Shown here: positions 1 to 64,000 of the stretch, piece after piece | How the letters are laid out: the number at the start of each line of letters is the position of its first letter | How positions within the stretch are numbered: the first letter of the stretch is position 1 | Assembly: GCA_018432315.1 (NCBI GenBank) | Contig: JAHDLB010000002.1 | Span: forward strand, 124,001 to 188,000 | Reading direction: 5' to 3' | Origin: Anaerolineae bacterium | GTDB taxonomy: Bacteria > Chloroflexota > Anaerolineae > Aggregatilineales > Aggregatilineaceae | Length of the DNA: 64,000 nt | Translations under genes and position numbers: made by a program | Notes under the pieces: generated by a model | What the model was told of the DNA's origin: nothing | The model's database searches: none | What the model saw: the letters and a program-made list of their open reading frames with translations, nothing else

Positions 1-2
1 TA

Positions 3-545
3 CCGCTGGCGGCGCTGCTGTTCGGCTCGGAATACACGCGCACCGCCGACGTGCTCCAGATTCTGATCTGGTACACGGTGGTGACGATGGTCGCCAACGT
101 GTTCGCCCAGGCGCTGCTGATCGAAAACCGCCAGCGCCGCACCCTGGCGATCCGCAGCGCGGGGCTGGCGATCAACATCAGCCTGAACGTGCTCCTGCTG
201 CCGCGCATGGGCGTGCCGGGGGCGGCGGTCGCCAGCCTGATCGCGGAGTGCATCGTGCTGGCGCTGATGGTCCGGTCGTTCACCTTCCCCGCCGGCTGGT
301 GGGCCAACGTCACCCACCGCCTGACCCGGCTGGCGGCGGTCGGCGCGGTGCTGGCCGCGCTCGTGTTCGCGCTGCGCGGGGTGCATCCGCTGGTGGCGGC
401 GGGCGTTGGCGCGCCGGTCTACGCCGCGCTGGTGCTGGTCAGCGGGGCCATCGCCAAAGACGACTGGGACCTGATTTACCGGCTGGCAATTGCCATGCCC
501 GGCGGGACGGTGATCGGGCGCTACTGGCAGCGGCAGTTAGGATGA
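3..545 (+). CDS. Polysaccharide flippase (Wzx/MATE-like), C-terminal part
   Basis: This is the end of an integral membrane protein whose start lies before the window. The frame is open from base 3, so the GTG at 51 is internal. The residues before it (PLAALLFGSEYTRTADVLQ) match the late loop and helix region of polysaccharide biosynthesis flippases. The visible 180 residues alternate hydrophobic helices with short basic loops (IENRQRRTLAIR) and include the NVLLLPRMGVPGAAVASLI stretch common in Wzx proteins. By family, such proteins flip undecaprenyl-linked glycans across the inner membrane. The downstream glycosyltransferases support that role. Exact substrate unknown. Confidence 0.75.
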   Translation, partial: PLAALLFGSEYTRTADVLQILIWYTVVTMVANVFAQALLIENRQRRTLAIRSAGLAINISLNVLLLPRMGVPGAAVASLIAECIVLALMVRSFTFPAGWWANVTHRLTRLAAVGAVLAALVFALRGVHPLVAAGVGAPVYAALVLVSGAIAKDDWDLIYRLAIAMPGGTVIGRYWQRQLG

Positions 546-557
546 GCGAGTAGACCT

Positions 558-2567
558 ATGTGCGGAATCGTCGGCATCATCGATCAACGGGGCGCCGGGC
601 GCGCCGATCCCGCGCTGGTCCGCGCTATGAGCCGGACCATCGCCCACCGCGGGCCGGACGGCGACGGGTTCTTCCACTGGCCCACCTCCGCGCCGCGCGT
701 GGCGCTGGGGATGCGCCGCCTGAGCATCATCGACTTGAACACTGGCGACCAGCCGATCTTCAACGAGGATCGCAGCGTGGCGCTGGTCTTCAACGGCGAG
801 ATTTACAACTACGTCGAGCTGCGCAAAGAGCTGGAAGCGCGCGGCCACACCTTCCGCACCCAGGCCGACACCGAGACGCTCGCCCACGCCTACGAGGAAT
901 TCGGGCTGGACGTGTTCGGCCACCTGCGCGGCATGTACGCTTTCGCGCTGTGGGACGAGCGCGCCGAGCGGCTGGTGCTGGCCGTCGATCACGTCGGGAT
1001 CAAGCCGCTGTACCTGACCGAGCACGATGGGCGGCTGTTGTTCGCGTCCGAGGCCAAAGCCCTGTTCGCCGATCCGGCGCTGCCGCGCCGCCTGAACCTG
1101 GACACGCTCGACACGTTCCTCAGCTTCGGCTACATGATCGGGACCGACACGCTGTACGAGGGGATTCGCCGCCTGCCGCCCGGCCACGCGCTGATCGTCG
1201 AGGGCGACCGCTCGCGGCTGATCGAGCACTGGAACACGAGCTACCCGACCCCGCTCGACCGCCCGACCGACCGGGAAGCCGTGGTGGCCGAGGCCCGCGA
1301 GCGGCTGATCGAATCGGTGCGGCTGCACCTGCGCAGCGACGTGCCGCTGGGCCTGTTCCTGAGCGGCGGGATCGACTCGGCCACTATGCTGGCGCTGATG
1401 AGCCGCCTGGAGCCGGGGCGGATCAAGACCTTCTCAGTAGGCTACGACGTGGGGCGCGGCGCGGACAATCCCGACGACGAGACGCTCATCGCCCGGCGCA
1501 TCGCGGGGCATTTCGGCGCGGATCACCACGAGCGGATCATCACCGCCGATGACTGGTGGCGCTTCCTGCTGGCCTACGTCTACCACCATGACGAGCCGAA
1601 CGCCAACCCGTCGATCATCTCGCTCCAGGCGCTGGCCGAGGTCACCGCCCAACACGTCAAAGTCGTGCTCAACGGGACCGGCGGCGACGAATTGTTCTGC
1701 GGCTACCGGTCGCACCGCCGCTTCCCGTGGGTGATCCACACCGCCGCCGCGCTGGACCGGCTGGTCCCACGCGGGACGCGGCGCCGGCTGGTCGGCGGCC
1801 CGTGGAAGCACGTCGAGGCGCTGTATCCCGCGCTGCGCCGCCGCCGGATCATCGGCGCGCTGCCCGCTTACCTGCCGGAGTGGCGCGCGCTGTTCCTGCC
1901 GCTGGACGACGGGCTGCGCCGGCTGGCGTCGTTCGAGGGACTGGCTTTTTCGGACACGCTGCGCGACCGGCTCTACGGCCCGGCGCTGCGATCCGCCTGG
2001 GAGAAGGCGCAGCACAAAGAGCAGACCTACGCCGCGATCCTGCGCCGGGCGTGGGCCGACGATCCCGGCGACCTGGCCCAGGCGCTGGCGATCCACACGT
2101 GGCTGCCCGGCAACGGCCTGCTGTCGCTCGACAAGGTGACGATGGCCCACTCGCTCGAAGCGCGGGTGCCGTTCTTCGATCCGCCGCTGCTCGAATTCGC
2201 CCTGCGGGTGCCGTCCGCGCTGCGGCTGCAGAGCAACAAGGCCATCCTGCGCGCGGCGATGCGCCCCGACCTGCCCGATTTCGCCGCCCAGCGCCCCAAG
2301 CAGCCCTTCGGCACACCGATCCTGCGCTGGTTCGACACCGTGCTCAGCGAGCGCGTGCGCGCCGTGCTGCTCGACGAGCGGAGCCTGGGCCGCGGCCTGT
2401 TCGAGCGGGCCGCGCTGGAGACGCTGCTGGCGCGCCATTTCAGCGGCGAGATCGAGCGCGTGGAGGTCGTGTTCCGCCTGCTGCTGCTGGAGCTGTGGCA
2501 GCAGTCCACCATCGACGCGCCGCCGCACATTCCCCAGCCGCAGACCGAAAAGCTGGCCGTCCCATGA
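558..2567 (+). CDS. asnB: Asparagine synthase (glutamine-hydrolysing)
   Basis: This enzyme converts aspartate, glutamine and ATP to asparagine in the cytoplasm. The protein has 669 residues and starts MCGIVGI, so Cys2 is the glutaminase nucleophile after Met removal. A class II glutamine amidotransferase domain (about 2-215, with RGPDG at 31-35) is followed by the ATP-binding synthetase domain with the PP-loop SGGIDS at 269-274. It starts 12 bases after the flippase stop and overlaps the next gene by an ATGA. AsnB homologues in glycan loci sometimes amidate sugars or lipid intermediates instead of making free asparagine, and this position leaves that open. Family assignment is firm; the substrate is inferred. 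Confidence 0.92.
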   Translation: MCGIVGIIDQRGAGRADPALVRAMSRTIAHRGPDGDGFFHWPTSAPRVALGMRRLSIIDLNTGDQPIFNEDRSVALVFNGEIYNYVELRKELEARGHTFRTQADTETLAHAYEEFGLDVFGHLRGMYAFALWDERAERLVLAVDHVGIKPLYLTEHDGRLLFASEAKALFADPALPRRLNLDTLDTFLSFGYMIGTDTLYEGIRRLPPGHALIVEGDRSRLIEHWNTSYPTPLDRPTDREAVVAEARERLIESVRLHLRSDVPLGLFLSGGIDSATMLALMSRLEPGRIKTFSVGYDVGRGADNPDDETLIARRIAGHFGADHHERIITADDWWRFLLAYVYHHDEPNANPSIISLQALAEVTAQHVKVVLNGTGGDELFCGYRSHRRFPWVIHTAAALDRLVPRGTRRRLVGGPWKHVEALYPALRRRRIIGALPAYLPEWRALFLPLDDGLRRLASFEGLAFSDTLRDRLYGPALRSAWEKAQHKEQTYAAILRRAWADDPGDLAQALAIHTWLPGNGLLSLDKVTMAHSLEARVPFFDPPLLEFALRVPSALRLQSNKAILRAAMRPDLPDFAAQRPKQPFGTPILRWFDTVLSERVRAVLLDERSLGRGLFERAALETLLARHFSGEIERVEVVFRLLLLELWQQSTIDAPPHIPQPQTEKLAVP

Positions 2568-3703
2568 AAATCCTGATCGTCGCCGACCTGCACCACCCCG
2601 AAGAGCTGGCGAAGGCCCGCCAGGCCGCGCTGAAACCCGAGGACCAGCCGCTGCTGTTCCCGCCGTCGCAGGGCGCCTTCTTCTGGACGCGGGCGCTGCG
2701 CCGGCTGGGGCACGAGGTCGAGGCGTTCATCCGCAGCGACCCGGCCCTGTTCGGCGCGCGCGCCAGCCGCCTGCACAAATTCACCGGGCGGCGGGGCCTG
2801 GGCACGCTGGCGATGGCGCTCGCCCAGCGCGCGCCGCGGCTGCATCCCGACTACCGGCTGCGCAACCGGCGCTTCGTCGAGACGGTCGCCCGCACCCGCC
2901 CCGACGCGATCTTCCTGACCGGCGGCAACTGGGTGATCTACCCGGAAACGGTGGCGGCGGTCAAGGCCGAGTTCGGCCCGGCCATCGTCTACCTGAGCGG
3001 CGTGTCGCCGATCGTGTTCTCGAACGCCATCGAGCGCGCCGCCGCCCGGTCCTACGACCTGGTGATCGTCAACGACCACTATCACGGCGTCCAGTGGCTG
3101 GAGCTGGGCGCGCGGCGCATGGAGACGCTGCCCATGTCCGCCTGCGACCCGGACTTTCACCACACCTTCGAGCTGACCGCCGCCGAGCGCGAGCAGTACG
3201 CGTGTGACGTCGGCTTCGTCGGGACGCTGATCCCCAACCACCTGTACGGCGAGCGGATCGCGGCCCTGGAAGCGCTGCGCGATTTCGACCTGGGCATCTG
3301 GAGCGTGCACGAGGTCCCGCCCGCGCTGCGCCCGTACTATCGCGGCCCGGCGCTGGGCGAGCAGATGCTGCGCGTCACGTGCGCCGCCCGGCTGACGGTC
3401 AACACGCACGGCGATTTCATGCGCTACGGCGGCAACATGCGGCTGTTCGAGGCGTGCGGCGTGGGCACGTTCCAGGTCGCAGACGACCGGCCCGGCGTGG
3501 CACAGTGGTTCACCCCCGGCGAGCACCTGGTCACCTACCGCGATCACGATCACCTGCGCGAGCTGGTGGCGTATTACCTGGCGCACGACGACGAGCGGGC
3601 GCGCATCGCGGCGGCGGGGCAGGCGCACGTCCACGCCCATCACACCTACGACCAGCGCATGGCGCGGCTGGCGGCCCTGGTAGAGGAGATTCGAGCGAAC
3701 TAA
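2564..3703 (+). CDS. CgeB-like glycosyltransferase
   Basis: A 379-residue cytoplasmic glycosyltransferase of the GT-B type. The ATG at 2564 overlaps the asnB stop (ATGA), indicating translational coupling. The N-terminal half begins MKILIVADLHHPEE, a Rossmann start. The C-terminal half carries the nucleotide-sugar-binding pattern of the group 1 / CgeB family: MRLFEACGVGTFQVADDRPG, then FTPGEHLVTY and a closing helix with AGQAHVHAHHTYDQRM. It is read with asnB and the methyltransferase at 3705. Donor and acceptor sugars cannot be read from the sequence. Confidence 0.8.
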   Translation: MKILIVADLHHPEELAKARQAALKPEDQPLLFPPSQGAFFWTRALRRLGHEVEAFIRSDPALFGARASRLHKFTGRRGLGTLAMALAQRAPRLHPDYRLRNRRFVETVARTRPDAIFLTGGNWVIYPETVAAVKAEFGPAIVYLSGVSPIVFSNAIERAAARSYDLVIVNDHYHGVQWLELGARRMETLPMSACDPDFHHTFELTAAEREQYACDVGFVGTLIPNHLYGERIAALEALRDFDLGIWSVHEVPPALRPYYRGPALGEQMLRVTCAARLTVNTHGDFMRYGGNMRLFEACGVGTFQVADDRPGVAQWFTPGEHLVTYRDHDHLRELVAYYLAHDDERARIAAAGQAHVHAHHTYDQRMARLAALVEEIRAN

Positions 3704-3704
3704 C

Positions 3705-4472
3705 ATGAGCGACCTGTACGACAAGACACGCCAATCGTGGGAAGACATCTGGGCCGAGGCCAGCGTCGATATCGAGTTCGAGGTGCTGGACCAGAAGCGC
3801 ACCCAGGAGACGCTGGGCGTCTACCCGGCCTACCTGTCCAAAGAGGGGATCATCCTGGAGGCAGGCTGCGGGCTGGCGACCGTGCTCATGAAACTGCGCG
3901 ACATGGGCTTCACCGTCATCGGGCTGGACTACGCCGAGAAGGCGCTGCACACCGCGCGCGCCTACGCGCCCGGCCTCGATCTGCAGGTGGGCGACGTCCA
4001 CGCCCTGCCCTATGCCGACAACTCGCTGCACGGCTACCTGTCGTTCGGCGTGCTGGAGCATTTCGAGCACGGCGTCATTCCGGGGCTGCGCGAGGCCAAC
4101 CGGGTGCTCGTCCCCGGTGGCACGCTGGTGCTGACGATCCCGTATCCGAACGTGGTGCACCGGCTGGTGCGGCTCAAGCGGCGGCTGCGGGGCCAGAGCG
4201 TCCTCACCGACGACGATTTCTACGAGAGCACCTACACCCAGCACGAGCTGATCGCCGCGCTGGAAGAAACCGGCTTCGAGGTGGCGCTGTGCGCCCCGAC
4301 CAGCCACAGTTACACGCTGTGGGGCCTGGGCGGGCCGTTCCGCGCCAAAGGGTATTACCGCACCTCGCGGCTGGCCGATGCGCTCGGCGCGGTCCTGCGC
4401 GTGATCGCGCCGTGGCCGTTCAATTTCACCACCATGCTGATCGGGCGCAAGGTGCGGCACGTGGGTCGCTAG
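3705..4472 (+). CDS. SAM-dependent methyltransferase (class I)
   Basis: 255 residues. Motif I LEAGCGLAT lies at 51-59, the acidic ribose-binding D of VIGLDYAEKA follows, and motif post-I/II is visible as VGDVHALPYADNS with FGVLEHFEHG. This is the UbiE/Methyltransf_11 pattern. The start lies one base after the preceding stop, and an AGAGGAG-type ribosome site lies further upstream inside that gene. Its position after a glycosyltransferase suggests it methylates a sugar or lipid carrier of the surface glycan (inference). Its stop shares the bases CTAG with the stop of the convergent gene at 4469. Confidence 0.85.
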   Translation: MSDLYDKTRQSWEDIWAEASVDIEFEVLDQKRTQETLGVYPAYLSKEGIILEAGCGLATVLMKLRDMGFTVIGLDYAEKALHTARAYAPGLDLQVGDVHALPYADNSLHGYLSFGVLEHFEHGVIPGLREANRVLVPGGTLVLTIPYPNVVHRLVRLKRRLRGQSVLTDDDFYESTYTQHELIAALEETGFEVALCAPTSHSYTLWGLGGPFRAKGYYRTSRLADALGAVLRVIAPWPFNFTTMLIGRKVRHVGR

Positions 4473-6109
4473 AACCCCTCGACCGGGCAGTTCGCCGGGT
4501 TGCAGTACACCACGATCTCGAACTGGTGCCAGTAGCTGACGTCGTCCGGCGTCAGGTCTTCGGCGGGCCAGGGCATGCGCGGGAAGCGCGCCAGCTCGAT
4601 CCACTCGTTGCGCAGCACGGCGCGGATGCCTTCTTCGCGGGCGATGCTCGCCTCGCCCGACCGCGCGCGATCGCGCAGGACGGCGTGCGGATAGGCGGCG
4701 GAATACACGATGATCTGGGCACGCGCCCGCTGGACCTGTTCGGGCGTGCGGTCGCCGGCGAAGGAATAGACCGTCTCGTAGTCGAGCGGGTCGAGCGGGA
4801 CGTTGTACGGCTCCAGCAGCAGCACGCGGCTCCCGCGCGGGACGTGCTGGTAGATCCATTCCTGGGCGCGCATCCGGTTGTCCGGCGTGGCGATCCGGGC
4901 GACGAACAGCAGCGAGAGCGCGCCGATCCAGGCGAGGGCCAGCGCCAGCCCGGCCCAGGCCAGCCGGGGCCGCCGCCCGCGCAGATGCGCCGCGCCCGCC
5001 CCGCCCAGCACCGCCAGCGCCGGGATCAGCGGCGGCAGCAGGTTGTTCTGCAGACGAATGCCCGGCAGCGCCAGCGCGGTATACACCACCACGTAGGCCA
5101 GCAGCACGGCGCCGATCCACGCGCCCTGCCAGCGGCGGCGCCACGCGCCGATTGCGCTCGCTGCGCCCATCACCGCCGCCGCGAGACCGAGCGGGCCGAT
5201 GCCCACCAGGACGAGGTAGCGCCAGTGAACGATCATCGAGTCCGGTCCGCGCCCCGCCGTGAACCCCGGCCCGCCGCCGGAGACGCGGTACCAGTGCAGG
5301 ATGTCGCGAACCTGGCGGATGACCTCGTCGGTGGCGAAGACGATGCCCGGCGTGCCCAGCGCGAATCCCAGCGGCATCATGCCGAAGCCGAGGATCACCG
5401 GCAGCGGGCGGCGGTCGCGCCACCACGCGGTCAACAGGGCCAGCCCGGTCACCAGCCCGATCACCGCGAAGTTGTAGCGGGCGGCCATCGTCAGCCCGAC
5501 CAGCAGCCCGCCCAGGGCAGACAGCGCGCTCGGCGGCAGGCGGGCGGGGCGGGCATCTTTCAGGATGGCGATCGCGGCCAGCAGCGCGGCGGCGGTCAGC
5601 ATGGTGGCCTGGGCGTTGGGCGTGGCGTAGTGGGCATGTTGGACCATCAGCGGCGACAGCGCGACCAGCCCGGCAGCGGCGCGCCCGGCGTAGGCTCCGA
5701 AGGCCAGCCGCCCCGCGGCGTGGGTCAGCGCGACGGCCAGCAGCGTGTACAGCGCGGACAGGTAACGCGCGGTGACGTACAGCGCGAACGGCGCGATTTC
5801 GCGATCGTTGTAGTCCAGCACGGCGGGCAGATCGCGCGCCCCGGCCAGGATGAACACCCCGATATTGGAATAGATGTTGAGCGAGGGGTTGTGGTAATAA
5901 TGCGGGTTCCACTCGCCGGTGTGCAGCATCCGGTAGGCCAGGCCGACGTAGGCGAACTCGTCCGGGTGGTACACCGTGACCGGGTGGAGCCAGTCGCGCT
6001 GGGTGGTGGACGGTGAATAGGCGGGCCGGGGCCTGCCGTGGGCCAGCCCCAGCGTGAAAAGCGCCATCGAGACGAGCAGCAGAATCGTGACTCTCCAGGG
6101 ATGTCTCAT
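4469..6109 (-). CDS. GT39-like integral membrane glycosyltransferase (ArnT/PMT type)
   Basis: 546 residues with about a dozen hydrophobic segments. The first helix is at 8-24, followed by a loop carrying HPDE at 48-51; an acidic pair in this first extracytoplasmic loop is the hallmark of the PMT/ArnT fold. The next motif, YYHNPSLNIY, is also typical. These enzymes transfer a sugar from a polyprenyl-phosphate donor outside the membrane. The gene points against its neighbours and ends in a four-base overlap with the methyltransferase. A minus-strand TATAAT lies at 6145-6150. The acceptor is unknown. Confidence 0.75.
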   Translation of the reverse strand: MRHPWRVTILLLVSMALFTLGLAHGRPRPAYSPSTTQRDWLHPVTVYHPDEFAYVGLAYRMLHTGEWNPHYYHNPSLNIYSNIGVFILAGARDLPAVLDYNDREIAPFALYVTARYLSALYTLLAVALTHAAGRLAFGAYAGRAAAGLVALSPLMVQHAHYATPNAQATMLTAAALLAAIAILKDARPARLPPSALSALGGLLVGLTMAARYNFAVIGLVTGLALLTAWWRDRRPLPVILGFGMMPLGFALGTPGIVFATDEVIRQVRDILHWYRVSGGGPGFTAGRGPDSMIVHWRYLVLVGIGPLGLAAAVMGAASAIGAWRRRWQGAWIGAVLLAYVVVYTALALPGIRLQNNLLPPLIPALAVLGGAGAAHLRGRRPRLAWAGLALALAWIGALSLLFVARIATPDNRMRAQEWIYQHVPRGSRVLLLEPYNVPLDPLDYETVYSFAGDRTPEQVQRARAQIIVYSAAYPHAVLRDRARSGEASIAREEGIRAVLRNEWIELARFPRMPWPAEDLTPDDVSYWHQFEIVVYCNPANCPVEGF

Positions 6110-6243
6110 GCGCGCCGACCTCGTGCCGTCCGATCACCCCGGTAATTATACACGCGTTCGGCGCTTTGCCGGCCCCGGCGGTTTTCGCCCTTCTTCAGGC
6201 CGTTTCTTTTACGCTATACTTGGGCTGCTTTCAGGAGGATCGG
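6110..6243. promoter_or_regulatory. Divergent promoter region between the GT39-like and GT2 genes
   Basis: This 134-base spacer separates divergent genes and is less GC-rich than the coding DNA. A minus-strand -10 TATAAT is at 6145-6150, serving the gene ending at 4469. A plus-strand -10 TATACT is at 6215-6220. Neither has a good -35 element (the plus strand has TCTTCA at 6192-6197). The ribosome site AGGAGG at about 6234-6239 fixes the ATG at 6244 as the start of the next gene. Confidence 0.55.
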
Positions 6244-7092
6244 ATGCGCCTCTCGACGGTCATCTGCAATTACAACACGCGCGACGACCTCGCCCGCTGC
6301 CTGGAGTCGCTGGAGCGGACCAGCCGCGACCTGCCGCACGAGATCATCGTGGTGGACAACGGCTCGCGCGATGGCAGCGCGGCCATGGTCCGCGAGCGGT
6401 TCCCGGACGTGACGCTGATCGACACCGGCGCGAACCTGTGGTATTCCGGCGGCAATAACCGGGGCATCCGGGTCGCGCGGGGCGAGTACGTGCTGCTGCT
6501 GAACCCCGACACGGTGATCGTCGAGTCGCTGGCGCGCGTGGTGGCCTACCTGGACGAGCAGCCCGGCGTGGGCGCCGTCACCGCGCAGGAGCGGTTCGCG
6601 GATGGCCGCGTGATCTTCACCGCGTCGCGGCTGGCGGGCTATGCCGATTTCGTGCTGAGCTATACCCTGGTGGGCGCGATCCTGCGCGGCTGGCGCGAGC
6701 GCCGCCGCCGCCGGATGTGGTACGACGGCTGGGGGCGCGACAGCACGCGCCCGATCGAGGTCGCGCCGGGATCGTTCCTGATGGCGCGGCGCGACATCTT
6801 GGCCCGGATCGGCGGGTTCGACGAGCGGCTCAAGCTGTTCTTCACCGACGACGACCTGTGCCGGCGCATCCTGGCGACCGGCGCGGCGATCCATTACGTG
6901 GCCGACTACTGGCTGGTCCACGACGAGCACGCCAGCATCGACCAGGTGCCGCGCCTGACGCAGCGCGTGTATTTCGAGGACCTGCTCGCCTACACGCGCA
7001 AATATCACGGCGGGCCCGCGGCGTGGCTGTTGGCCGCGCTGCTCGTCCCCACGCGGATCGGCATGGCGCTCAAGCGCAGGATGCAACGATGA
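6244..7092 (+). CDS. Family 2 glycosyltransferase (rhamnosyltransferase-like)
   Basis: 282 residues from the ATG at 6244, chosen because AGGAGG lies a few bases upstream; an upstream in-frame start has no ribosome site. The GT-A fold shows the N-terminal TVICNYNTRDDL, VVDNGSRDGS at 36-45, the SGGNNRG loop and the DXD-like metal site NPDT at 87-90. A distal FFTDDDLCRRI carries the probable catalytic acidic residues. This pattern matches GT2 enzymes adding rhamnose or similar sugars to lipid-linked glycans. It overlaps the next gene by ATGA. Confidence 0.87.
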   Translation: MRLSTVICNYNTRDDLARCLESLERTSRDLPHEIIVVDNGSRDGSAAMVRERFPDVTLIDTGANLWYSGGNNRGIRVARGEYVLLLNPDTVIVESLARVVAYLDEQPGVGAVTAQERFADGRVIFTASRLAGYADFVLSYTLVGAILRGWRERRRRRMWYDGWGRDSTRPIEVAPGSFLMARRDILARIGGFDERLKLFFTDDDLCRRILATGAAIHYVADYWLVHDEHASIDQVPRLTQRVYFEDLLAYTRKYHGGPAAWLLAALLVPTRIGMALKRRMQR

Positions 7093-8237
7093 CCGGAAAC
7101 AAGAACCTGATGTTCGCCTCGTCGTACACCGGCCTGGGCGGCGGCGAGACGATCCAGCTCAACCTGATCGAGGCGCTCGGCCCCGATCGCTACCGGATTC
7201 ACCTCGTCGTGCCGGGCGAGGGCCAGTTCGCCAAGAGCGCGCGCAAGCTGGGCGTGCAGGTGCACATCCTGCCCTTTCGCGGCGCGACGACGTGGTTCGT
7301 CCCGGCGATCTGGACGCGCCTGCCGGCGGCGCGCCGGTTGGGCGCGCTGGTGAAACGCCTGGACATCGACGCGCTGGTGAGCAATTACCACGCGCTGCCG
7401 TTCGCCGTGGCGGCGGGCAAGGCGGCCCGCATCCCGGTGACGTGGTACTCGATCGGCTGGTGGTTCCCCATCCGGCCCTGGCAGCGCGCCTTCTTCCGGC
7501 GCGACGTGACGCAGATCGCCGCCGCGTCGGGGTCGGTGCGCGACCGCTGGCTGAGCCATTCCCCGGTGGTCGCGCCGGACCGCGTCCCGGTGATCTTCCC
7601 CGGCGTGAATCCGGACACCTTCCATCCCGGCGTGGACGGCGCGCCCATCCGCGAGAAGCTCGGCATCGGGCCGGACGTGCCGCTGGTGGTGATGCTAGCC
7701 CGCTTCCAGCACGTGAAGGGGCACGACGTCTTCCAGGCGATGATCCGGCACGTGCACGCCCAGGTGCCGGAGGCGCGGTTCGCCGTCGCGGGCGAGAACG
7801 TGTTCGGCGTGCGCAAGGACGAGCACTACAAGCTGGCGATGCTGACCCACGCCCGCGAGGACCCCGTGCTCAGCCGGACGCTGACATACCTGGGCTTTTA
7901 CGAAGACCCGCGCCCGGTGGTCAGCGCGGCGGACGTGGTCGTCTGCCCGTCGCGCTTCGAATCGCTGGGCATGGTCCACCTGGAGGCGATGGCGATGGCC
8001 CGCCCGGTCGTCAGCATGAACAACGGCGGCCCGGCGGAGACAATCCGCGACGGCGTGACGGGGTTCCTCGTCCCGCCCGAAGACCCCGCCGCCCTGGCGG
8101 ATCGCGTGGTGCGCCTGCTGCGCGACCCGGCGCTGCGCGCCCGGATGGGCGAGGCCGGGCGGGCGCACGTCCTGGCGAATTTCACCGCGGACCGCTTCGC
8201 CGCGCGGTTTTCTGAGTTGATCGACGGTTTGATCTGA
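7089..8237 (+). CDS. GT4 family glycosyltransferase
   Basis: 382 residues starting at the ATG inside the previous stop (ATGA). A glycine-rich acceptor loop SYTGLGGGETIQ lies near the N-terminus. The GT-B C-terminal domain contains VVMLARFQHVKGHD and the E-x7-E signature in RFESLGMVHLEAM. This is the classic group 1 transferase pattern, retaining mechanism, with a nucleotide-sugar donor. It is clearly co-transcribed with the GT2 gene. The specific sugar is unknown. Confidence 0.87.
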   Translation: MTGNKNLMFASSYTGLGGGETIQLNLIEALGPDRYRIHLVVPGEGQFAKSARKLGVQVHILPFRGATTWFVPAIWTRLPAARRLGALVKRLDIDALVSNYHALPFAVAAGKAARIPVTWYSIGWWFPIRPWQRAFFRRDVTQIAAASGSVRDRWLSHSPVVAPDRVPVIFPGVNPDTFHPGVDGAPIREKLGIGPDVPLVVMLARFQHVKGHDVFQAMIRHVHAQVPEARFAVAGENVFGVRKDEHYKLAMLTHAREDPVLSRTLTYLGFYEDPRPVVSAADVVVCPSRFESLGMVHLEAMAMARPVVSMNNGGPAETIRDGVTGFLVPPEDPAALADRVVRLLRDPALRARMGEAGRAHVLANFTADRFAARFSELIDGLI

Positions 8238-8276
8238 TATTTCGAGCGTTTCGAGAAAAGAGTCTGACCCGAGTCT

Positions 8277-9530
8277 ATGGACGTTTTACTCATTTCGCGC
8301 TGCCCGCCGTTTCCGTTGTATCACGGTGACCGGCTGATCCCCTACCACCTGGGCCGCGAGTTGTCGGCGCGGCGCTATCACATCGACCTGCTGGCCTTCT
8401 ACCAGCGCCCGGAAGACGTGGCCGAAGTGCCGCGCTACGAGCAGCACTTCAACAGCGTGACGCTCATCCCCGAGCCGCGCCGGTCGCTGCGCAGCTACTG
8501 GCAGCGCAACCGCCAGCCGGCCCGCCGCTTTCCCCGCCGCGCAGAAGAGAGCTGGTCCCCGCCGATGTGGGAAGCCATCGAGAGGGCCATCCGCGACCGC
8601 GCGTACGACGTGGTGCACCTGTTCGGCGGCGTGCACGTGTACGAATACTGGCCGCTGGCCCGCCAGCTTCCGAACGTGATCGTGCCTTACGAGTCGTATA
8701 CCCTGTGGCTGGAGCGCGCGCTGGCCGAAGAAACGCGCCGCATCCCGCGCCTCGTCAAGGGGGTGCAGCTCCGCATGGCGCGCCAGTACGAAAGCTGGAT
8801 GTTCGAGCGCTTTCAGCGCGTCGTCGTGCTCACCGAGCTGGACGCCCAGGCGCTGACCGGCCTGAACCCGGACACGCCCGTCGCTGTCATTCCCAACGGC
8901 GTGGACCTCGATTACCTGACGCCCACCGGCTACGAGCCGGACGAGCCGACGCTGTTGTTCATCGGCAATTACGACTACCTGCCCAACCTGGACGCGGCGC
9001 TGCGGCTGGTCCGCGACATCTTCCCGCGCATCCAACAGCGCATGTCGCGCGCGCGGCTGATCATCGTCGGCGGCAACCCTCCGCCGGAACTGCGCGCCTA
9101 TGCCTCCGCCAACGTCGAGATCACCGGGCGCGTGCCGGACACGCGAACGTATTTCGAGTCCGCGCTGATCTTCATCAGCCCGCTGCGGCTGGGCGCGGGG
9201 ATCAAGAACAAAATCCTGGAGGCGATGGCGATGGAAACGCCGGTCGTGGCGACCCCGCTGAGCTGTGACGGCATCCCGGTCACGCCGGGGCAGCACGCCC
9301 TATTGGGCGTCACCGACGAGGAACTGGCTAACGCCGTGTTTCGCCTGTTCCAGGATCCCCGGCTGCGGCGCCTCCTGCAGCGCAACGGGCGCCAGTTGGT
9401 CGAGCAGCAGTTCACCTGGGGCCGCGTCGCCGAGCAGTACGAGACGCTCTACGCCCAGGTGATCGAGGAACACCGCAATCGCGTGCTGGACAACGTTCAG
9501 GCCGGGAACGGGCAGCCAGATTGGTCCTGA
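8277..9530 (+). CDS. GT4 family glycosyltransferase
   Basis: 417 residues. The protein starts MDVLLISRCPPFPLYHGDR, typical of exopolysaccharide GT-B transferases. LFIGNYDYLPN opens the donor-binding domain. The end of that domain has SPLRLGAGIKNKILEAMAM, the conserved region that grips the nucleotide diphosphate. A 39-base gap follows the previous gene with no terminator seen, so the operon probably continues. It is the last recognisable gene of the glycan locus. The ribosome-binding site is weak. Confidence 0.85.
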   Translation: MDVLLISRCPPFPLYHGDRLIPYHLGRELSARRYHIDLLAFYQRPEDVAEVPRYEQHFNSVTLIPEPRRSLRSYWQRNRQPARRFPRRAEESWSPPMWEAIERAIRDRAYDVVHLFGGVHVYEYWPLARQLPNVIVPYESYTLWLERALAEETRRIPRLVKGVQLRMARQYESWMFERFQRVVVLTELDAQALTGLNPDTPVAVIPNGVDLDYLTPTGYEPDEPTLLFIGNYDYLPNLDAALRLVRDIFPRIQQRMSRARLIIVGGNPPPELRAYASANVEITGRVPDTRTYFESALIFISPLRLGAGIKNKILEAMAMETPVVATPLSCDGIPVTPGQHALLGVTDEELANAVFRLFQDPRLRRLLQRNGRQLVEQQFTWGRVAEQYETLYAQVIEEHRNRVLDNVQAGNGQPDWS

Positions 9531-9573
9531 TTGGCCCTGTTGCTGGTCTTATAGCCCTGATAAGATTAAAGAC

Positions 9574-11043
9574 ATGGACGAGATACTGATCGCCAAAGAC
9601 TCAGTCGAGCCGATCTACCAGCAGTTGGCGCGCCAGCTTCGCCTGCAAATCGAGAGCGGGCACCTGGCGCCCGGCGACCGCCTGCCCCCCACGCGGGACC
9701 TCGCGCGCCGCTTGAAGATTGGCCGGATCAGCGTGGTCAACGCCTACAGCCAGCTCCAGGACGACGGGCTGATCGCCGCGCACCCTGGGCGCGGGACGTT
9801 CATCACCGGCGCGCGCGCCAAAAGCGGCGGCGGGGCGCGCTGGGCGGAAGTGGGCGCGCCCAACGTCAGCATGCGCGAGCTGACGCGGATGGCCCGCCAG
9901 CCCGGCGTGATCGCCTTCAGCGGCGGCACCCCGCCGGAGGAGTTTCTGCCGGTGGAGGCGCTGCGCAGCGCGATCAATACCGTGCTGGATCGCGACGGCG
10001 CGGCGGCGGTGGCCTACGAGGACGCCGAGGGCTATCCGCCGCTGCGGGCGTGCATCTCCGAATACGTGACGTCGCTGGGGATTCAGTGCCACGCCGACGA
10101 CGTGCTGATCACCGGCGGGGCGCAGCAGGCGCTCGATCTCGCCGTGCAGGCGCTGCTGGGCGAGGGCGACGCCCTGGTGACGAGCAACCCCACCTATTTG
10201 GGCATGCTCGATATCGCTCACGTCCGGCGGGTGATCCCGGTCGGGGTCCCGGTCGACGCGGAAGGGCTGCGCCTCGACGTGCTGCAGAACGTGCTGGAAG
10301 ACCGGCGCCCGGGCCTGATCTACGTCGCGCCGACGTACCACAACCCGACCGGCACAGTCATGCCGCTGCACCGGCGCCGCCAGCTTTTGCAGATCGCCCG
10401 GCGGTATAATATCCCTGTGCTGGAAGACGCGGTGTATCACGAGCTGGGCTACGCGGGCGCGCCACCGCCGCCGCTCAAGGCGCTGGACGAGGACGGCGTG
10501 GTGCTGCACGCCAGCGGTTATTCCAAGATCCTGCTGCCGGGCACGCGCATCGGCTACCTGATCGCGGATGGTGACATGCGCGACCGGCTGGCGCGCGTCA
10601 AGCAGGCGGCGGACGTGTGCACACCCGGCCTGAACCAGCGGGCGATGCACCTCTACCTGGCGAGCGGCGCGTTGGTCGGCCACCTGAACCGCGTCCGGTC
10701 CGAGCTGCGGGCGCGCTGTGAGGCGGCCTGCGAAGCGGCGCGGCGGTACCTGCCGCCGGGGACGCGCTGGGAGGAACCCACCGGCGGCCTGTATCTGTGG
10801 GTCCAGCTTCCCGACGAAGGCCCGACCGCGGCGGAGTTGTACGTCACGGCAGTCCAACACGGCGTGGCTTACGCGATAGGCACGCTGTTTCACACCGATG
10901 GCAGCGGCAACCGGCACATCCGCCTGAATTTTGCCACCCAGCCGCCCGCGCGCATCGACGAGGGATTCCGGCGCCTGGGCGAAGCCTGGAAGGCGTGGCA
11001 GGCGAGTTACGGCCCGGCGGTCCGCCGCACGCCGATTCTATAG
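9574..11043 (+). CDS. MocR/PdxR-type regulator: GntR domain fused to aminotransferase fold
   Basis: 489 residues. An N-terminal GntR winged helix (about 10-78, with APGDRLPPTRDLARRL and HPGRGTFITG) is joined by a linker to a class I/II PLP aminotransferase fold. NPTG is at 257-260, the PLP-pyridine aspartate is in LEDAVY (285) and the PLP lysine is K318 in SGYSKILLPGTR. In PdxR-type members the domain senses PLP and controls vitamin B6 synthesis. The pdxS gene lies on the same strand 1.5 kb downstream, which supports a PdxR role. Other MocR proteins control GABA or taurine genes, so the effector stays an inference. Confidence 0.85.
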   Translation: MDEILIAKDSVEPIYQQLARQLRLQIESGHLAPGDRLPPTRDLARRLKIGRISVVNAYSQLQDDGLIAAHPGRGTFITGARAKSGGGARWAEVGAPNVSMRELTRMARQPGVIAFSGGTPPEEFLPVEALRSAINTVLDRDGAAAVAYEDAEGYPPLRACISEYVTSLGIQCHADDVLITGGAQQALDLAVQALLGEGDALVTSNPTYLGMLDIAHVRRVIPVGVPVDAEGLRLDVLQNVLEDRRPGLIYVAPTYHNPTGTVMPLHRRRQLLQIARRYNIPVLEDAVYHELGYAGAPPPPLKALDEDGVVLHASGYSKILLPGTRIGYLIADGDMRDRLARVKQAADVCTPGLNQRAMHLYLASGALVGHLNRVRSELRARCEAACEAARRYLPPGTRWEEPTGGLYLWVQLPDEGPTAAELYVTAVQHGVAYAIGTLFHTDGSGNRHIRLNFATQPPARIDEGFRRLGEAWKAWQASYGPAVRRTPIL

Positions 11044-11094
11044 GGGGAGTCCTGGCGGGGCGAGCGTCCGCGCCGGGAGAAAAGGATAACGTTC

Positions 11095-12453
11095 ATGGTA
11101 CGTGTTTTGAGCCAGGTCTTGCTGGTGATCGCGCTGGTGGTGGCGGTGAGTCTGTCGCCGGCGCTGGCCCAGGATCGCGATCCCGAGGCGATCGTCCAGG
11201 CCATGGTGGATCACTTGCTCGCGGAAGACTTCGAAGCGGCGGGCGCCGACTTCTCGCCGGAGATGCAGCAGGCGCTGCCGCCCGATACGTTACAGGCCAC
11301 GTGGGAAGGTCTGGCCGAGCAGGTGGGATCGTTTCAGGAGATTGTAGGCGCGCCCCAGGTGACGCAGGTTAACGGGAACACACTCGTCGTGATCGCGATG
11401 CAGTTCGAAGCCGCGCTGCTCGACATGCAAGCCGCGGTGAGCGCGGACGGCCAGATCACCGGGCTGTACTTCCAGCCCAGCGCGGCGGCGCCCCCGGATG
11501 CGGGCGATCCGAAAGCGATTCCCGACGACCTGCCGGACTACATCGATCTCCAGGCGTTCGAGGAGCGCGAGGCGGTCCTCAACGAGGGCACAGACTGGGA
11601 ACTGCCCGGCACGCTGACGGTGCCCGCGGACAAGGGTCCCTTCCCGGCGGTGGTGCTGGTGCACGGCTCCGGCCCGAACGACCGCGACGAGACGATCGGC
11701 CCCAACAAGCCGTTCCGCGACCTGGCGTGGGGGCTGGCCTCGCAGGGGATCGCCGTGCTGCGCTACGACAAGCGGTCGCACGTTCACGGGCGCGCGATGG
11801 TCGAGCTGCCGCAGATGACCGTCGATGACGAGGTGATCGAGGACGCGGTCGCCGCGGTGCGCCTGCTGCGCCGGGAAGGCGAGGTGGACCCCGATCGCGT
11901 GTTCGTGGTAGGGCACAGCCTGGGCGGTTACCTGGCGCCGCGCATCGCTGCAGAAGCGGACGGCGTCGCGGGCGTGGTGATCCTGGCCGGGAACGCGCGG
12001 CCCCTGCACGACCTGATCGTGATGCAGACCGAGTACCTGCTGGGGTTGGACGGCGAGCTTTCGGAGCAGGATCGCGAGCAGATCGGCCAGGTCGAGCAGG
12101 TCAAGGAGGCGATCGACAACCTGAACGCTGCCGCGCCGGGGGCATTTTTCGGCGCCCCGGCAGCCTACTGGGTCGACCTGCGCGGCTACGATCCGATCAA
12201 GGTTGCCCGGTCGCTGGACGTGCCGCTGCTGATTCTGCAGGGCGAGCGCGATTACCAGGTGACGATGGAGGATTTTGCGCGGTGGCAGGAGGGGCTGTCG
12301 GGCCAGGACGACGTGACGTTCATCAGCTACGCGCGCCTGAACCACCTGTTGATGAGCGGTGAGGGGCCTGGCAGCCCCCAGGAATACGAGCAGCCGGGAT
12401 ATGTCGCTACAGTTATCGTGGGCGACATCGCGGACTGGATTCTCGACAATTGA
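11095..12453 (+). CDS. Secreted alpha/beta hydrolase with DUF3887-like N-terminal domain
   Basis: 452 residues. An N-terminal signal peptide ends near SPALAQ (about 1-26), so the protein is exported. Residues 30-125 look like DUF3887, a small NTF2-like domain often placed before a hydrolase. The hydrolase domain has VVLVHGSGPNDRDE (oxyanion region), the nucleophile elbow GHSLGG (273-278, Ser275) and a C-terminal catalytic His in ARLNHLLM. An AAGGA ribosome site precedes the ATG. The substrate is probably an ester or peptide, but nothing fixes it. It sits between the MocR gene and pdxS, possibly only by position. Confidence 0.85.
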   Translation: MVRVLSQVLLVIALVVAVSLSPALAQDRDPEAIVQAMVDHLLAEDFEAAGADFSPEMQQALPPDTLQATWEGLAEQVGSFQEIVGAPQVTQVNGNTLVVIAMQFEAALLDMQAAVSADGQITGLYFQPSAAAPPDAGDPKAIPDDLPDYIDLQAFEEREAVLNEGTDWELPGTLTVPADKGPFPAVVLVHGSGPNDRDETIGPNKPFRDLAWGLASQGIAVLRYDKRSHVHGRAMVELPQMTVDDEVIEDAVAAVRLLRREGEVDPDRVFVVGHSLGGYLAPRIAAEADGVAGVVILAGNARPLHDLIVMQTEYLLGLDGELSEQDREQIGQVEQVKEAIDNLNAAAPGAFFGAPAAYWVDLRGYDPIKVARSLDVPLLILQGERDYQVTMEDFARWQEGLSGQDDVTFISYARLNHLLMSGEGPGSPQEYEQPGYVATVIVGDIADWILDN

Positions 12454-12528
12454 TCCTGTTGGAAGATGCGCCGGGTTCGGAAGCAGCCGACCGCGCGCGA
12501 TAGAGCATAAGTCTAGGGAGTGAACACA

Positions 12529-13440
12529 ATGGCAGACAACACCACATCGAACAATGGCGCCCAGAAGGGCACCGAGACGCTCAAGCGCGGGTTGGCGCAG
12601 ATGCTCAAGGGTGGCGTGATCATGGACGTCGTCACGCCGGAGCACGCCAAGATTGCCGAGGAAGCCGGGGCCGTGGCCGTGATGGCGCTGGAGCGCGTTC
12701 CGGCGGACATTCGCGTGCAGGGCGGCGTCGCCCGCATGAGCGATCCCGGCCTGATCGAGTCGATCATGAACGCGGTGAGCATCCCGGTCATGGCGAAGGT
12801 CCGCATCGGGCACTTCGTCGAGGCCCAGGTGCTCGAGGCGCTCGGCATCGACTACATCGACGAGAGCGAAGTCCTGACGCCCGCCGACGAGCAGTTCCAC
12901 ATCAACAAGCACGACTTCAACGTGCCGTTCGTGTGCGGCTGCCGCAACCTGGGCGAGGCGCTGCGCCGCATCGGTGAGGGCGCCGCGATGATCCGCACCA
13001 AAGGCGAGGCCGGGACCGGCGACGTGGTCGAGGCCGTGCGCCACGCGCGCTCGGTGCTGGGCGAGATTCGCCGCCTGCAGGCCATGCGCGAGGACGAGAT
13101 GATGACCTTCGCCAAAGAGACCGGCGCGCCGTACCACCTGGTCAAGGAGACGGCGGAGTTGGGCCGCCTGCCGGTGGTGAACTTCGCGGCGGGCGGCATC
13201 GCCACCCCCGCCGACGCGGCGCTGATGATGCAGCTTGGCGTGGACGGCGTGTTCGTCGGATCGGGCATCTTCAAGAGCGGCGATCCGGCCCGGCGCGCCA
13301 AGGCGATCGTCGAGGCGACGACGCACTACACCGACCCGAAGATCATCGCGGAGGTCAGCCGGGGGCTGGGCGAGGCGATGGTTGGCATCAACGTGACCGC
13401 CATGCCCGCCGACGAGCGCATCGCCGGGCGCGGGTGGTAG
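12529..13440 (+). CDS. pdxS: Pyridoxal 5'-phosphate synthase, PdxS subunit
   Basis: 303 residues from the ATG at 12529, set by AGGGAG at 12515-12520 eight bases upstream; a GTG at 12520 overlaps that ribosome site and is less likely. PdxS forms PLP from ribose 5-phosphate, glyceraldehyde 3-phosphate and ammonia. Active-site residues are all visible: D33 in [10 protein letters not shown], the imine-forming K90 in [10 protein letters not shown] and K158 in [10 protein letters not shown]. The C-terminal phosphate loop [10 protein letters not shown] is intact. The glutaminase partner pdxT, often adjacent, is not seen in this window. A terminator hairpin follows at 13462. Confidence 0.97.
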
Positions 13441-13461
13441 GCTGGGCAGTTCCGGCTACAC

Positions 13462-13498
13462 GGGCACATTCTTCCAGGCGGAGGGATGTGCCCTTTTA
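13462..13498 (+). terminator. Intrinsic terminator after pdxS
   Basis: An eight-base-pair stem (GGGCACAT at 13462-13469 with ATGTGCCC at 13486-13493) is followed by TTTTAG. The loop is long (16 bases). It is well placed 21 bases after the pdxS stop, and a gene on the opposite strand begins the next block. Confidence 0.7.
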
Positions 13499-13619
13499 GT
13501 TTCCTTCTTTTAACGGCGGCATGAGACATCTGGCGGGACGGGCCCCAGATCGTCCCCGACTATGCCTCACACCAACGACCGCGCTGCGTGAAAGAAATCC
13601 TCAAGACAGGGCCAGACGA

Positions 13620-14450
13620 TTAGAGGCCGTTGGCGGCGGCGTATCGATCACTTTCGCCGATGATATACTGGACAAATTCCAGTGTCGCCTTGAAGTCTTC
13701 CGGGTCGGCGCGCTGCCGCACAGAGGCCGCCGGGTCCGGACGCCCCGCCCATGTGCGGTCGATGAGGCCGGTCCAGGACGGGTCCAGGGTAGCTTTGGCC
13801 CACTCCGCCCCGGCACGCTTGGAGCCGGGATACCCCCGCCGCAGATCGTGCAGCATCCGGCAGTAGTTCAGCACAATAAACGCCTGATAAAACCGGTTGT
13901 TGAAACGATCGGGATCGTCCAGAATCTCCCTGCCCCAGTCCCGGATGGTCGCCAGCATTTCCCGGCGCAGCGTATCCACTGGTATCGGATCAACCAGCGT
14001 CACCGGATGTGGCCCGGCCAGGGTGACGCCGTATTCGCGCATCGTCCACCGGACCACTACGGTGTTGCAGTGGTCCGACTGGACCAACGAGCGGCTGCCG
14101 TGATCAAGATACCAGAGCGGACGGCCACTGTGGGCGGCATGCCGCAGGATGTCCTTCGGGAAGTAGGAGCCTTCGAGATGCTGTGCCCAGGGGATATCCA
14201 GGCAGTAAATCCGCTCGTGCATAACTTGAAGCGTCTCAACGTCATCCTCTGACAGTTCGTTTTCGATGGCGACGATGAAATCCACATCGCTGTGAATATC
14301 AAAATCTCCCACCGCGAACGAGCCTTGCAGATAGACTCCGATTAAATTGCTACCCAACGCCGCCTGCATACTGCTGACCAAATTGCGAAGAACACCGTTG
14401 AGTTCTGGATAAGGTGTTGGAATCATCTTGTTCCTGTCTTCAGCCGTCAT
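13620..14450 (-). CDS. Nucleotidyltransferase-domain protein (ANT/AadA-like fold)
   Basis: 276 residues using the ATG at 14450, preceded by AGGCGG; the frame is open further upstream without a ribosome site. The polymerase-beta-type nucleotidyltransferase motif is complete: GS at 43-44 (YLQGSFAVGD) and the metal-binding pair D55/D57 in HSDVDF. The C-terminal half is helical, like the AadA/ANT(9) and DUF4111 families. These transfer AMP to small molecules, including aminoglycosides in some members. Overall similarity to true resistance enzymes cannot be judged by eye. It converges with pdxS and stands alone. Confidence 0.7.
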   Translation of the reverse strand: MTAEDRNKMIPTPYPELNGVLRNLVSSMQAALGSNLIGVYLQGSFAVGDFDIHSDVDFIVAIENELSEDDVETLQVMHERIYCLDIPWAQHLEGSYFPKDILRHAAHSGRPLWYLDHGSRSLVQSDHCNTVVVRWTMREYGVTLAGPHPVTLVDPIPVDTLRREMLATIRDWGREILDDPDRFNNRFYQAFIVLNYCRMLHDLRRGYPGSKRAGAEWAKATLDPSWTGLIDRTWAGRPDPAASVRQRADPEDFKATLEFVQYIIGESDRYAAANGL

Positions 14451-14473
14451 TTTACCGCCTGGTGGCCAATCCA

Positions 14474-14599
14474 TCACCGCGTCACCGCTGGCACCGGTGC
14501 GATTTCTGCGACTCGAAACCACACTTTGACACCCCGCGCATTTTTTGAAATTCTAGCGGGCTTTGCTTTTTTTGAGCGGTGAAGCGGTGACAGCGGTGA
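14474..14599. repeat. Inverted array of AGCGGTGA words
   Basis: Three direct copies of AGCGGTGA lie at 14575-14582, 14583-14590 and 14592-14599. Their inverse complement occurs about 100 bases away as TCACCGC at 14474-14480 and TCACCGCT at 14482-14489. The enclosed DNA has two T-rich runs and no convincing gene. The array lies upstream of the nucleotidyltransferase gene on the minus strand. Meaning unknown: operator cluster, remnant of a replicon iteron set or chance. Confidence 0.5.
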
Positions 14600-14641
14600 C
14601 AACTTCCGGGGCGGTCCAAGATGCGAGCGCAGCCTCGATTC

Positions 14642-14860
14642 TCACGGGCGATCATCCCATTCGCTGCGCAGCCGATCCACGTAATCTTGAGGGTCTTCAC
14701 CGTCGGCCTGATGTGCCGCGATCCCCTCGAAATCCAGGATGTTGTGCGGTTTCTCTTCACCCTCGGCTTCGGTCAGCGAATCTACAATGAACGCGATCAA
14801 CTGCTTGCGCTGTTCCACCGTCAGAGCACGCACCTCGTGCTTGATGTCTTCCAGGGTCAT
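14642..14860 (-). CDS. Small antitoxin-like protein
   Basis: 72 residues from the ATG at 14860, chosen because GCAGGAG lies nine bases upstream. The N-terminus MTLEDIKHEVRALTVEQR followed by LIAFIVDSL resembles the helical N-terminus of addiction-module proteins. The C-terminus, DPQDYVDRLRSEWDDRP, resembles the toxin-wrapping tail of VapB-like antitoxins. The assignment is by pattern only. No toxin-sized gene is next to it, so it would be an orphan or a decayed module. Confidence 0.5.
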   Translation of the reverse strand: MTLEDIKHEVRALTVEQRKQLIAFIVDSLTEAEGEEKPHNILDFEGIAAHQADGEDPQDYVDRLRSEWDDRP

Positions 14861-14968
14861 TGTGCCGGTCTCCTGCAAGCTGACCATCAATCTTATTTTA
14901 GCCGAACCCGACTCCGATTGACAGGATCAGCATTCGTCACCACCCCGCCGCCCGCCCGGCGAGCGCGC

Positions 14969-15628
14969 CTAGTTGCGGCGGCTTTGGGGCCGGGTGGGCA
15001 GGTCGTCCTGCTCCGGCGCGCCCATGCGCGAGCCGTTCGACGGGCGCGCGATGTGCGAGCCGTACACGATTGGCCCGGTGAACAGCGGCTCCTCGTGGCG
15101 CTTGCGCTTGAACTTGCGCTTGGCGCGCCCCTGCTGGCCCGTCAGCGTGCGCGCCAGCAGAACCAGCCCGCCCGCGATCAACAGCGCCGACAGCAGCCAC
15201 GCCGCGCCGCCCGCGTTGAAGACGACCTCCATCAAGAACGCGAACGCCACGAACGCGATCGCGCCCGCTTTGACGAACCCGCGCCCTATCACCGGCATCG
15301 CCGGATCGTCCATCAGTTCGCCCATGAGGATGAAGCCCAGGCCCAGGAAGACGCCGTAGAGCGTCCAGGCGTAGGACCAACTCACCCAGTGGCCGGTCAG
15401 GTTCTGGACGAACAGCAGCGCGCCCGTCCCGGCGATGATCATGCCGGGGATGGCGAACGGTGCGGTTCGCCTGCCGCCCGAATGCGCCATCGCCAGGAAG
15501 ACGAGCCCCGGCGCCAGGATCGACAGCGGCCAGATGGCGCTCAACCCAAACAGCGGTATCGTCCCCAGCGCGATCAATCCCAGGGCTGCGACAACTCGTG
15601 CTCCACCAGTGGACATGTTCCAATGCAT
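14969..15628 (-). CDS. Predicted membrane protein with basic C-terminal tail
   Basis: 219 residues; the ATG at 15628 is preceded by GAGGAG at a good distance. At least six hydrophobic segments fill residues 8-165 (for example VVAALGLIALGTIPLFGLSA). A charged cytoplasmic tail follows with KRKFKRKRHEE and ends in a polar stretch. No catalytic motif is visible and I do not recognise the family. It is divergent from the zinc-ribbon gene across a 162-base spacer. Confidence 0.7.
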   Translation of the reverse strand: MHWNMSTGGARVVAALGLIALGTIPLFGLSAIWPLSILAPGLVFLAMAHSGGRRTAPFAIPGMIIAGTGALLFVQNLTGHWVSWSYAWTLYGVFLGLGFILMGELMDDPAMPVIGRGFVKAGAIAFVAFAFLMEVVFNAGGAAWLLSALLIAGGLVLLARTLTGQQGRAKRKFKRKRHEEPLFTGPIVYGSHIARPSNGSRMGAPEQDDLPTRPQSRRN

Positions 15629-15753
15629 TTTCCGACTCCTCGATGGCTGGCTCGACGACGATTGTGTCACGTCTTCTACCCATACATACGCGCAGGGCGC
15701 GGCAAAGTTTTGCCCGTTCACGAAGTTTTCATTTTTGCGTTTTCCAGAGCGTG

Positions 15754-15759
15754 TATAAT
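15754..15759 (+). promoter_or_regulatory. -10 element upstream of the zinc-ribbon/DnaJ pair
   Basis: A perfect TATAAT at 15754-15759 lies 32 bases before the ATG at 15791. The expected -35 region is only T-rich. An AAGG ribosome site follows. Confidence 0.5.
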
Positions 15760-15790
15760 CGGGACAACAGCCTAACCAGAAAGGTATCGA

Positions 15791-16129
15791 ATGGCCGATC
15801 AGAGTCACTCCACCCCGCCGACCGTGGCGCCGCCCGTCTCGATCCCCGAAGCCGCCTCGCCGCCGGGAAGCACCGCGCTGCAGTGGCAGTGTGTGCGCTG
15901 CGGATCCGTCGATCTCGCGTCGGCGTACCTGATCGATTACAGTGACAAGTTCCGCCAGCTCCAACTGGCGCCCAAGGCGCTCAAGCTGGGCAAGATCTCG
16001 CGGCTGCTGCGCCCGTTTCGCCAGATGATCAAGGTGAACGCGCAGGTGTGCCGCCAGTGCGGGGCCGTGTTGCTGGAAGTCGATCCGGACGACTTCGCCG
16101 ACGCCGAGCAGCGCTACGGGCGCCGCTGA
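15791..16129 (+). CDS. Small zinc-ribbon protein
   Basis: 112 residues. Two CxxC knuckles (C34/C37 in CVRCG and C87/C90 in CRQCG) enclose about 50 residues rich in basic and hydrophobic positions, giving a probable zinc ribbon. The first 28 residues are Pro/Ser-rich and probably disordered. No enzyme motif is present. It is followed nine bases later by a membrane DnaJ-domain gene, so the two are probably made together; a chaperone-adaptor role is speculation. Confidence 0.7.
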   Translation: MADQSHSTPPTVAPPVSIPEAASPPGSTALQWQCVRCGSVDLASAYLIDYSDKFRQLQLAPKALKLGKISRLLRPFRQMIKVNAQVCRQCGAVLLEVDPDDFADAEQRYGRR

Positions 16130-16138
16130 CGGGGGACC

Positions 16139-17134
16139 ATGCGCCGCAAGCTCGCCTACAATCCCGCGCGGGACTATTACGCCATTCTCGGCATCGAAAC
16201 CGCCGCCACGACCGAAGACGTGCGCCGGGCCTACCGCCGCCGCGTGTTGGCGTATCACCCGGACCGCAACCCGGACCGCGTCGACTGGGCCACCGATCAG
16301 ATCCAGCTCGTCAACGAGGCGTATGACGTCCTGCGACAGCCTCACCTGCGCCGGGAATACGACCGGCTGCGCTGGCTGCACGTCCCACACCAGCCGCGCG
16401 CCCGGCCATCCTACCGCGCGTACACCGCCCCCGCGCCCGATCCGGCCCGCCCCTGGTGGGAACAGGCCGCCGCTCACGCCTCGACCCGGCAGGCCGCGGC
16501 GCAGGCTGCCCGCCCGCCGATTTGGATGGAAGTGTCGGCCTGGCTGCGCGATCACGGCCTCGGCGCGCTGGACTCGACCTGGCTGACGCTGGTCGGCATC
16601 TGGCGCAGTCCCTACGCCGGGCTGTTGAGCATCCTGGCCGTGCTGCTGGCCTTGAACGTCGCCGGGATTGTGTACGCCTTCATCAACCCCGGCGGCCTGG
16701 AGGAACTGGCGAACATGCTCGCCGCGCCGACCGCGACGCCCGCCGAACTCGCCGCCGCGCCCGACACCACGCCGGACCGCCTGCGGCAGCTCTGCCTCGA
16801 TCCGGGCGTCCAGATTCGCACGCCGGTCAACTATGAGCCGGTGGGCGATATGTTCTCGGTGTTTGGCACGGCGCGGCACGCGGATATGTGGAGTTACGTG
16901 ATCGAGTTGGGATACCTGGGGAAGACCGTCGCGCCGGACGCGCTGCCCACCGAGTGGCGGATCGTGCGCCTGCCGCCCGACGACCAGACTCTGCCCGAGC
17001 CACCCGTCGTCGATGACATGCTGGCCGAAGGGATCGACATGACCAACCGGCCCGAAGGATTCTACGCGGTGCGCCTGCGCCTGATCCTGAGCGGCGGCGA
17101 GACGCTGCCGTGCGACGTGATCATCCGGCGCTGA
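16139..17134 (+). CDS. Membrane-anchored J-domain protein
   Basis: 331 residues. An N-terminal J domain (about 11-75) has the essential HPD at 40-42 and the helix IV region RREYDRLR, so it can stimulate an Hsp70 ATPase. A Pro/Ala-rich linker leads to one transmembrane segment (about 158-182, GLLSILAVLLALNVAGIVYA). The C-terminal 145 residues should be outside the membrane if the J domain is inside. The G/F and zinc-finger regions of canonical DnaJ are absent. It is paired with the zinc-ribbon gene and converges on the metalloprotease gene with a three-base gap. Confidence 0.87.
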   Translation: MRRKLAYNPARDYYAILGIETAATTEDVRRAYRRRVLAYHPDRNPDRVDWATDQIQLVNEAYDVLRQPHLRREYDRLRWLHVPHQPRARPSYRAYTAPAPDPARPWWEQAAAHASTRQAAAQAARPPIWMEVSAWLRDHGLGALDSTWLTLVGIWRSPYAGLLSILAVLLALNVAGIVYAFINPGGLEELANMLAAPTATPAELAAAPDTTPDRLRQLCLDPGVQIRTPVNYEPVGDMFSVFGTARHADMWSYVIELGYLGKTVAPDALPTEWRIVRLPPDDQTLPEPPVVDDMLAEGIDMTNRPEGFYAVRLRLILSGGETLPCDVIIRR

Positions 17135-17137
17135 GCG

Positions 17138-17713
17138 TCACAGCAGGTCGTCCGGTGACGCGTCCTGCCCGTAGGCGACCCCCTCGATGAAGCCCCGCGC
17201 CCGCTCGACGTGCGGATAGCGCGCCAGGTAGTCCCAGAACGCCGGGCTATGGTTGGGGTGCTTGCGGTGGGCCAGCTCGTGCGCGATGACGTAATCGATC
17301 ACGTAGTCCGGCCAGTGGCGAATCCGGTCGCTGATGCGGATGTCGCCATCGGTCGCGCCGCCGGTCGTGCAGCTCCCCAGCCGGCGCGTCATATTGCTCA
17401 CCCAGCGGATCGAATGCCAGCGCAGCTCGCCGCCGAAATAGGCGCGGTTGATGGCCCGCGCCCGGCGCTCGAGATCGCCGTCGTTGCGGCGGCGTGCCCT
17501 GGCCCGCTGGCGCAGCACGCGCGCCACCACGTCATCGATCAGGTCGTCCAGGCGGCGCGGCGGCAGGCTCGCCGGGACGCGCACCGCGATCGTGTCGTCG
17601 CGCAGCGTCCACCGGGCGGACGTCCGCAGCCGTTTGTCGCGCGTGACGGTGACCGTCAGCGTGAACGGGCCATCGTCGACCCGGCGCGTGATGATCGGGG
17701 ATGGATCGCTCAC
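17138..17713 (-). CDS. YgjP-like (DUF45/WLM) zinc metallopeptidase
   Basis: 191 residues from the GTG at 17713, which follows GGGGAG; the in-frame ATG upstream has no such site. The zinc site is HELAH (145-149) with H155 in PNHSPAFW as the third ligand, the HExxH...H pattern of the YgjP/SprT-like gluzincin relatives. The fold-typical RWVSNMTRRLGSC precedes it. Family function in bacteria is poorly defined. It is cytoplasmic, with no signal peptide. It ends back-to-back with the DnaJ-type gene. Confidence 0.85.
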   Translation of the reverse strand: MSDPSPIITRRVDDGPFTLTVTVTRDKRLRTSARWTLRDDTIAVRVPASLPPRRLDDLIDDVVARVLRQRARARRRNDGDLERRARAINRAYFGGELRWHSIRWVSNMTRRLGSCTTGGATDGDIRISDRIRHWPDYVIDYVIAHELAHRKHPNHSPAFWDYLARYPHVERARGFIEGVAYGQDASPDDLL

Positions 17714-17788
17714 CGGTTCTCCCCTGTGAGGAAAACACAACGCCGCGGGCGGCGGCGCTGTGCGATCGAGCGGCGCGTGCGGCAGCGC

Positions 17789-19060
17789 CTAGACCGTCGA
17801 GATTACGTCGTACAACTCGCGCGTGTCCTTGGATGGCTGGATGCCGAACATATCCTGGAGCGTGTCGGTGAGCTGCCGGTACTGGTCGATGGCGTCGGCG
17901 CGGCGGCCCTGCTGATAGTAGATCAGCATCACGTCCTGGTGAACGTCTTCCCAGTCCGGTTTTTCGCGCAGCGCGCGCAGCAGGTACCCCAGCGCCGCGT
18001 CGAGCTCGTCCCGGCTGCGGTGGTACCGCCCCAGCCCGATCAGCGCCTGGGCGTACTTGTTCTTCAGTTCGTCGCGGCGCGCCTGGACCCACGGCGTGTG
18101 GATCTCCGGCAGGAAGTCGGACCGGTAGACCTGCACGGCCTGGTACCAGTTGGCGGGGGCGGTGCCTTCGGACTCGATGGCCGCCTGGACCGCCGTCTCG
18201 AACACGCGCACGTCGTAATGGACCGACAATCTAGGTGATGGTACGTAAAACCCAGCCGCATAATTCGTCAGTTCGTAACCCAATCGCTCGCTGATTTTGC
18301 GCTTCGTCACGTGGAAGACGTTGGTCGCCTCTTTGACCGTCATGTGCGGCCAGAAGACCTCGAAGATCTGGTCCCGCGTGACCATCGGGTGATCGACGAA
18401 GAAGTAAAACAGGTGGCGGGGCAGCGAGCCATCCCAGCTTGTCACCGGGCGCCCGTCGATGTAGACGTGCCCGCCGGAGAGCGCCAGCACTTCGAGCTGG
18501 CCCAGCGCGGGGTCCTCGCCGTAGATTCCGCCGCCGAGCGCCTCTTCGTTGCCCACCACGGCCACATTGCCCTCGTGCAGCATATCATTCCAGGGCTGGA
18601 GATCGAGCAGGCGCCCGTTGATCACCACCTGGACGTGGCCCGGAAGGGCGCCAGGCAGCGCCCGGAAGAAGCGATTGGTCGCCTTGTCCGTTTTGAGCTC
18701 ATCGAAGGAGTCCAACAGCAGCATGAAGCGATCGGAGCGCAGCGCGGCGAGATCGGCGCCGAGCGCGGCGGCGAGGTCTTCGGGCGATGCCTTCGCCTTC
18801 AGCGCGGCGCGCGTCTGGTCGCCAAAGCCGGTGGGGAAGATGGCGTCGTCGATCATGTTGCCCAGCCAGGCTTTCAGGCTGGAATCGGCTGCCGTCAGGT
18901 TGTAGTAGATGACGTCATTCCGGTAATGCTGCAAGAACATGGCGACGAGCGCGTTACGCCCGCGGTGTCGCGGGTAGATGATCGCGATCGGCTTGTCGCG
19001 CAGCTTCTGCTCGAACTCGGCGAACTGGGTTTCTGCCACCACCTCAACGTATGTAGTCAT
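17789..19060 (-). CDS. BTAD-type transcriptional regulator with N-terminal ATPase-like domain
   Basis: 423 residues from the ATG at 19060 (AGGAG 12 bases upstream). Residues 1-180 resemble a STAND/AAA-like domain: IIYPRHRGRNA at 28-37 sits where a P-loop would be but lacks the GxxxxGK[ST] lysine, and FMLLLDSFDE (112-121) looks like Walker B. Residues 190-275 form an OmpR/SARP-like winged helix (VTRDQIFEVFWPHMTVKEA). Residues 280-420 are a bacterial transcriptional activator domain with TPR-like helices. SARP proteins usually have DNA-binding and BTAD first and the NTPase after them, so the order here is inverted. Target genes unknown. Confidence 0.8.
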   Translation of the reverse strand: MTTYVEVVAETQFAEFEQKLRDKPIAIIYPRHRGRNALVAMFLQHYRNDVIYYNLTAADSSLKAWLGNMIDDAIFPTGFGDQTRAALKAKASPEDLAAALGADLAALRSDRFMLLLDSFDELKTDKATNRFFRALPGALPGHVQVVINGRLLDLQPWNDMLHEGNVAVVGNEEALGGGIYGEDPALGQLEVLALSGGHVYIDGRPVTSWDGSLPRHLFYFFVDHPMVTRDQIFEVFWPHMTVKEATNVFHVTKRKISERLGYELTNYAAGFYVPSPRLSVHYDVRVFETAVQAAIESEGTAPANWYQAVQVYRSDFLPEIHTPWVQARRDELKNKYAQALIGLGRYHRSRDELDAALGYLLRALREKPDWEDVHQDVMLIYYQQGRRADAIDQYRQLTDTLQDMFGIQPSKDTRELYDVISTV

Positions 19061-19412
19061 AGGTGTTTGATGCTCCTGTCCCAAACAATCAGAACTTGAC
19101 TCACTAAACCTTGTTAGATACCAATACGTCCCGGCCAACCTATCAGACACGAGCAAACACCACGCGTTATCTCTAACGGCGGCAGAGCATCTTAAAACCC
19201 TCCCCCAGGTTTATCTAGATGCACCCCACTTCTCTAGATATTTAATTTTTACCATAAACTCATATTCTGTCAACAATCTCAAATAGCTTTTCCAGTTGTG
19301 TACAGAATCGTATTGCACACAAATGACAGTTCGGTTTGCCACTATGACCTGTCCGCACGGCTGCAAACCGGCTATAATCGAGCAGGTCGAACGAAATGGA
19401 GCGCTTGACTCG
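19061..19412. other. AT-rich divergent intergenic region
   Basis: A 352-base spacer between the BTAD regulator (minus) and the lipoprotein (plus). Its middle (about 19200-19330) is much more AT-rich than the rest of the window. It contains two TCTAGA palindromes (19214-19219 and 19233-19238), a minus-strand promoter (19246-19273) and a plus-strand TATAAT at 19373-19378. No gene is seen in it. The palindromes may be operator half-sites for a regulator such as the adjacent one. Confidence 0.6.
19246..19273 (-). promoter_or_regulatory. Promoter for the BTAD regulator
   Basis: On the minus strand a perfect -35 TTGACA (19268-19273) is followed after 16 bases by TAAAAA (19246-19251) with a TGG extension just before it. 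This predicts a start near 19239 and a long 5' leader of about 180 bases. The two TCTAGA palindromes lie at and just after the predicted start point. Confidence 0.55.
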
Positions 19413-20228
19413 ATGAAAGGCCGACGATCAAGACTGGTTCTGCTGCTGGCGCTGCTCGTCGCGCTGACCGCCTGCTCAACTGTGGGCTCTGAGGAGCCGG
19501 TCCCGACGGTGGCCCGTCTCGATACCCTCCCGACGGCCATCTTCCTGACCGAGCACGCCCCGCCCACCGGGTACGATCGCGTCACGTTCGATCCGATCGA
19601 CGCGCGCCTGCAGGACCGGCAGGGCTGGCGCTACATGGTGACGGGGCGCTTCGAGGGCACCTACGACGCCACCGGCGAGCCGGCGAACGGCGTGCTGGAC
19701 CTGTCCGTGCAGGTGGACGAGCTGGGCGAAGCGCGGCGCGTCGTGCTGCGCGTGGAGGGCGGCGCGCTGTCGCCCGACGACGACCCGCGCCGGTTGGAAG
19801 GCGTCCGGCTGAGCAACGACTACTACATCGTGGACACGAACGGCGTGTGCAGCGCCGGCGGCGACAACGCCTCCGTGATCGCCGACCTGTCCGCCGGCCA
19901 GATCGTCGGCGGGGTGTCCCAGGCCCTCCCGACCGGCCACCAGGACACGATCAACGATGTGCCGGTCTGGCAGTACACCTTCACCCCCGACAACGTGCGC
20001 CTGCCCGCCATTCACCTGGATGAAGACAGCTTCGTCTCGGTTGACGCCGACCTGTGGATCGCGCCAACCTACAACGCGGTGCTGCGCTACGATCTGACGG
20101 TCACCACGCGGGGCGTGCGCATTCTGTCCGGCAGCGAGCCGGTATCCGGCATTTTGACGCTGCGTTACGAGCTGGACGTGCCATCGCTGGACACGCGCCC
20201 CAACATCTCGATTCCCAACGGCTGCTGA
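19413..20228 (+). CDS. Predicted lipoprotein
   Basis: 271 residues from the ATG at 19413, which gives a proper lipoprotein signal: positive n-region KGRRSR, hydrophobic core and lipobox LTAC with C21. The mature part is beta-rich (LSVQVDELGEARRVVLRVEG) and resembles LppX/LprG-like or LolA-like lipid-binding folds, but no family is certain. It has two further Cys residues (VCSAGGD and the C-terminal NGC). It lies on the outer face of the membrane if processed. A TATAAT at 19373-19378 could drive it. Confidence 0.75.
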   Translation: MKGRRSRLVLLLALLVALTACSTVGSEEPVPTVARLDTLPTAIFLTEHAPPTGYDRVTFDPIDARLQDRQGWRYMVTGRFEGTYDATGEPANGVLDLSVQVDELGEARRVVLRVEGGALSPDDDPRRLEGVRLSNDYYIVDTNGVCSAGGDNASVIADLSAGQIVGGVSQALPTGHQDTINDVPVWQYTFTPDNVRLPAIHLDEDSFVSVDADLWIAPTYNAVLRYDLTVTTRGVRILSGSEPVSGILTLRYELDVPSLDTRPNISIPNGC

Positions 20229-20241
20229 CGCCCCGTGCCGC

Positions 20242-20270
20242 TTGGCGGCGACTCGGCAGCCATGTATAAT
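20242..20270 (+). promoter_or_regulatory. dnaN promoter
   Basis: A -35 TTGGCG (20242-20247) and a perfect -10 TATAAT (20265-20270) are separated by 17 bases. The start point would be near 20277, giving a 5' leader of about 63 bases before dnaN. Confidence 0.75.
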
Positions 20271-20339
20271 TGCTGAATGCGTCGGCGCAGCGCGCGATTG
20301 TGTCGCGTATGGCAACCTGCTTGGTAGGGAGACTAAGGT

Positions 20340-21476
20340 ATGCGCGTTTCCGTTCTGCAAGAGAATTTCCACAAGGGACTGAGCATCGTCAGCCGCGCCA
20401 TCCAAAGCCGGCCCAGCCTGCCGATTCTGGCGAATGTGATGCTGACCACCGACGACGCGCGGCTGCGCCTTTCGGCCACCAACCTGGAGTTGGGCATCAG
20501 CGCGTGGATTGGCGCCAAGGTCGAAACCGGCGGGTCGATCACGGTCCCGGCGCGCACGCTGCAAGACCTCATCAGCACCCTGCCGCCCGAACGCGTCGAT
20601 CTCGACCTGGACGTGCGCACGCTGACGCTGCACCTGAGCTGTGCGGGCAAGTCGGCCAACATCAAGGGCATGGACGCTGCCGAGTTCCCCGCCATGCCGG
20701 ACTTCAACCCGGAACAGGCCATCGTCCTCAAGGCGCGGACCTTCAAGGAGATGGTCGACCAGGTCGTCTTTTCGGCGGCCAAAGAGGACAACCGCCCCAT
20801 TCTGACGGGCGTGCTGATGCGTTTCGAGGGCGACGTGCTCACCCTGGCCGCCGCCGACGGGTACCGGCTGTCGGTGCGAACGACGGAGCTGGAATTCAAC
20901 GCCGGCGAGCGCGAGCCGCTGATCGTGCCGGCGCGCACGCTGCAAGAGCTCAGCCGCGTGATCAGCGACGAAGACGACGAGCTTCAGATCGCGCTGCCCA
21001 AAGGGCGCGGCCAGGCCATGTTCAGCCTGAGCAACGTCGTGATGGTGTCGCAGTTGATCGAGGGCAAATTCCCCGACTACGAGGCCATCATCCCGCGCCG
21101 CTACGAGACGAGCATCCTGGCCTACACCGACGACCTGCTGGCCGCGTGCCGCAGCTCGGAAGTCTTCGCCAAGGATTCGGCCAACACCGCGCGGATCCTG
21201 ATCGAGCCGAGTGGGGTGCCGACCGTGCCGGGCCGCGTAGTCGTGGCGGGCCAGTCGCAGGAAAAAGGCGACGCCGAAGCGCCGCTCGATGCCAGCATCG
21301 AGGGGCAGGCCATCGAGGTCGCGTTCAACATCCGCTACCTGATCGACGTGCTGAGCGTGATCCGCGAGGAGCAGGTTGTGCTCGAAACCAGCGGGCCGAC
21401 CTCGCCGGGCGTGGTGCGGCCTGCCGGGCGCGACGATTTCATCCACGTCATCATGCCGATGTCCACCGCGCGATAG
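20340..21476 (+). CDS. dnaN: DNA polymerase III sliding clamp (beta subunit)
   Basis: 378 residues, normal for the family. Three clamp domains can be followed: residues 1-120 (MRVSVLQENFHKGLSIVSRA, SLPILANVML), 130-245 (PILTGVLMRFEGDVLTLAAADGYRLS split over the domain) and 250-378. It dimerises into the ring that holds the replicative polymerase on DNA. Its own promoter lies upstream. In many bacteria dnaN follows dnaA near the origin, but here neither dnaA, recF nor gyrB is adjacent, and no DnaA-box cluster was noticed. This gene is therefore not a marker of oriC in this window. Confidence 0.96.
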   Translation: MRVSVLQENFHKGLSIVSRAIQSRPSLPILANVMLTTDDARLRLSATNLELGISAWIGAKVETGGSITVPARTLQDLISTLPPERVDLDLDVRTLTLHLSCAGKSANIKGMDAAEFPAMPDFNPEQAIVLKARTFKEMVDQVVFSAAKEDNRPILTGVLMRFEGDVLTLAAADGYRLSVRTTELEFNAGEREPLIVPARTLQELSRVISDEDDELQIALPKGRGQAMFSLSNVVMVSQLIEGKFPDYEAIIPRRYETSILAYTDDLLAACRSSEVFAKDSANTARILIEPSGVPTVPGRVVVAGQSQEKGDAEAPLDASIEGQAIEVAFNIRYLIDVLSVIREEQVVLETSGPTSPGVVRPAGRDDFIHVIMPMSTAR

Positions 21477-21508
21477 CCGCCATCGCCGCTTCGTTCGAGT
21501 TCTCATCG

Positions 21509-21538
21509 CAGCCCGGCCCCACGACACGCGCCGGGCTG
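21509..21538 (+). terminator. Possible terminator hairpin after dnaN
   Basis: CAGCCCGG (21509-21516) can pair with CCGGGCTG (21531-21538) across a 14-base loop. No real T-run follows, so termination would be weak or Rho-assisted. Confidence 0.35.
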
Positions 21539-21566
21539 TGTGTCGTCTTGTAGAGAGGATCGCTGC

Positions 21567-22208
21567 ATGAACGACCAGGCCCGCTACCGCCGGCTGTATG
21601 ACCGGCTGGCCCCGGTGTACGGCCCGGCTTTGAGCCTCTTTCCCATGTGGCGGCGCTATACCGAGGCCGCGCTGCCCTGGCTGCCCCCTTCCGGCGCGAT
21701 CCTGGAGATCGGGCCAGGACCGGGCGCCCTGCACCGGACGCTCGCCGCCCGCTATGCCCACACCGTCGCGCTGGACCTCTCCCCCGGCATGCTCGCCCAG
21801 GCTCAAAAACGCTTGCAGGCGGCTGGGCTGTCGTCGGGGCTGGTGCGGGGAAATGCGGTTCGCCTGCCGTTTGCCGCCGAGTGCTTCGATGGCATCGTGC
21901 TGACCTTCGCGTTTAGCGCCATTCCCGACGGGGCGGCGGCGGTCGCCGAGATGGCGCGCGTGCTGCGTCCCGGCGGCGTGATCGCGTTGGTCGATGCCTG
22001 CGATCCGGAGAACGGCAATCGGGTCGCGCACTGGTTGGCGCGGCTGTGGGAGCGTTTCGGCGATTTCATGCGCGACGAGGCCGCCTTGATGCGCGCCGCT
22101 GGCCTGGCGATCGACGAAAAGCGCGAGTTCGGCGCATTCCACAGCATCCGCCTGACAGTGGGGCGCAAACCCTCCGTACAGGTGGGCGATTCGCGCCGTT
22201 TCGCTTAA
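21567..22208 (+). CDS. Class I SAM-dependent methyltransferase
   Basis: 213 residues from the ATG at 21567, with GAGAGGA just upstream. Motif I is LEIGPGPGAL at 46-55, the ribose-binding acidic residue is in VALDLSPGML, and motif II/III regions follow (RGNAVRLPFA, then ARVLRPGGVIALVDACD). The start YDRLAPVYGP is typical of UbiE-like enzymes acting on quinones or lipids. No neighbour narrows the substrate. The next gene is 44 bases away. Confidence 0.85.
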   Translation: MNDQARYRRLYDRLAPVYGPALSLFPMWRRYTEAALPWLPPSGAILEIGPGPGALHRTLAARYAHTVALDLSPGMLAQAQKRLQAAGLSSGLVRGNAVRLPFAAECFDGIVLTFAFSAIPDGAAAVAEMARVLRPGGVIALVDACDPENGNRVAHWLARLWERFGDFMRDEAALMRAAGLAIDEKREFGAFHSIRLTVGRKPSVQVGDSRRFA

Positions 22209-22252
22209 AACATGCTATGGGTTCATCACGTACACGAAGGAGTAAAACCGTT

Positions 22253-23206
22253 ATGAAATACCGTCGATTAGGGCAGGCCGGCCTCAAGGTAAGCGAGCTC
22301 AGCCTGGGCGGCTGGACGACATTCGGCGAAAGCCTGACCGACCAACAACTGGCGCGCGACATCATCACGCACGCTTACGAGAGCGGCATCAACTTTTTCG
22401 ATATCGCGGACGTCTACGCGGCGGGCGCGTCCGAAAAGATGATGGGCGCCGTCCTCAAGGACTTCCCGCGCCACACGCTGGTGATCTCCAGCAAGCTGTT
22501 CTGGCCGATGAGCGACGACGTCAACGACCGCGGCCTGTCGCGCAAGCACGTCATGGAGAGCATCGACAAGTCGCTGCAGCGCATCGGCACCGATTACCTG
22601 GACATTTATTTCTGCCATCGCTATGACGAAGAAACGCCGCTTGAGGAAACCGTCCGCGCCATGGACGACCTGATCCACCAGGGCAAGATCCTGTACTGGG
22701 GCACCAGCGAGTGGAGCGGCGCGCAGATTCAGGCCGCGCTGGACCTGTGCGACCGTTACAACCTCTACAAGCCGCAGGTCGAGCAGCCGCACTACAACAT
22801 GCTGCACCGCGACCGCGTCGAGAACGATATCCTGCCGGTCACCGAGCCGAACGGCATGGGGCTGGTGGTGTGGAGCCCGCTCGCCAGCGGCGTGCTGACC
22901 GGGAAGTACGACGACGCGCTGCCGGACGACAGCCGCCTGGCACGGTTCGACTGGCTGCGCAGCGACCTGTATCGCGACGAGGTGATCGGGACGGTGCGCC
23001 ATCTGAAGCCGATCGCCGATGAGCTGGGCGTGACGCGCGCGCAGCTCGCCATCGCCTGGACGCTGCGCCAGCCGGGCGTGAGCAGCGCCATCACCGGCGC
23101 GACTCGCCCCGACCAACTGGACGAGACGCTGAAGGCCATCGAGATCGAGCTGGACGACGAGACGCTGCGCCGCATCGAGGACGTAGTCTCCGCGGTGACG
23201 ATCTAG
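22253..23206 (+). CDS. Aldo/keto reductase (potassium-channel beta-subunit type)
   Basis: 317 residues from the ATG at 22253, preceded by GAAGGAG. The NADPH-dependent TIM-barrel tetrad is complete: D50 in NFFDIADVY, Y55, K81 in ISSKLFW and H122 in YFCHRYD. SGVLTGKYDD and SAITGATRPDQL match the cofactor-binding end of the KCNAB/YghZ subgroup. It reduces aldehydes or ketones; the substrate is unknown. The start is set by the ribosome site; an earlier in-frame start would overlap the methyltransferase gene. Confidence 0.92.
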   Translation: MKYRRLGQAGLKVSELSLGGWTTFGESLTDQQLARDIITHAYESGINFFDIADVYAAGASEKMMGAVLKDFPRHTLVISSKLFWPMSDDVNDRGLSRKHVMESIDKSLQRIGTDYLDIYFCHRYDEETPLEETVRAMDDLIHQGKILYWGTSEWSGAQIQAALDLCDRYNLYKPQVEQPHYNMLHRDRVENDILPVTEPNGMGLVVWSPLASGVLTGKYDDALPDDSRLARFDWLRSDLYRDEVIGTVRHLKPIADELGVTRAQLAIAWTLRQPGVSSAITGATRPDQLDETLKAIEIELDDETLRRIEDVVSAVTI

Positions 23207-23254
23207 CGGTGTGCAACCGGGGGCGCGGTTGCGTGCCGCGCCCTCGACACGCCA

Positions 23255-23283
23255 TTGACAACCCCCCGAAACCGCCGTATAGT
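23255..23283 (+). promoter_or_regulatory. Near-consensus sigma-70 promoter upstream of the metG leader RNA
   Basis: A perfect -35 TTGACA (23255-23260) and TATAGT (23278-23283) are separated by exactly 17 bases. This is among the strongest promoters in the window. The predicted start is at about 23290, directly before an ATG and far upstream of metG. Confidence 0.85.
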
Positions 23284-23289
23284 GTAGGG

Positions 23290-23460
23290 CATGAACACAG
23301 TAATTCGGGTTTCGACGGGCGTCTGGAGCGCCATGATGCGGATGCCGCGCTTGCCGTGGTCGGATCCACTCCGACGATGGCGTTGTGCGCGTGGCTAGCC
23401 CGCGCAGCCGCCAAACCCGCTCACGGCAAGCAAACCGTCGATAAAAATCGGCGGTTTTTT
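23290..23460 (+). ncRNA. Putative structured small RNA or metG leader
   Basis: About 170 bases between a near-consensus promoter and an intrinsic terminator. A long-range stem CGGGTTT (23306-23312) with AAACCCG (23413-23419) would close a multi-branched domain. Inside are the hairpins GTCGGA/TCCGAC (23359-23364 with 23370-23375, loop five bases, extended by GCC/GGC) and GCGCG/CGCGC (23387-23391 with 23401-23405). A 35-codon reading frame starting at the predicted first base (23291-23398) contains a Met-rich SAMMRM and three Trp. It does not match any RNA class I know. It could be an independent sRNA or an attenuator for metG; metG also has a possible promoter after the terminator. Confidence 0.5.
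23432..23460 (+). terminator. Intrinsic terminator upstream of metG
   Basis: An eleven-base-pair stem (23432-23442 with 23447-23457, one G-U pair) with an AAAA loop runs straight into six T residues. It is 82 bases upstream of the metG start and ends the transcript from the promoter at 23255. Confidence 0.88.
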
Positions 23461-23486
23461 GTTGTGGTGAGGCGGCCTGTTACAAT
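23459..23486 (+). promoter_or_regulatory. Probable metG promoter overlapping the terminator tail
   Basis: TTGTTG (23459-23464) and TACAAT (23481-23486) are separated by 16 bases. The -35 element uses the T-run of the upstream terminator. Start near 23493, then an AGGGAGA ribosome site at 23531. Confidence 0.6.
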
Positions 23487-23542
23487 GTTTGCGGCCCGGC
23501 GAGCGACAGCCCCGGCCCCTAGCACGCACAAGGGAGAATACC

Positions 23543-25342
23543 ATGCCTGAATACATCCACGTTAGCCTCGCCTGGCCCTATGCCAATGGCGATATGCACG
23601 CCGGGCACCTGGCCGGGTGCTACATCCCGGCGGACATTTACGCCCGCTACCATCGGCTGAAGGGCAACCACGTGCTGATGGTCAGCGGGTCGGATGCGCA
23701 CGGCACGCCGATCACGGTCGAGGCGGACCGGCTGGGCGTCCCGCCGAGCGAGGTGTTCGAGTTCTACCACGCGCGGTTCCTGGAAACACAAAAGCAGATC
23801 GGGATCAGCTACGACCTGTTCACCCACACCGACACCGAGAACCATCACCGCATCGCGCAGGACATCTTCCTCAAACTGCTGGAACGCGGGCACCTCTACA
23901 TCCAGCAGCAGCGCCTGCTCTACAGCGAGACGGAGAAACGCTTCCTACCCGATCGCTACGTCGAGGGCACCTGCCCGATCTGCGGGTACGCCGACGCGCG
24001 CGGCGACCAGTGTGACAACTGCGGCAACCTGCTCGACGCCGTGGACCTGATCAACCCGCGCAGCAAGACCGACGGCAGCACGCCGGTCGTCCGCGAGACG
24101 GAGCACTATTTCCTCGACCTGCCGGCCTTCATCGACCGGCTGCGCGAGTACCTGTCCGACGGCAAAGAACACTGGCGCCCGAACGTGCTGCGCGTCTCGC
24201 AGAACAAGGTCGGCGAGCTCAAGGGGCGCCCGATCACGCGCGACATCGAATGGGGCATCCGCGTCCCGCTGGAGGGGTGGGAGAACAAGCGGATGTACGT
24301 GTGGTTCGAGGCGGTGATGGGCTACTTCACCGCCAGCGTGGAGTGGGCGCACAACACCGGCCAGCCCGACGCCTGGAAGAAGTGGTGGTACAACCCGGAC
24401 GCCAGGATCTACAACTTCATTGGCAAGGACAACATCGAGTTCCACACCATCATCTGGCCGGCGGAGCTGATGGGGATCGATGGGCTGTACGCCACCGAGG
24501 CCGACGGTCACCTCAACCTGCCCTATGACGTGCCCGCCAACGAATTCATGAACATCGAGAGCCAGCAGTTTTCCAAGAGCCGCAACTGGGCGATCTGGAT
24601 TCCGGACATCCTCGAGCGCTACCACCCGGACCAGATTCGCTACTACATCGCCATGACCGCGCCCGAAACACGCGACTCCGACTGGAGTTGGGACGGGTTC
24701 GTCACGCGCAACAACACCGAGCTGCTCGCCGCCTGGGGGAACCTGGTCAACCGCGTGCTGAAATTCGCGCACAAGCACTTCGACGGCGTCGTGCCCGATC
24801 CGGGCGAGCTGCGCGAGATGGACCGCGCCATCATCGAGCAGGTCGAGAGCGGGTTCGACCGCATCGACGGCCTGCTGAACGCGGTCAAGCTGCGCGACGC
24901 GCTGGCCGAGACGATGGCGCTGGCCCGCGAGGTCAACGGCTACCTGGACCGCGCGCCGTGGTTCAAGGTCGTCAAGGAGGACCGGCAGGCCGCCGCAACC
25001 ACCATCTACACGGCCCTGCGCTGCATCGATGGGCTCAAGACGCTGTTCGCGCCGTTCCTGCCGTTCACGTCGCAGCAGGTGCACGAGTTCCTGGGCTACG
25101 ACGGCGCGCTGTTCGGCGAGCAGGCCATCCGCACCTACCAGGAATCCGAGCGCGCCCACCAGGCGCTGACCTACGATCCGAGCGGGGCTATCGGGCGCTG
25201 GGAGCCGGGCAACCTGCCGGTCGGGCAGGCGCTGCGCGAGCCGCAGCCGCTGTTCCGCAAGCTGGAACCGTCGCTGGTGGACGAGGAGCGCGCTCGCCTG
25301 GGCCAGCCGCGCGACGACGTCCCCGTGCCGGGCGGGCGCTAG
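23543..25342 (+). CDS. metG: Methionyl-tRNA synthetase
   Basis: 599 residues from the ATG at 23543, with AGGGAGA upstream; an earlier in-frame ATG has no ribosome site. It charges tRNA-Met and initiator tRNA. The class I signature HIGH appears as HAGH (19-22), and KMSKS appears as FSKSR (343-347), so two positions of that loop are altered. The zinc knuckle CPIC...CDNC (C144, C147, C157, C160) is intact. The C-terminal anticodon-binding helical domain is present; the dimerisation EMAP-like extension of some MetRS is absent. A leader RNA and terminator precede it. Confidence 0.95.
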   Translation: MPEYIHVSLAWPYANGDMHAGHLAGCYIPADIYARYHRLKGNHVLMVSGSDAHGTPITVEADRLGVPPSEVFEFYHARFLETQKQIGISYDLFTHTDTENHHRIAQDIFLKLLERGHLYIQQQRLLYSETEKRFLPDRYVEGTCPICGYADARGDQCDNCGNLLDAVDLINPRSKTDGSTPVVRETEHYFLDLPAFIDRLREYLSDGKEHWRPNVLRVSQNKVGELKGRPITRDIEWGIRVPLEGWENKRMYVWFEAVMGYFTASVEWAHNTGQPDAWKKWWYNPDARIYNFIGKDNIEFHTIIWPAELMGIDGLYATEADGHLNLPYDVPANEFMNIESQQFSKSRNWAIWIPDILERYHPDQIRYYIAMTAPETRDSDWSWDGFVTRNNTELLAAWGNLVNRVLKFAHKHFDGVVPDPGELREMDRAIIEQVESGFDRIDGLLNAVKLRDALAETMALAREVNGYLDRAPWFKVVKEDRQAAATTIYTALRCIDGLKTLFAPFLPFTSQQVHEFLGYDGALFGEQAIRTYQESERAHQALTYDPSGAIGRWEPGNLPVGQALREPQPLFRKLEPSLVDEERARLGQPRDDVPVPGGR

Positions 25343-25353
25343 GCCGGGCCGCG

Positions 25354-26757
25354 ATGATCTCCCGCCGCCTGGAATGGGGCGCGCTGGCCGCCGTCCTGCT
25401 GGTATACGCGGCCCTGGCCGGGGCGTATGCGATCCGCACGCCGGACTGGCAGACCCCGGACGAGCCGGCCCATTACAACTACGTCCGGCAGATCGTCGAC
25501 GACGGCGGCCTGCCCGTGTTGGAGTTGGGCGACTGGAACCAGCCGTACCAGGAGGCGCTGACCGCCGCGAGCTTCGACCCGGCGCTGGTCGAGTGCAGCG
25601 CGCCGCCGGCGGGCGTGCCGTGCCCCGGCCTGGAGACGGTGCAGTACGAAGATCACCAGCCGCCGCTATATTACCTGCTGCAAGCGCCGGTCTACGCGCT
25701 GAGCGACGGCGACCTGACCGCCATGCGGCTGTGGTCGGCGGTGATCGGCGCGGGCGTGGTGCTGTGCGCCTGGGCGACACTGCGCGTGGTGCTGTGGCGG
25801 TGGCCGGTCATGGCGCTGGCGGGCGCGGCGTTCGTCGCGTTCCTGCCCCAGCGGCTGTCCGTCATGGGCAGCGTGAGCAACGATGCCCTCGCCGAGCTGG
25901 TCGCCGGGGCGACGCTGCTGGCGGCGGTGATCTACCTGGGCAACCGCCGCGATGGCGCGCCGCCCGCCCCGGTCGAGCGGCTGCACCCCGCGCTGCTGGG
26001 CGTGCTGGCCGGGCTGGCGCTGGTCACCAAGACGACGATCTATTTCGTGGCCGGGATCGCCGTGCTGGCGGTGCTGCTGCGCTGGCGCCGCGAGCGGTGG
26101 ATCGTCCCGCAGGCGGCGCGCCACCTGGCGTGGGTCCTGGTCCCGGCGCTGATCATCGGCGGGGCGTGGTGGGCGCGCAACCTGTCGGTGTACGGCGGGA
26201 CGGACTTCACCGGGCTGGCCCGCCACGACGCGGTGACCATCGGCCAGCCGCGCACCGGCGACTACATCGACACGGTATACGGCGGCAGCACGCGCGTCTA
26301 CCTGGAAAACTACGCCAAAACGACCTTTCACAGCTTCTGGGGCCAGTTCGGCTGGATGGCCGTGCCCATGCCGCCCAACGTGTATCGCGGCCTGCTGGCG
26401 CTGTCGGTCGCCGTGGTCCTGAGCGCGCTCGCCTTCGCGTGGCGGGCGGGCTGGCCCGGCGCGCTGAGCGGTCCCCAGCGCGACGCCGTCCTGGTGCTGG
26501 CGGCGGCGCTGGCGTTCGTCGTGGCGGCGTACCTGCTGTACAACCTGGACTTCGTGCAGTTCCAGGGGCGCTATCTCTACCCGGCGCTGATCCCGCTGGC
26601 GGCGGTGGTGGGCGTGGGCGTCGGCGGCCCGGTGTACCTGCTGCGCGAGCCGCCGCGGGCGCTCGTCTGGCTGCCGCTGGCGGCGCTGTTCGGGCTGGCG
26701 GTTTTCGCGTGGTACGCGCTGGACCGGTACCTGGTGCCGAACCTGCCCGCGTGGTGA
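25354..26757 (+). CDS. DUF2142-like polytopic membrane protein
   Basis: 467 residues with about ten transmembrane segments. An extracytoplasmic loop near the start carries TPDEPAHYNYVRQI, the motif that marks DUF2142, a GT-C glycosyltransferase relative of the PMT family; the acidic DE pair is the likely catalytic centre. LYYLLQAPVYALS and RYLYPALIPLA are also family-typical. It begins 11 bases after metG and is probably read through from it. It likely glycosylates an envelope molecule (inference). No link to the glycan locus at 1-9530 is visible. Confidence 0.82.
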   Translation: MISRRLEWGALAAVLLVYAALAGAYAIRTPDWQTPDEPAHYNYVRQIVDDGGLPVLELGDWNQPYQEALTAASFDPALVECSAPPAGVPCPGLETVQYEDHQPPLYYLLQAPVYALSDGDLTAMRLWSAVIGAGVVLCAWATLRVVLWRWPVMALAGAAFVAFLPQRLSVMGSVSNDALAELVAGATLLAAVIYLGNRRDGAPPAPVERLHPALLGVLAGLALVTKTTIYFVAGIAVLAVLLRWRRERWIVPQAARHLAWVLVPALIIGGAWWARNLSVYGGTDFTGLARHDAVTIGQPRTGDYIDTVYGGSTRVYLENYAKTTFHSFWGQFGWMAVPMPPNVYRGLLALSVAVVLSALAFAWRAGWPGALSGPQRDAVLVLAAALAFVVAAYLLYNLDFVQFQGRYLYPALIPLAAVVGVGVGGPVYLLREPPRALVWLPLAALFGLAVFAWYALDRYLVPNLPAW

Positions 26758-26833
26758 TCCGGCGCGCGGGTAAAAGGCGGCTTAAGCACCTTTAAAATCC
26801 GGTTAAAAACGCCCGCGCAGCGGCGATTCTCAC

Positions 26834-26862
26834 TTTACAGAGTGTCCGAAGCGTGGTATAAC
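26834..26862 (+). promoter_or_regulatory. Promoter of the 6S RNA
   Basis: TTTACA (26834-26839), 17 bases, TATAAC (26857-26862). The start is predicted at about 26870, at the 5' base of the 6S closing stem. Confidence 0.78.
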
Positions 26863-26869
26863 ACAACTC

Positions 26870-27046
26870 AACCCTGCCGTGCGCGTGATCCGCACATAGT
26901 TTTGAGCCAACACCCAAACTAAGGGCATCCCCGTCTGGTCACGAACGCATTAGGTTAACTCCAAAGCGGGAGTGCCAGGTAGATGACCCACCTGCGAAAG
27001 CAGGTTCAAAACACAGCGGCACACGGCATGGCGGGAGGACTCATCG
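26870..27046 (+). ncRNA. ssrS: 6S RNA
   Basis: About 177 bases, the usual size. 6S RNA mimics an open promoter and binds the sigma-70 RNA polymerase holoenzyme. The 5' half has ATAGTTTTGAGCCAACAC (from 26896), close to gram-positive 6S sequences, and GGGCATCC. The 3' half has CACCTGCGAAAGCAGGTT (hairpin CCTGC/GCAGG) followed by CAAAACACAGCGGCA, the most conserved part of the family. The ends pair: GCCGTG (26876-26881) with CACGGC (27022-27027), and CCGC with GCGG further in. Its own promoter and terminator flank it. Ends are approximate. Confidence 0.8.
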
Positions 27047-27085
27047 AGCGCCCTCGTTCAATCGGACGGGGGCGCTGATCGTTTT
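27047..27085 (+). terminator. Intrinsic terminator of the 6S RNA
   Basis: AGCGCCCTCGT (27047-27057) pairs with ACGGGGGCGCT (27066-27076) across an eight-base loop, with one G-U pair. GATCGTTTT follows, so the T-run is slightly displaced. Confidence 0.7.
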
Positions 27086-27089
27086 AGCC

Positions 27090-27118
27090 TTGATTCCGGT
27101 TTCGCAAATCGTTATACT
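27090..27118 (+). promoter_or_regulatory. Promoter of the MBL-fold hydrolase gene
   Basis: TTGATT (27090-27095), 17 bases, TATACT (27113-27118). This puts the start near 27125, 39 bases before the ATG at 27164. Confidence 0.78.
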
Positions 27119-27163
27119 TCGGCCAGTCTGCTACCGATCCCAGTTCAGGATGCTCGTAACGTC

Positions 27164-28009
27164 ATGCAGCGTGAACGCGTCGCCGATGATATCTACGTCT
27201 TTACCAGCGAACTCTATGCCCAAGTCACCGCCGGGGCGGTCATCACCTCGGAAGGGGCGATCCTGATCGACACCCTGGTGTTTCCCGAAGAAGCCCGCGC
27301 CATCAAGAACTTCCTGGAAACCCGCCTCAACTGCCCGGTCCGCTACGTGATCAACACGCATTATCACGCCGATCACACCTACGGCACGTGTTTTTTCGAG
27401 GGGGCCCAGGTCGTGGCTCACGCCAGGTGTTACGACCTGCTGGCGACGCGTGGCCGCGAGGGGCTGCTGCAAGCACAGCAGAGCGCGCCGGACCTGCGGA
27501 ACGTGGAGATCGTGCTGCCGCACCTGGTCTTCGAGAGCGGCTCGCTGAGCGTGCACCTGGGCAACAAAACGGTCGAGATGTGGCACTCGCCGGGCCACAG
27601 CCCGGACTCGATCGTCTGCCTCGTGAAGGAAGACCGCGTGCTGTTCGCCGCCGACACGATGATGCCCATTCCCTATTTCGTGGACGGCAGCTACGACGAC
27701 TTCGTGAACAGCCTCCACGCGCTGAAGAATGGCGGTTACGAGAACATGGTGCAGGGCCACGGCGAGGTGGTGCTGCGCGGCGAGATCGAAGAGGTGATCC
27801 AGAACAACCTGGACTATCTCTCCACCATTCGCGCGCACGTCGAGCGCGCGGTGGAAAACCACGAGCCCCCGTCGGCCCTGGACGCGATCGACATCGAGAG
27901 CTGCGGTAAGAGCCGGATTCCGCTCAACGGGCTGGTGCAGGAGCTGCACCGGGCCAACCTCCAGGCGCTGTACCACGAGGTCCACGCCGCCTACGCCAGG
28001 CAGACGTAA
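27164..28009 (+). CDS. MBL-fold metallohydrolase
   Basis: 281 residues. The metal site is HYHADH (66-71), with the following His in MWHSPGHSPD and the bridging Asp in LFAADTMM, giving a dinuclear centre. The pattern resembles class B beta-lactamase-related and SoxH-like hydrolases. No signal peptide is present, so a periplasmic lactamase role is unlikely. A C-terminal helical part (NGLVQELHRANLQALYHEVH) may help dimerise. The substrate is unknown. It has its own promoter and is followed by a hairpin at 28047. Confidence 0.87.
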   Translation: MQRERVADDIYVFTSELYAQVTAGAVITSEGAILIDTLVFPEEARAIKNFLETRLNCPVRYVINTHYHADHTYGTCFFEGAQVVAHARCYDLLATRGREGLLQAQQSAPDLRNVEIVLPHLVFESGSLSVHLGNKTVEMWHSPGHSPDSIVCLVKEDRVLFAADTMMPIPYFVDGSYDDFVNSLHALKNGGYENMVQGHGEVVLRGEIEEVIQNNLDYLSTIRAHVERAVENHEPPSALDAIDIESCGKSRIPLNGLVQELHRANLQALYHEVHAAYARQT

Positions 28010-28046
28010 CGCCCCTGCCGGAACGCCCGCTCGCTCTGGAAACGGC

Positions 28047-28076
28047 AAGCGGTACCGAGATGTCTCGATACCGCTT
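28047..28076. terminator. Hairpin between convergent MBL and tRNA genes
   Basis: AAGCGGTA (28047-28054) pairs with TACCGCTT (28069-28076), and CGAG with CTCG inside it, around an ATGT loop. No strong T-run follows on either strand. It lies between convergent transcripts and could act on both. Confidence 0.5.
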
Positions 28077-28111
28077 GATTCCGCTTTGGGTTGGCGTGCT
28101 CATCAGTGTGG

Positions 28112-28201
28112 CGGGGAGGACAGGATTCGAACCTGCGAACCGGGTATAAGCCGGTTAACCGCTTAGCAGGCGGCCCCAATCGTCCACTCTGGCACCTCCC
28201 C
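28112..28201 (-). tRNA. tRNA-Ser (GCU anticodon)
   Basis: A 90-base tRNA with a class II variable arm. The acceptor stem GGGGAGG (5' end at 28201) pairs with CCTCCCC, with discriminator G at 28112. The anticodon loop CTGCTAA is closed by CCGC/GCGG. The T arm GCAGG-TTCGAAT-CCTGT is intact. It reads AGC and AGU. CCA is not encoded. It is transcribed after the second tRNA-Ser on the same strand. Confidence 0.95.
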
Positions 28202-28217
28202 GATCGGGTTTGAATGG

Positions 28218-28305
28218 CGGAGGGAGAGGGATTCGAACCCCCGGAGACGTGAAACGCCTCAGTGGTTTTCAAGACCACCGCCTTAAACCACTCGGCCATC
28301 CCTCC
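28218..28305 (-). tRNA. tRNA-Ser (UGA anticodon)
   Basis: 88 bases. The acceptor GGAGGGA (5' end at 28305) pairs with TCCCTCC, with discriminator G at 28218. The anticodon loop CTTGAAA is flanked by GTGGT/ACCAC. A long variable arm and the TTCGAAT T loop are present. It reads UCA and related UCN codons. It is the first gene of a two-tRNA unit; the gap to the GCU tRNA is 16 bases. Confidence 0.95.
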
Positions 28306-28344
28306 GGGTGACCATCCAGAGATACTCCCCCCGGATGCCCCAGA

Positions 28345-28373
28345 AGTATAGCATGTTCAGCAGGGAGGGTCAA
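28345..28373 (-). promoter_or_regulatory. Strong promoter of the tRNA-Ser pair
   Basis: On the minus strand TTGACC (28368-28373), exactly 17 bases, TATACT (28345-28350). The start falls near 28338, 33 bases before the first tRNA. Confidence 0.85.
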
Positions 28374-28416
28374 CCGCGATTCGCCGCCTGGCGCGCCGCC
28401 AATCGGCGCCATAGTT

Positions 28417-28444
28417 TTGAATGCGAGGGCGCGCCGGGTACAAT
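28417..28444 (+). promoter_or_regulatory. Promoter of the DegV-family gene
   Basis: TTGAAT (28417-28422), 16 bases, TACAAT (28439-28444), 37 bases before the GTG start. It diverges from the tRNA promoter. Confidence 0.6.
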
Positions 28445-28481
28445 ACGCGCCTGGTAGATCAGACATCTGGAGAGCATACCT

Positions 28482-29369
28482 GTGACCCAAAGCGCGAATC
28501 CCCCCCCCATCATCGTGACCGACGCCGCGTGCGACCTCCCCGCCGACGTGATCGAAAGCTACGGCATTCACGTCGCGCCGCTCACGATCTTGTTCGGTGA
28601 CGAGGCCTTTCGCAGCGGCATCGACATCACGCCCGACGAATTCTACCGGCGGCTGTCCGAGAGCGGCGTGCACCCCACGACCTCGCAACCGACGGCGGCG
28701 GAGTTCGCGGATCTCTACCGGCAGTTGGCCGCCGAAAACCAGCCGATCCTGTCCATTCACCTCAGCGAAGGCTTGAGCGGGACGGTGAACGCCGCGCGCC
28801 AGGCGGCTCGCAACGTGCCGGAAATGCCCGTGACCGTGCACGACAGCGGCACCCTGACGTCGGCGCTGGGGCTGCAGGTGCTGGTCGCCGCCCGCGCCGC
28901 CCAGGCGGGCTACTCCGTCGAGCAGATTCTCCCGCTGCTCGCGCAGACGCACGAAACCGGCGGGATGTTCTTCACCGTAGACGACCTGTCGTACCTGCAT
29001 CGCGGCGGGCGCATCGGCTCGGTGCGCTACCAGCTCGGCCAGATCCTGCACATCAAGCCGATCATCACCGTCGCCAAGACCGGCCCCAAGGTGGGCACCT
29101 ACATCCAGGCGGGGCGGGCGCGCAGCATGGCGAAAGCGGTCGACGCGTTCGTCGCCCAGATCGTCGAGCATGTGGGCGCGGGCAACAAGCTGCGGGCGAT
29201 CTCGCTCTACGGCGACAGCCCGGAGCTGGCCGAGCAGCTCAACCGGCGGCTGGCCGAGACGTTCGAGTGCGTCTACCTGGAGATGATGCCGACCGCGCCG
29301 GTACTGGGCGTGCACGTCGGCCCCAAGGCGCTGGGCGTGGGATACGCGGCGGGCGACTGGCCGGTGTAG
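28482..29369 (+). CDS. DegV family fatty-acid-binding protein
   Basis: 295 residues with a GTG start. The DegV hallmark is near the N-terminus (IVTDAACDLP), followed by HPTTSQPT and SIHLSEGLSGT, which line the fatty-acid carboxylate pocket. DDLSYLHRGGRIG is the conserved second-domain motif. Relatives (FakB) present fatty acids to the kinase FakA for phospholipid synthesis. No FakA homologue is seen here, so the link is by family only. It is cytoplasmic. Confidence 0.93.
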   Translation: MTQSANPPPIIVTDAACDLPADVIESYGIHVAPLTILFGDEAFRSGIDITPDEFYRRLSESGVHPTTSQPTAAEFADLYRQLAAENQPILSIHLSEGLSGTVNAARQAARNVPEMPVTVHDSGTLTSALGLQVLVAARAAQAGYSVEQILPLLAQTHETGGMFFTVDDLSYLHRGGRIGSVRYQLGQILHIKPIITVAKTGPKVGTYIQAGRARSMAKAVDAFVAQIVEHVGAGNKLRAISLYGDSPELAEQLNRRLAETFECVYLEMMPTAPVLGVHVGPKALGVGYAAGDWPV

Positions 29370-29394
29370 GTCGTGGTGTAGACAAAAATAGAAC

Positions 29395-29424
29395 TTGTGT
29401 TTTGGGCGGCTATCCTGCTAAGAT
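29395..29424 (+). promoter_or_regulatory. Possible promoter of the NifU-like gene
   Basis: TTGTGT (29395-29400), 18 bases, TAAGAT (29419-29424), 39 bases before the ATG at 29463. Confidence 0.5.
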
Positions 29425-29462
29425 CAGGTTGAGATTGCGGCACCAGCCAGGAGAAAACGGAC

Positions 29463-29735
29463 ATGCCAGACCATATCGCGGACGGCGATAACGCCCAGGC
29501 ACCGGCGGAAGAACGGCTCAAGAACCTGATCGAGAATCTCTCCTCGTACATCGAGTACTATCACGGCGGATCGGTCGAGTTAGTATCGTTCGATGGTAAG
29601 GTGGCGCGCGTGGCGTTCGGCGGGGCGTGCGATGGCTGCCCGCTCTCGCTGAACACGCTCCACGGCTGGATCGCCGGCACGGTGCGCCAGTTCTTCCCGG
29701 ACATCGTCATCGAAGAGGCGCCCGCCGGTCACTAG
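29463..29735 (+). CDS. NifU C-terminal-domain protein (Fe-S cluster scaffold)
   Basis: 90 residues, a stand-alone NifU_C/Nfu domain. The cluster-binding CxxC is C56/C59 in GACDGCPLS, preceded by the beta strands VELVSFDGKVARVAF. Such proteins bridge and carry a 4Fe-4S cluster to target apoproteins as a dimer. The first 15 residues are an acidic, probably flexible tail. The gene is monocistronic, with a terminator at 29764. Confidence 0.9.
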   Translation: MPDHIADGDNAQAPAEERLKNLIENLSSYIEYYHGGSVELVSFDGKVARVAFGGACDGCPLSLNTLHGWIAGTVRQFFPDIVIEEAPAGH

Positions 29736-29763
29736 CGGGCGGCCCACCGAGAACTGTACGGCC

Positions 29764-29793
29764 AACGCTCTGCTGACCGGCAGGGCGTTCTTT
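29764..29793 (+). terminator. Intrinsic terminator after the NifU-like gene
   Basis: AACGCTCTGC (29764-29773) pairs with GCAGGGCGTT (29780-29789), with one G-T pair in the middle, and is followed by CTTT. Confidence 0.65.
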
Positions 29794-29816
29794 GTTGCTG
29801 CCATCAGGGGGCTAGC

Positions 29817-30743
29817 ATGAAAAACTGGGGTATGTTCTGTCTGTTGGGCCTCATCTGGGGATCGTCGTTCCTGCTGATCAAAATCGCCGTGGACGAGCTC
29901 GGCCCGCTGCCGCTGGTAGCCGTGCGCATCGGGCTGGCCGCGCTGTTCATGGGGGCGTTCCTGTGGCTGACTCGCCGCGCGCTGCCGAGCGGCCGCACCG
30001 AGCGGCTCGCGCTGGTGTTCGTCGGCGTGATGAACACCGCCGTCCCGTTCACGCTGATCACCTGGGGCGAGCAGGACATCGACAGCGGGCTGGCGACCGT
30101 GCTCAACGCGACCGTGCCGCTGTTCACGCTGGTGTTTGCGCACGCCGCCCTGGCCGACGAGCGCATCACGCCGCAGAAGCTGGGCGGGCTGCTGGTCGGG
30201 TTCGCCGGGGTTGCCATCCTCGCCAGCCGCGATGCCGAGTCTGCCAGCCCGAACCCGCTCGGCGGGCAGGCCGCGGTGCTGGCGGCGTCGGCCTGCTATG
30301 GGATGTCGGTGGTCGTGATCCGGCGCTACCTGCGGCGCGTCGACCCGATGACGACGGCGGGCGTGTCGCTGATCGTCGGCGGGATCGTGATCGTCGCGGC
30401 CACGCTGGCGAGCGGCGACCTGCCCGATCCCGGCGCGCTGAGCGCGGACACCGTGCTGGCCGTGGTGACGCTGGGCCTGCTGAACACGGTGGTCGCGTAT
30501 TTCCTGTTCTACCACCTGATCGATAGCTGGGGCGCGACGCGGACCTCGCTGGTGACGTACGTCATGCCGCCGGTGGGCGTCACGCTGGGCGCGCTGTTCC
30601 TCGACGAAGCGGTCGACTCGAAGATCGTCACCGGCGCGGCGCTGATCCTCGGCGCGATCATCCTGGTCAATTGGCGCAAGCGCCAGCGTCCCGCGCTGGC
30701 CGTGCCCGCCCCGACCGATCCGTCGGGCTGCTGCGCGGACTGA
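29817..30743 (+). CDS. EamA/DMT-superfamily transporter
   Basis: 308 residues with ten predicted transmembrane helices in two EamA repeats (about 1-135 and 145-285). Family-typical motifs are LLGLIWGSSFLLIK at the start, then LNATVPLFTLVFA, and GAILGA-like small-residue helices near the end. It probably exports amino acids or other metabolites. The extreme C-terminus has a CC motif (GCCAD) that is not a family feature. The substrate is unknown. Confidence 0.9.
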   Translation: MKNWGMFCLLGLIWGSSFLLIKIAVDELGPLPLVAVRIGLAALFMGAFLWLTRRALPSGRTERLALVFVGVMNTAVPFTLITWGEQDIDSGLATVLNATVPLFTLVFAHAALADERITPQKLGGLLVGFAGVAILASRDAESASPNPLGGQAAVLAASACYGMSVVVIRRYLRRVDPMTTAGVSLIVGGIVIVAATLASGDLPDPGALSADTVLAVVTLGLLNTVVAYFLFYHLIDSWGATRTSLVTYVMPPVGVTLGALFLDEAVDSKIVTGAALILGAIILVNWRKRQRPALAVPAPTDPSGCCAD

Positions 30744-30770
30744 CGGCGCCCAGTCAGGGAGGGGGGGACC

Positions 30771-31646
30771 ATGTCGGGACTGGTCATCGGGGGATTTCTG
30801 GCGCTGGCCGCCTGGGGGACCGGGCGCATGGTGGCCGGATCGCGCCGCCGCCAGGTCGCCCAGGCGCTGGTCGATCACTTCAACACCGACCGGCGTACCC
30901 TGCTGTGCTTTCACAGCGAGTGGGGGCGCTTCCGGCTGGACACCATCAACGGGGCGCGCTCGCGCTGGCGCTCGTTCGTGGTTGCCATCACGCCGGACCA
31001 GATCGTGATCCGCGACCTCGCGCCCGAGCCGCGCCAGGCGATCCGGTTCGCCCCGGGGGACCTGCGCTGGTTCGGGCGCCCGATGAAGTACACGTCCGGC
31101 ACGAACACGATCTGGCTGCACGTGGCGCGGGACGGGCGCTGGCACCTCGTGCGGGTGCGGCTCACGCGCGGGCCCATGCAGGCCCTGGTGCGCGCGCTGA
31201 AGCAGGTCGCCACGCCGGAGCAGGTGACCGCCTACCGGCGCCGCCGGCCCTACGTGCATTTCGGCCCGGCCCCGGCCCGGCCTGCCCGCCAGGACATTTA
31301 CGGCGCGTGGGCGCTGGGCGAGCCGGTGACGCTGTATCTCACCCCGGCCCATCTCGTCGTCCTCGACGGCGAAACCGTCGGGCAGGCGATCCCGCTGGAG
31401 ACGATCCAGAACGTGAGCGCGGTGCGGCGTATCGACCAGCCGGACGCGGCGGGGCTGGTCCGCTTCTCGCTGGACGGCGCGGCGGTGGCGTATGCGCTGG
31501 ACGATTACGAGCCGTTCGCCACGGCGCTCTCCGAGGCGGCGCGCCGCACGCTGGAAGACCCGGTGGGGTGGCAGCGCAAGAAGAAAAAGCCCGGCCCGGA
31601 CGGCGAGGACGAGGACGAGAGCGACGACGCCGATCTGTTTGACTGA
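30771..31646 (+). CDS. Membrane-anchored hypothetical protein with acidic tail
   Basis: 291 residues. A short N-terminal hydrophobic segment (SGLVIGGFLALAAWGTGRMV) suggests a membrane anchor. Two beta-rich units follow (about 55-140 and 165-265), each with short strands such as FVVAITPDQIVIRDLAP and VTLYLTPAHLVVLDG. This repeat-like arrangement resembles PH-like domains but is not a confident match. The C-terminus is highly charged (KKKKPGPDGEDEDESDDAD). A strong GGGAGGG-rich ribosome site precedes the ATG. No known function. Confidence 0.65.
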   Translation: MSGLVIGGFLALAAWGTGRMVAGSRRRQVAQALVDHFNTDRRTLLCFHSEWGRFRLDTINGARSRWRSFVVAITPDQIVIRDLAPEPRQAIRFAPGDLRWFGRPMKYTSGTNTIWLHVARDGRWHLVRVRLTRGPMQALVRALKQVATPEQVTAYRRRRPYVHFGPAPARPARQDIYGAWALGEPVTLYLTPAHLVVLDGETVGQAIPLETIQNVSAVRRIDQPDAAGLVRFSLDGAAVAYALDDYEPFATALSEAARRTLEDPVGWQRKKKKPGPDGEDEDESDDADLFD

Positions 31647-31701
31647 GCGGCCTGGGGGCGTATAAGGTAATAGGAAACGGGGCCACAGACAGGAGCGCGC
31701 G

Positions 31702-33420
31702 ATGCTGAAAAAAGGGATCTTGTGGGGACTCATCGTCCTGGTCGGGGTGAGCTCTGCCGCCGCCCAGGGGCCGGACCAGGGCGCGGACGGCATCGGCGAC
31801 GCGTATTATCCCCAGTTGGGCAACGGCGGTTACGACGCGCAGCATTACACGCTCGACCTGGTCGTCGACGTGGAGCGCAACACCGTCGAGGGCAGCGCGA
31901 CGATCGACGCGCTGGCGACTCAGCCCCTGGCGACGTTCAATCTCGATTTCGCCGGGCCGGAGGTCGAGGCGGTGGCGGTCAATGGCGCGCCGGTCGAATA
32001 CGACCACCAGGACCGCGAGCTGGTCATCACCCCGGCGGCCCCGCTGGCGGACGGCGAGCCGTTCACCGTCGAGGTGACCTACCGCGGCCAGCCGCAGCCG
32101 GTGCGCCCCGAAGCGCTCCCGGTCCAGATGGGCTGGATCCACTACGGGACCGGGATCGTCGTTGCGGGCGAGCCGGTCGGTGCGTCCGGCTGGTACCCGG
32201 TGAACGAGCACCCGCTGGACAAGGCGACCTACACGCTGCGCGTCACCGTGCCGGAGCCGTACGTCGTGGCGGCCAACGGCCTGCTGCAAGAGACGGTTTC
32301 CCAGGGCGACGGCGTGACCTACGTCTGGGAAGCGACCGACCCGATCGCCAGCTACCTCGTCACGGTCAACATCGACGATTTCGTGATCCAGACCGAAAAC
32401 GGCCCGGATGGCCTGCCGATCCGCAACTACTTCCCCGCCGACATCGCCGATGAAGCCGCCGCCGACTTCGCGCCCACTGCGGACATGATCGCGTATTTCA
32501 GCAGCGTATTCGGCCCGTACCCCTTCGAGGCGTATGGCGTGGTGGTCGCCGACACGCGGATGGGCTTCGCGCTTGAGACGCAGACGCTCTCGGTGTTCAG
32601 CCGCAACTGGGTGACCGACTCGCGTTCCATCGAGGAGACGGTCGCGCACGAGCTGGCGCACCAGTGGTTCGGCAACAGCGTCAGCCTGGCGCAGTGGCGC
32701 GACATCTGGCTGAACGAGGGATTCGCGACCTATGCCTCGTGGCTGTGGTTCGAGCACAGCGCCGGCCCGGCGGCGATGGATCAGGCCGTGACGCGCACCT
32801 ACCAGGGCATCGTCGAGGGCACGCGCCAGCATACGATCACGGTCACCCGCTCCCAACTGGTGGACCACGTGGCGCAATCGGCGCCGGACGCCGCCACGCT
32901 CGCGCCTGACGCGCTGGCCGAGGTCGCCCGCCTGCTGCTGCCCGCCGAAGACGCCGGGCCCGTCGTGGCCGACCTGCTGCCGGGTGGCGTGGCGGGCGCG
33001 GACCTGCCCGACTGGATCCACAACCTGCCGTTCCAACAGGTGACCCTGGGCGGCGCGGAGCTGGCCCGCCTGGGCGAGCTGCTCGGCTTCGACGCGTGGG
33101 GGGGCCGCGATCTACGCCTGCTGTACAGCCCCTTCGCCCCGCCAGGGCTGGCGCCGCCCGACGACCTGTTCAACCCCGGCGTGTATTATCGCGGCGCGCT
33201 GGTGCTGCACGCGCTGCGCGCGCAGGTTGGCGACGACGTATTCTTCGACATCCTGGCGACGTACTACGACCGGCACGCCTACGGCAACGCGACGACGGCG
33301 GACTTCGTCGCCGTGGCCGAGGAGGTCAGCGGCGAGGACCTGGGCGCGTTCTTCGACGCGTGGCTGGCCGGCCCGGTCCTGCCGGACATCCCGGAGATGG
33401 GCCTGAGCGCGGGGGCGTAA
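31702..33420 (+). CDS. M1 family metallopeptidase (aminopeptidase-like), secreted
   Basis: 572 residues with a signal peptide (1-21, SSAAAQ). The zinc site is HELAHQWFG (HExxH at 316-320) with the third ligand E339 in WLNEGFATY. Substrate-binding GFALETQT (288-295) replaces the GxMEN motif, so the exopeptidase anchor is changed. The transition-state Tyr is in GVYYRGALVLHALR. About 100 residues between 375 and 480 have no counterpart in the relatives I know. It lacks the large C-terminal domain of full-length PepN-type enzymes. It is exported by prediction and probably acts on peptides in the periplasm or outside. Confidence 0.87.
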   Translation: MLKKGILWGLIVLVGVSSAAAQGPDQGADGIGDAYYPQLGNGGYDAQHYTLDLVVDVERNTVEGSATIDALATQPLATFNLDFAGPEVEAVAVNGAPVEYDHQDRELVITPAAPLADGEPFTVEVTYRGQPQPVRPEALPVQMGWIHYGTGIVVAGEPVGASGWYPVNEHPLDKATYTLRVTVPEPYVVAANGLLQETVSQGDGVTYVWEATDPIASYLVTVNIDDFVIQTENGPDGLPIRNYFPADIADEAAADFAPTADMIAYFSSVFGPYPFEAYGVVVADTRMGFALETQTLSVFSRNWVTDSRSIEETVAHELAHQWFGNSVSLAQWRDIWLNEGFATYASWLWFEHSAGPAAMDQAVTRTYQGIVEGTRQHTITVTRSQLVDHVAQSAPDAATLAPDALAEVARLLLPAEDAGPVVADLLPGGVAGADLPDWIHNLPFQQVTLGGAELARLGELLGFDAWGGRDLRLLYSPFAPPGLAPPDDLFNPGVYYRGALVLHALRAQVGDDVFFDILATYYDRHAYGNATTADFVAVAEEVSGEDLGAFFDAWLAGPVLPDIPEMGLSAGA

Positions 33421-33421
33421 A

Positions 33422-33820
33422 CTACCGTTCCCACTCGTCGATATCGGGATGGAAATCAACCTGGTAGTCGGGTATGCCGAGCGCGATGCCGTAGCGTCGC
33501 GCTTCGTCGTACTGGGCCTGGCTGGTACGGTCGATGAGGAAGATCTGGTCTGGGAAGATGATGTAATGGTGGGTCGCGTTCTTGAAGTCGGCGTACCACG
33601 CGCCGCCGTGTGCGCGGTCAAGCGACTGGCCGATTTCCTCGGCGATGCGCCGCGCCTCGCCTTCGGGAATCTCGACGGTGTGCAGCGTCCACTGTGACAG
33701 CCAGGGTGTCCGGTGCGCTTCCACCACTTTCTCGACCCTGGTCGCGGTGATCTTTACCCTGGCGAGGACAGCTTTGTCCTCAAGGGATTCCTCGATGATG
33801 ACGCCCTCGTAGTCGTTCAT
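33422..33820 (-). CDS. Hypothetical protein
   Basis: 132 residues from the ATG at 33820, five bases after AAGGTGG; an upstream GTG in frame is less favoured. The sequence is charged and has no signal or membrane segment. YHYIIFPDQIFLIDRTSQAQ-like hydrophobic beta stretches and a Tyr-rich C-terminus (GIPDYQVDFHPDIDEWER) are visible. I do not recognise the family. It ends one base after the M1 gene, so the two are convergent. Confidence 0.55.
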   Translation of the reverse strand: MNDYEGVIIEESLEDKAVLARVKITATRVEKVVEAHRTPWLSQWTLHTVEIPEGEARRIAEEIGQSLDRAHGGAWYADFKNATHHYIIFPDQIFLIDRTSQAQYDEARRYGIALGIPDYQVDFHPDIDEWER

Positions 33821-33898
33821 GTTCGCCACCTTTCCGGCCCCTCTCTTGAGCGAGCCTGCCTGGGGTCACCCTCACAGTCGAGCGATGCTGATGGAGAA

Positions 33899-33904
33899 AT
33901 TGTA
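33899..33904 (-). promoter_or_regulatory. Extended -10 for the hypothetical gene
   Basis: On the minus strand TGG followed by TACAAT (33899-33904) makes an extended -10. No good -35 is found upstream, as allowed for that promoter type. Confidence 0.4.
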
Positions 33905-33982
33905 CCACGAGATGATGCACCTTCCCTCGGCGGGACGCGGCTCATGACGCGTTCGGCCAGCGCGCAATGTGATCTCCGGCAC

Positions 33983-34012
33983 TTGAACCCCCGCGCCGCA
34001 ATTCTGTATACT
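33983..34012 (+). promoter_or_regulatory. Promoter of the Rieske-like gene
   Basis: TTGAAC (33983-33988), 18 bases, TATACT (34007-34012). An AGAGGAGG ribosome site lies just before the ATG at 34072. Confidence 0.7.
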
Positions 34013-34071
34013 GAGATCAGGATACCGTCCCGCATGTCTCACCCAGTCCGTTCGAGTGAGAGGAGGACACC

Positions 34072-34407
34072 ATGGCCGCCGCGTTGGAAGGATACGTCTT
34101 CGCGTGCCCGGTTGCGGACGTGCCGGTTCGCGGCAAGAAAACGGTCCACGTCGGCGAGACGCGCGTGCTGATCGTGGCGTGCGAGTCGGGCATGTATGCG
34201 ATCGAGGACCGCTGCCCGCAAACGGGCCGCCCTATCGCCCACGGCAAAGTGATCGACTGCGTGATCACGTCGCCGGCTACCGGCGCCGAATATGACCTGC
34301 GGACAGGCCAGTATATCGGTGGCGGCCTGTCGCCCCTCCAGTCCGAGCGCCTGCGCACGTTTCCGTTGAAGGTAGACGGCAGCAAGGTCTACCTTCTCGT
34401 CGCCTGA
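34072..34407 (+). CDS. Rieske-fold protein with degenerate cluster site
   Basis: 111 residues matching a small Rieske [2Fe-2S] ferredoxin in overall layout: strand-rich start, [16 protein letters not shown], then [13 protein letters not shown]. The cluster box C-x-H...C-x-x-H is broken. The first box reads CPQ instead of CPH, and the second reads SPAT instead of CPxH, so Cys becomes Ser and His becomes Thr. Only the first Cys remains, plus a displaced Cys at DCVIT. The codons are clear (CAA, TCG, ACC), so this is not a frameshift. It has its own promoter and terminator and seems to be maintained. A redox role is doubtful. Confidence 0.8.
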
Positions 34408-34430
34408 CCCTGCCAGCTCATCCGCGTCTC

Positions 34431-34464
34431 AAGGCCCGCGCCCCACCCCGGCGCGGGCCTTTTT
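34431..34464 (+). terminator. Intrinsic terminator after the Rieske-like gene
   Basis: A perfect 12-base-pair stem, 34431-34442 with 34450-34461, with a seven-base loop and TTTTT following. One of the clearest terminators in the window. Confidence 0.93.
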
Positions 34465-34492
34465 GTTGGGATGCGGCGCGGTTGCCTATAAT
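34463..34492 (+). promoter_or_regulatory. glpK promoter overlapping the terminator tail
   Basis: TTGTTG (34463-34468) uses the end of the terminator T-run; TATAAT is at 34487-34492 after 18 bases. The start would be near 34499, 34 bases upstream of glpK. Confidence 0.65.
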
Positions 34493-34532
34493 AAGGCGCA
34501 GAGCGGGACCCATTTTTTACGAAAGGCGGCTG

Positions 34533-36032
34533 ATGATGGCGAAGTATATTTTGGCGCTGGACCAGGGCACGACCAGCTCGCGCGCGATCCTGTTCGACGA
34601 AACCGGCCAGCCGGTGGTCATCGAGCAGCAGGAATTCGAGCAGATTTTCCCCCGGCCCGGCTGGGTCGAGCACGATCCGCGCGACATCTGGCGCTCGCAG
34701 CGCGACGTGGCCCGCGCCGTGCTCGACCGGCAGGGCGTCAGCGCGTCGGACGTGGCGGCGATCGGCATCACCAACCAGCGCGAGACAACCCTGATCTGGG
34801 ATCGCGCGACGGGCGAGCCGGTCTACAATGCGATCGTGTGGCAGTGCCGGCGTACGGCAGCCATGTGCGACGCCCTGCGCGCCGAAGGCTTCGACCAGAC
34901 GATCCGCGAGCGGACCGGGCTGGTGACCGACGCGTATTTCTCCGGCACGAAAGTCGCCTGGCTGCTGGATAACGTGCCGGGCGTGCGCGCGCGTGCCGAG
35001 GCGGGCGAGCTGGCCTTCGGGACGGTCGATAGCTGGCTGATGTGGAACCTGAGCGGGGGCGCGCTGCACCTCACCGACGTGACCAACGCCAGCCGGACCA
35101 TGCTCTACAACATCTACACCGGCGACTGGGACGACACGATCCTGGCGCGGCTCGACATCCCGCGCAGCCTGCTGCCCCAGGTCCGGCCTTCGAGCGAGGT
35201 GTACGGCGAAGCGGTGTCGCACCTGTTCGGCGCGGCGATCCCGCTGGCGGGCATCGCGGGCGACCAGCAGGCGGCGACGTTCGGGCAGGCGTGCCTGTCG
35301 CCGGGCATGGCGAAGAACACCTACGGGACCGGCAGCTTCGTGGTGATGAACACCGGCGAGCAGGCCAAACGATCCGACGCGGGCCTGCTGACGACCATCG
35401 CCTGGCAGCTCGACGACAGCCCGGTGATCTACGCGCTGGAGGGCAGCATCTTCGTCACCGGGGCGGCGGTACAGTGGCTGCGCGACGGGCTGAAGATCAT
35501 CGACGACGCGGCGGACATCGAGCCGCTGGCGGCCAGCGTCGAGAGCGCGGATGGCGTGTATTTCGTCCCGGCGTTCGTGGGCCTGGGCGCGCCGCACTGG
35601 GACGCCTACGCGCGCGGCACGCTGGTCGGCCTGACGCGCGGCACGACAGGGGCGCACATCGCGCGCGCCACGCTGGACGCAATCGCGCTCCAGTCCCGCG
35701 ACGTGCTGGAGGCTATGCGCCACGACTCCGGCATCGCGCTCAGCGCGCTGCGCGTAGACGGCGGCGCGGCCCGCAACAACATGCTGATGCAGATCCAGGC
35801 GGACGTGCTCGGCGTGCCGGTCCAGCGCCCGGCGGTCACCGAGACGACGGCGCTCGGCGCGGCCTACCTGGCCGGGCTGGCGGTCGGCTTCTGGCGCGAC
35901 ACGGACGCGCTGGCCGACCAGTGGACCATCGAGCGCACCTTCGAGCCGCGCATGTCCGACACCGAGCGCGACGCGCTGATCGCCGGGTGGCAGCGGGCCA
36001 TCGAGCGCGCCAAAGCCTGGGAACAGGCCTGA
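34533..36032 (+). CDS. glpK: Glycerol kinase
   Basis: 499 residues, the normal family length. It phosphorylates glycerol to sn-glycerol 3-phosphate in the cytoplasm. The FGGY-kinase signatures are intact: the N-terminal phosphate loop [23 protein letters not shown], the glycerol-binding WQCRR, and [13 protein letters not shown]-terminal [15 protein letters not shown] and [14 protein letters not shown] form the nucleotide site. Start chosen at the first of two ATGs (34533, 34536), with AAAGGCGG upstream. No glpF or glpD is adjacent. Confidence 0.96.
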
Positions 36033-36084
36033 TCGCCCGCACGCTGCACCCCGCAGGCCGGGGCACGCCACGGAGAGGAACCCC

Positions 36085-36786
36085 ATGCAGCCCTATCGCG
36101 TTCCCCCCAACAGCCCTTACCCGCGCTGCGTCGATGGCCGGGCCGCGGAAGCCTTCGTCGAATGGCAGGCCGGGCGGTGGATCGTCAGCCAGCGCGGCGC
36201 GGCGGCTCGCGCCGAAAACGGCCCTCAATTTCCCGGCGCGTCGCTGCTCTTCGTGCGCGCGCTGGAGGTCGCCGGCGGGCGCGACCGCGAGTCGGCCTTC
36301 TACCTGACCGAGCAAGCATCCTGGCGTGCCGGGCTGGGCCTGCAAATCCACGTCGACGATCACCGGGGCGAGTACGACTTCGCCGCGCTCGACGACCGGG
36401 CGCTGATCGACGCGCTCGCCGGGCACCATAGCGGCTGCGGCTTCGCGGCGGCGGCGTGGGGCGACGAGGCGGAGGCCGTCGTGGCCGAGGCGAAGCGGCG
36501 TCACTGGCGGGTCCAATGCCTGGCCGGGCCGCAGGCCGGGCGCGGCGCGACGCTCAATTACCGGCCCGGCGAGACGTTCGACACCGCCGCCGCCGTCGCC
36601 GGGGGCGCGCCGGTCTTCAACCTGGACGTGCTCCCCGCGCGCCGCATGTTGGAGATCCTCGAGTCGCTGGGCGCGCTGCGCGGCTTTGCTGCCGACGCCG
36701 AGGCGTGGATGGCGAGCGCCTTCCGCGACGTGGTGACCCTGCTCGGCGGCGTGGCGTCGCCGGACGAGGTGCGCGAGCTGCGCTGA
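36085..36786 (+). CDS. Hypothetical protein
   Basis: 233 residues, cytoplasmic, with no membrane segment. A GAGAGGA ribosome site precedes the ATG at a normal distance. The N-terminal half has short beta-like stretches (GRWIVSQRG, LGLQIHVDDHRGEYDF). A central alanine-rich segment contains HHSGCGFAAAAW. No motif allows a functional call. It follows glpK by 52 bases with no terminator seen, so the two may be co-transcribed. The next gene is 38 bases away. Confidence 0.6.
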   Translation: MQPYRVPPNSPYPRCVDGRAAEAFVEWQAGRWIVSQRGAAARAENGPQFPGASLLFVRALEVAGGRDRESAFYLTEQASWRAGLGLQIHVDDHRGEYDFAALDDRALIDALAGHHSGCGFAAAAWGDEAEAVVAEAKRRHWRVQCLAGPQAGRGATLNYRPGETFDTAAAVAGGAPVFNLDVLPARRMLEILESLGALRGFAADAEAWMASAFRDVVTLLGGVASPDEVRELR

Positions 36787-36824
36787 GTGTCGATTGTTAT
36801 GAACCACGTGGGAGCGAGCAAATA

Positions 36825-37373
36825 ATGGGTATTTCCCGCTTGTTGGCCGGGCAGCACGTCCGCCTGACCGCCATCACCGACGACGATCTGCCGGCCCTGG
36901 TCCGCTGGTACGAGGACACGGCGTTCCTGCGCCTGTTCGACGCCGAGCCGGCCTATCCGCTGACGACCAGGCAACTGGCCGAGATCATTGCCGAGGAGCA
37001 GAAATCGAAGACGGGCTTCGTGTTCGCCGTCCGCCGCCTGGACGACAGCACCTTGATCGGCTACGTCGAGCTGGACGGGATCATCTGGTCGCAGGGCACC
37101 GGCTGGGTGTCGATCGGCATCGGCGACCCGGCGCACCAGGGCCGGGGCTACGGCAGCGAGGCGCTGCGGCTGGTGATCGATTTCGCGTTCGGCGAGCTGA
37201 ACCTGCGCCGCGTGCAGCTCACCGTGTTCAGCTACAACGCGAGCGCGATCCACGTCTACGAGAAGCTCGGCTTCCGGCGCGAGGGCGTCTTTCGCGAGTT
37301 CATCCGGCGCGACGGCCAGCTTCACGACATGATCCTCTACGGCCTGCTGCGCCGCGAGTGGGAGGGAGCGTGA
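36825..37373 (+). CDS. GNAT-family N-acetyltransferase
   Basis: 182 residues from the ATG at 36825; earlier in-frame codons overlap the preceding gene. The acetyl-CoA-binding motif A is visible as GIGDPAHQGRGYGSEA (Q/R-x-x-G-x-G/A), followed by the helix LRLVIDFAFGELN. Motif B (AIHVYEKLGFRREGVFREF) closes the fold as in RimJ/RimL and related enzymes. It probably acetylates an amine on a small molecule or a protein N-terminus; the exact substrate is unknown. It runs into the next gene after one base. Confidence 0.9.
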   Translation: MGISRLLAGQHVRLTAITDDDLPALVRWYEDTAFLRLFDAEPAYPLTTRQLAEIIAEEQKSKTGFVFAVRRLDDSTLIGYVELDGIIWSQGTGWVSIGIGDPAHQGRGYGSEALRLVIDFAFGELNLRRVQLTVFSYNASAIHVYEKLGFRREGVFREFIRRDGQLHDMILYGLLRREWEGA

Positions 37374-37374
37374 G

Positions 37375-38115
37375 GTGGCGCCCCAATTCCCGCCCCTGGA
37401 CGAGCCGTACCGGACGGCGCTGCGCGAGGCGGTGGACTTCATCACGGCGCGCTATGACCCGCTGGGCATCGTCGCCAGCGGCACGATCGTGCGCGGCGAT
37501 CCTGGCCCCACCAGCGACCTCGACCTGTACGTGATCCACGCCGCGCCCTGGCGCCAGCGGGTGCAGCGCCGCTTCAACGGTGTCCCGGCGGAGATCTTCG
37601 TCAACCCGCCGGGACAGGTGCGGCGCTATTTCGCATCCGACCGGCGCGACGGGCGCCCGATCACGGCGCACATGCTGGCGACGGGCGTCGTCGTGCTGGA
37701 CCGCGACCCGGTGGTCGAAGACCTGCGGCGCGCCGCCCGCGAGGCGCTCGCCCAGCCGCCCGATCCGCCCGCGTGGGCGCTGCGCTTCAAGCGCTACATG
37801 ATCGCGACGGCGTTCGAGGACGGGACCGACGTGGCCGACTCCGACCCGCTGAGCGCGGACATGATCCTGCACGTGGCCGTGCGCGAGATGCTGCGCTACC
37901 GGTTCCTGAGCGCCAACCGCCCCATCCCGCGTGACAAGGACCTGCTGCGCGACCTGGAGACGCTCGACGCGCCGCTGGGCGCGCTGGCGCGGGCGTTCTA
38001 CGGCGCGGAGACGTTCGCCGGGCGGCGGGCGCTGGCCGAACAGATCGCGGACGCTGTGATCGAGACGCGCGGCTTTTTCGAGTGGGAGTCCGATCCGCAA
38101 GACGTGCCGGACTAG
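37375..38115 (+). CDS. Nucleotidyltransferase-domain protein
   Basis: 246 residues with a GTG start at 37375, one base after the GNAT stop, and an upstream GGGAGGGA. The polymerase-beta-like core has VASGTIVRGD followed by the metal pair in TSDLDLYVI. The canonical GS is GT here, which is tolerated in some relatives. The rest is helical. It differs clearly from the nucleotidyltransferase at 13620, so they are not recent duplicates. Its stop overlaps that of the tandem-Nudix gene (shared CTAG at 38112-38115). Confidence 0.75.
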   Translation: MAPQFPPLDEPYRTALREAVDFITARYDPLGIVASGTIVRGDPGPTSDLDLYVIHAAPWRQRVQRRFNGVPAEIFVNPPGQVRRYFASDRRDGRPITAHMLATGVVVLDRDPVVEDLRRAAREALAQPPDPPAWALRFKRYMIATAFEDGTDVADSDPLSADMILHVAVREMLRYRFLSANRPIPRDKDLLRDLETLDAPLGALARAFYGAETFAGRRALAEQIADAVIETRGFFEWESDPQDVPD

Positions 38116-39101
38116 CGGATGACCGGCCACGCCGCCGGGCGCAGGATGTCGCGCCACAACTGCGCCATGCCCGGCAAAACCGGCCCGGTCTGCGCGAGGA
38201 GCGCCTCGACGGGCCGGAAGGCAAGCTCGCTGATCTCGGCGTGATCGGCGTGCAGCGTCCCGCCGGTGACGCGGCATTCGAAGGCGATCCCCACGCCGTG
38301 AATCTGGTCACCGTTCGGGTAATCGGACTCCATGCCCTCGCTGTAAACGCCGATCACGCGCACCGGTTGGACGGTCAGGCCGGTTTCCTCGTATACCTCG
38401 CGGATGATGGCGGCGGTCGTCGTCTCGCCCAGGTCCGCAAAGCCGCCGGGCACGTCGAGCAGGCCATCGTCGACGCGCCGCGCGGTGAGCACCTCGCCCG
38501 CTTCGTTGCGGATCACCGCCATCGCGCCCGGCAGGATGACCGGCGCGTGCCCGACGTGCGCGCGCAGGATGGGGAAATACGGGCGGCGCGGCGGGCGCGT
38601 GTGGACCGGCTCCAGCACGGCGTCACGCGGCGAATCCAGCGCGGCGCGGACCATCGCCCGGTACGCGGGCGGGAACTGCGGCAGCGCTTCGTCCACCCCC
38701 ATCCAGCACGCGGTGAGCGTCTCGCCGCCGTCCGGGTTGAGCTGTCCGCCAACCGGGCGGGCCACCACGCACACCGACCAGGGCTGTACCTCGTCGCCGT
38801 TGGGATACAGCAGGTTGTAGTCTGGGTGGCTGAAGACGCCCACCAACCGCTCGATCGTCACGTCCAGGCCGGTTTCCTCGCGCGTCTCGCGGACGGCGCA
38901 GGCGGTGACGCTCTCGCCCAGCTCCAGCGCGCCGCCGGGCACGCTCAGCCAGTCGAAATCGTAGCGGCGCTGCACCAGGATGCGCCCCGCCTCGTCGAAG
39001 ACCAGCATGGTGGTGTAAACCAGGTAGATCAACTGCGGGCCGACCTGGGCGCGCAGCCATTTCACGTAACCGTCGGCCAGGCTCTCGAACCGTTCCGACA
39101 C
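38112..39101 (-). CDS. Tandem Nudix hydrolase (two catalytic domains)
   Basis: 329 residues carrying two complete Nudix boxes (G-x5-E-x7-REUXEEXGU). The first is GALELGESVTACAVRETREE then TGL at about 56-78; the second is GGFADLGETTTAAIIREVYE then ETGL at about 215-238. Each is followed by the usual beta strands and SHPDYNL or SEGMESD loop, so both halves look active. Single-domain enzymes of about 150 residues are the norm. Possible roles are clearing damaged or signalling nucleotides. It is cytoplasmic, without an obvious partner, and convergent with the nucleotidyltransferase. Confidence 0.9.
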   Translation of the reverse strand: MSERFESLADGYVKWLRAQVGPQLIYLVYTTMLVFDEAGRILVQRRYDFDWLSVPGGALELGESVTACAVRETREETGLDVTIERLVGVFSHPDYNLLYPNGDEVQPWSVCVVARPVGGQLNPDGGETLTACWMGVDEALPQFPPAYRAMVRAALDSPRDAVLEPVHTRPPRRPYFPILRAHVGHAPVILPGAMAVIRNEAGEVLTARRVDDGLLDVPGGFADLGETTTAAIIREVYEETGLTVQPVRVIGVYSEGMESDYPNGDQIHGVGIAFECRVTGGTLHADHAEISELAFRPVEALLAQTGPVLPGMAQLWRDILRPAAWPVIR

Positions 39102-39191
39102 GATTGCACCGTCCTATCCTTGTCGCATATACTACGAGGTGAATTCTACCGGGACAGCGTGCGGCTGTCACGCTCAAACCAATCCGAGGTC

Positions 39192-39641
39192 ATGATGCAA
39201 CCCCCAGCGTCCCCTGATAATGTGACGTCCCCGGCCCTGAACCTGGCCGGCCTGCTCCCGCGCGCGGTGGCGCTCGCCATCGACGGCGCGATCCTGCTGG
39301 TGATGGAATGGCTGCTGCTGTTGGGCAGCGATGCGGCAGTGGGCGGCACCCTGGGCGTGGTGCTCGGCGGGGCGTATTTCTGGTTCTTCTGGACCGATCG
39401 CGGCGGCCAGACGCCGGGTAAAATGCTGATGAAGATCCGCGTGGTCAAGCTCGACGGCGGCCCGCTGACCTCAGCCGACTCGCTGATGCGCTATGGCGGC
39501 TACCTGATCAACACGCTGCCGTTTCTGTTCGGCCTGGGCTGGCTGTGGGCGTTCATCGATCCCCGGCGCCAGGGTTGGCACGACAAGCTGGCGCGGACCT
39601 GCGTGGTCGTGGTCGAGCCCCCGCTGGCCGAGGATGGGTAG
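39192..39641 (+). CDS. RDD family membrane protein (first of two)
   Basis: 149 residues; two ATGs (39192, 39195) are possible, with GAGG closer to the second. The RDD pattern is clear: a first helix with LPRAVALAIDGAILL, then WTDRGGQTPGKMLMKIRVV, and a final GWHDKLARTCVVV. Two to three transmembrane helices. RDD proteins are thought to transport or support ion transport in some bacteria, but many are uncharacterised. The next gene is a close relative. Confidence 0.87.
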   Translation: MMQPPASPDNVTSPALNLAGLLPRAVALAIDGAILLVMEWLLLLGSDAAVGGTLGVVLGGAYFWFFWTDRGGQTPGKMLMKIRVVKLDGGPLTSADSLMRYGGYLINTLPFLFGLGWLWAFIDPRRQGWHDKLARTCVVVVEPPLAEDG

Positions 39642-39740
39642 GCGGGCGAGGGGCGATGCTGCGATAATCCCTGCATATCGTTCCGTCATGTACGGTGTTA
39701 TAACGAGTGTTGGTTAAGCGGCAATTCAGGGAGGGAGATC

Positions 39741-40118
39741 ATGAATCAAGCAAGTCTGGTATCGCGCCTGGTAGCGTTAATCATCGATTCCATCATTCTG
39801 GCGATCATTGGCGGGCTGGTGAGCCAGATCGTCGGCAGCAATATCCTGGGCGTCGGGGTCGGCTTCATCGTCGGCGTGGCCTATAGCTGGTACTTCTGGA
39901 CGCGCAACAACGGCCAGACGCCGGGCAAGCAGTTGATGGGCATCCGCGTGGTGAAAACCGACGGCTCCGGGCTCAACGATCTCGAAGCGGTCATTCGCTA
40001 TATCGGGTACTACATCAACACGTTCCTGCTGTTCCTGGGCTGGCTGTGGGCCATTCCGGATGGCAAGAACCAGGGCCTGCACGACAAGCTGGCCGGGACG
40101 GTCGTCGTCAAGGCATAG
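39741..40118 (+). CDS. RDD family membrane protein (second of two)
   Basis: 125 residues with GGGAGGGA upstream. Same layout as the preceding gene: VSRLVALIIDSIILAIIGG, WTRNNGQTPGKQLMGIRVV, IRYIGYYINT and GLHDKLAGTVVVKA. It is shorter, starting near the first helix, and more divergent at the start. The pair probably arose by tandem duplication. Possible -10 TATAAC at 39699-39704. Confidence 0.87.
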   Translation: MNQASLVSRLVALIIDSIILAIIGGLVSQIVGSNILGVGVGFIVGVAYSWYFWTRNNGQTPGKQLMGIRVVKTDGSGLNDLEAVIRYIGYYINTFLLFLGWLWAIPDGKNQGLHDKLAGTVVVKA

Positions 40119-40145
40119 CGCCGTTCGTCCGGCATTGCCATCCCC

Positions 40146-40170
40146 CAGGGGCGTCCGCGCGGCGCCCCTG
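40146..40170 (+). terminator. Hairpin after the RDD pair
   Basis: CAGGGGCG (40146-40153) pairs with CGCCCCTG (40163-40170), loop nine bases. No T-run follows, so it is a weak terminator candidate. Confidence 0.4.
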
Positions 40171-40303
40171 TGTCGTCCCCCTGCCCGGCGGATGGGCGCG
40201 CGGGGCTATTTTCTTTATGCGCGGAATGCACTACACTTGGGATGTATCCACGCGCCAGGAGGCCGACCGCCGAGCCGTGCGGGGCGAAAGGAGCCGGTGA
40301 CCC

Positions 40304-40642
40304 ATGGGGTTTGTGTTTCTCGCGTTGTTCGCTGTGACGTTGTTCGTGTTGTATATCGCCATCCGGCGCGCATGGGGCCAGACGCTCTTCAACGGCGCGA
40401 TCGGCGCCATCCTCTCGACGGTGTTCGTCATGCTCTACGCGCTCACCTACGAGAACAACTCCGCCGCCCAGGCCATCCTGGCCGGGCTGGTGGTGGGCCT
40501 CGGTTTTTCGGTGATGGTGGTCATCATCGCCGTGTTCTTCCGCACCAATCAGCCCGGATCGGATGTCAAACTAGTCAGCCGACTGCCTCAGGAGGATATA
40601 TCCGGTGGACAAAGACATGATCATCGTCAAACGCCAGACTAA
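40304..40642 (+). CDS. Small membrane protein
   Basis: 112 residues with three predicted transmembrane helices (about 3-20, 30-48 and 58-80) and a polar C-terminal tail. An AAAGGA site precedes the ATG. The end overlaps the following PH-domain gene by 38 bases in another frame, so the tail residues past about 95 also encode the start of that gene. No family recognised. The overlap implies coupled translation of the pair. Confidence 0.65.
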   Translation: MGFVFLALFAVTLFVLYIAIRRAWGQTLFNGAIGAILSTVFVMLYALTYENNSAAQAILAGLVVGLGFSVMVVIIAVFFRTNQPGSDVKLVSRLPQEDISGGQRHDHRQTPD

Positions 40643-40991
40643 GCGGCGTCCCCAGTTCTGGCTGAAGACCATCTTCAGCCTGGGGCTGTGGCTGCTGTGG
40701 TGGCGCAATAATTACCTGGCCCTGACCAACCGCTCGGTCGTCCGGCGCAAAGGCGTCTTCACCAAAGAGGAACGCGCCGTGCCGCTCAACCAGGTGCAGG
40801 ACGTCTCGATCAGTTATGGCATTATCCGGCGCATCCTGGGCCACGGCGACGTGGAAATCGAGACGGCGGGCAGCGCCGGCACCGAGATCGTGATGCAGAA
40901 CATCGACAAGCCGGAGGAGTTCCGCGCGCTGGTCTTCGAGCAGATCGACCAATTCTACGACGACGATTCCCCCCGCGACAAGCGAGGATAG
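40605..40991 (+). CDS. PH-domain protein (YdbT/bPH2-like)
   Basis: 128 residues with a GTG start preceded by AGGAGG nine bases upstream. A hydrophobic stretch (WLKTIFSLGLWLLWW) anchors it in the membrane. The following strands match bacterial PH domains: NNYLALTNRSVVRRKGVF, then RAVPLNQVQDVSI and VEIETAGSAGTEIVMQNI. Such proteins often act in pairs with a second membrane protein and bind other envelope components. Coupled to the small membrane protein at 40304. Confidence 0.85.
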   Translation: MDKDMIIVKRQTKRRPQFWLKTIFSLGLWLLWWRNNYLALTNRSVVRRKGVFTKEERAVPLNQVQDVSISYGIIRRILGHGDVEIETAGSAGTEIVMQNIDKPEEFRALVFEQIDQFYDDDSPRDKRG

Positions 40992-41158
40992 GGCCGCCCG
41001 GACGCCCGGATCATGCGGTGGCCCGCCCGCCAAACCGCCGCCCTGCCGTCTTGTGGACGTAGGGTGATGGTTTGGCGGGCGCTTATTTCGGCATGTTAAA
41101 ATGAGACCAATTCGACCGAGAGCAGGCCGGGCCGGTTGTTGCCCGGCTGGAGCACCGT

Positions 41159-44100
41159 ATGAACTATCCAATGCAGTCACCGCGACCGCCCCAGGAACCC
41201 CCGCGCCGGCGCGGGCGTCCCAAGCGGAGGCGGCAACCGACCCCCAGCCAGCCGCAGCGCGGCACGCCACCGCCCGGCTATGGCCCCGCGCCGGAGTACG
41301 GCGCGCGGGCGCCCTACGGCTCCGGCCAGCCGAACTATGCCCCGGCCCACCGGCCCCGCCGCCGCGGGCGTCGCGGGTTTGCGATCGGTCCGGGCTGCAT
41401 CTTCGGCTGCGTCGGGATCGTGGGCGTGCTGATGTTCGGCTTCCTGATCACGGCCTTCCTGGTCTACGACTTCTACAGCGGCAAGCTCGAAAACGAGATC
41501 GACAACCTGGAGCAGTTGATCGATTACAAGTCGTTCGAGACGACGATCATCTACGACCGGCACGGTAACGAGCTGTACGAGGTCTTCGACGAGGGCCGCC
41601 GCACGCGGATCACGCTCGACAAAGTGCCGCAGCATGTGATCGACGCGACCATCGCCATCGAGGACGGCACCTTCTACGAAAACCGGGGCGTGGACATTCC
41701 CAGCATCGCCCGTGCAGCGTGGCAGTACGTCCGCTACGGCTACATCGTCTCCGGCGGCAGCACGATCACCCAGCAGGTGATCCGCAACGTGCTGTTCACC
41801 GACGAGTACCGCTACGAGCAGTCGCTCAACCGCAAGATCGACGAGGCGCTGCTGGCGGTGATCCTCACCCAGCGCATGAGCAAGGACGAGATCCTGGAGC
41901 TGTATCTCAACGAGATCTACTACGGCAATCTCGCCTATGGCATCGAGGCCGCCGCGCAGACGTACTTCAACAAGTCCGTCACCGAGCTGACGTTGGGTGA
42001 AGCGGCCCTGCTGGCCGGGCTGCCCCAGGCGCCCGCCGACCTCGACCCGCTGAATCCCGATCCGAACATCCAGCGGCGGGTGATGCAGCGCCGCCGGTTG
42101 GTGCTGGACCTGATGGCCGACGACGGCTACATCACCCAGGCGCAGGCGAACGAAGCCTATGGCGAGCAGTTGAACTACGCCAGCCCGTACATCGGCCTGG
42201 AATCCGCGCCGCACATGGTCGTCTACGCCCGCAGCGAGGTCGAGAGCCTGCTGGTGAGCGAGCTGAGCCTGTCGCAGGACGAGATCCGGCGCATGGTCGC
42301 GGGCGGCGGGCTGCGCGTCTACACCAGCGTCGACATGGATTACCAGCGGCTGGCCGAGAACATCGCCCGGCAGCAGGTCGCCGCGCTGAAAGGGCCGCAC
42401 AACCTGAACAACGCCGCCGTCGTCGTCCTGCACCCGGAAACGGGCGAGATTCTGGCGATGGTCGGCAGCGTGGACTACGACGACGAGTCGATCGACGGCA
42501 ACGTGAACGTCACCATCGCCCTGCGCCAGCCCGGCAGCGCGTTGAAGCCGTTCACCTATGCCGCCGCGATAGAGAAAGGCTGGACCGCCGCGTCGATCGT
42601 CTGGGACACCGAAACGCATATCGGCGTCGCCGGCCAGCCGATGTACACGCCGGTCAACTACGACGGGCAGTATCACGGCCCGGTCACCGTGCGCGAGGCA
42701 CTGGCGAACTCGTACAACGTCCCGGCGGTGCAGACGCTGCGCCAGATCGGCGTCGATTACCTGCTGTGGATGATGCACCGCGTCGGCGTGCGAAGCCTGG
42801 CCGACGACCCTTCGCGCTATGGCCTGTCGCTGACCCTGGGCGGCGGCGAAGTGTCCCCGCTGGAGCTGACTACCGCCTACGCGGTGCTGGCGAACGGCGG
42901 CGTTTACGTGCCCAGCACGTCGATCATCTGCGTGACGGATGCGGATGGCGCGGTGCTGTACGAATACGAGCGCCGCTGCCCCGCCGATGCCCGCCTGACG
43001 GACACGTCCAGGAGCGTGCTCGCCAGCGGGACGCAGGTCCTCGACCCGCGCATCGCCTTCGTGATCAGCCACATCCTGGCCGACAACGCCTCGCGCACCC
43101 CGGCGATGGGCGCCAACAGCCCCTTGCACACGCCCGGCCTGCCGACCTCGGTCAAGACCGGCACGACCAACGATTTCAAGGACAACTGGACGGTCGGCTT
43201 CACGCGCAACGTCGCGATCGGCGTGTGGGCGGGCAACACCGACAACACCGCGATGGTCAATATCTCCGGCTTGCAGGGCGCCGCGCCGATCTGGAACGAG
43301 CTGATGACCGGCATCTACGGCAACCCGGCGCTGCTGGACGTGCTCGGCCCGCGCCCGCCGGACGACGCGCACCTGCAGCCGCCCGGCGGCGTCAGCCAGG
43401 CGCAGATCTGCGACGTGTCGCGCACCAACCTGCGCGATCCGGCGCTGAGCTGCACGCCGGGCCGAACCGAGTGGTTCCTCGACAGCCCGGCAGCCGTGCC
43501 GGATAACAGCGGCAACATGGTCGCGCCGCCGCCCACCGAGGTCCCACCGCCGGGCACCACCGGCCCGCAGCCGGTCGAGGTGCAGCCGAGCGTGATCCGC
43601 GTGGCGGTCTACCCGGTCGCGCCCGATCTGGCGAACGCCGTCGCGGCGCTGGACACCAGCGGGCACACCATCCCGCCGCGCTACTGCCAGGTGCCGGTCG
43701 AGGTCGTGAACGTGATCCCCGGCGTGCAGGAGCAGTTGTTCCTGGCCCCGCCGCCGGTCGAGGACGACGCGTTTTACGCCCGGCGCTGGGCCCAGTCTAC
43801 CGGGGTGGCGATCCTGCCCCAGTTCGCCTGCAACGAGCAGATGCTCTCCGCGCCGCCGCCGGGCGGTGCGCCGGGCGTGGTGGCGAACATCGTCTCGCCC
43901 GCCCCCGGCTCGACCATCTCCATCGCGCAGCAGTTAGACATCGTGGGCACGGCCAGCTACGAACCGGGGCAGGCGCTGCACTACATGGTGCAGATCAAGG
44001 GCGGCCAGTGGCCGGACTGGGTGGTCGTTCACGACATTCACGCCATGTCGGTCACGAACGGCGTGCTGGAGTCCATCCCGCCGGGCGGGCTGCCGCCGGG

Positions 44101-44188
44101 CGACTACAGCCTGCGCGTGATCGTGGTGGGCAGTGACGCGAACTGGCTGGCGACGTCCTACGAAGTGCCGTTCCGCGTGACGGGCTGA
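41159..44188 (+). CDS. Class A penicillin-binding protein (PBP1a-like)
   Basis: 1009 residues, bifunctional: it polymerises glycan strands and cross-links peptides in the cell wall. A Pro/Arg-rich cytoplasmic tail (1-80) precedes one transmembrane helix (82-105). The GT51 domain has EDGTFYENRGVD (catalytic Glu at about 167) and GGSTITQQVIRN. The transpeptidase has SALK (Ser460 in QPGSALKPF), SYN (about 523) and KTGTT (about 667). From about 760 the C-terminus is Pro-rich and then carries an Ig-like segment (AQQLDIVGTASY...GDYSLRVIV), resembling the extracytoplasmic tails of PbpC-type proteins. It has a clear terminator downstream. Confidence 0.95.
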   Translation: MNYPMQSPRPPQEPPRRRGRPKRRRQPTPSQPQRGTPPPGYGPAPEYGARAPYGSGQPNYAPAHRPRRRGRRGFAIGPGCIFGCVGIVGVLMFGFLITAFLVYDFYSGKLENEIDNLEQLIDYKSFETTIIYDRHGNELYEVFDEGRRTRITLDKVPQHVIDATIAIEDGTFYENRGVDIPSIARAAWQYVRYGYIVSGGSTITQQVIRNVLFTDEYRYEQSLNRKIDEALLAVILTQRMSKDEILELYLNEIYYGNLAYGIEAAAQTYFNKSVTELTLGEAALLAGLPQAPADLDPLNPDPNIQRRVMQRRRLVLDLMADDGYITQAQANEAYGEQLNYASPYIGLESAPHMVVYARSEVESLLVSELSLSQDEIRRMVAGGGLRVYTSVDMDYQRLAENIARQQVAALKGPHNLNNAAVVVLHPETGEILAMVGSVDYDDESIDGNVNVTIALRQPGSALKPFTYAAAIEKGWTAASIVWDTETHIGVAGQPMYTPVNYDGQYHGPVTVREALANSYNVPAVQTLRQIGVDYLLWMMHRVGVRSLADDPSRYGLSLTLGGGEVSPLELTTAYAVLANGGVYVPSTSIICVTDADGAVLYEYERRCPADARLTDTSRSVLASGTQVLDPRIAFVISHILADNASRTPAMGANSPLHTPGLPTSVKTGTTNDFKDNWTVGFTRNVAIGVWAGNTDNTAMVNISGLQGAAPIWNELMTGIYGNPALLDVLGPRPPDDAHLQPPGGVSQAQICDVSRTNLRDPALSCTPGRTEWFLDSPAAVPDNSGNMVAPPPTEVPPPGTTGPQPVEVQPSVIRVAVYPVAPDLANAVAALDTSGHTIPPRYCQVPVEVVNVIPGVQEQLFLAPPPVEDDAFYARRWAQSTGVAILPQFACNEQMLSAPPPGGAPGVVANIVSPAPGSTISIAQQLDIVGTASYEPGQALHYMVQIKGGQWPDWVVVHDIHAMSVTNGVLESIPPGGLPPGDYSLRVIVVGSDANWLATSYEVPFRVTG

Positions 44189-44219
44189 CACGCCCGCCGC
44201 GCCCGAATACCGCCACCAG

Positions 44220-44263
44220 CCGACCGGCCCGCCGCTGTGCGCGCCGGTCGGTTTGGGTTTTTT
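44220..44263 (+). terminator. Intrinsic terminator after the PBP gene
   Basis: CCGACCGGC (44220-44228) pairs with GCCGGTCGG (44243-44251) across a 14-base loop, then TTTGGGTTTTTT. Confidence 0.75.
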
Positions 44264-44278
44264 ACGCCCCAGGGGCCG

Positions 44279-44284
44279 TATAAT
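44279..44284 (+). promoter_or_regulatory. -10 element of the M32 carboxypeptidase gene
   Basis: A perfect TATAAT (44279-44284), 35 bases before the ATG. The expected -35 falls in the T-rich terminator tail (GGTTTT). Confidence 0.5.
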
Positions 44285-44318
44285 GGTCAGCACCGGAATG
44301 TTTATTTTGGGAGGACGC

Positions 44319-45839
44319 ATGGAAGCGAAATTAGCGGATTTGAAGAATCGCCTGCAAGAAATCTACGACCTCACTGCCGCCGCCGGCCTGCTCTACTGGG
44401 ACCAGTCCACGTACATGCCGCGCGGCGGCGCGCCGGCCCGCGCCCGCCAGCTCGCCGCGCTGGAGCGCCTGACGCACGAGAAATTCACCGATCCCGCGCT
44501 GGGCCGCCTGCTGGACGACCTGCGCCCCCACGAGGAGAGCCTGCCCTACGAGCACGACGACGCCGCGCTGATCCGCGTGACGCGCCGTCACTACGAGCGC
44601 GAGACGCGGGTGCCGGTCGAGTTCGCGGCGCGGATGTCCAGCCACGCCGCCGAATCGTACCACGCCTGGACCGAGGCGCGGCCCGCCAACGACTTCAAGC
44701 GCGTGCAGCCCTACCTGGAAAAGACGCTCGACCTGAGCCGCGAGCTGGCCGAGTTCTTCCCGGACAAAGATCACCTCGCCGACCCGCTGATCGCCTACAG
44801 CGACTACGGCATGCAGGCCGAAACCGTGCGGGCCATCTTCGCGGACCTGCGCGAGCGCCTGGTGCCGCTGGTGCAGGCCATCAGCGCCCAGCCCCCGGCG
44901 GACGACTCCTGCCTGCGGAAGACGTACCCCGAAGACCGGCAACTCGCCTTCGGCCTGGAGGTGATCAAGCGCTTCGGGTACGACTTCGAGCGCGGGCGCC
45001 AGGACAAGACGCATCATCCCTTCGCCATCAAGTTCTCGATCGGCGACGTGCGCATCACCACCCGCGTGAAGGAGGACTTCCTGGGCGAGGCCCTGTTCAG
45101 CACGATGCACGAATCCGGCCACGCCATGTACGAGCAGGGACTCGCGCCCGGCTATGAGGGCACGCTGCTGGCGCGCGGCACGTCGTCCGGCGTGCATGAG
45201 AGCCAGTCGCGCCTGTGGGAGAATCTCGTCGGGCGCAGCCGGGGCTTCTGGGAGTTTTTCTATCCGCAGCTTCAGATGGTCTTCCCCGATCAGCTCAAGG
45301 ATGTTTCGCTCGACACGTTCTACCGCGCCATCAATAAGGTCGAGCGCTCGCTGATCCGCACCGACGCCGACGAGGTGACCTACAACCTGCACGTGATGCT
45401 GCGCTTCGATTTCGAGCTGGCGATGCTCGAGGGCCGGCTGGCGATCGCCGACCTGCCGGAGGCGTGGCACGAGCGCTTCAAGGCCGATTTCGGCATCACC
45501 GCGCCGGACGACCGCGACGGCGTGCTGCAAGACGTCCACTGGTTCAGCGGGCGGATCGGCGGGGTGTTCCAGGGCTACACGCTGGGCAACATCCTCAGCG
45601 CCCAGTTCTACGAGGCGGCGCTGGCCGCGCAGCCGTCCATCCCGGACGAGATCCGGCGCGGCGAGTTCGGCACGCTGCACGGCTGGCTGAAGGAGGCGAT
45701 CTACCAGCACGGGCGCAAGTTCACCGCCGCCGAACTGACCGAGCGTGTGACCGGTGGTCCGCTGAGCGTGGAGCCGTACATCCGCTATCTGAAGACCAAG
45801 TACGGTGAGTTATACGACCTGTCCGGCGCCGAAGCGTGA
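44319..45839 (+). CDS. M32 family carboxypeptidase (Taq-like)
   Basis: 506 residues from the ATG at 44319 (GGGAGGA upstream), matching family length. A zinc-dependent carboxypeptidase that removes C-terminal residues from peptides. Metal-site HESGH is at 264-268, with the downstream signature GVHESQSRLWEN (291-302). IRTDADEVTYNLH is another invariant element of the family. No signal peptide, so it is cytoplasmic. It is the last gene before a convergent block. Confidence 0.95.
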   Translation: MEAKLADLKNRLQEIYDLTAAAGLLYWDQSTYMPRGGAPARARQLAALERLTHEKFTDPALGRLLDDLRPHEESLPYEHDDAALIRVTRRHYERETRVPVEFAARMSSHAAESYHAWTEARPANDFKRVQPYLEKTLDLSRELAEFFPDKDHLADPLIAYSDYGMQAETVRAIFADLRERLVPLVQAISAQPPADDSCLRKTYPEDRQLAFGLEVIKRFGYDFERGRQDKTHHPFAIKFSIGDVRITTRVKEDFLGEALFSTMHESGHAMYEQGLAPGYEGTLLARGTSSGVHESQSRLWENLVGRSRGFWEFFYPQLQMVFPDQLKDVSLDTFYRAINKVERSLIRTDADEVTYNLHVMLRFDFELAMLEGRLAIADLPEAWHERFKADFGITAPDDRDGVLQDVHWFSGRIGGVFQGYTLGNILSAQFYEAALAAQPSIPDEIRRGEFGTLHGWLKEAIYQHGRKFTAAELTERVTGGPLSVEPYIRYLKTKYGELYDLSGAEA

Positions 45840-45861
45840 CGGACGCCGGGCGCGGGCGGGA

Positions 45862-46746
45862 TCATCCCCGCCCGACGTAGTGCGCCGCCATCGAATCCAC
45901 GCGCCCGCCGTAGCTCTCGCCGAACAGGTTGAGGTGCGCCAGGATGTAATACAACTGGTAGAGCGTCCGGCGCTCGGCGTAGCCGTCGAGGGGATAGGCG
46001 GCGTGGTAGGCGTCGTAAAAGCGCTGGGGGAAGCCGCCGAACAGCTCGCTCATGGCGAGGTCCATCTCGCGGTGGCCGTAGCACACCGCCGGGTCGATCA
46101 GCACGGCCTGGCCCCGGTCGTCCAGCAGGTAATTGCCGCCCCACAGGTCGCCGTGCAGCAGCGAGGGCCGGATCGCGCCGTCGTCCAGCAGGTCGGGCAG
46201 GCGGTCGATCAGCCGGGTGAGCAGTTTCTCGCGGCGGGCGGGCAGCCGCCCGTTCCGGCGGGCCAGCGCCATCTGGAAGCCGATGCGGTGCCGGGCGTAG
46301 AACTCGGACCAGCGCGCGGTCGGTGTGTTGGGCTGGGGCAGCCGCCCGATGAAATTGTCCTGGTCGAGACCGTGCTGCGCGGCGGTGTGGCGGTGCAGCT
46401 CGGCCAGCCCGGCGCCGAAGGCTTCCATCGCCCGGTCGGAGCGCGCGCCGCCGGTCTCGATCCACTCCAGGACCAGGAACGCCGGGCAGGCCCCGTCCGC
46501 GTCGCCCTGGGCGATCACCTCCGGGACGCGCAGCGCGCCCGCCTCGCGCAGCAGCCGCAGGCCGTAGGCTTCGGCGGGGAACATCGCCGGGGGCGCGTTG
46601 GCGCTCCACTTGACGAAATACGCCGCCCCGCCACAGGTGAACGACGCCGCCTGGTTGATGTCGCCGCCGTAGACGGGCCGCGCCGCCTCGATCGGGCCGC
46701 CCAGCCGGTCGGCCAGCGCGGCGCTCAGCGCAGCAGGCAGGGCCAT
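45862..46746 (-). CDS. Fructosamine-kinase family protein
   Basis: 294 residues. An ATP-dependent kinase fold of the fructosamine-3-kinase / protein-kinase-like group. K46 in FVKW sits as the nucleotide-binding lysine, HGDLWGGN (198-205) holds the catalytic Asp200 and Asn205, and IDPAV (218-222) carries the metal-binding Asp. Family members deglycate ketosamine adducts on proteins or small amines. It is followed on the same strand direction by genes at 46750 and 47264, ending an unlinked minus-strand run. Confidence 0.9.
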   Translation of the reverse strand: MALPAALSAALADRLGGPIEAARPVYGGDINQAASFTCGGAAYFVKWSANAPPAMFPAEAYGLRLLREAGALRVPEVIAQGDADGACPAFLVLEWIETGGARSDRAMEAFGAGLAELHRHTAAQHGLDQDNFIGRLPQPNTPTARWSEFYARHRIGFQMALARRNGRLPARREKLLTRLIDRLPDLLDDGAIRPSLLHGDLWGGNYLLDDRGQAVLIDPAVCYGHREMDLAMSELFGGFPQRFYDAYHAAYPLDGYAERRTLYQLYYILAHLNLFGESYGGRVDSMAAHYVGRG

Positions 46747-46749
46747 GAT

Positions 46750-47223
46750 CTACAGCCCTTTCTCCGCGCGGATGTGCGCCAGCAGTCCCTCGGCGCCCTG
46801 GCGGACCAGCTTGTAGACCTCCTCGAAGCGCCCATCGTAGTAGGGATCGGGCACCTCGCGGGTGGGGACGCCGTCCGCGAAGTCGAGGAAGCGCCTGACC
46901 ACGGTCTGGCTCCCGTCCGGCAGCATCCGGCGCAGGTCGGACAGGTTGGAATCGTCCATCGCCAGGACGTAGTCGAAGCGGTCGAAATCGTGCGGCGTGA
47001 TCTGGCGCGCGCGGCCCTCGTAGGCGATGCCGTGCTGGTGCAGCACGTTGCGCGTGCCGCGGTGGGCCCGCTCGCCGACGTGCCAGCTACTCGTGCCCGC
47101 CGAGTCGACCTCGATCTGGTCGCTCAGGCCGGCCTCGTCGACCAGGTGCTGGAAGATGCCCTCGGCCATCGGCGAGCGGCAGATGTTACCCAGGCAGACG
47201 AACAAGACGCGTACCGTCATCAT
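46750..47223 (-). CDS. Low molecular weight protein-tyrosine phosphatase
   Basis: 157 residues. Catalytic P-loop CLGNICRS at 10-17 (C-x5-R, Cys10 nucleophile, Arg16) at the N-terminus, and the general acid Asp126 in PDPYYD. AAAGGA precedes the start (two ATGs in a row). In bacteria such enzymes often regulate exopolysaccharide tyrosine kinases or arsenate response. Here no kinase is adjacent. The next minus-strand gene lies three bases downstream. Confidence 0.93.
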   Translation of the reverse strand: MMTVRVLFVCLGNICRSPMAEGIFQHLVDEAGLSDQIEVDSAGTSSWHVGERAHRGTRNVLHQHGIAYEGRARQITPHDFDRFDYVLAMDDSNLSDLRRMLPDGSQTVVRRFLDFADGVPTREVPDPYYDGRFEEVYKLVRQGAEGLLAHIRAEKGL

Positions 47224-47263
47224 CTCGATCCTTTCACTTTACTGTCAAACGCTGTCGCACGAC

Positions 47264-48217
47264 TCACACGGCGATCTGGCCGCGATCGATCAGCCAGCTC
47301 ACCGCTTCCTGCACGGCCTGGAGCGACGTATAGCGCGGCTCGTAGCCGAGCAGGCGGCGGGCCTTGTCGATGCTGCAATTCGGGCTGTGCGCGATGTGGT
47401 CCCAGGTGGCCTGGGCTTCGTCCGGCGCGACGGTGCCTTTCCACTCGTCCCACGGCAGGAAGCGCAGCCGCGCGGGCTGGCCGAACCAGTCCGCCATGGC
47501 CTCGGCGTAGCCGCGCAGGGTGAGCGCCGCGGGCGATACGGTGTGGAACGCCTCGCCGACCGCGCTGCTCCAATGCGCGATCGCGCCCATGAACGCCCCG
47601 GCGACGTCGTCGGCGTGGACGTGATGCACCGTTTCCATGCCCAGGTTGGGCAGAGTGATCTCCTCGCCGCGCGCCAACTGCTCGAACACGCGCAGATTGA
47701 AGTGTCCCGCCGGGTTGAGCGGCGCCCAGCCCGGCCCCACAATGTGACCCGGGTGCAGCGCCGTGGCCGGGATGTTGCCGCGCCGCGCTTCGTCCAGCAG
47801 GTACGCCTCGATGGCCGCCTTCTGGATGCCGTAATCTCCGAACGGGCGGCGGGGCTGCATTTCGGTGGTCGGCACCTCGACGCTCGGCCCGTGAATCCAG
47901 ATCGTGCCGCAGTGCAGCAGGTGCTGGACCTGCCCGCGCAGCGATTCGACCAGATGCTGGGCGCTGGCGAGCGTGAAGCAGATCATGTCGATCACGATGT
48001 CCGGCTCCAACGCGCGCACGCGCGGCCCGAACTCGCCCGCCCCCTCGGCCTTCTCGCGGTCGATGGCGACCTGGCGCACCGACTGCCACGCGGCGTGGGG
48101 CCGGTAGGGCTCGCGCTCGCCGCGGCTGATGGCCGTGACGTCGAACCCGGCTTCGACCAGCCGCGGGACGAGATAGGTGCCCACGTGGCCGCTGCCGCCG
48201 ATGATTACAACGTGCAT
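47264..48217 (-). CDS. NAD-dependent epimerase/dehydratase
   Basis: 317 residues. The Rossmann glycine motif is GGSGHVG at 7-13, the extended SDR active site is visible as FGDYGIQKAAIEAYLL (Y-x3-K), and LHPGHIVGPGW follows as in sugar or flavonoid reductase-type relatives. It binds NAD(P) and probably acts on a nucleotide sugar or lignan-like substrate. Its extended -10 lies upstream (48252-48257). Function is known to the family level only. Confidence 0.85.
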   Translation of the reverse strand: MHVVIIGGSGHVGTYLVPRLVEAGFDVTAISRGEREPYRPHAAWQSVRQVAIDREKAEGAGEFGPRVRALEPDIVIDMICFTLASAQHLVESLRGQVQHLLHCGTIWIHGPSVEVPTTEMQPRRPFGDYGIQKAAIEAYLLDEARRGNIPATALHPGHIVGPGWAPLNPAGHFNLRVFEQLARGEEITLPNLGMETVHHVHADDVAGAFMGAIAHWSSAVGEAFHTVSPAALTLRGYAEAMADWFGQPARLRFLPWDEWKGTVAPDEAQATWDHIAHSPNCSIDKARRLLGYEPRYTSLQAVQEAVSWLIDRGQIAV

Positions 48218-48251
48218 GATGGTTCCTCCTGTGTGGGTAGCGCAGTGCCAT

Positions 48252-48257
48252 ATTATA
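48252..48257 (-). promoter_or_regulatory. Extended -10 of the epimerase gene
   Basis: On the minus strand TGG precedes TATAAT (48252-48257), about 35 bases before the ATG. No good -35 is visible, which is common for extended -10 promoters. Confidence 0.55.
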
Positions 48258-48286
48258 CCAGGCCCGATCCGCTGACCGGCGCGGCG

Positions 48287-48787
48287 TCAATAGATGAGCG
48301 GGATCAGCTTGGCGACGCGGGCCTGGTAGGCGGCGTAGTCCGGGAACTTGCGCGCCAGCCAGCGCTCCTCGCGCCGCGATTTGACGTCGAAGAAGGCCAG
48401 CAAAATCGCCGCGTAGACCAGCGTCAGCAGGCTGGTGTTCATCAAGGCCCACCCAAACGCCCCGACGATCAGCCCGCTGTAGATCGGGTGGCGCACGACC
48501 CGGTAGGGGCCGCTTTCCACCAGCGTCGCGTCGTCTTTGGGATGCGGCAGTGCCGACAGGTTGTCGCCCAGCCACCACAGCCCGGCCAGCGCCAGCAGCA
48601 GCCCGACCGCGCCCAGGGCCAGCCCGGCGACCAGGGCGGCGGCGCGCCACCCGTCCGGCAGGTCGGGCCGGGCGTCGATCCAGCCGGGCCCGAACGCGAT
48701 CAGCGCGAATAGGAACGTCTGGAAGACGACGAACCATTCGCCGCGGGTGTTCTTCCACCATGGCGGGCGCGGGGTTTGGGCGGTCAT
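48287..48787 (-). CDS. Isoprenylcysteine-methyltransferase-like membrane protein
   Basis: 166 residues from the ATG at 48787 (AGGAG eight bases upstream). Four hydrophobic segments followed by GPYRVVRHPIYSGLIVG, the conserved SAM-binding corner of the ICMT/PEMT family, and EERWLARKFPDYAAYQARV, the matching C-terminal signature. It methylates a lipid-like or isoprenoid substrate by family. Prenylated proteins are not expected in bacteria, so the real substrate is unknown. Confidence 0.85.
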   Translation of the reverse strand: MTAQTPRPPWWKNTRGEWFVVFQTFLFALIAFGPGWIDARPDLPDGWRAAALVAGLALGAVGLLLALAGLWWLGDNLSALPHPKDDATLVESGPYRVVRHPIYSGLIVGAFGWALMNTSLLTLVYAAILLAFFDVKSRREERWLARKFPDYAAYQARVAKLIPLIY

Positions 48788-48942
48788 ACGCGATTCTCCT
48801 GGTGACATCCGGGCTGTTGGAGATTGTAGCAGGGCCGGCGCGGCGGCGGGTAGAGGACTCGCCGGTTTCGTATCCGGGGCGGCTGATGATGTGTTAAAAT
48901 AGGTACACGCTTGCACTGTGCTGACCGGGGGACTGCACCAGC

Positions 48943-49266
48943 ATGGCCAACGTGTTCGAGGCCACCGATCCAAGGGGCCGGCGTGTGACTTGTACAGACG
49001 AAACGTGGGACAACCACATTCTGACCGGCCATCCCATAATGGAAGGCCAGGAAGGCGACGTGCAGGCGGCCATTCAGAAGCCAACCATCGGCATTTTTCG
49101 GGACGCCCACTTCGAGGATCGTGAAGTCTACTATTTGCTGAAACGAAGAACTTACGTAAAAGTCGTCGTCCGCTTCGATGGTGATGTGGGAACAGTGATC
49201 ACCGCGTTTGAAACAGACTCGCCTAAGCGTGGAGAGAGAATGATATGGCCGGTCTCGAGCGACTGA
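48943..49266 (+). CDS. Small protein, possible BECR-fold (PBECR-like) nuclease or toxin
   Basis: 107 residues. The layout, with DxRGRRVTCTDETWDNHILTG-like start, HPIMEGQ, then IGIFRDAHFEDREVYYLL and a final VVVRFDGDVGTVITAFETD, resembles the BECR-type RNase fold found in phage and toxin families, including the conserved H near residue 25 and an aromatic triplet. This is a pattern judgement without a search. It overlaps the next gene (22 bases), the classic layout of a toxin-antitoxin pair, though which member would be which is inferred. Confidence 0.5.
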   Translation: MANVFEATDPRGRRVTCTDETWDNHILTGHPIMEGQEGDVQAAIQKPTIGIFRDAHFEDREVYYLLKRRTYVKVVVRFDGDVGTVITAFETDSPKRGERMIWPVSSD

Positions 49267-49679
49267 TGCCGACATCGGAGTTGAAAACAAACGCCCTGAA
49301 GGCGTTCCGCCCCGGGCCGTACAACCCGCTGTTTTTCAAATACGATCCGGTGTTCGACGCCCTCAAGATTCAGATCGTGCCCCCGGAAACGAAAACGATC
49401 GTTCATTACGTGGATGATTACGTGGGGCTACTCTATACTCCGGACGATCTGGAAATCGTAGGGCTTCAGGTCGAAGCCTTCGAGCACGGCTTTTTGCCGA
49501 GCCATGACGCCGTCCGGCGGGTGTGGCGGCTGAGTGATTCCTGCGAGCTTGAAGACTTCGGCGACATGATTCTTGCCGTAGAGCGAGCCAAGCCCGAAGT
49601 TGCCAGGGAAGTCGTCAAGGCCACCAAAGACACACTGGATGAGCCGATAAGTGAAGCCCTGGAACACGCCTATGCCTGA
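49245..49679 (+). CDS. DUF2283-like protein, possible antitoxin
   Basis: 144 residues. The first part has FFKYDPVFDALKIQIVPPE and VHYVDDYVGLLYTPDDLEIV, which looks like the DUF2283 pattern (short beta hairpins with a conserved YD and a final EIVG). The C-terminal half is helical and acidic. Two starts compete: 49245 with a GGAGAG ribosome site and 49266 with an overlapping TGATG. It is coupled to the preceding small gene and followed by a strong terminator. A neutralising partner role is inferred. Confidence 0.5.
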   Translation: MAGLERLMPTSELKTNALKAFRPGPYNPLFFKYDPVFDALKIQIVPPETKTIVHYVDDYVGLLYTPDDLEIVGLQVEAFEHGFLPSHDAVRRVWRLSDSCELEDFGDMILAVERAKPEVAREVVKATKDTLDEPISEALEHAYA

Positions 49680-49705
49680 TGGTTGGCGTTTGTAGAGGAC
49701 TTGAC

Positions 49706-49731
49706 AAACCGGGCCGCGCTGCCCGGTTTTT
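49706..49731 (+). terminator. Intrinsic terminator after the candidate TA pair
   Basis: AAACCGGGC (49706-49714) pairs perfectly with GCCCGGTTT (49721-49729), six-base loop, then TT. Confidence 0.87.
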
Positions 49732-49912
49732 GATTCTCTATCAGGTCGACACGATCCCTTTGCCCGCTTCCTCAAGCGTGACGGCGATGGGAAGAGCGAT
49801 GGTCGGGGTAGTGTACCGCGCGTGGGGGGCTATGCTATACTACGGTCAGGAAGTCGTTCCCGCCTGCCCCCCTTGCCCCATCGACACAGAAAAGGCTGAG
49901 ACACACGATACG

Positions 49913-50614
49913 ATGCCGACTGAACCCGATTTTGGCCTGATGCGCGACCGGATGGTCCGCGACCAGTTGATCGCCCGCGACATCGTCGATCCGCGCGTGC
50001 TGGACGCCATGCGCACCGTGCCCCGGCACCGCTTCATCCCCCAGAACCTGCACCCGATGGCCTACGCCGATGGCCCGCTGCCAATCGGCAACAACCAGAC
50101 GATCTCCCAGCCGTACATCGTGGCGCTGATGACGCAAATGCTCGAGCTGAGCCCGGACGACGTCGTGCTGGAGATCGGGACCGGCTCCGGCTACCAGGCG
50201 GCGATCCTGTCCCGGCTGGCGCACGCCGTCTATTCGCTGGAACGCTACCCCGAGCTGGGCGACCGCGCCGCCCGGCGGCTGGCCGAGCTGGGCTGCGACA
50301 ACGTGGAAGTGCACATCGGCGACGGCAGCCAGGGCCTGCCGGACATGGCCCCGTTCGACGCGATCGTCGTCACGGCGGCGGCCCCGGCCATCCCCGGACC
50401 GCTGCGCGCGCAGTTGGCCGACGGCGGGCGGCTGGTGCTGCCGGTCGGTGACGAGCGCCAGCAGGTGCTCCAGCGCGTGCGCCGCACGGGGCCCACCTGG
50501 AAGATCGAGAACCTGATCCCGGTGATGTTCGTGCCGCTGTACGGGCGGCATGGCTTCCGCCCGCCCGCCGGTGAGGCCGGCGACGAGTCGCTCGATGACG
50601 ACGAGCCGCTGTAG
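49913..50614 (+). CDS. pcm: Protein-L-isoaspartate O-methyltransferase
   Basis: 233 residues from the ATG at 49913; the frame is open further upstream but lacks a ribosome site. It repairs isoaspartyl damage in proteins using SAM. Signatures: QTISQPYIVALM, the SAM loop EIGTGSGYQAAIL (87-99) and DAIVVTAAAPAIPGPL. A C-terminal acidic tail (GDESLDDDEPL) is a small extra. Standard length is about 210. The promoter is probably a TATACT at 49836-49841. Confidence 0.94.
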   Translation: MPTEPDFGLMRDRMVRDQLIARDIVDPRVLDAMRTVPRHRFIPQNLHPMAYADGPLPIGNNQTISQPYIVALMTQMLELSPDDVVLEIGTGSGYQAAILSRLAHAVYSLERYPELGDRAARRLAELGCDNVEVHIGDGSQGLPDMAPFDAIVVTAAAPAIPGPLRAQLADGGRLVLPVGDERQQVLQRVRRTGPTWKIENLIPVMFVPLYGRHGFRPPAGEAGDESLDDDEPL

Positions 50615-50631
50615 GGGGAAGCGGGGATTCT

Positions 50632-51519
50632 TTACCCGGCGTGGTGGTTGTCGAAGCGGCGCAGATACTCCGCCGCGAAGCCGCCACCATCGGTCGCCAC
50701 CAGCGTCCCGGCCAGCTTCTGGACTTGCAGCTCGCCGAAGTGCCGGATCAGGCGGGTGATCTGTTTTTCCATGACTTCCATGAAGTCGTCCCACGACACA
50801 CCCGCGGGCAGGTAGGGCGCCCGGATCGCACGAAGGCTGTTCAGATAGTCGAGCACCGGCTCGACCGCCGGAAAGTAGAACGCGCCCGGCAGATCGTAGC
50901 GGGCCACCGCGCGGAAGACGCGCGCCAGCCGCAGCGTGCCGTTTTCGAGCGTGAAGTGCCGGTGCGGGGCGAGGAATTCCTGGCGGGGAAAGCCCAGCAG
51001 CGTGCAGGCGCGGCGGCTCAGCGTCTCGAATTCGGGCATGGTGTTCTGCCCGTTGGCCGTGGCGATCAGGCAGCCGTCGGGGCGCAGCACGCGGTGAATC
51101 TCGGCCAGCGCTCGGTCGATGTCCGGCACGTGGTGCAGCACATGGTTGGCGAGCACGACGTCGAAGCTGGCATCGGGAAACGGCAGTTGCTGCGCGTCGA
51201 GGTTCAGCGCGTGCGTGTGGAGGCCGTCCACCTGCTCGCGCGCTTTGCGGGCCATGCCCAGCGACAGGTCCCCGGCGACGTACGCGCCCTGCGGCGTGCG
51301 ATCCTGCACGAGCTTGGCATAGCTCCCCGGCCCCGACCCCACGTCCAACACGATCTCGTCGCCCCGCCAGTGCAGCGTATCGACGACCCACTGCGCAAAG
51401 TCGACCTTGGGGCGGCTGTACAGCTCGTGCGTCCGGTAGCGAATCACCAGGTTCTCGTCGTTGGAATACGCCTGGGAAGTCAGGATGTCGGGATCGGTGC
51501 CGGGATTACAGTTATTCAT
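50632..51519 (-). CDS. Class I SAM-dependent methyltransferase
   Basis: 295 residues using the ATG at 51519; a TTG start further upstream is possible. Motif I is LDVGSGPGSYA (58-68), with VAGDLSLGMARK after it, then DAQQLPFPDASFDVVLANHV and HRVLRPDGCLIATANGQ, the UbiE-like set. The C-terminal third (EQVARAP-like helices) is specific to this subgroup. The substrate is unknown. It converges with pcm. Confidence 0.85.
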   Translation of the reverse strand: MNNCNPGTDPDILTSQAYSNDENLVIRYRTHELYSRPKVDFAQWVVDTLHWRGDEIVLDVGSGPGSYAKLVQDRTPQGAYVAGDLSLGMARKAREQVDGLHTHALNLDAQQLPFPDASFDVVLANHVLHHVPDIDRALAEIHRVLRPDGCLIATANGQNTMPEFETLSRRACTLLGFPRQEFLAPHRHFTLENGTLRLARVFRAVARYDLPGAFYFPAVEPVLDYLNSLRAIRAPYLPAGVSWDDFMEVMEKQITRLIRHFGELQVQKLAGTLVATDGGGFAAEYLRRFDNHHAG

Positions 51520-51678
51520 CAGGTCTTTGGTCCCACCATGACGCGCATCACGCGCAAACCGGGTAGCTGGGGTTGCGCCAGCTATCAATATGGCTATTTT
51601 ACCATCACACGCGCCGCCCTGCCGATTTGACGGATCACGCGAGTAGGGACAGAATCGGGGCAGGAGGAGCGAACGACG

Positions 51679-52503
51679 GTGACCGACAGCCAGCCAGGAC
51701 CCACGATCCCCGAGTCAGACATCGCCGAGGTGGCGGCGGTGCTGCGCCGCAGCGCGCGCCCGGTCGTGCTGACCGGGGCGGGCGTCTCGAAGGAGAGCGG
51801 CATCCCCACCTTTCGCGATGCGCTGGATGGCCTGTGGGCCCAGTACGATCCGGAGCAGCTCGCCACGCCGCGCGCCTTTCGCCGCAACCCCAAGCTAGTG
51901 TGGGACTGGTACCAACACCGGCGCGAGATGCTGGCCGCGGCGCGCCCCAACCCGGCGCATCGCGCCATCGCGGAGGTCGAGACTGTCCTGCCGCAGCTCG
52001 TCGTCATCACGCAGAACATCGACGGGCTGCACGTCGCCGCCGGCAGCAGTGACGTCATCGCGCTGCACGGCGATATCCGGCGCAACAAGTGCTTCGACAA
52101 CTGCCAGGGCGATCCCACGCTGGTCGACGTGGCCGCGCTGGCCTGGGATCGCGATGCCGGCCCGCCGCGCTGCCCGCACTGCGGGGCCTGGGTGCGGCCC
52201 GACGTCGTGTGGTTCGAGGAGATGCTGCCCGCCGCGGCGCTGGAACGCGCCTACGACCTCAGCCATTCCACCGACGTGATGCTGGTCGTCGGGACGTCCG
52301 GCGTGGTGCAGCCGGCAGCCAGCCTGCCGTTTGCCGCCAAGCAGCACGGCGCGACGATCATCGAGATCAACCCGGAGATGACGAGCATCACCCTCATCGC
52401 GGACTGGCACCTCTCCGGACCAGCGGGCGCCATCCTGCCGTTGATCGTGGCGGCCCTGCGCGCCGTGCCCGATCATCCGCCGGAAGGGCCGCCCGATGCG
52501 TGA
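51679..52503 (+). CDS. cobB: Sirtuin-type NAD-dependent protein deacylase
   Basis: 274 residues, GTG start with CAGGAGGA upstream. The NAD motif GAGVSKESGIPTFR is at 33-46, TQNID at 111-115 and the catalytic His at 130 (ALHGDIR). The zinc tetrad is C138/C142 and C165/C168. WYQHRREM (76-83) puts a Tyr and an Arg at the positions that mark class III sirtuins, which remove succinyl and malonyl groups as well as acetyl. It uses NAD to deacylate lysines. It overlaps the next gene by eight bases. Confidence 0.93.
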   Translation: MTDSQPGPTIPESDIAEVAAVLRRSARPVVLTGAGVSKESGIPTFRDALDGLWAQYDPEQLATPRAFRRNPKLVWDWYQHRREMLAAARPNPAHRAIAEVETVLPQLVVITQNIDGLHVAAGSSDVIALHGDIRRNKCFDNCQGDPTLVDVAALAWDRDAGPPRCPHCGAWVRPDVVWFEEMLPAAALERAYDLSHSTDVMLVVGTSGVVQPAASLPFAAKQHGATIIEINPEMTSITLIADWHLSGPAGAILPLIVAALRAVPDHPPEGPPDA

Positions 52504-53578
52504 TCGTTTTCGCCTGCTGCTGGCCCTGGTGATGATCGCCTGCGGCGCCTGGCCGGTCACCGTCCGGGCGCAAGAAGGTACCGCCGCCAGGGCCGACGTG
52601 TTCGTCGGCGTCGATCCGGATACCGGCGAGCCGACGGTGTATTTCGTCGATGCGCTCAGCGGCCTGAGCACGGTCGTCGCCGCGCCGTCGGGCGCGCGCT
52701 TCACGCTGGCGGGGGATTACGTGATCTACGAGAAGCTGCAAACCGGGGCCATCATGCGCGCCCGGTCCGATGGCATCCTGGAGCCGCACCCGTTCATCCG
52801 GCGCGGCGTGGATACGGCCTCGGTGGCCTGGGTCACGTCGCCCGACCGGCAGGCGATCGCGTGGGTGACGGTCAGCACGGGCGGGGTGTCCGCCGCGTAT
52901 GCGGCCCGCGCCGACGGGTCCGACCTGAGCCAGCTCCCGATCACGACGCCGACCGCGCCGCTGGCGCTCGCGCCGGTGGACATCCGGGGCGACCTGGGGC
53001 GTTTCGTCTACGACGCGGCTCACGCGCCCGAAGCGGAGTCGCCGTTCGCGGTCTACGATCACCTGGTCGCCTACGACGTCCGGGCGGCGACCTTCACCGA
53101 TCTGCCCCAGGAGCCAAACTGCCCGTGCGGCGCGGCGTTCTCGGCAGATGGGCGGATCTTCGCCCGGCTCGAGGCGGCGGATGGGCGCGGCCCGTTCGCG
53201 CTGCACGTCTGGGACCTGCCCACCAACGCCGATTTCCTCATCCCGGCCCCGGACCTGCCCTACCGGCTGGCCGGCGACCTGATCGTGAACGACACCGGCA
53301 CGCTGGCGGCGTATGGCGTGGCGGCGCAGGTCGAGGCCGAGGACGGCGTGTTGGAGGAGCAGTACGCGCTGGTCCTGGCGGATACGGTGGCCCAGCAGCA
53401 GTACGCTGTGTTAAGCCCAGGGCCGGACCGGTATCGCCCGCTGGCCTTCATCGACGGCGACGACGCGCTGCTGCTGGCGGGCCTGTTCGATGGCGGCACG
53501 TACAAGCTCAGCCTGACGACCGGCGAGCTTCGATTGGTTTCGGACAAACTGTATCTCGGCAGCGTGACCACGCCCTGA
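52496..53578 (+). CDS. Secreted propeller-like hypothetical protein
   Basis: 360 residues with a signal peptide ending at VRAQ (about 25). The sequence contains about six repeating beta-strand units of the TolB/WD40 type (for example FSADGRIFARLEAADG, LIVNDTGTLAAYGV), so a beta propeller is likely. A CPCG is unusual inside the propeller. It starts inside the sirtuin gene (ATG at 52496), so the two are translationally coupled although one is cytoplasmic and the other exported. Function unknown. Confidence 0.7.
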   Translation: MRDRFRLLLALVMIACGAWPVTVRAQEGTAARADVFVGVDPDTGEPTVYFVDALSGLSTVVAAPSGARFTLAGDYVIYEKLQTGAIMRARSDGILEPHPFIRRGVDTASVAWVTSPDRQAIAWVTVSTGGVSAAYAARADGSDLSQLPITTPTAPLALAPVDIRGDLGRFVYDAAHAPEAESPFAVYDHLVAYDVRAATFTDLPQEPNCPCGAAFSADGRIFARLEAADGRGPFALHVWDLPTNADFLIPAPDLPYRLAGDLIVNDTGTLAAYGVAAQVEAEDGVLEEQYALVLADTVAQQQYAVLSPGPDRYRPLAFIDGDDALLLAGLFDGGTYKLSLTTGELRLVSDKLYLGSVTTP

Positions 53579-53647
53579 AAGGCCATTCGAGAAGTACTTC
53601 TATTCTCGCTGGCAGAGCACTCAATGGGACGAACCTCCTCTTTTTCA

Positions 53648-53671
53648 CCCTTCCCCAACGAGGGGGAAGGG
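53648..53671. repeat. GC-rich palindrome (REP-like)
   Basis: CCCTTCCCC (53648-53656) is inverted by GGGGAAGGG (53663-53671) with a six-base loop. It lies in the spacer between the propeller and bactofilin-like genes. It looks like the intergenic palindromes spread across some Chloroflexota genomes; a copy count would test that. Confidence 0.55.
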
Positions 53672-53791
53672 AAGCGGACCCGAAGGGTTCGCGGGGATGG
53701 GGGTTCTCAAACGGTTTCTGAGACCCGTGCCCGGCGGGACCGGCCCGGCGCGATCGGCGCCCCGGCCCCCGGCTATGTGAAGGAATCCCTG

Positions 53792-55279
53792 ATGCGACTA
53801 TCTGCCACCCGTCTCCGCAAGTTGACCATCGCCGGGGTGCTGCTCGTGCTCGCGTTGATCGGCGTGGCGGAACGTGTCGAGGCGTCGGACGGGATGCGCG
53901 GTGACCGGTGCGAGGTGGCCGAGGGTGACGTCATCGTCGAGGACTTCTACTTCTTCTGCCGCATTCTGGACGTGCGCGGTACCATCGACGGCGACCTGAT
54001 CGGCGTGGCGACGGACGTCACCATTCACGAGTCGGCGGTCATCACCGGTGATGTGTGGGTGGCGGCGGGCCGGTTGACGATCGCGGGGATGGTGGGCGAC
54101 GACGTCCATTTTGGCGGCGTCACGCTGCTGGTTCACGAAACGGCGTCGTTCTCTCACGACCGGGTGGACATACTGGCGATCGGCATCAACACCGAGCTTC
54201 ACGAGGGCGCGTTTCTGCCCGGCGACTTGCTGATGTACGGCTACCAGGCCCGCGTCGACGGCACCATCGGCGGCGACATCGATTTCGGCGGCGAGGCGCT
54301 GATCATCAACGGCACGGTGCGGGGGCGCGTCGATGCCGAGGTGGGCGATACCCGGCGCAGCGCGGACGTGCCCAACCTGCCGGTGTACGACCTATCCTTC
54401 AGCAATCCCGGCCTGCGCATCGGGCCGGACGCGAGCATCGAGGGCGACCTGGCGTACCGGTCGCGCTCGCCGGGGCTGATCCCGCTGGGGGCCGTCGAGG
54501 GGCAGACGCGCTTCGAGCAGACCGGCTCGCAGATGGACATCACCCGCGTGGGGGAGGCCGACGACGCGGCAGAGATCCTGGTGAACTACGTGGAAGCGGT
54601 CGTGCGCGACGTGGTCACGCTGATGCTGATCGGCGTGGTGGGGCTGCGCCTGGTGCCGAACCTGATCCGGCAGCCGGCCCAGCACGTCCGGCGGCGGACC
54701 GTGCCCACGGTCGGCTGGGGGCTGATCACGTTCATGCTGTCGATCCCGATCACGATCGTGGTGACGGTAATCGGCCTGATCATCGTGTTGGTCCTGTATT
54801 TCGTGAACCTGAACGAGCTGACCATCATGGTCGGCGTCGGGCTGTTGATCGTCAGTTCGGGGCTGGTCGGCGGCTTCGCGTTTCTGCTGTTGTTCATGGG
54901 GCGGGTGGTGGTCAGTTTCACGCTCGGCCAGCTTCTGTACCGCTACGTGCTGCGCCTGCCGGAGGGGATCGCTTTTCGGCGGTGGGTCGCTATCCTGGCC
55001 GTGGGGACGGTCGCGTATGCCCTGATCACCAACGCGCCGGTGCCGCCGATGGGCCTGATCTTCGAGCTGGTGACGGCGCTCGCCGGAGTCGGCGCGCTGG
55101 TCATGGTGGTGCGCGCCTTCGTGTACGAGCCGGCGCGGGTGGCCCCGCCGGCGCCCGTCCTCCGGCCCGTTCCGCTGCTGTCGCCGCCGCCCGCGCAGGC
55201 GCCCCCCGACGATCACATTCCCGCGCCGGGCATGGAGAACCTGCCCGAAGGCTTCACCGGCTTCGACGACGACTGGTGA
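53792..55279 (+). CDS. Bactofilin-like domain fused to membrane domain
   Basis: 495 residues from the ATG at 53792 (AAGGA upstream), with a signal peptide or first helix (VLLVLALIGVAERVEA). Residues 30-250 are short beta-helix-like repeats typical of polymer-forming/bactofilin domains (DGDLIGVATDVTIHES, VDGTIGGDIDFGGEALIING). Residues 290-440 hold four to five transmembrane helices. A Pro-rich tail (PPAPVLRPVPLLSPPP) is cytoplasmic or flexible. The repeat part would be outside the membrane if the signal is cleaved. Bactofilins are usually cytoplasmic, so this membrane version is a distinct class. Likely an envelope-organising protein (inference). Confidence 0.75.
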   Translation: MRLSATRLRKLTIAGVLLVLALIGVAERVEASDGMRGDRCEVAEGDVIVEDFYFFCRILDVRGTIDGDLIGVATDVTIHESAVITGDVWVAAGRLTIAGMVGDDVHFGGVTLLVHETASFSHDRVDILAIGINTELHEGAFLPGDLLMYGYQARVDGTIGGDIDFGGEALIINGTVRGRVDAEVGDTRRSADVPNLPVYDLSFSNPGLRIGPDASIEGDLAYRSRSPGLIPLGAVEGQTRFEQTGSQMDITRVGEADDAAEILVNYVEAVVRDVVTLMLIGVVGLRLVPNLIRQPAQHVRRRTVPTVGWGLITFMLSIPITIVVTVIGLIIVLVLYFVNLNELTIMVGVGLLIVSSGLVGGFAFLLLFMGRVVVSFTLGQLLYRYVLRLPEGIAFRRWVAILAVGTVAYALITNAPVPPMGLIFELVTALAGVGALVMVVRAFVYEPARVAPPAPVLRPVPLLSPPPAQAPPDDHIPAPGMENLPEGFTGFDDDW

Positions 55280-55303
55280 GTCGCTCGCCAGCCCGGAATC
55301 AAC

Positions 55304-55326
55304 GAGGCCGTCCAGTGGACGGCCTC
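55304..55326. terminator. Bidirectional hairpin between convergent genes
   Basis: GAGGCCGTCC (55304-55313) pairs with GGACGGCCTC (55317-55326), three-base loop. No T-run on either strand, so termination efficiency is unclear. It lies between the bactofilin-like gene and the convergent solute-binding gene. Confidence 0.55.
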
Positions 55327-55358
55327 GCGCGTTAGTGGAGGGGGATCCGGTCGCCGAT

Positions 55359-56735
55359 TTACTGGAACGACGCCTGGATTTCGTTGGCCGCGTTGGTCAG
55401 TTCCTGCATCGCGGTTTCGACATCGCCGCCGCTGGCGAGCAGGTTGGCGAAGGCCGCCTCGGCCTCGTCGCGGACGACGTCATAGCTGGCGATCTGCGGC
55501 TCGATGCGGGTTTCGCCCTGCAGCAGGTTCCACGCCTGTTCGTACTGCGGGAAGTCGTCGAAGTACTCACCCAACTGCTCGCCGGTCGAGAAGCGGACCG
55601 GGAAGTAGTTGCTCACCTCGGCCCAGGCCGCCTGCTGCTCGGCTTCGGTCATCCAGCGGACGAACAGCCAGGTCGCAAGCTCGGCTTCCGGCGTGCTCTT
55701 GGTGATGCTCACGCTGGCGCCGTAGATGTCGCTGACCGGCACGTCGGAATAGGGCAGCGGGATCACGGCCCACTCGAACGGCTGGGCGAAGGCTTCCTCG
55801 ATGCCCGTGCGCACGAACGGCAGCCCGGAGGTCGAGCCCATGAAGAAGACCGCGCGACCGGCAGTGAACGCGTTCTGGTCGCCGTAGGCTTCGGCGATCA
55901 GCCCGGCGCAGCCGTCATTGTACAGGTTCACCATGAACTGGATGTATTCGATGGTCTGCGGGTTGGCGTAGCTGTATTCGCCGTTGGCGTACACGTCGCC
56001 GCCCAGCGCGAACGTGCCGGCGGCAATGTTCGACGCGTCGGTGCGGACCAGATAGCCCACCTGGTCGCCGCCATCATAGCCGCTCCAGCCCTGCTCGGTG
56101 AACGTGCAGGCGATCTCGCGGAACTGGTCCCACGAGGTCGGCGGGCCCTCGAAGCCCAGTTCTTCGAGCGCGGTCAGGTTCACGTACAGCGCCTCGAGCG
56201 AGCGGTTGGGCGGGAAGCCGATGCGGGCCGAGCCATCGGGCAGGTAGTCCTGCGTGAAGAAGGTCGGGACGAAGTCCGCGATCTCGGCTTCGTTGAGGCC
56301 CCAGGTATCGTCCATCACGTAGACGTCCATATCCTGAGTCAGGCCGCCGGCCAGGTAGTAGGCCGCCGACTGGTTCTGGTAGGCAACGACCAGCTCGGGG
56401 ATGTCGCCGGTGGGGATGCCCGCGATCATCTTGGTGTAGATGTCGCCATAGCCGCCCTGGTTCGACGCCGAGACGACGATGCCCCACGGGTTGTTGGCGT
56501 TGAATTCCTCGATGATGCCCGCCAGGAATTCCTCGCGCAGCCCGCTGTGCTGGTGCCACCACTCAATTTCCTGGCCGCTGGGGTCCACGCCCGCGAGCGG
56601 GCCTTCGGCGGCAGGCTCCGTTGGCAGATCAAAAGTACTTACGAAACCGCTGCCGTCCTGCGCGCTCGCAGGGACAAGCGGCAGCGCGAGTGCCACTACC
56701 AGAAGTAAAGTAGCAAGAACACCCAATTTACGCAT
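55359..56735 (-). CDS. Extracellular solute-binding protein (sugar ABC transporter type)
   Basis: 458 residues from the ATG at 56735 (AGGAG seven bases upstream). A Sec signal peptide ends at PASAQ; there is no lipobox Cys, so it is released or associates otherwise. The mature part has the family 1 sugar-binding layout: EIEWWHQHSGLREEF, NNPWGIVVSA, then YVNLTALEELGFEGPPTSWD and MGSTSGLPFV. It would capture an oligosaccharide or glycerol phosphate. No permease or ATPase gene is beside it, so it is an orphan in this window. The leader carries a palindrome at 56820-56835. Confidence 0.9.
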   Translation of the reverse strand: MRKLGVLATLLLVVALALPLVPASAQDGSGFVSTFDLPTEPAAEGPLAGVDPSGQEIEWWHQHSGLREEFLAGIIEEFNANNPWGIVVSASNQGGYGDIYTKMIAGIPTGDIPELVVAYQNQSAAYYLAGGLTQDMDVYVMDDTWGLNEAEIADFVPTFFTQDYLPDGSARIGFPPNRSLEALYVNLTALEELGFEGPPTSWDQFREIACTFTEQGWSGYDGGDQVGYLVRTDASNIAAGTFALGGDVYANGEYSYANPQTIEYIQFMVNLYNDGCAGLIAEAYGDQNAFTAGRAVFFMGSTSGLPFVRTGIEEAFAQPFEWAVIPLPYSDVPVSDIYGASVSITKSTPEAELATWLFVRWMTEAEQQAAWAEVSNYFPVRFSTGEQLGEYFDDFPQYEQAWNLLQGETRIEPQIASYDVVRDEAEAAFANLLASGGDVETAMQELTNAANEIQASFQ

Positions 56736-57060
56736 TTCGTTTCTCCTTAACCTCGTTGGAAGTAAGATACGATCTGGGATGGTGCTACGTGCTGAAAACC
56801 ATAGACGACGAGTGTGAAACTCACCCAAAGGTGAGGTTAAACGATAGGATCAAACGGGTTAAATTTTGTTATCTTTTCGGTCCCGTTTTATCCCCGACTA
56901 CGGACGATCTTAAGTGTATACCGGCTTGACCCTTTGCACAATTGACCCGGTGGGCGCACCGCGTTTTATAATGCTTTTCTAACGCGGCTTTAGCGCCAAT
57001 CGCCGGTTCACTGTAGAATGGCCCTGGTGGCTGAATCCCGATTTGTTCGCCGGAGGAACC
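56736..57060. other. Divergent intergenic region with palindrome and promoter
   Basis: A 325-base spacer between the solute-binding gene (minus) and the paralogue pair (plus). It contains a perfect palindrome CTCACC-CAAA-GGTGAG at 56820-56835, located in the 5' leader of the solute-binding gene. An AT-rich part (56836-56900) and a plus-strand promoter (56942-56972) follow. No small gene seen. The palindrome could be an operator or a transcript hairpin. Confidence 0.6.
56942..56972 (+). promoter_or_regulatory. Promoter of the unknown paralogue pair
   Basis: TTGACC (56942-56947) and a perfect TATAAT (56967-56972) with a 19-base spacer. The start is near 56979. Confidence 0.6.
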
Positions 57061-58332
57061 GTGACCGACCAGGAGAGTCCGAATTATCCCGATCTGCTGG
57101 GCGCAGTGACCGGCGGCGCTCGCCTCAACCTCGACCTCATCCAATGCGCGCTGGCCCTCGACCCGCCCCAGGTAGCAGCCGGGCGGTTCATCGAGTTGAT
57201 CCTGCTGCTTCAGAATGCGTCCGATATCGATGTCGATGTGGTCGTCGCGCCCGACCTCCCCCCGCGCGACCTGCAAGGCAGCCGGGGCCGTTTCGTGAGC
57301 AAGAGCGCGCGCCTGCGCGTCGGCCTGCGCCCCGCGGAGGTCGGCTTTTTACGCCTGCCCGTGTCCACCTCGCCCACGACGGCGCCCGGTCCCGGCTACG
57401 TGATGGGCCTCACGCTCGACATCAAGCGGCTGGACAAACACTCCAGGCGCGTCCGGGAGGCGACCGGCGGCGGCGCCTTCGTGATGCAGGAGCTGCCCCA
57501 GGCGGCCCAGCAGCACCTGGAAGTGCTGCGCGGGCTGCGTTTCTCGGCGGAGAGCGGCGGCAAGAAGCACGCCATCCAGGCGCCGTTCGAGGTGCTGCCG
57601 CCGGCCATCAGCCCCCTGCGCGAGCTGAAGCCGGACTGGGTCAGCCTGTGGACCATGCGCGACTACATGGACGAGTACACCCTCGCCCAGAAGGTCTGGC
57701 GCGAGGTGGAAGCCGTGCTGCCCAAGCTGCGCCGCGAGACGCTGTTCATGCCGCTGCTCAAGAGCACGCAGGACCATTTCAAAGCCTGCGGATATCCGCT
57801 GCTGCCGCCCGAGGCGATCTACATCACCAAGCTGCTGACGCTGATCCTCGAAACGGGCATTCAAGAGCCCACGCCCGCCGAGCCGCGCCCGGCGTGGCCG
57901 CGCTGGTTCACGCAAATGTGCCACCGGCTGTTCCAGGACCCGGCCCTCGCCAGCCACGCGGAGGCGCTGCTGAGCCGGCTGCTGTATACCGACGTGGTCT
58001 ACGACGCGATCCTGTACGCCTTCAGCAGCATCAGCACCGTGACCAACGAGAGTTTTGGCACGCCCGAAGAGGCGGCGGACTATGCCGAGCAGGTGGTCAC
58101 GGCGCTGGTCGAAGAGACGCCGCTGGGCTTCGAGCAGGCATATTTCCCGCTGGTGTTGGGCGGCCTGATCGCCAATACCCGGGTCACCATGCCGCGCGAG
58201 CAGGCGCGCGAGACGGTGTTCATCCTCTCGAAAGCGCTGGACAACCGCCGCGACGAGCGCCGCGAGGACAATGCCTTCGTGTTCGAGATCGCGGCCCAGC
58301 TCGTCGAGCGCGCGCTCGACATGACCGCCTGA
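57061..58332 (+). CDS. Unrecognised protein, paralogue A
   Basis: 423 residues from the GTG at 57061, with GGAGG nine bases upstream; an earlier TTG in frame is not supported by a ribosome site. No signal or membrane segment. The N-terminal third is beta-rich (FIELILLLQNASDIDVDV, then VGLRPAEVGFLRLPVS), resembling an immunoglobulin-like or C2-like sandwich. The C-terminal part is helical and ends TPLGFEQAYFPLVLGGLI. The same layout recurs in the next gene. No known family. Confidence 0.75.
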   Translation: MTDQESPNYPDLLGAVTGGARLNLDLIQCALALDPPQVAAGRFIELILLLQNASDIDVDVVVAPDLPPRDLQGSRGRFVSKSARLRVGLRPAEVGFLRLPVSTSPTTAPGPGYVMGLTLDIKRLDKHSRRVREATGGGAFVMQELPQAAQQHLEVLRGLRFSAESGGKKHAIQAPFEVLPPAISPLRELKPDWVSLWTMRDYMDEYTLAQKVWREVEAVLPKLRRETLFMPLLKSTQDHFKACGYPLLPPEAIYITKLLTLILETGIQEPTPAEPRPAWPRWFTQMCHRLFQDPALASHAEALLSRLLYTDVVYDAILYAFSSISTVTNESFGTPEEAADYAEQVVTALVEETPLGFEQAYFPLVLGGLIANTRVTMPREQARETVFILSKALDNRRDERREDNAFVFEIAAQLVERALDMTA

Positions 58333-58367
58333 TCGAATCCGTGAGCCAGACGACGAGGACGCGACCC

Positions 58368-59663
58368 ATGAGCGAGGCGATCTACCCGGACATTGTAGGC
58401 ATGTTGGCTGCCGACCGGCTGGAGCTCGGCAGCGAGCTGCACGCGGCGGTCGGCGTGTTCCCGGAGGCGACCGCGCTCGGCCAGCCCGTCGAGATTCTGC
58501 TGCTGCTGCAAAGCCGGATCGACCAGCCGCTGCCGCTCGCGATCAGCCTCCAGCCGCCGCTGCGCGACGACGGGGGGAACCTGGTCAATTTCTTCACGCC
58601 CCGGCCCCGCGTGTCGCTCACCCTGCCGCCGGGCGAGTGCGGCCTGTTCCACCTGCCGGTGACGCCCGAGCTGCCCACGCCGCCCGGCACCGGCTACCGG
58701 GTCCGCGTCCGGATTGAGGCGGCGCCCCCGGCGATGGCCCGCCAGATCCGGCCCTCTTCGGGCGGGCCGCAGCCGAGCCTGCTGGCGATTTCGCCCTTCC
58801 GGCTGGCGGTGCTGCGCGATATCGCGTTCCAGGGGCCGCCGCAGGGCAGCGAGACGCTCAAAGTGGCGTTCGACGTGCTGGCAGGGCGCTTCCCGCCGCG
58901 CCCGGACGATCCCGCGCCGCGCTACGAGCCGCTGTGGACGTCCGGCGATCTCCAGCAGGAGCAGGCCCGCGCCCGCGCCATGAGCGTCGAGGCGCTGAGC
59001 TTCGCCCGCCGCCTGGACCGGGGCGCGGTCGAGCTGGGCCTGCGCGAGCGCACGCGGCTGGCGTTCGGCGGGGCGGGGATGCCGCTGCACCCCGGCGAAA
59101 CGCTGTTCGTCGCCAAGCTGCTGGCCTACGTGATGGCCGATGGCCTGGACCTGGAGCCGGGCTTCTCGCTGGCCGGGAGCCACTGGTTCGGGCGGCTGTG
59201 CTGGCTGATGGCGAACAGCCCCGATGCCCTGGACGACACCGGCGAGCTGCTGCGGCTGGTGTATACGGCGGTGGTACAGGACGCGGCCATGTTGGGCTTC
59301 GTCATGGTCGCGCACAGCACCGGGGCCGATTTTGGCGACCGGGCCGAGCAGATCGCCTATGCCGGCAGGCTGATCGCGGCGCTCGAAGGGCGGGCGCCGC
59401 TGGGGTTGGAGCACATTTACGTCCCGCTGGTCATGGCCGGGGTGATGGTCGCCCCACGCGTGACCGTCCCCGGCGAGAACCCGTGGCACAGCCTCGCCCA
59501 GCTCGAAGAGGCGCGCGACGGGCGCATCGACCTGGCGGGCGCGGCCTTCGGCGAGGTGTTCGACATCCTCAACCACCTGATCGAGAGCGCGCAAGGAGCG
59601 CTGCACGCGCTGCGCATTCTGCCCGGCGAGGGCGAAGCCGGCGGCGAAACCCGGCAGCGTTAA
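58368..59663 (+). CDS. Unrecognised protein, paralogue B
   Basis: 431 residues from the ATG at 58368 (GAGGA eight bases upstream). It shares the order and several sequence anchors with paralogue A: IYPDIVGML for NYPDLLGAV at the start, then VEILLLLQSR, and the ending APLGLEHIYVPLVMAGVMVA. Identity is low overall, so the duplication is old. The N-terminal part looks beta-rich, the C-terminal part helical. The two genes are co-oriented 35 bases apart. Function unknown; a complex of A and B is plausible. Confidence 0.75.
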   Translation: MSEAIYPDIVGMLAADRLELGSELHAAVGVFPEATALGQPVEILLLLQSRIDQPLPLAISLQPPLRDDGGNLVNFFTPRPRVSLTLPPGECGLFHLPVTPELPTPPGTGYRVRVRIEAAPPAMARQIRPSSGGPQPSLLAISPFRLAVLRDIAFQGPPQGSETLKVAFDVLAGRFPPRPDDPAPRYEPLWTSGDLQQEQARARAMSVEALSFARRLDRGAVELGLRERTRLAFGGAGMPLHPGETLFVAKLLAYVMADGLDLEPGFSLAGSHWFGRLCWLMANSPDALDDTGELLRLVYTAVVQDAAMLGFVMVAHSTGADFGDRAEQIAYAGRLIAALEGRAPLGLEHIYVPLVMAGVMVAPRVTVPGENPWHSLAQLEEARDGRIDLAGAAFGEVFDILNHLIESAQGALHALRILPGEGEAGGETRQR

Positions 59664-59868
59664 GGGAACGCTAATGCGGTTCCAATGGGAATCTGATAGC
59701 TCACGCCCGGTTTTAGGTGTAAACTTGCACCATACCGGCGTGTCGCTGCCGGTCGTGGGACCGGCTGGCGCACCACCTTTCTGGACGTGACATCGACATC
59801 CAACACACAGGGAGCCGGGCGGCCCCCTGCCAGACCGGGTTGACGCTAGAACGAGGAACACACGAGCC

Positions 59869-62367
<2,499 letters not shown>

Positions 62368-62394
62368 CCTCCCCACCGCCTGATACTGTTAACG

Positions 62395-62429
62395 ACCAGG
62401 GCCGCCGCGTGACGGCCCTGGTTTTTTTT
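62395..62429 (+). terminator. Intrinsic terminator after clpC
   Basis: ACCAGGGCCG (62395-62404) pairs with CGGCCCTGGT (62413-62422), followed by seven more T. Strong. Confidence 0.93.
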
Positions 62430-62450
62430 CGCGTCTGTCGCCAGAACGGG

Positions 62451-63998
62451 CTATTGCGGATCGAACGCGCAGGCCCCCGCCCCGACGGCACACGTCGCCA
62501 GGATGTCGTCGTCGTGCCGGACCTCGAACATCGCCGCCGGATCGTCGCTGATCCAGAATTCGCGGCGAGGGGCGATCTCGCGCCAGGCGTGGCGTGTGCC
62601 GCAGGCCGATGGACGCGCGATCGTCGTGTTCGTCAGCCCGGTCGTCCACACCTGGAAGCAGTCGCCGGGCGGCAGGGCGCCGGGTGGCTGGCTGCCGCCG
62701 CTCCACCGGTCGGACTCGAAGACCAGCCGCTCGCCATCCGCCCCGGCCTGGATGAACGCCAGCCCGCTCACGTCCACCGGCTGGTCCGAGCGGTTGATCA
62801 GGGCCAGCGTCTGGTCATCGTAGACCAGCAGCACCGCGCCGGACAGCGCATTCGCGGCGGCGGTCGGCACCGGGGTGACCGGCGCGGGTTCCACTTCAGA
62901 TGCCAGCGCCAGCGCGCACGTCCCGCCGCCGAGCGGGCACGTCGCCAGCAGGTCCGTCCCCCGGCGCACCTCGAAGACCGCATCCGGATCGCCGCCAAAC
63001 CAGAACCAGCGCAGCGGCCCGACCTCGCTCCAGGCGTGGCGCAGCGCGCACGTCCCCGGCTGCAGGCCCGCGGTCGACGCCAGGCCCGATCGCCAGATCT
63101 GGAAGCAGTCGCCGGGCGGCAGGGCGTTGGGCGGCTGGCTGCCGCCGCTCCACTGGTTGGACGAAAAGCTCAGGCGGCGGCCATTCTCATCCGTCCGGGC
63201 GAAGGTCAGCCCACTCACGTCGACCGGCTGGTTCGAGCGGTTGACCAGCGCGAACGCGTCGCCGTCATAGACCAGGATCACCGGCGCTTCGTCCTCGCCA
63301 GCTTCGCCGGCTTCATCCGTGGGCGCGGGCGTTGCGGATGGCGCGGCGGTGGCCGTGGCGGTCGGCGGCGGGGTTGGCGTCCGGGATGGGGTGGCCGTGG
63401 CGGCGGGCGGCGGGGTTTCCGTCACCTCGACCGCCGGGCGCAGCGTGGCCGTGGCCGCCGGTTCGGTCGGGCTGAGCGCCGCTGCTGCCGCGCCCGCCGT
63501 CTCGCCGGGCTGCAGGCTCACCAGGCATTCGCCCGCCCCCACGACGCACGTCGCCAGGATGTCGTCCGCGCGGCGCACCTCGAACGTCGCCGCCGGGTCG
63601 TCATTGATCCAGAACCAACGCGGCGGCGCGGCTTCGCGCCAGGCGTGGCGCGTGCCACAGGCATCCGGGCGCGGCAGGCTGGTCGTCGTGATGACGGTCG
63701 TCCACACCTGGAAGCAGTCGCCGGGCGGCAGGGTGTTGGGCGGCTGGCTGCCGCCGCCCCAATCGTCGGACTCGAAGGTCAGCCGCTCGCCGCTTGCCGC
63801 CTGGATGAACGTCAACCCGCTGACGTCGATCACCTCGCCGGAGCGGTTGATCAGGGCCAGCGTCTGGGCGTCGTAGGTCAGGATCACCGGCGCGCGATCC
63901 GGGCCGGGGACCGCCGTCGCGGTGGGCGGGGCGCTGGTCGGCGGATCGGTGGGCGCGGGCGTGTCCGTCGGCGCGACCGTGGGAGACGCGGTGGGCGT
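62451..63998 (-). CDS. Cell-surface protein with three lamin-tail-like repeats (5' end outside window)
   Basis: The reading frame continues past the right edge, so only the C-terminal 515 or so residues are seen; an internal GTG at 63887 is not the start. Three repeats of about 125 residues are at 63887-63513, 63287-62910 and 62840-62460. Each has a LALINRSxxxxDVSGL hairpin, a GGSQPPxxLPPGDCFQ segment and paired cysteines (GDCF, RHAW after C, ATC...C). They are separated by Pro/Thr/Ala-rich linkers (TATPSRTPTPPPTATAT), as in secreted Chloroflexota proteins. The repeats resemble the lamin-tail domain fold used in extracellular binding. Four conserved Cys per repeat suggest disulfides. No enzyme motif is visible. 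The missing N-terminus may hold a catalytic part. Confidence 0.82.
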   Translation of the reverse strand, partial: TPTASPTVAPTDTPAPTDPPTSAPPTATAVPGPDRAPVILTYDAQTLALINRSGEVIDVSGLTFIQAASGERLTFESDDWGGGSQPPNTLPPGDCFQVWTTVITTTSLPRPDACGTRHAWREAAPPRWFWINDDPAATFEVRRADDILATCVVGAGECLVSLQPGETAGAAAAALSPTEPAATATLRPAVEVTETPPPAATATPSRTPTPPPTATATAAPSATPAPTDEAGEAGEDEAPVILVYDGDAFALVNRSNQPVDVSGLTFARTDENGRRLSFSSNQWSGGSQPPNALPPGDCFQIWRSGLASTAGLQPGTCALRHAWSEVGPLRWFWFGGDPDAVFEVRRGTDLLATCPLGGGTCALALASEVEPAPVTPVPTAAANALSGAVLLVYDDQTLALINRSDQPVDVSGLAFIQAGADGERLVFESDRWSGGSQPPGALPPGDCFQVWTTGLTNTTIARPSACGTRHAWREIAPRREFWISDDPAAMFEVRHDDDILATCAVGAGACAFDPQ

Positions 63999-64000
63999 GC

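Follow-up and report, generated by a model that had tools for sequence, protein, structure and literature searches.

The window analysed here is a stretch of 64,000 nucleotides from an Anaerolineae bacterium (contig JAHDLB010000002.1). Its forward strand carries a gene that runs from ATG to TGA and encodes a Rieske-like protein of 111 amino acids (Table 1). This protein passed the Pfam gathering threshold for Rieske_2 (PF13806; 46.4 bits, cut-off 27, 4e-12) and also matched the Pfam model Rieske (29.3 bits, cut-off 20.3). Since no N-terminal extension precedes the domain in the window protein, we infer that it is cytosolic. The original prediction had assigned the gene its own promoter and terminator, and signal-like sites of both kinds are present in the window. 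The promoter-like site matches at 9 of 12 positions (chance expectation 0.1). The hairpin resembling a terminator consists of 12 pairs with a T run, and its pattern class has a chance expectation of 0.6. In the relatives, a simple script revealed a patchy occurrence of both: 3 of 14 have a terminator-like and 5 of 14 a promoter-like site.

Downstream lie the gene of a glycerol kinase, glpK, and that of a 233-aa protein matching no Pfam or NCBIfam family. The latter protein has about 50% identity to its counterparts in three relatives and contains the conserved motifs P-R-C-V-D-(G/S)-R and G-C-G-(F/Y)-A. On the other side, a 135-aa ORF (33422-33829, minus strand), also with no Pfam or NCBIfam match, is oriented divergently from the Rieske-like gene; it was not found beside this gene in the relatives.

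Table 1. Features at the locus of the Rieske-like gene (positions in the window).
Feature	Positions	Strand	Basis
Sigma-70-type promoter-like site (TTGAAC, 18 nt, TATACT)	33983..34012	+	Pattern match only
Cluster-less Rieske-fold protein, 111 aa	34072..34407	+	Pfam, ortholog alignment, structure model
Former ligand box 1, residues 47-60, R-C-P-Q-T-G...H-G-K-V	34210..34251	+	Ortholog alignment
Former ligand box 2, residues 66-73, T-S-P-A-T-G-A-E	34267..34290	+	Ortholog alignment
Family-specific loop, residues 81-97, consensus Y-x-GGG-x-SPLQSHWLTVF	34312..34362	+	Ortholog alignment
Intrinsic-terminator-like hairpin, between Rieske-like gene and glpK	34431..34461	+	Pattern match
Glycerol kinase GlpK, downstream of the Rieske-like gene in the window and six relatives	34533..36032	+	Neighbourhood comparison
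233-aa protein, no Pfam/NCBIfam family, after glpK also in G011, G015, G016	36085..36786	+	Neighbourhood comparison

The ligand boxes of the window protein read C-P-Q and S-P-A-T, where C-x-H and C-P-x-H are expected. In an alignment with ordinary Rieske proteins, Cys48 alone of the four cluster ligands is kept, and Gln50, Ser67 and Thr70 occupy the other three positions. Together with the Pfam matches, this alignment confirmed the claim of a Rieske fold lacking three of its four ligands. Comparison with close homologues, the check proposed along with that claim, revealed that the loss is conserved: the set C-x-H plus C-x-x-H is missing in all 15 orthologs. The position of the first histidine is Gln throughout, that of the second cysteine is Ser, Thr or Ala, and that of the second histidine is Thr, Val, Asn or Gly. 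G014, G001 and G008 also have Asp in place of Cys48, so that none of the four ligands is left in these three genomes. The sequence around these positions is strongly conserved; P-Q-T-G of box 1 is invariant, and box 2 follows the pattern [S/T/A]-P-x-[T/V/N/G]-G-A with invariant Thr66, Pro68, Gly71 and Ala72. All 44 other Rieske proteins in the alignment, including paralogs from the same genomes, read C-H-C-H, and the five further Rieske proteins of the window's genome have intact ligands. No homologue with all ligands was found within the orthologous clade. A strain-specific mutation or a sequencing error is ruled out by the occurrence of the same changes across 15 separate genomes. Based on these sequences, the Rieske-like protein almost certainly binds no Rieske cluster.

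The remainder of the fold, predicted to be intact, is indeed so according to the Pfam scores above cut-off and to an AlphaFold2 model built from 11 orthologs, which shows a confident Rieske fold (mean pLDDT 86.6, pTM 0.78). The best structural matches of this model were Rieske ferredoxins (2qpz, Z 17.3; 1fqt, Z 16.1), with NirD structures next behind (3c0d, Z 15.3; 4aiv, 14.7; 2jo6, 13.5).

Among 101 related genomes searched, 14 besides the window's own contained orthologs, which are 55-66% identical and come without exception from the same taxonomic family. In a profile search, the protein was present in 15 of the 18 genomes covered from this family, each time with more than 160 bits, while the next class of matches reached at most 56 bits. 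When 396 genomes were sampled from the class and 400 from the phylum, no ortholog turned up beyond the family; the best match there had 65 bits, and the best of these matches that were aligned carry C-H-C-H. In a tree of 59 sequences, the 15 orthologs form one side of a branch with an SH-aLRT support of 96, which favours a single origin of the cluster-less clade; the tree, built on no more than 112 columns and containing several long branches, does not settle the placement of the sister lineage. As a candidate for a cluster-bearing sister, L027 was considered and rejected: it has the cysteines corresponding to Cys12, Cys37 and Cys63, but its very long branch makes the placement unreliable.

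Within the orthologs, mean column entropy was 0.74 in the former ligand loops and the family-specific loop compared to 1.11 elsewhere, a difference matched by only 2 of 101 circular shifts in a test that is only indicative, as the regions were picked after the alignment had been viewed. The family-specific loop is well conserved in the orthologs and does not align to most ordinary Chloroflexota Rieske ferredoxins. Because these regions are more conserved than the rest of the protein, the end that once carried the cluster probably still has some function.

The gene neighbourhood was compared among the relatives. In seven of them, a menaquinone-type ubiD-ubiA operon lies divergently upstream of the Rieske-like gene. 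An NMT1/SsuA-type ABC transporter (binding protein, ATPase and permease) is located inside the ubiD-ubiA-ubiE-ubiX cluster at L039:3388-6101, L102:5061-8007 and L046-L050. We infer an ancestral order in which a menaquinone-type operon, encoding a UbiD-like decarboxylase (TIGR03701), a UbiA-like prenyltransferase, an NMT1-type ABC transporter, UbiE and UbiX, pointed away from the Rieske-like gene and glpK; several genomes have the 233-aa gene after glpK. Such a recurrent arrangement would fit a protein that serves as accessory subunit of one neighbour only, either glycerol kinase or the divergent UbiD-like menaquinone decarboxylase pathway, and several genomes depart from it. The window retains the glpK side, and the ubiD operon of the same genome is found on a different contig. 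In G007, a decayed copy with stops and frame changes (L098:6379-6504 on G007:C2, minus strand) lies between intact glpK and divergent ubiD. In G005, about 170 bp separate glpK from the divergent ubiD next to it (L108, G005:C24), and the Rieske-like gene is absent there and has no room. In G009, an intact Rieske-like gene is followed by a glpK remnant of several short pieces (L046:7341-7648, C10), and a full-length glpK is present on contig C47. In view of these arrangements, the gene order looks inherited, and neither GlpK nor a product of the menaquinone pathway looks like an obligate partner. The weakened accessory-subunit explanation is therefore regarded as unlikely.

Two further explanations concern the protein itself. 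If it were a decaying relic of a Rieske ferredoxin, the decayed copy in G007 and the lack of the gene in G005 and in G012, an incomplete genome in which it was not found, would be expected. Against this, the frames are open in 15 genomes, conservation in the former ligand loops is among the highest in the protein, and dN/dS was 0.07-0.16 in five close ortholog pairs. Because of this purifying selection, the gene is not decaying in the orthologous clade, as had been suspected from the window alone, and the exceptions are the decayed G007 copy and the clean absence in G005. Decay is thereby ruled out as the cause of the ligand loss, and a relic has next to no probability. The protein might also hold a metal or an alternative cluster by other conserved residues, namely Cys12, Cys37 and Cys63 and perhaps Cys48 or Glu45, and thus still be a redox or metal protein. 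The invariance of the three non-ligand cysteines in all 15 orthologs speaks for such a site. However, Cys12 also occurs in the biphenyl and carbazole dioxygenase ferredoxins, which have full ligand sets, Cys63 is found in many ordinary Chloroflexota ferredoxins, and L027 has all three. As they are shared with Rieske proteins bearing the full ligand set, these cysteines look like inherited packing residues. Also, three genomes lack Cys48 and none of the histidines is invariant, and we consider a metal site very unlikely.

The explanation we prefer, and think likely to be correct, is that the orthologs constitute a new, lineage-restricted family of cluster-less Rieske proteins, retained as cytosolic proteins whose old tip is now a binding face. 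Rieske ferredoxins use the tip to dock to their electron partner. The [2Fe-2S] ligands of a Rieske ferredoxin-like protein would have disappeared, most likely in a single event, when the ancestor of one Chloroflexota (Anaerolineae-like) family lived. Afterwards, the protein would have persisted in the cytosol in a stable form with a Rieske fold and no cluster, and its conserved tip may now bind a protein or a small molecule, in the manner of cluster-less NirD. From the conservation and this analogy, the protein probably has a binding role. Of the original prediction, the ligand loss thus holds in 15 of 15 orthologs, and the non-redox binding domain is the best-supported reading of it, still at the level of interpretation. 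Two observations weigh against the preferred explanation: the gene is dispensable, being decayed in G007 and absent from the ancestral locus in G005, and the invariance of the three cysteines leaves room for an unusual metal or redox role. A more specific proposal is that repurposing took place a single time, within one Chloroflexota family, and turned a Rieske ferredoxin into a self-standing protein with a binding or regulatory instead of a redox function, which has a partner of its own and no relation to nitrite reductase. In our estimation, this proposal has an even chance of being right. If true, it would add to NirD an independent example of a Rieske fold retained for something besides electron transfer. 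The family shows that this fold can persist without its cluster outside NirBD. In annotation, a domain match alone would mislabel the protein as a 2Fe-2S ferredoxin. In the literature collection searched, there was no paper on this family and little on cluster-less Rieske proteins.

Among known systems, NirD, the small subunit of the NADH-dependent nitrite reductase NirBD (PDB 2jo6, 2jza, 4aiv and 3c0d), has the same fold (Z 12-15) and a similar size. The E. coli NirD sequence used as query matched 2jo6 over its whole length. The PDB sequences of NirD from E. coli, Erwinia, Mycobacterium and Vibrio have the boxes D-P-x and S-P-x-x, in which both prolines are kept, and their changes from C to D and from C to S are the same as in the orthologs of G001, G014 and G008. 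The orthologs match these boxes in part, which would bear on function and not on membership, with S/T-P in box 2 of 14 of the 15 (A-P in one) and D-P in box 1 of three. NirD of Bacillus bataviensis has also been reported with substituted ligands (PMC3475470). Membership in NirD is ruled out, since the window protein failed the curated model TIGR02378 (31.3 bits, cut-off 74.65) and the window's genome contains no NirB above cut-off (best TIGR02374 match 177.8 versus 578.35 bits, model positions 2-293 of 794). Box spacing in the Rieske-like family follows that of ordinary ferredoxins, whereas it is longer in NirD. Because the protein lies below the NirD cut-off, NirB is missing and the sequence is nearer to cluster-bearing ferredoxins, the likeness of the boxes is best read as parallel change, and the ligand changes in the two groups were probably independent.

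The closest folds are those of the Rieske-type ferredoxins of aromatic-ring dioxygenases (BphF, 1fqt; CarAc, 1vck; naphthalene dioxygenase ferredoxin, 2qpz; Z 15-17). They also provide the closest PDB sequence matches (1fqt, 1.2e-7) and are likewise single-domain proteins of similar length. Unlike them, the Rieske-like protein lacks C-x-H and C-x-x-H, has the loop of residues 81-97 and adjoins no oxygenase gene. By eye, frames beside ordinary Rieske ferredoxin genes at L088 and L089 resemble cysteine desulfurases (SufS-like), which suggests a location of ordinary Rieske ferredoxin genes within suf-type operons in Chloroflexota. The ordinary Rieske ferredoxin paralogs of the same genomes (e.g. 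L003, L072-L083) share the domain and a similar length with the Rieske-like protein, but all keep C-H-C-H, are at most about 37% identical to it and branch separately in the tree. Genomes with both kinds of paralog, ordinary and cluster-less, offer a natural contrast set for studying the role of the Rieske tip outside electron transfer.
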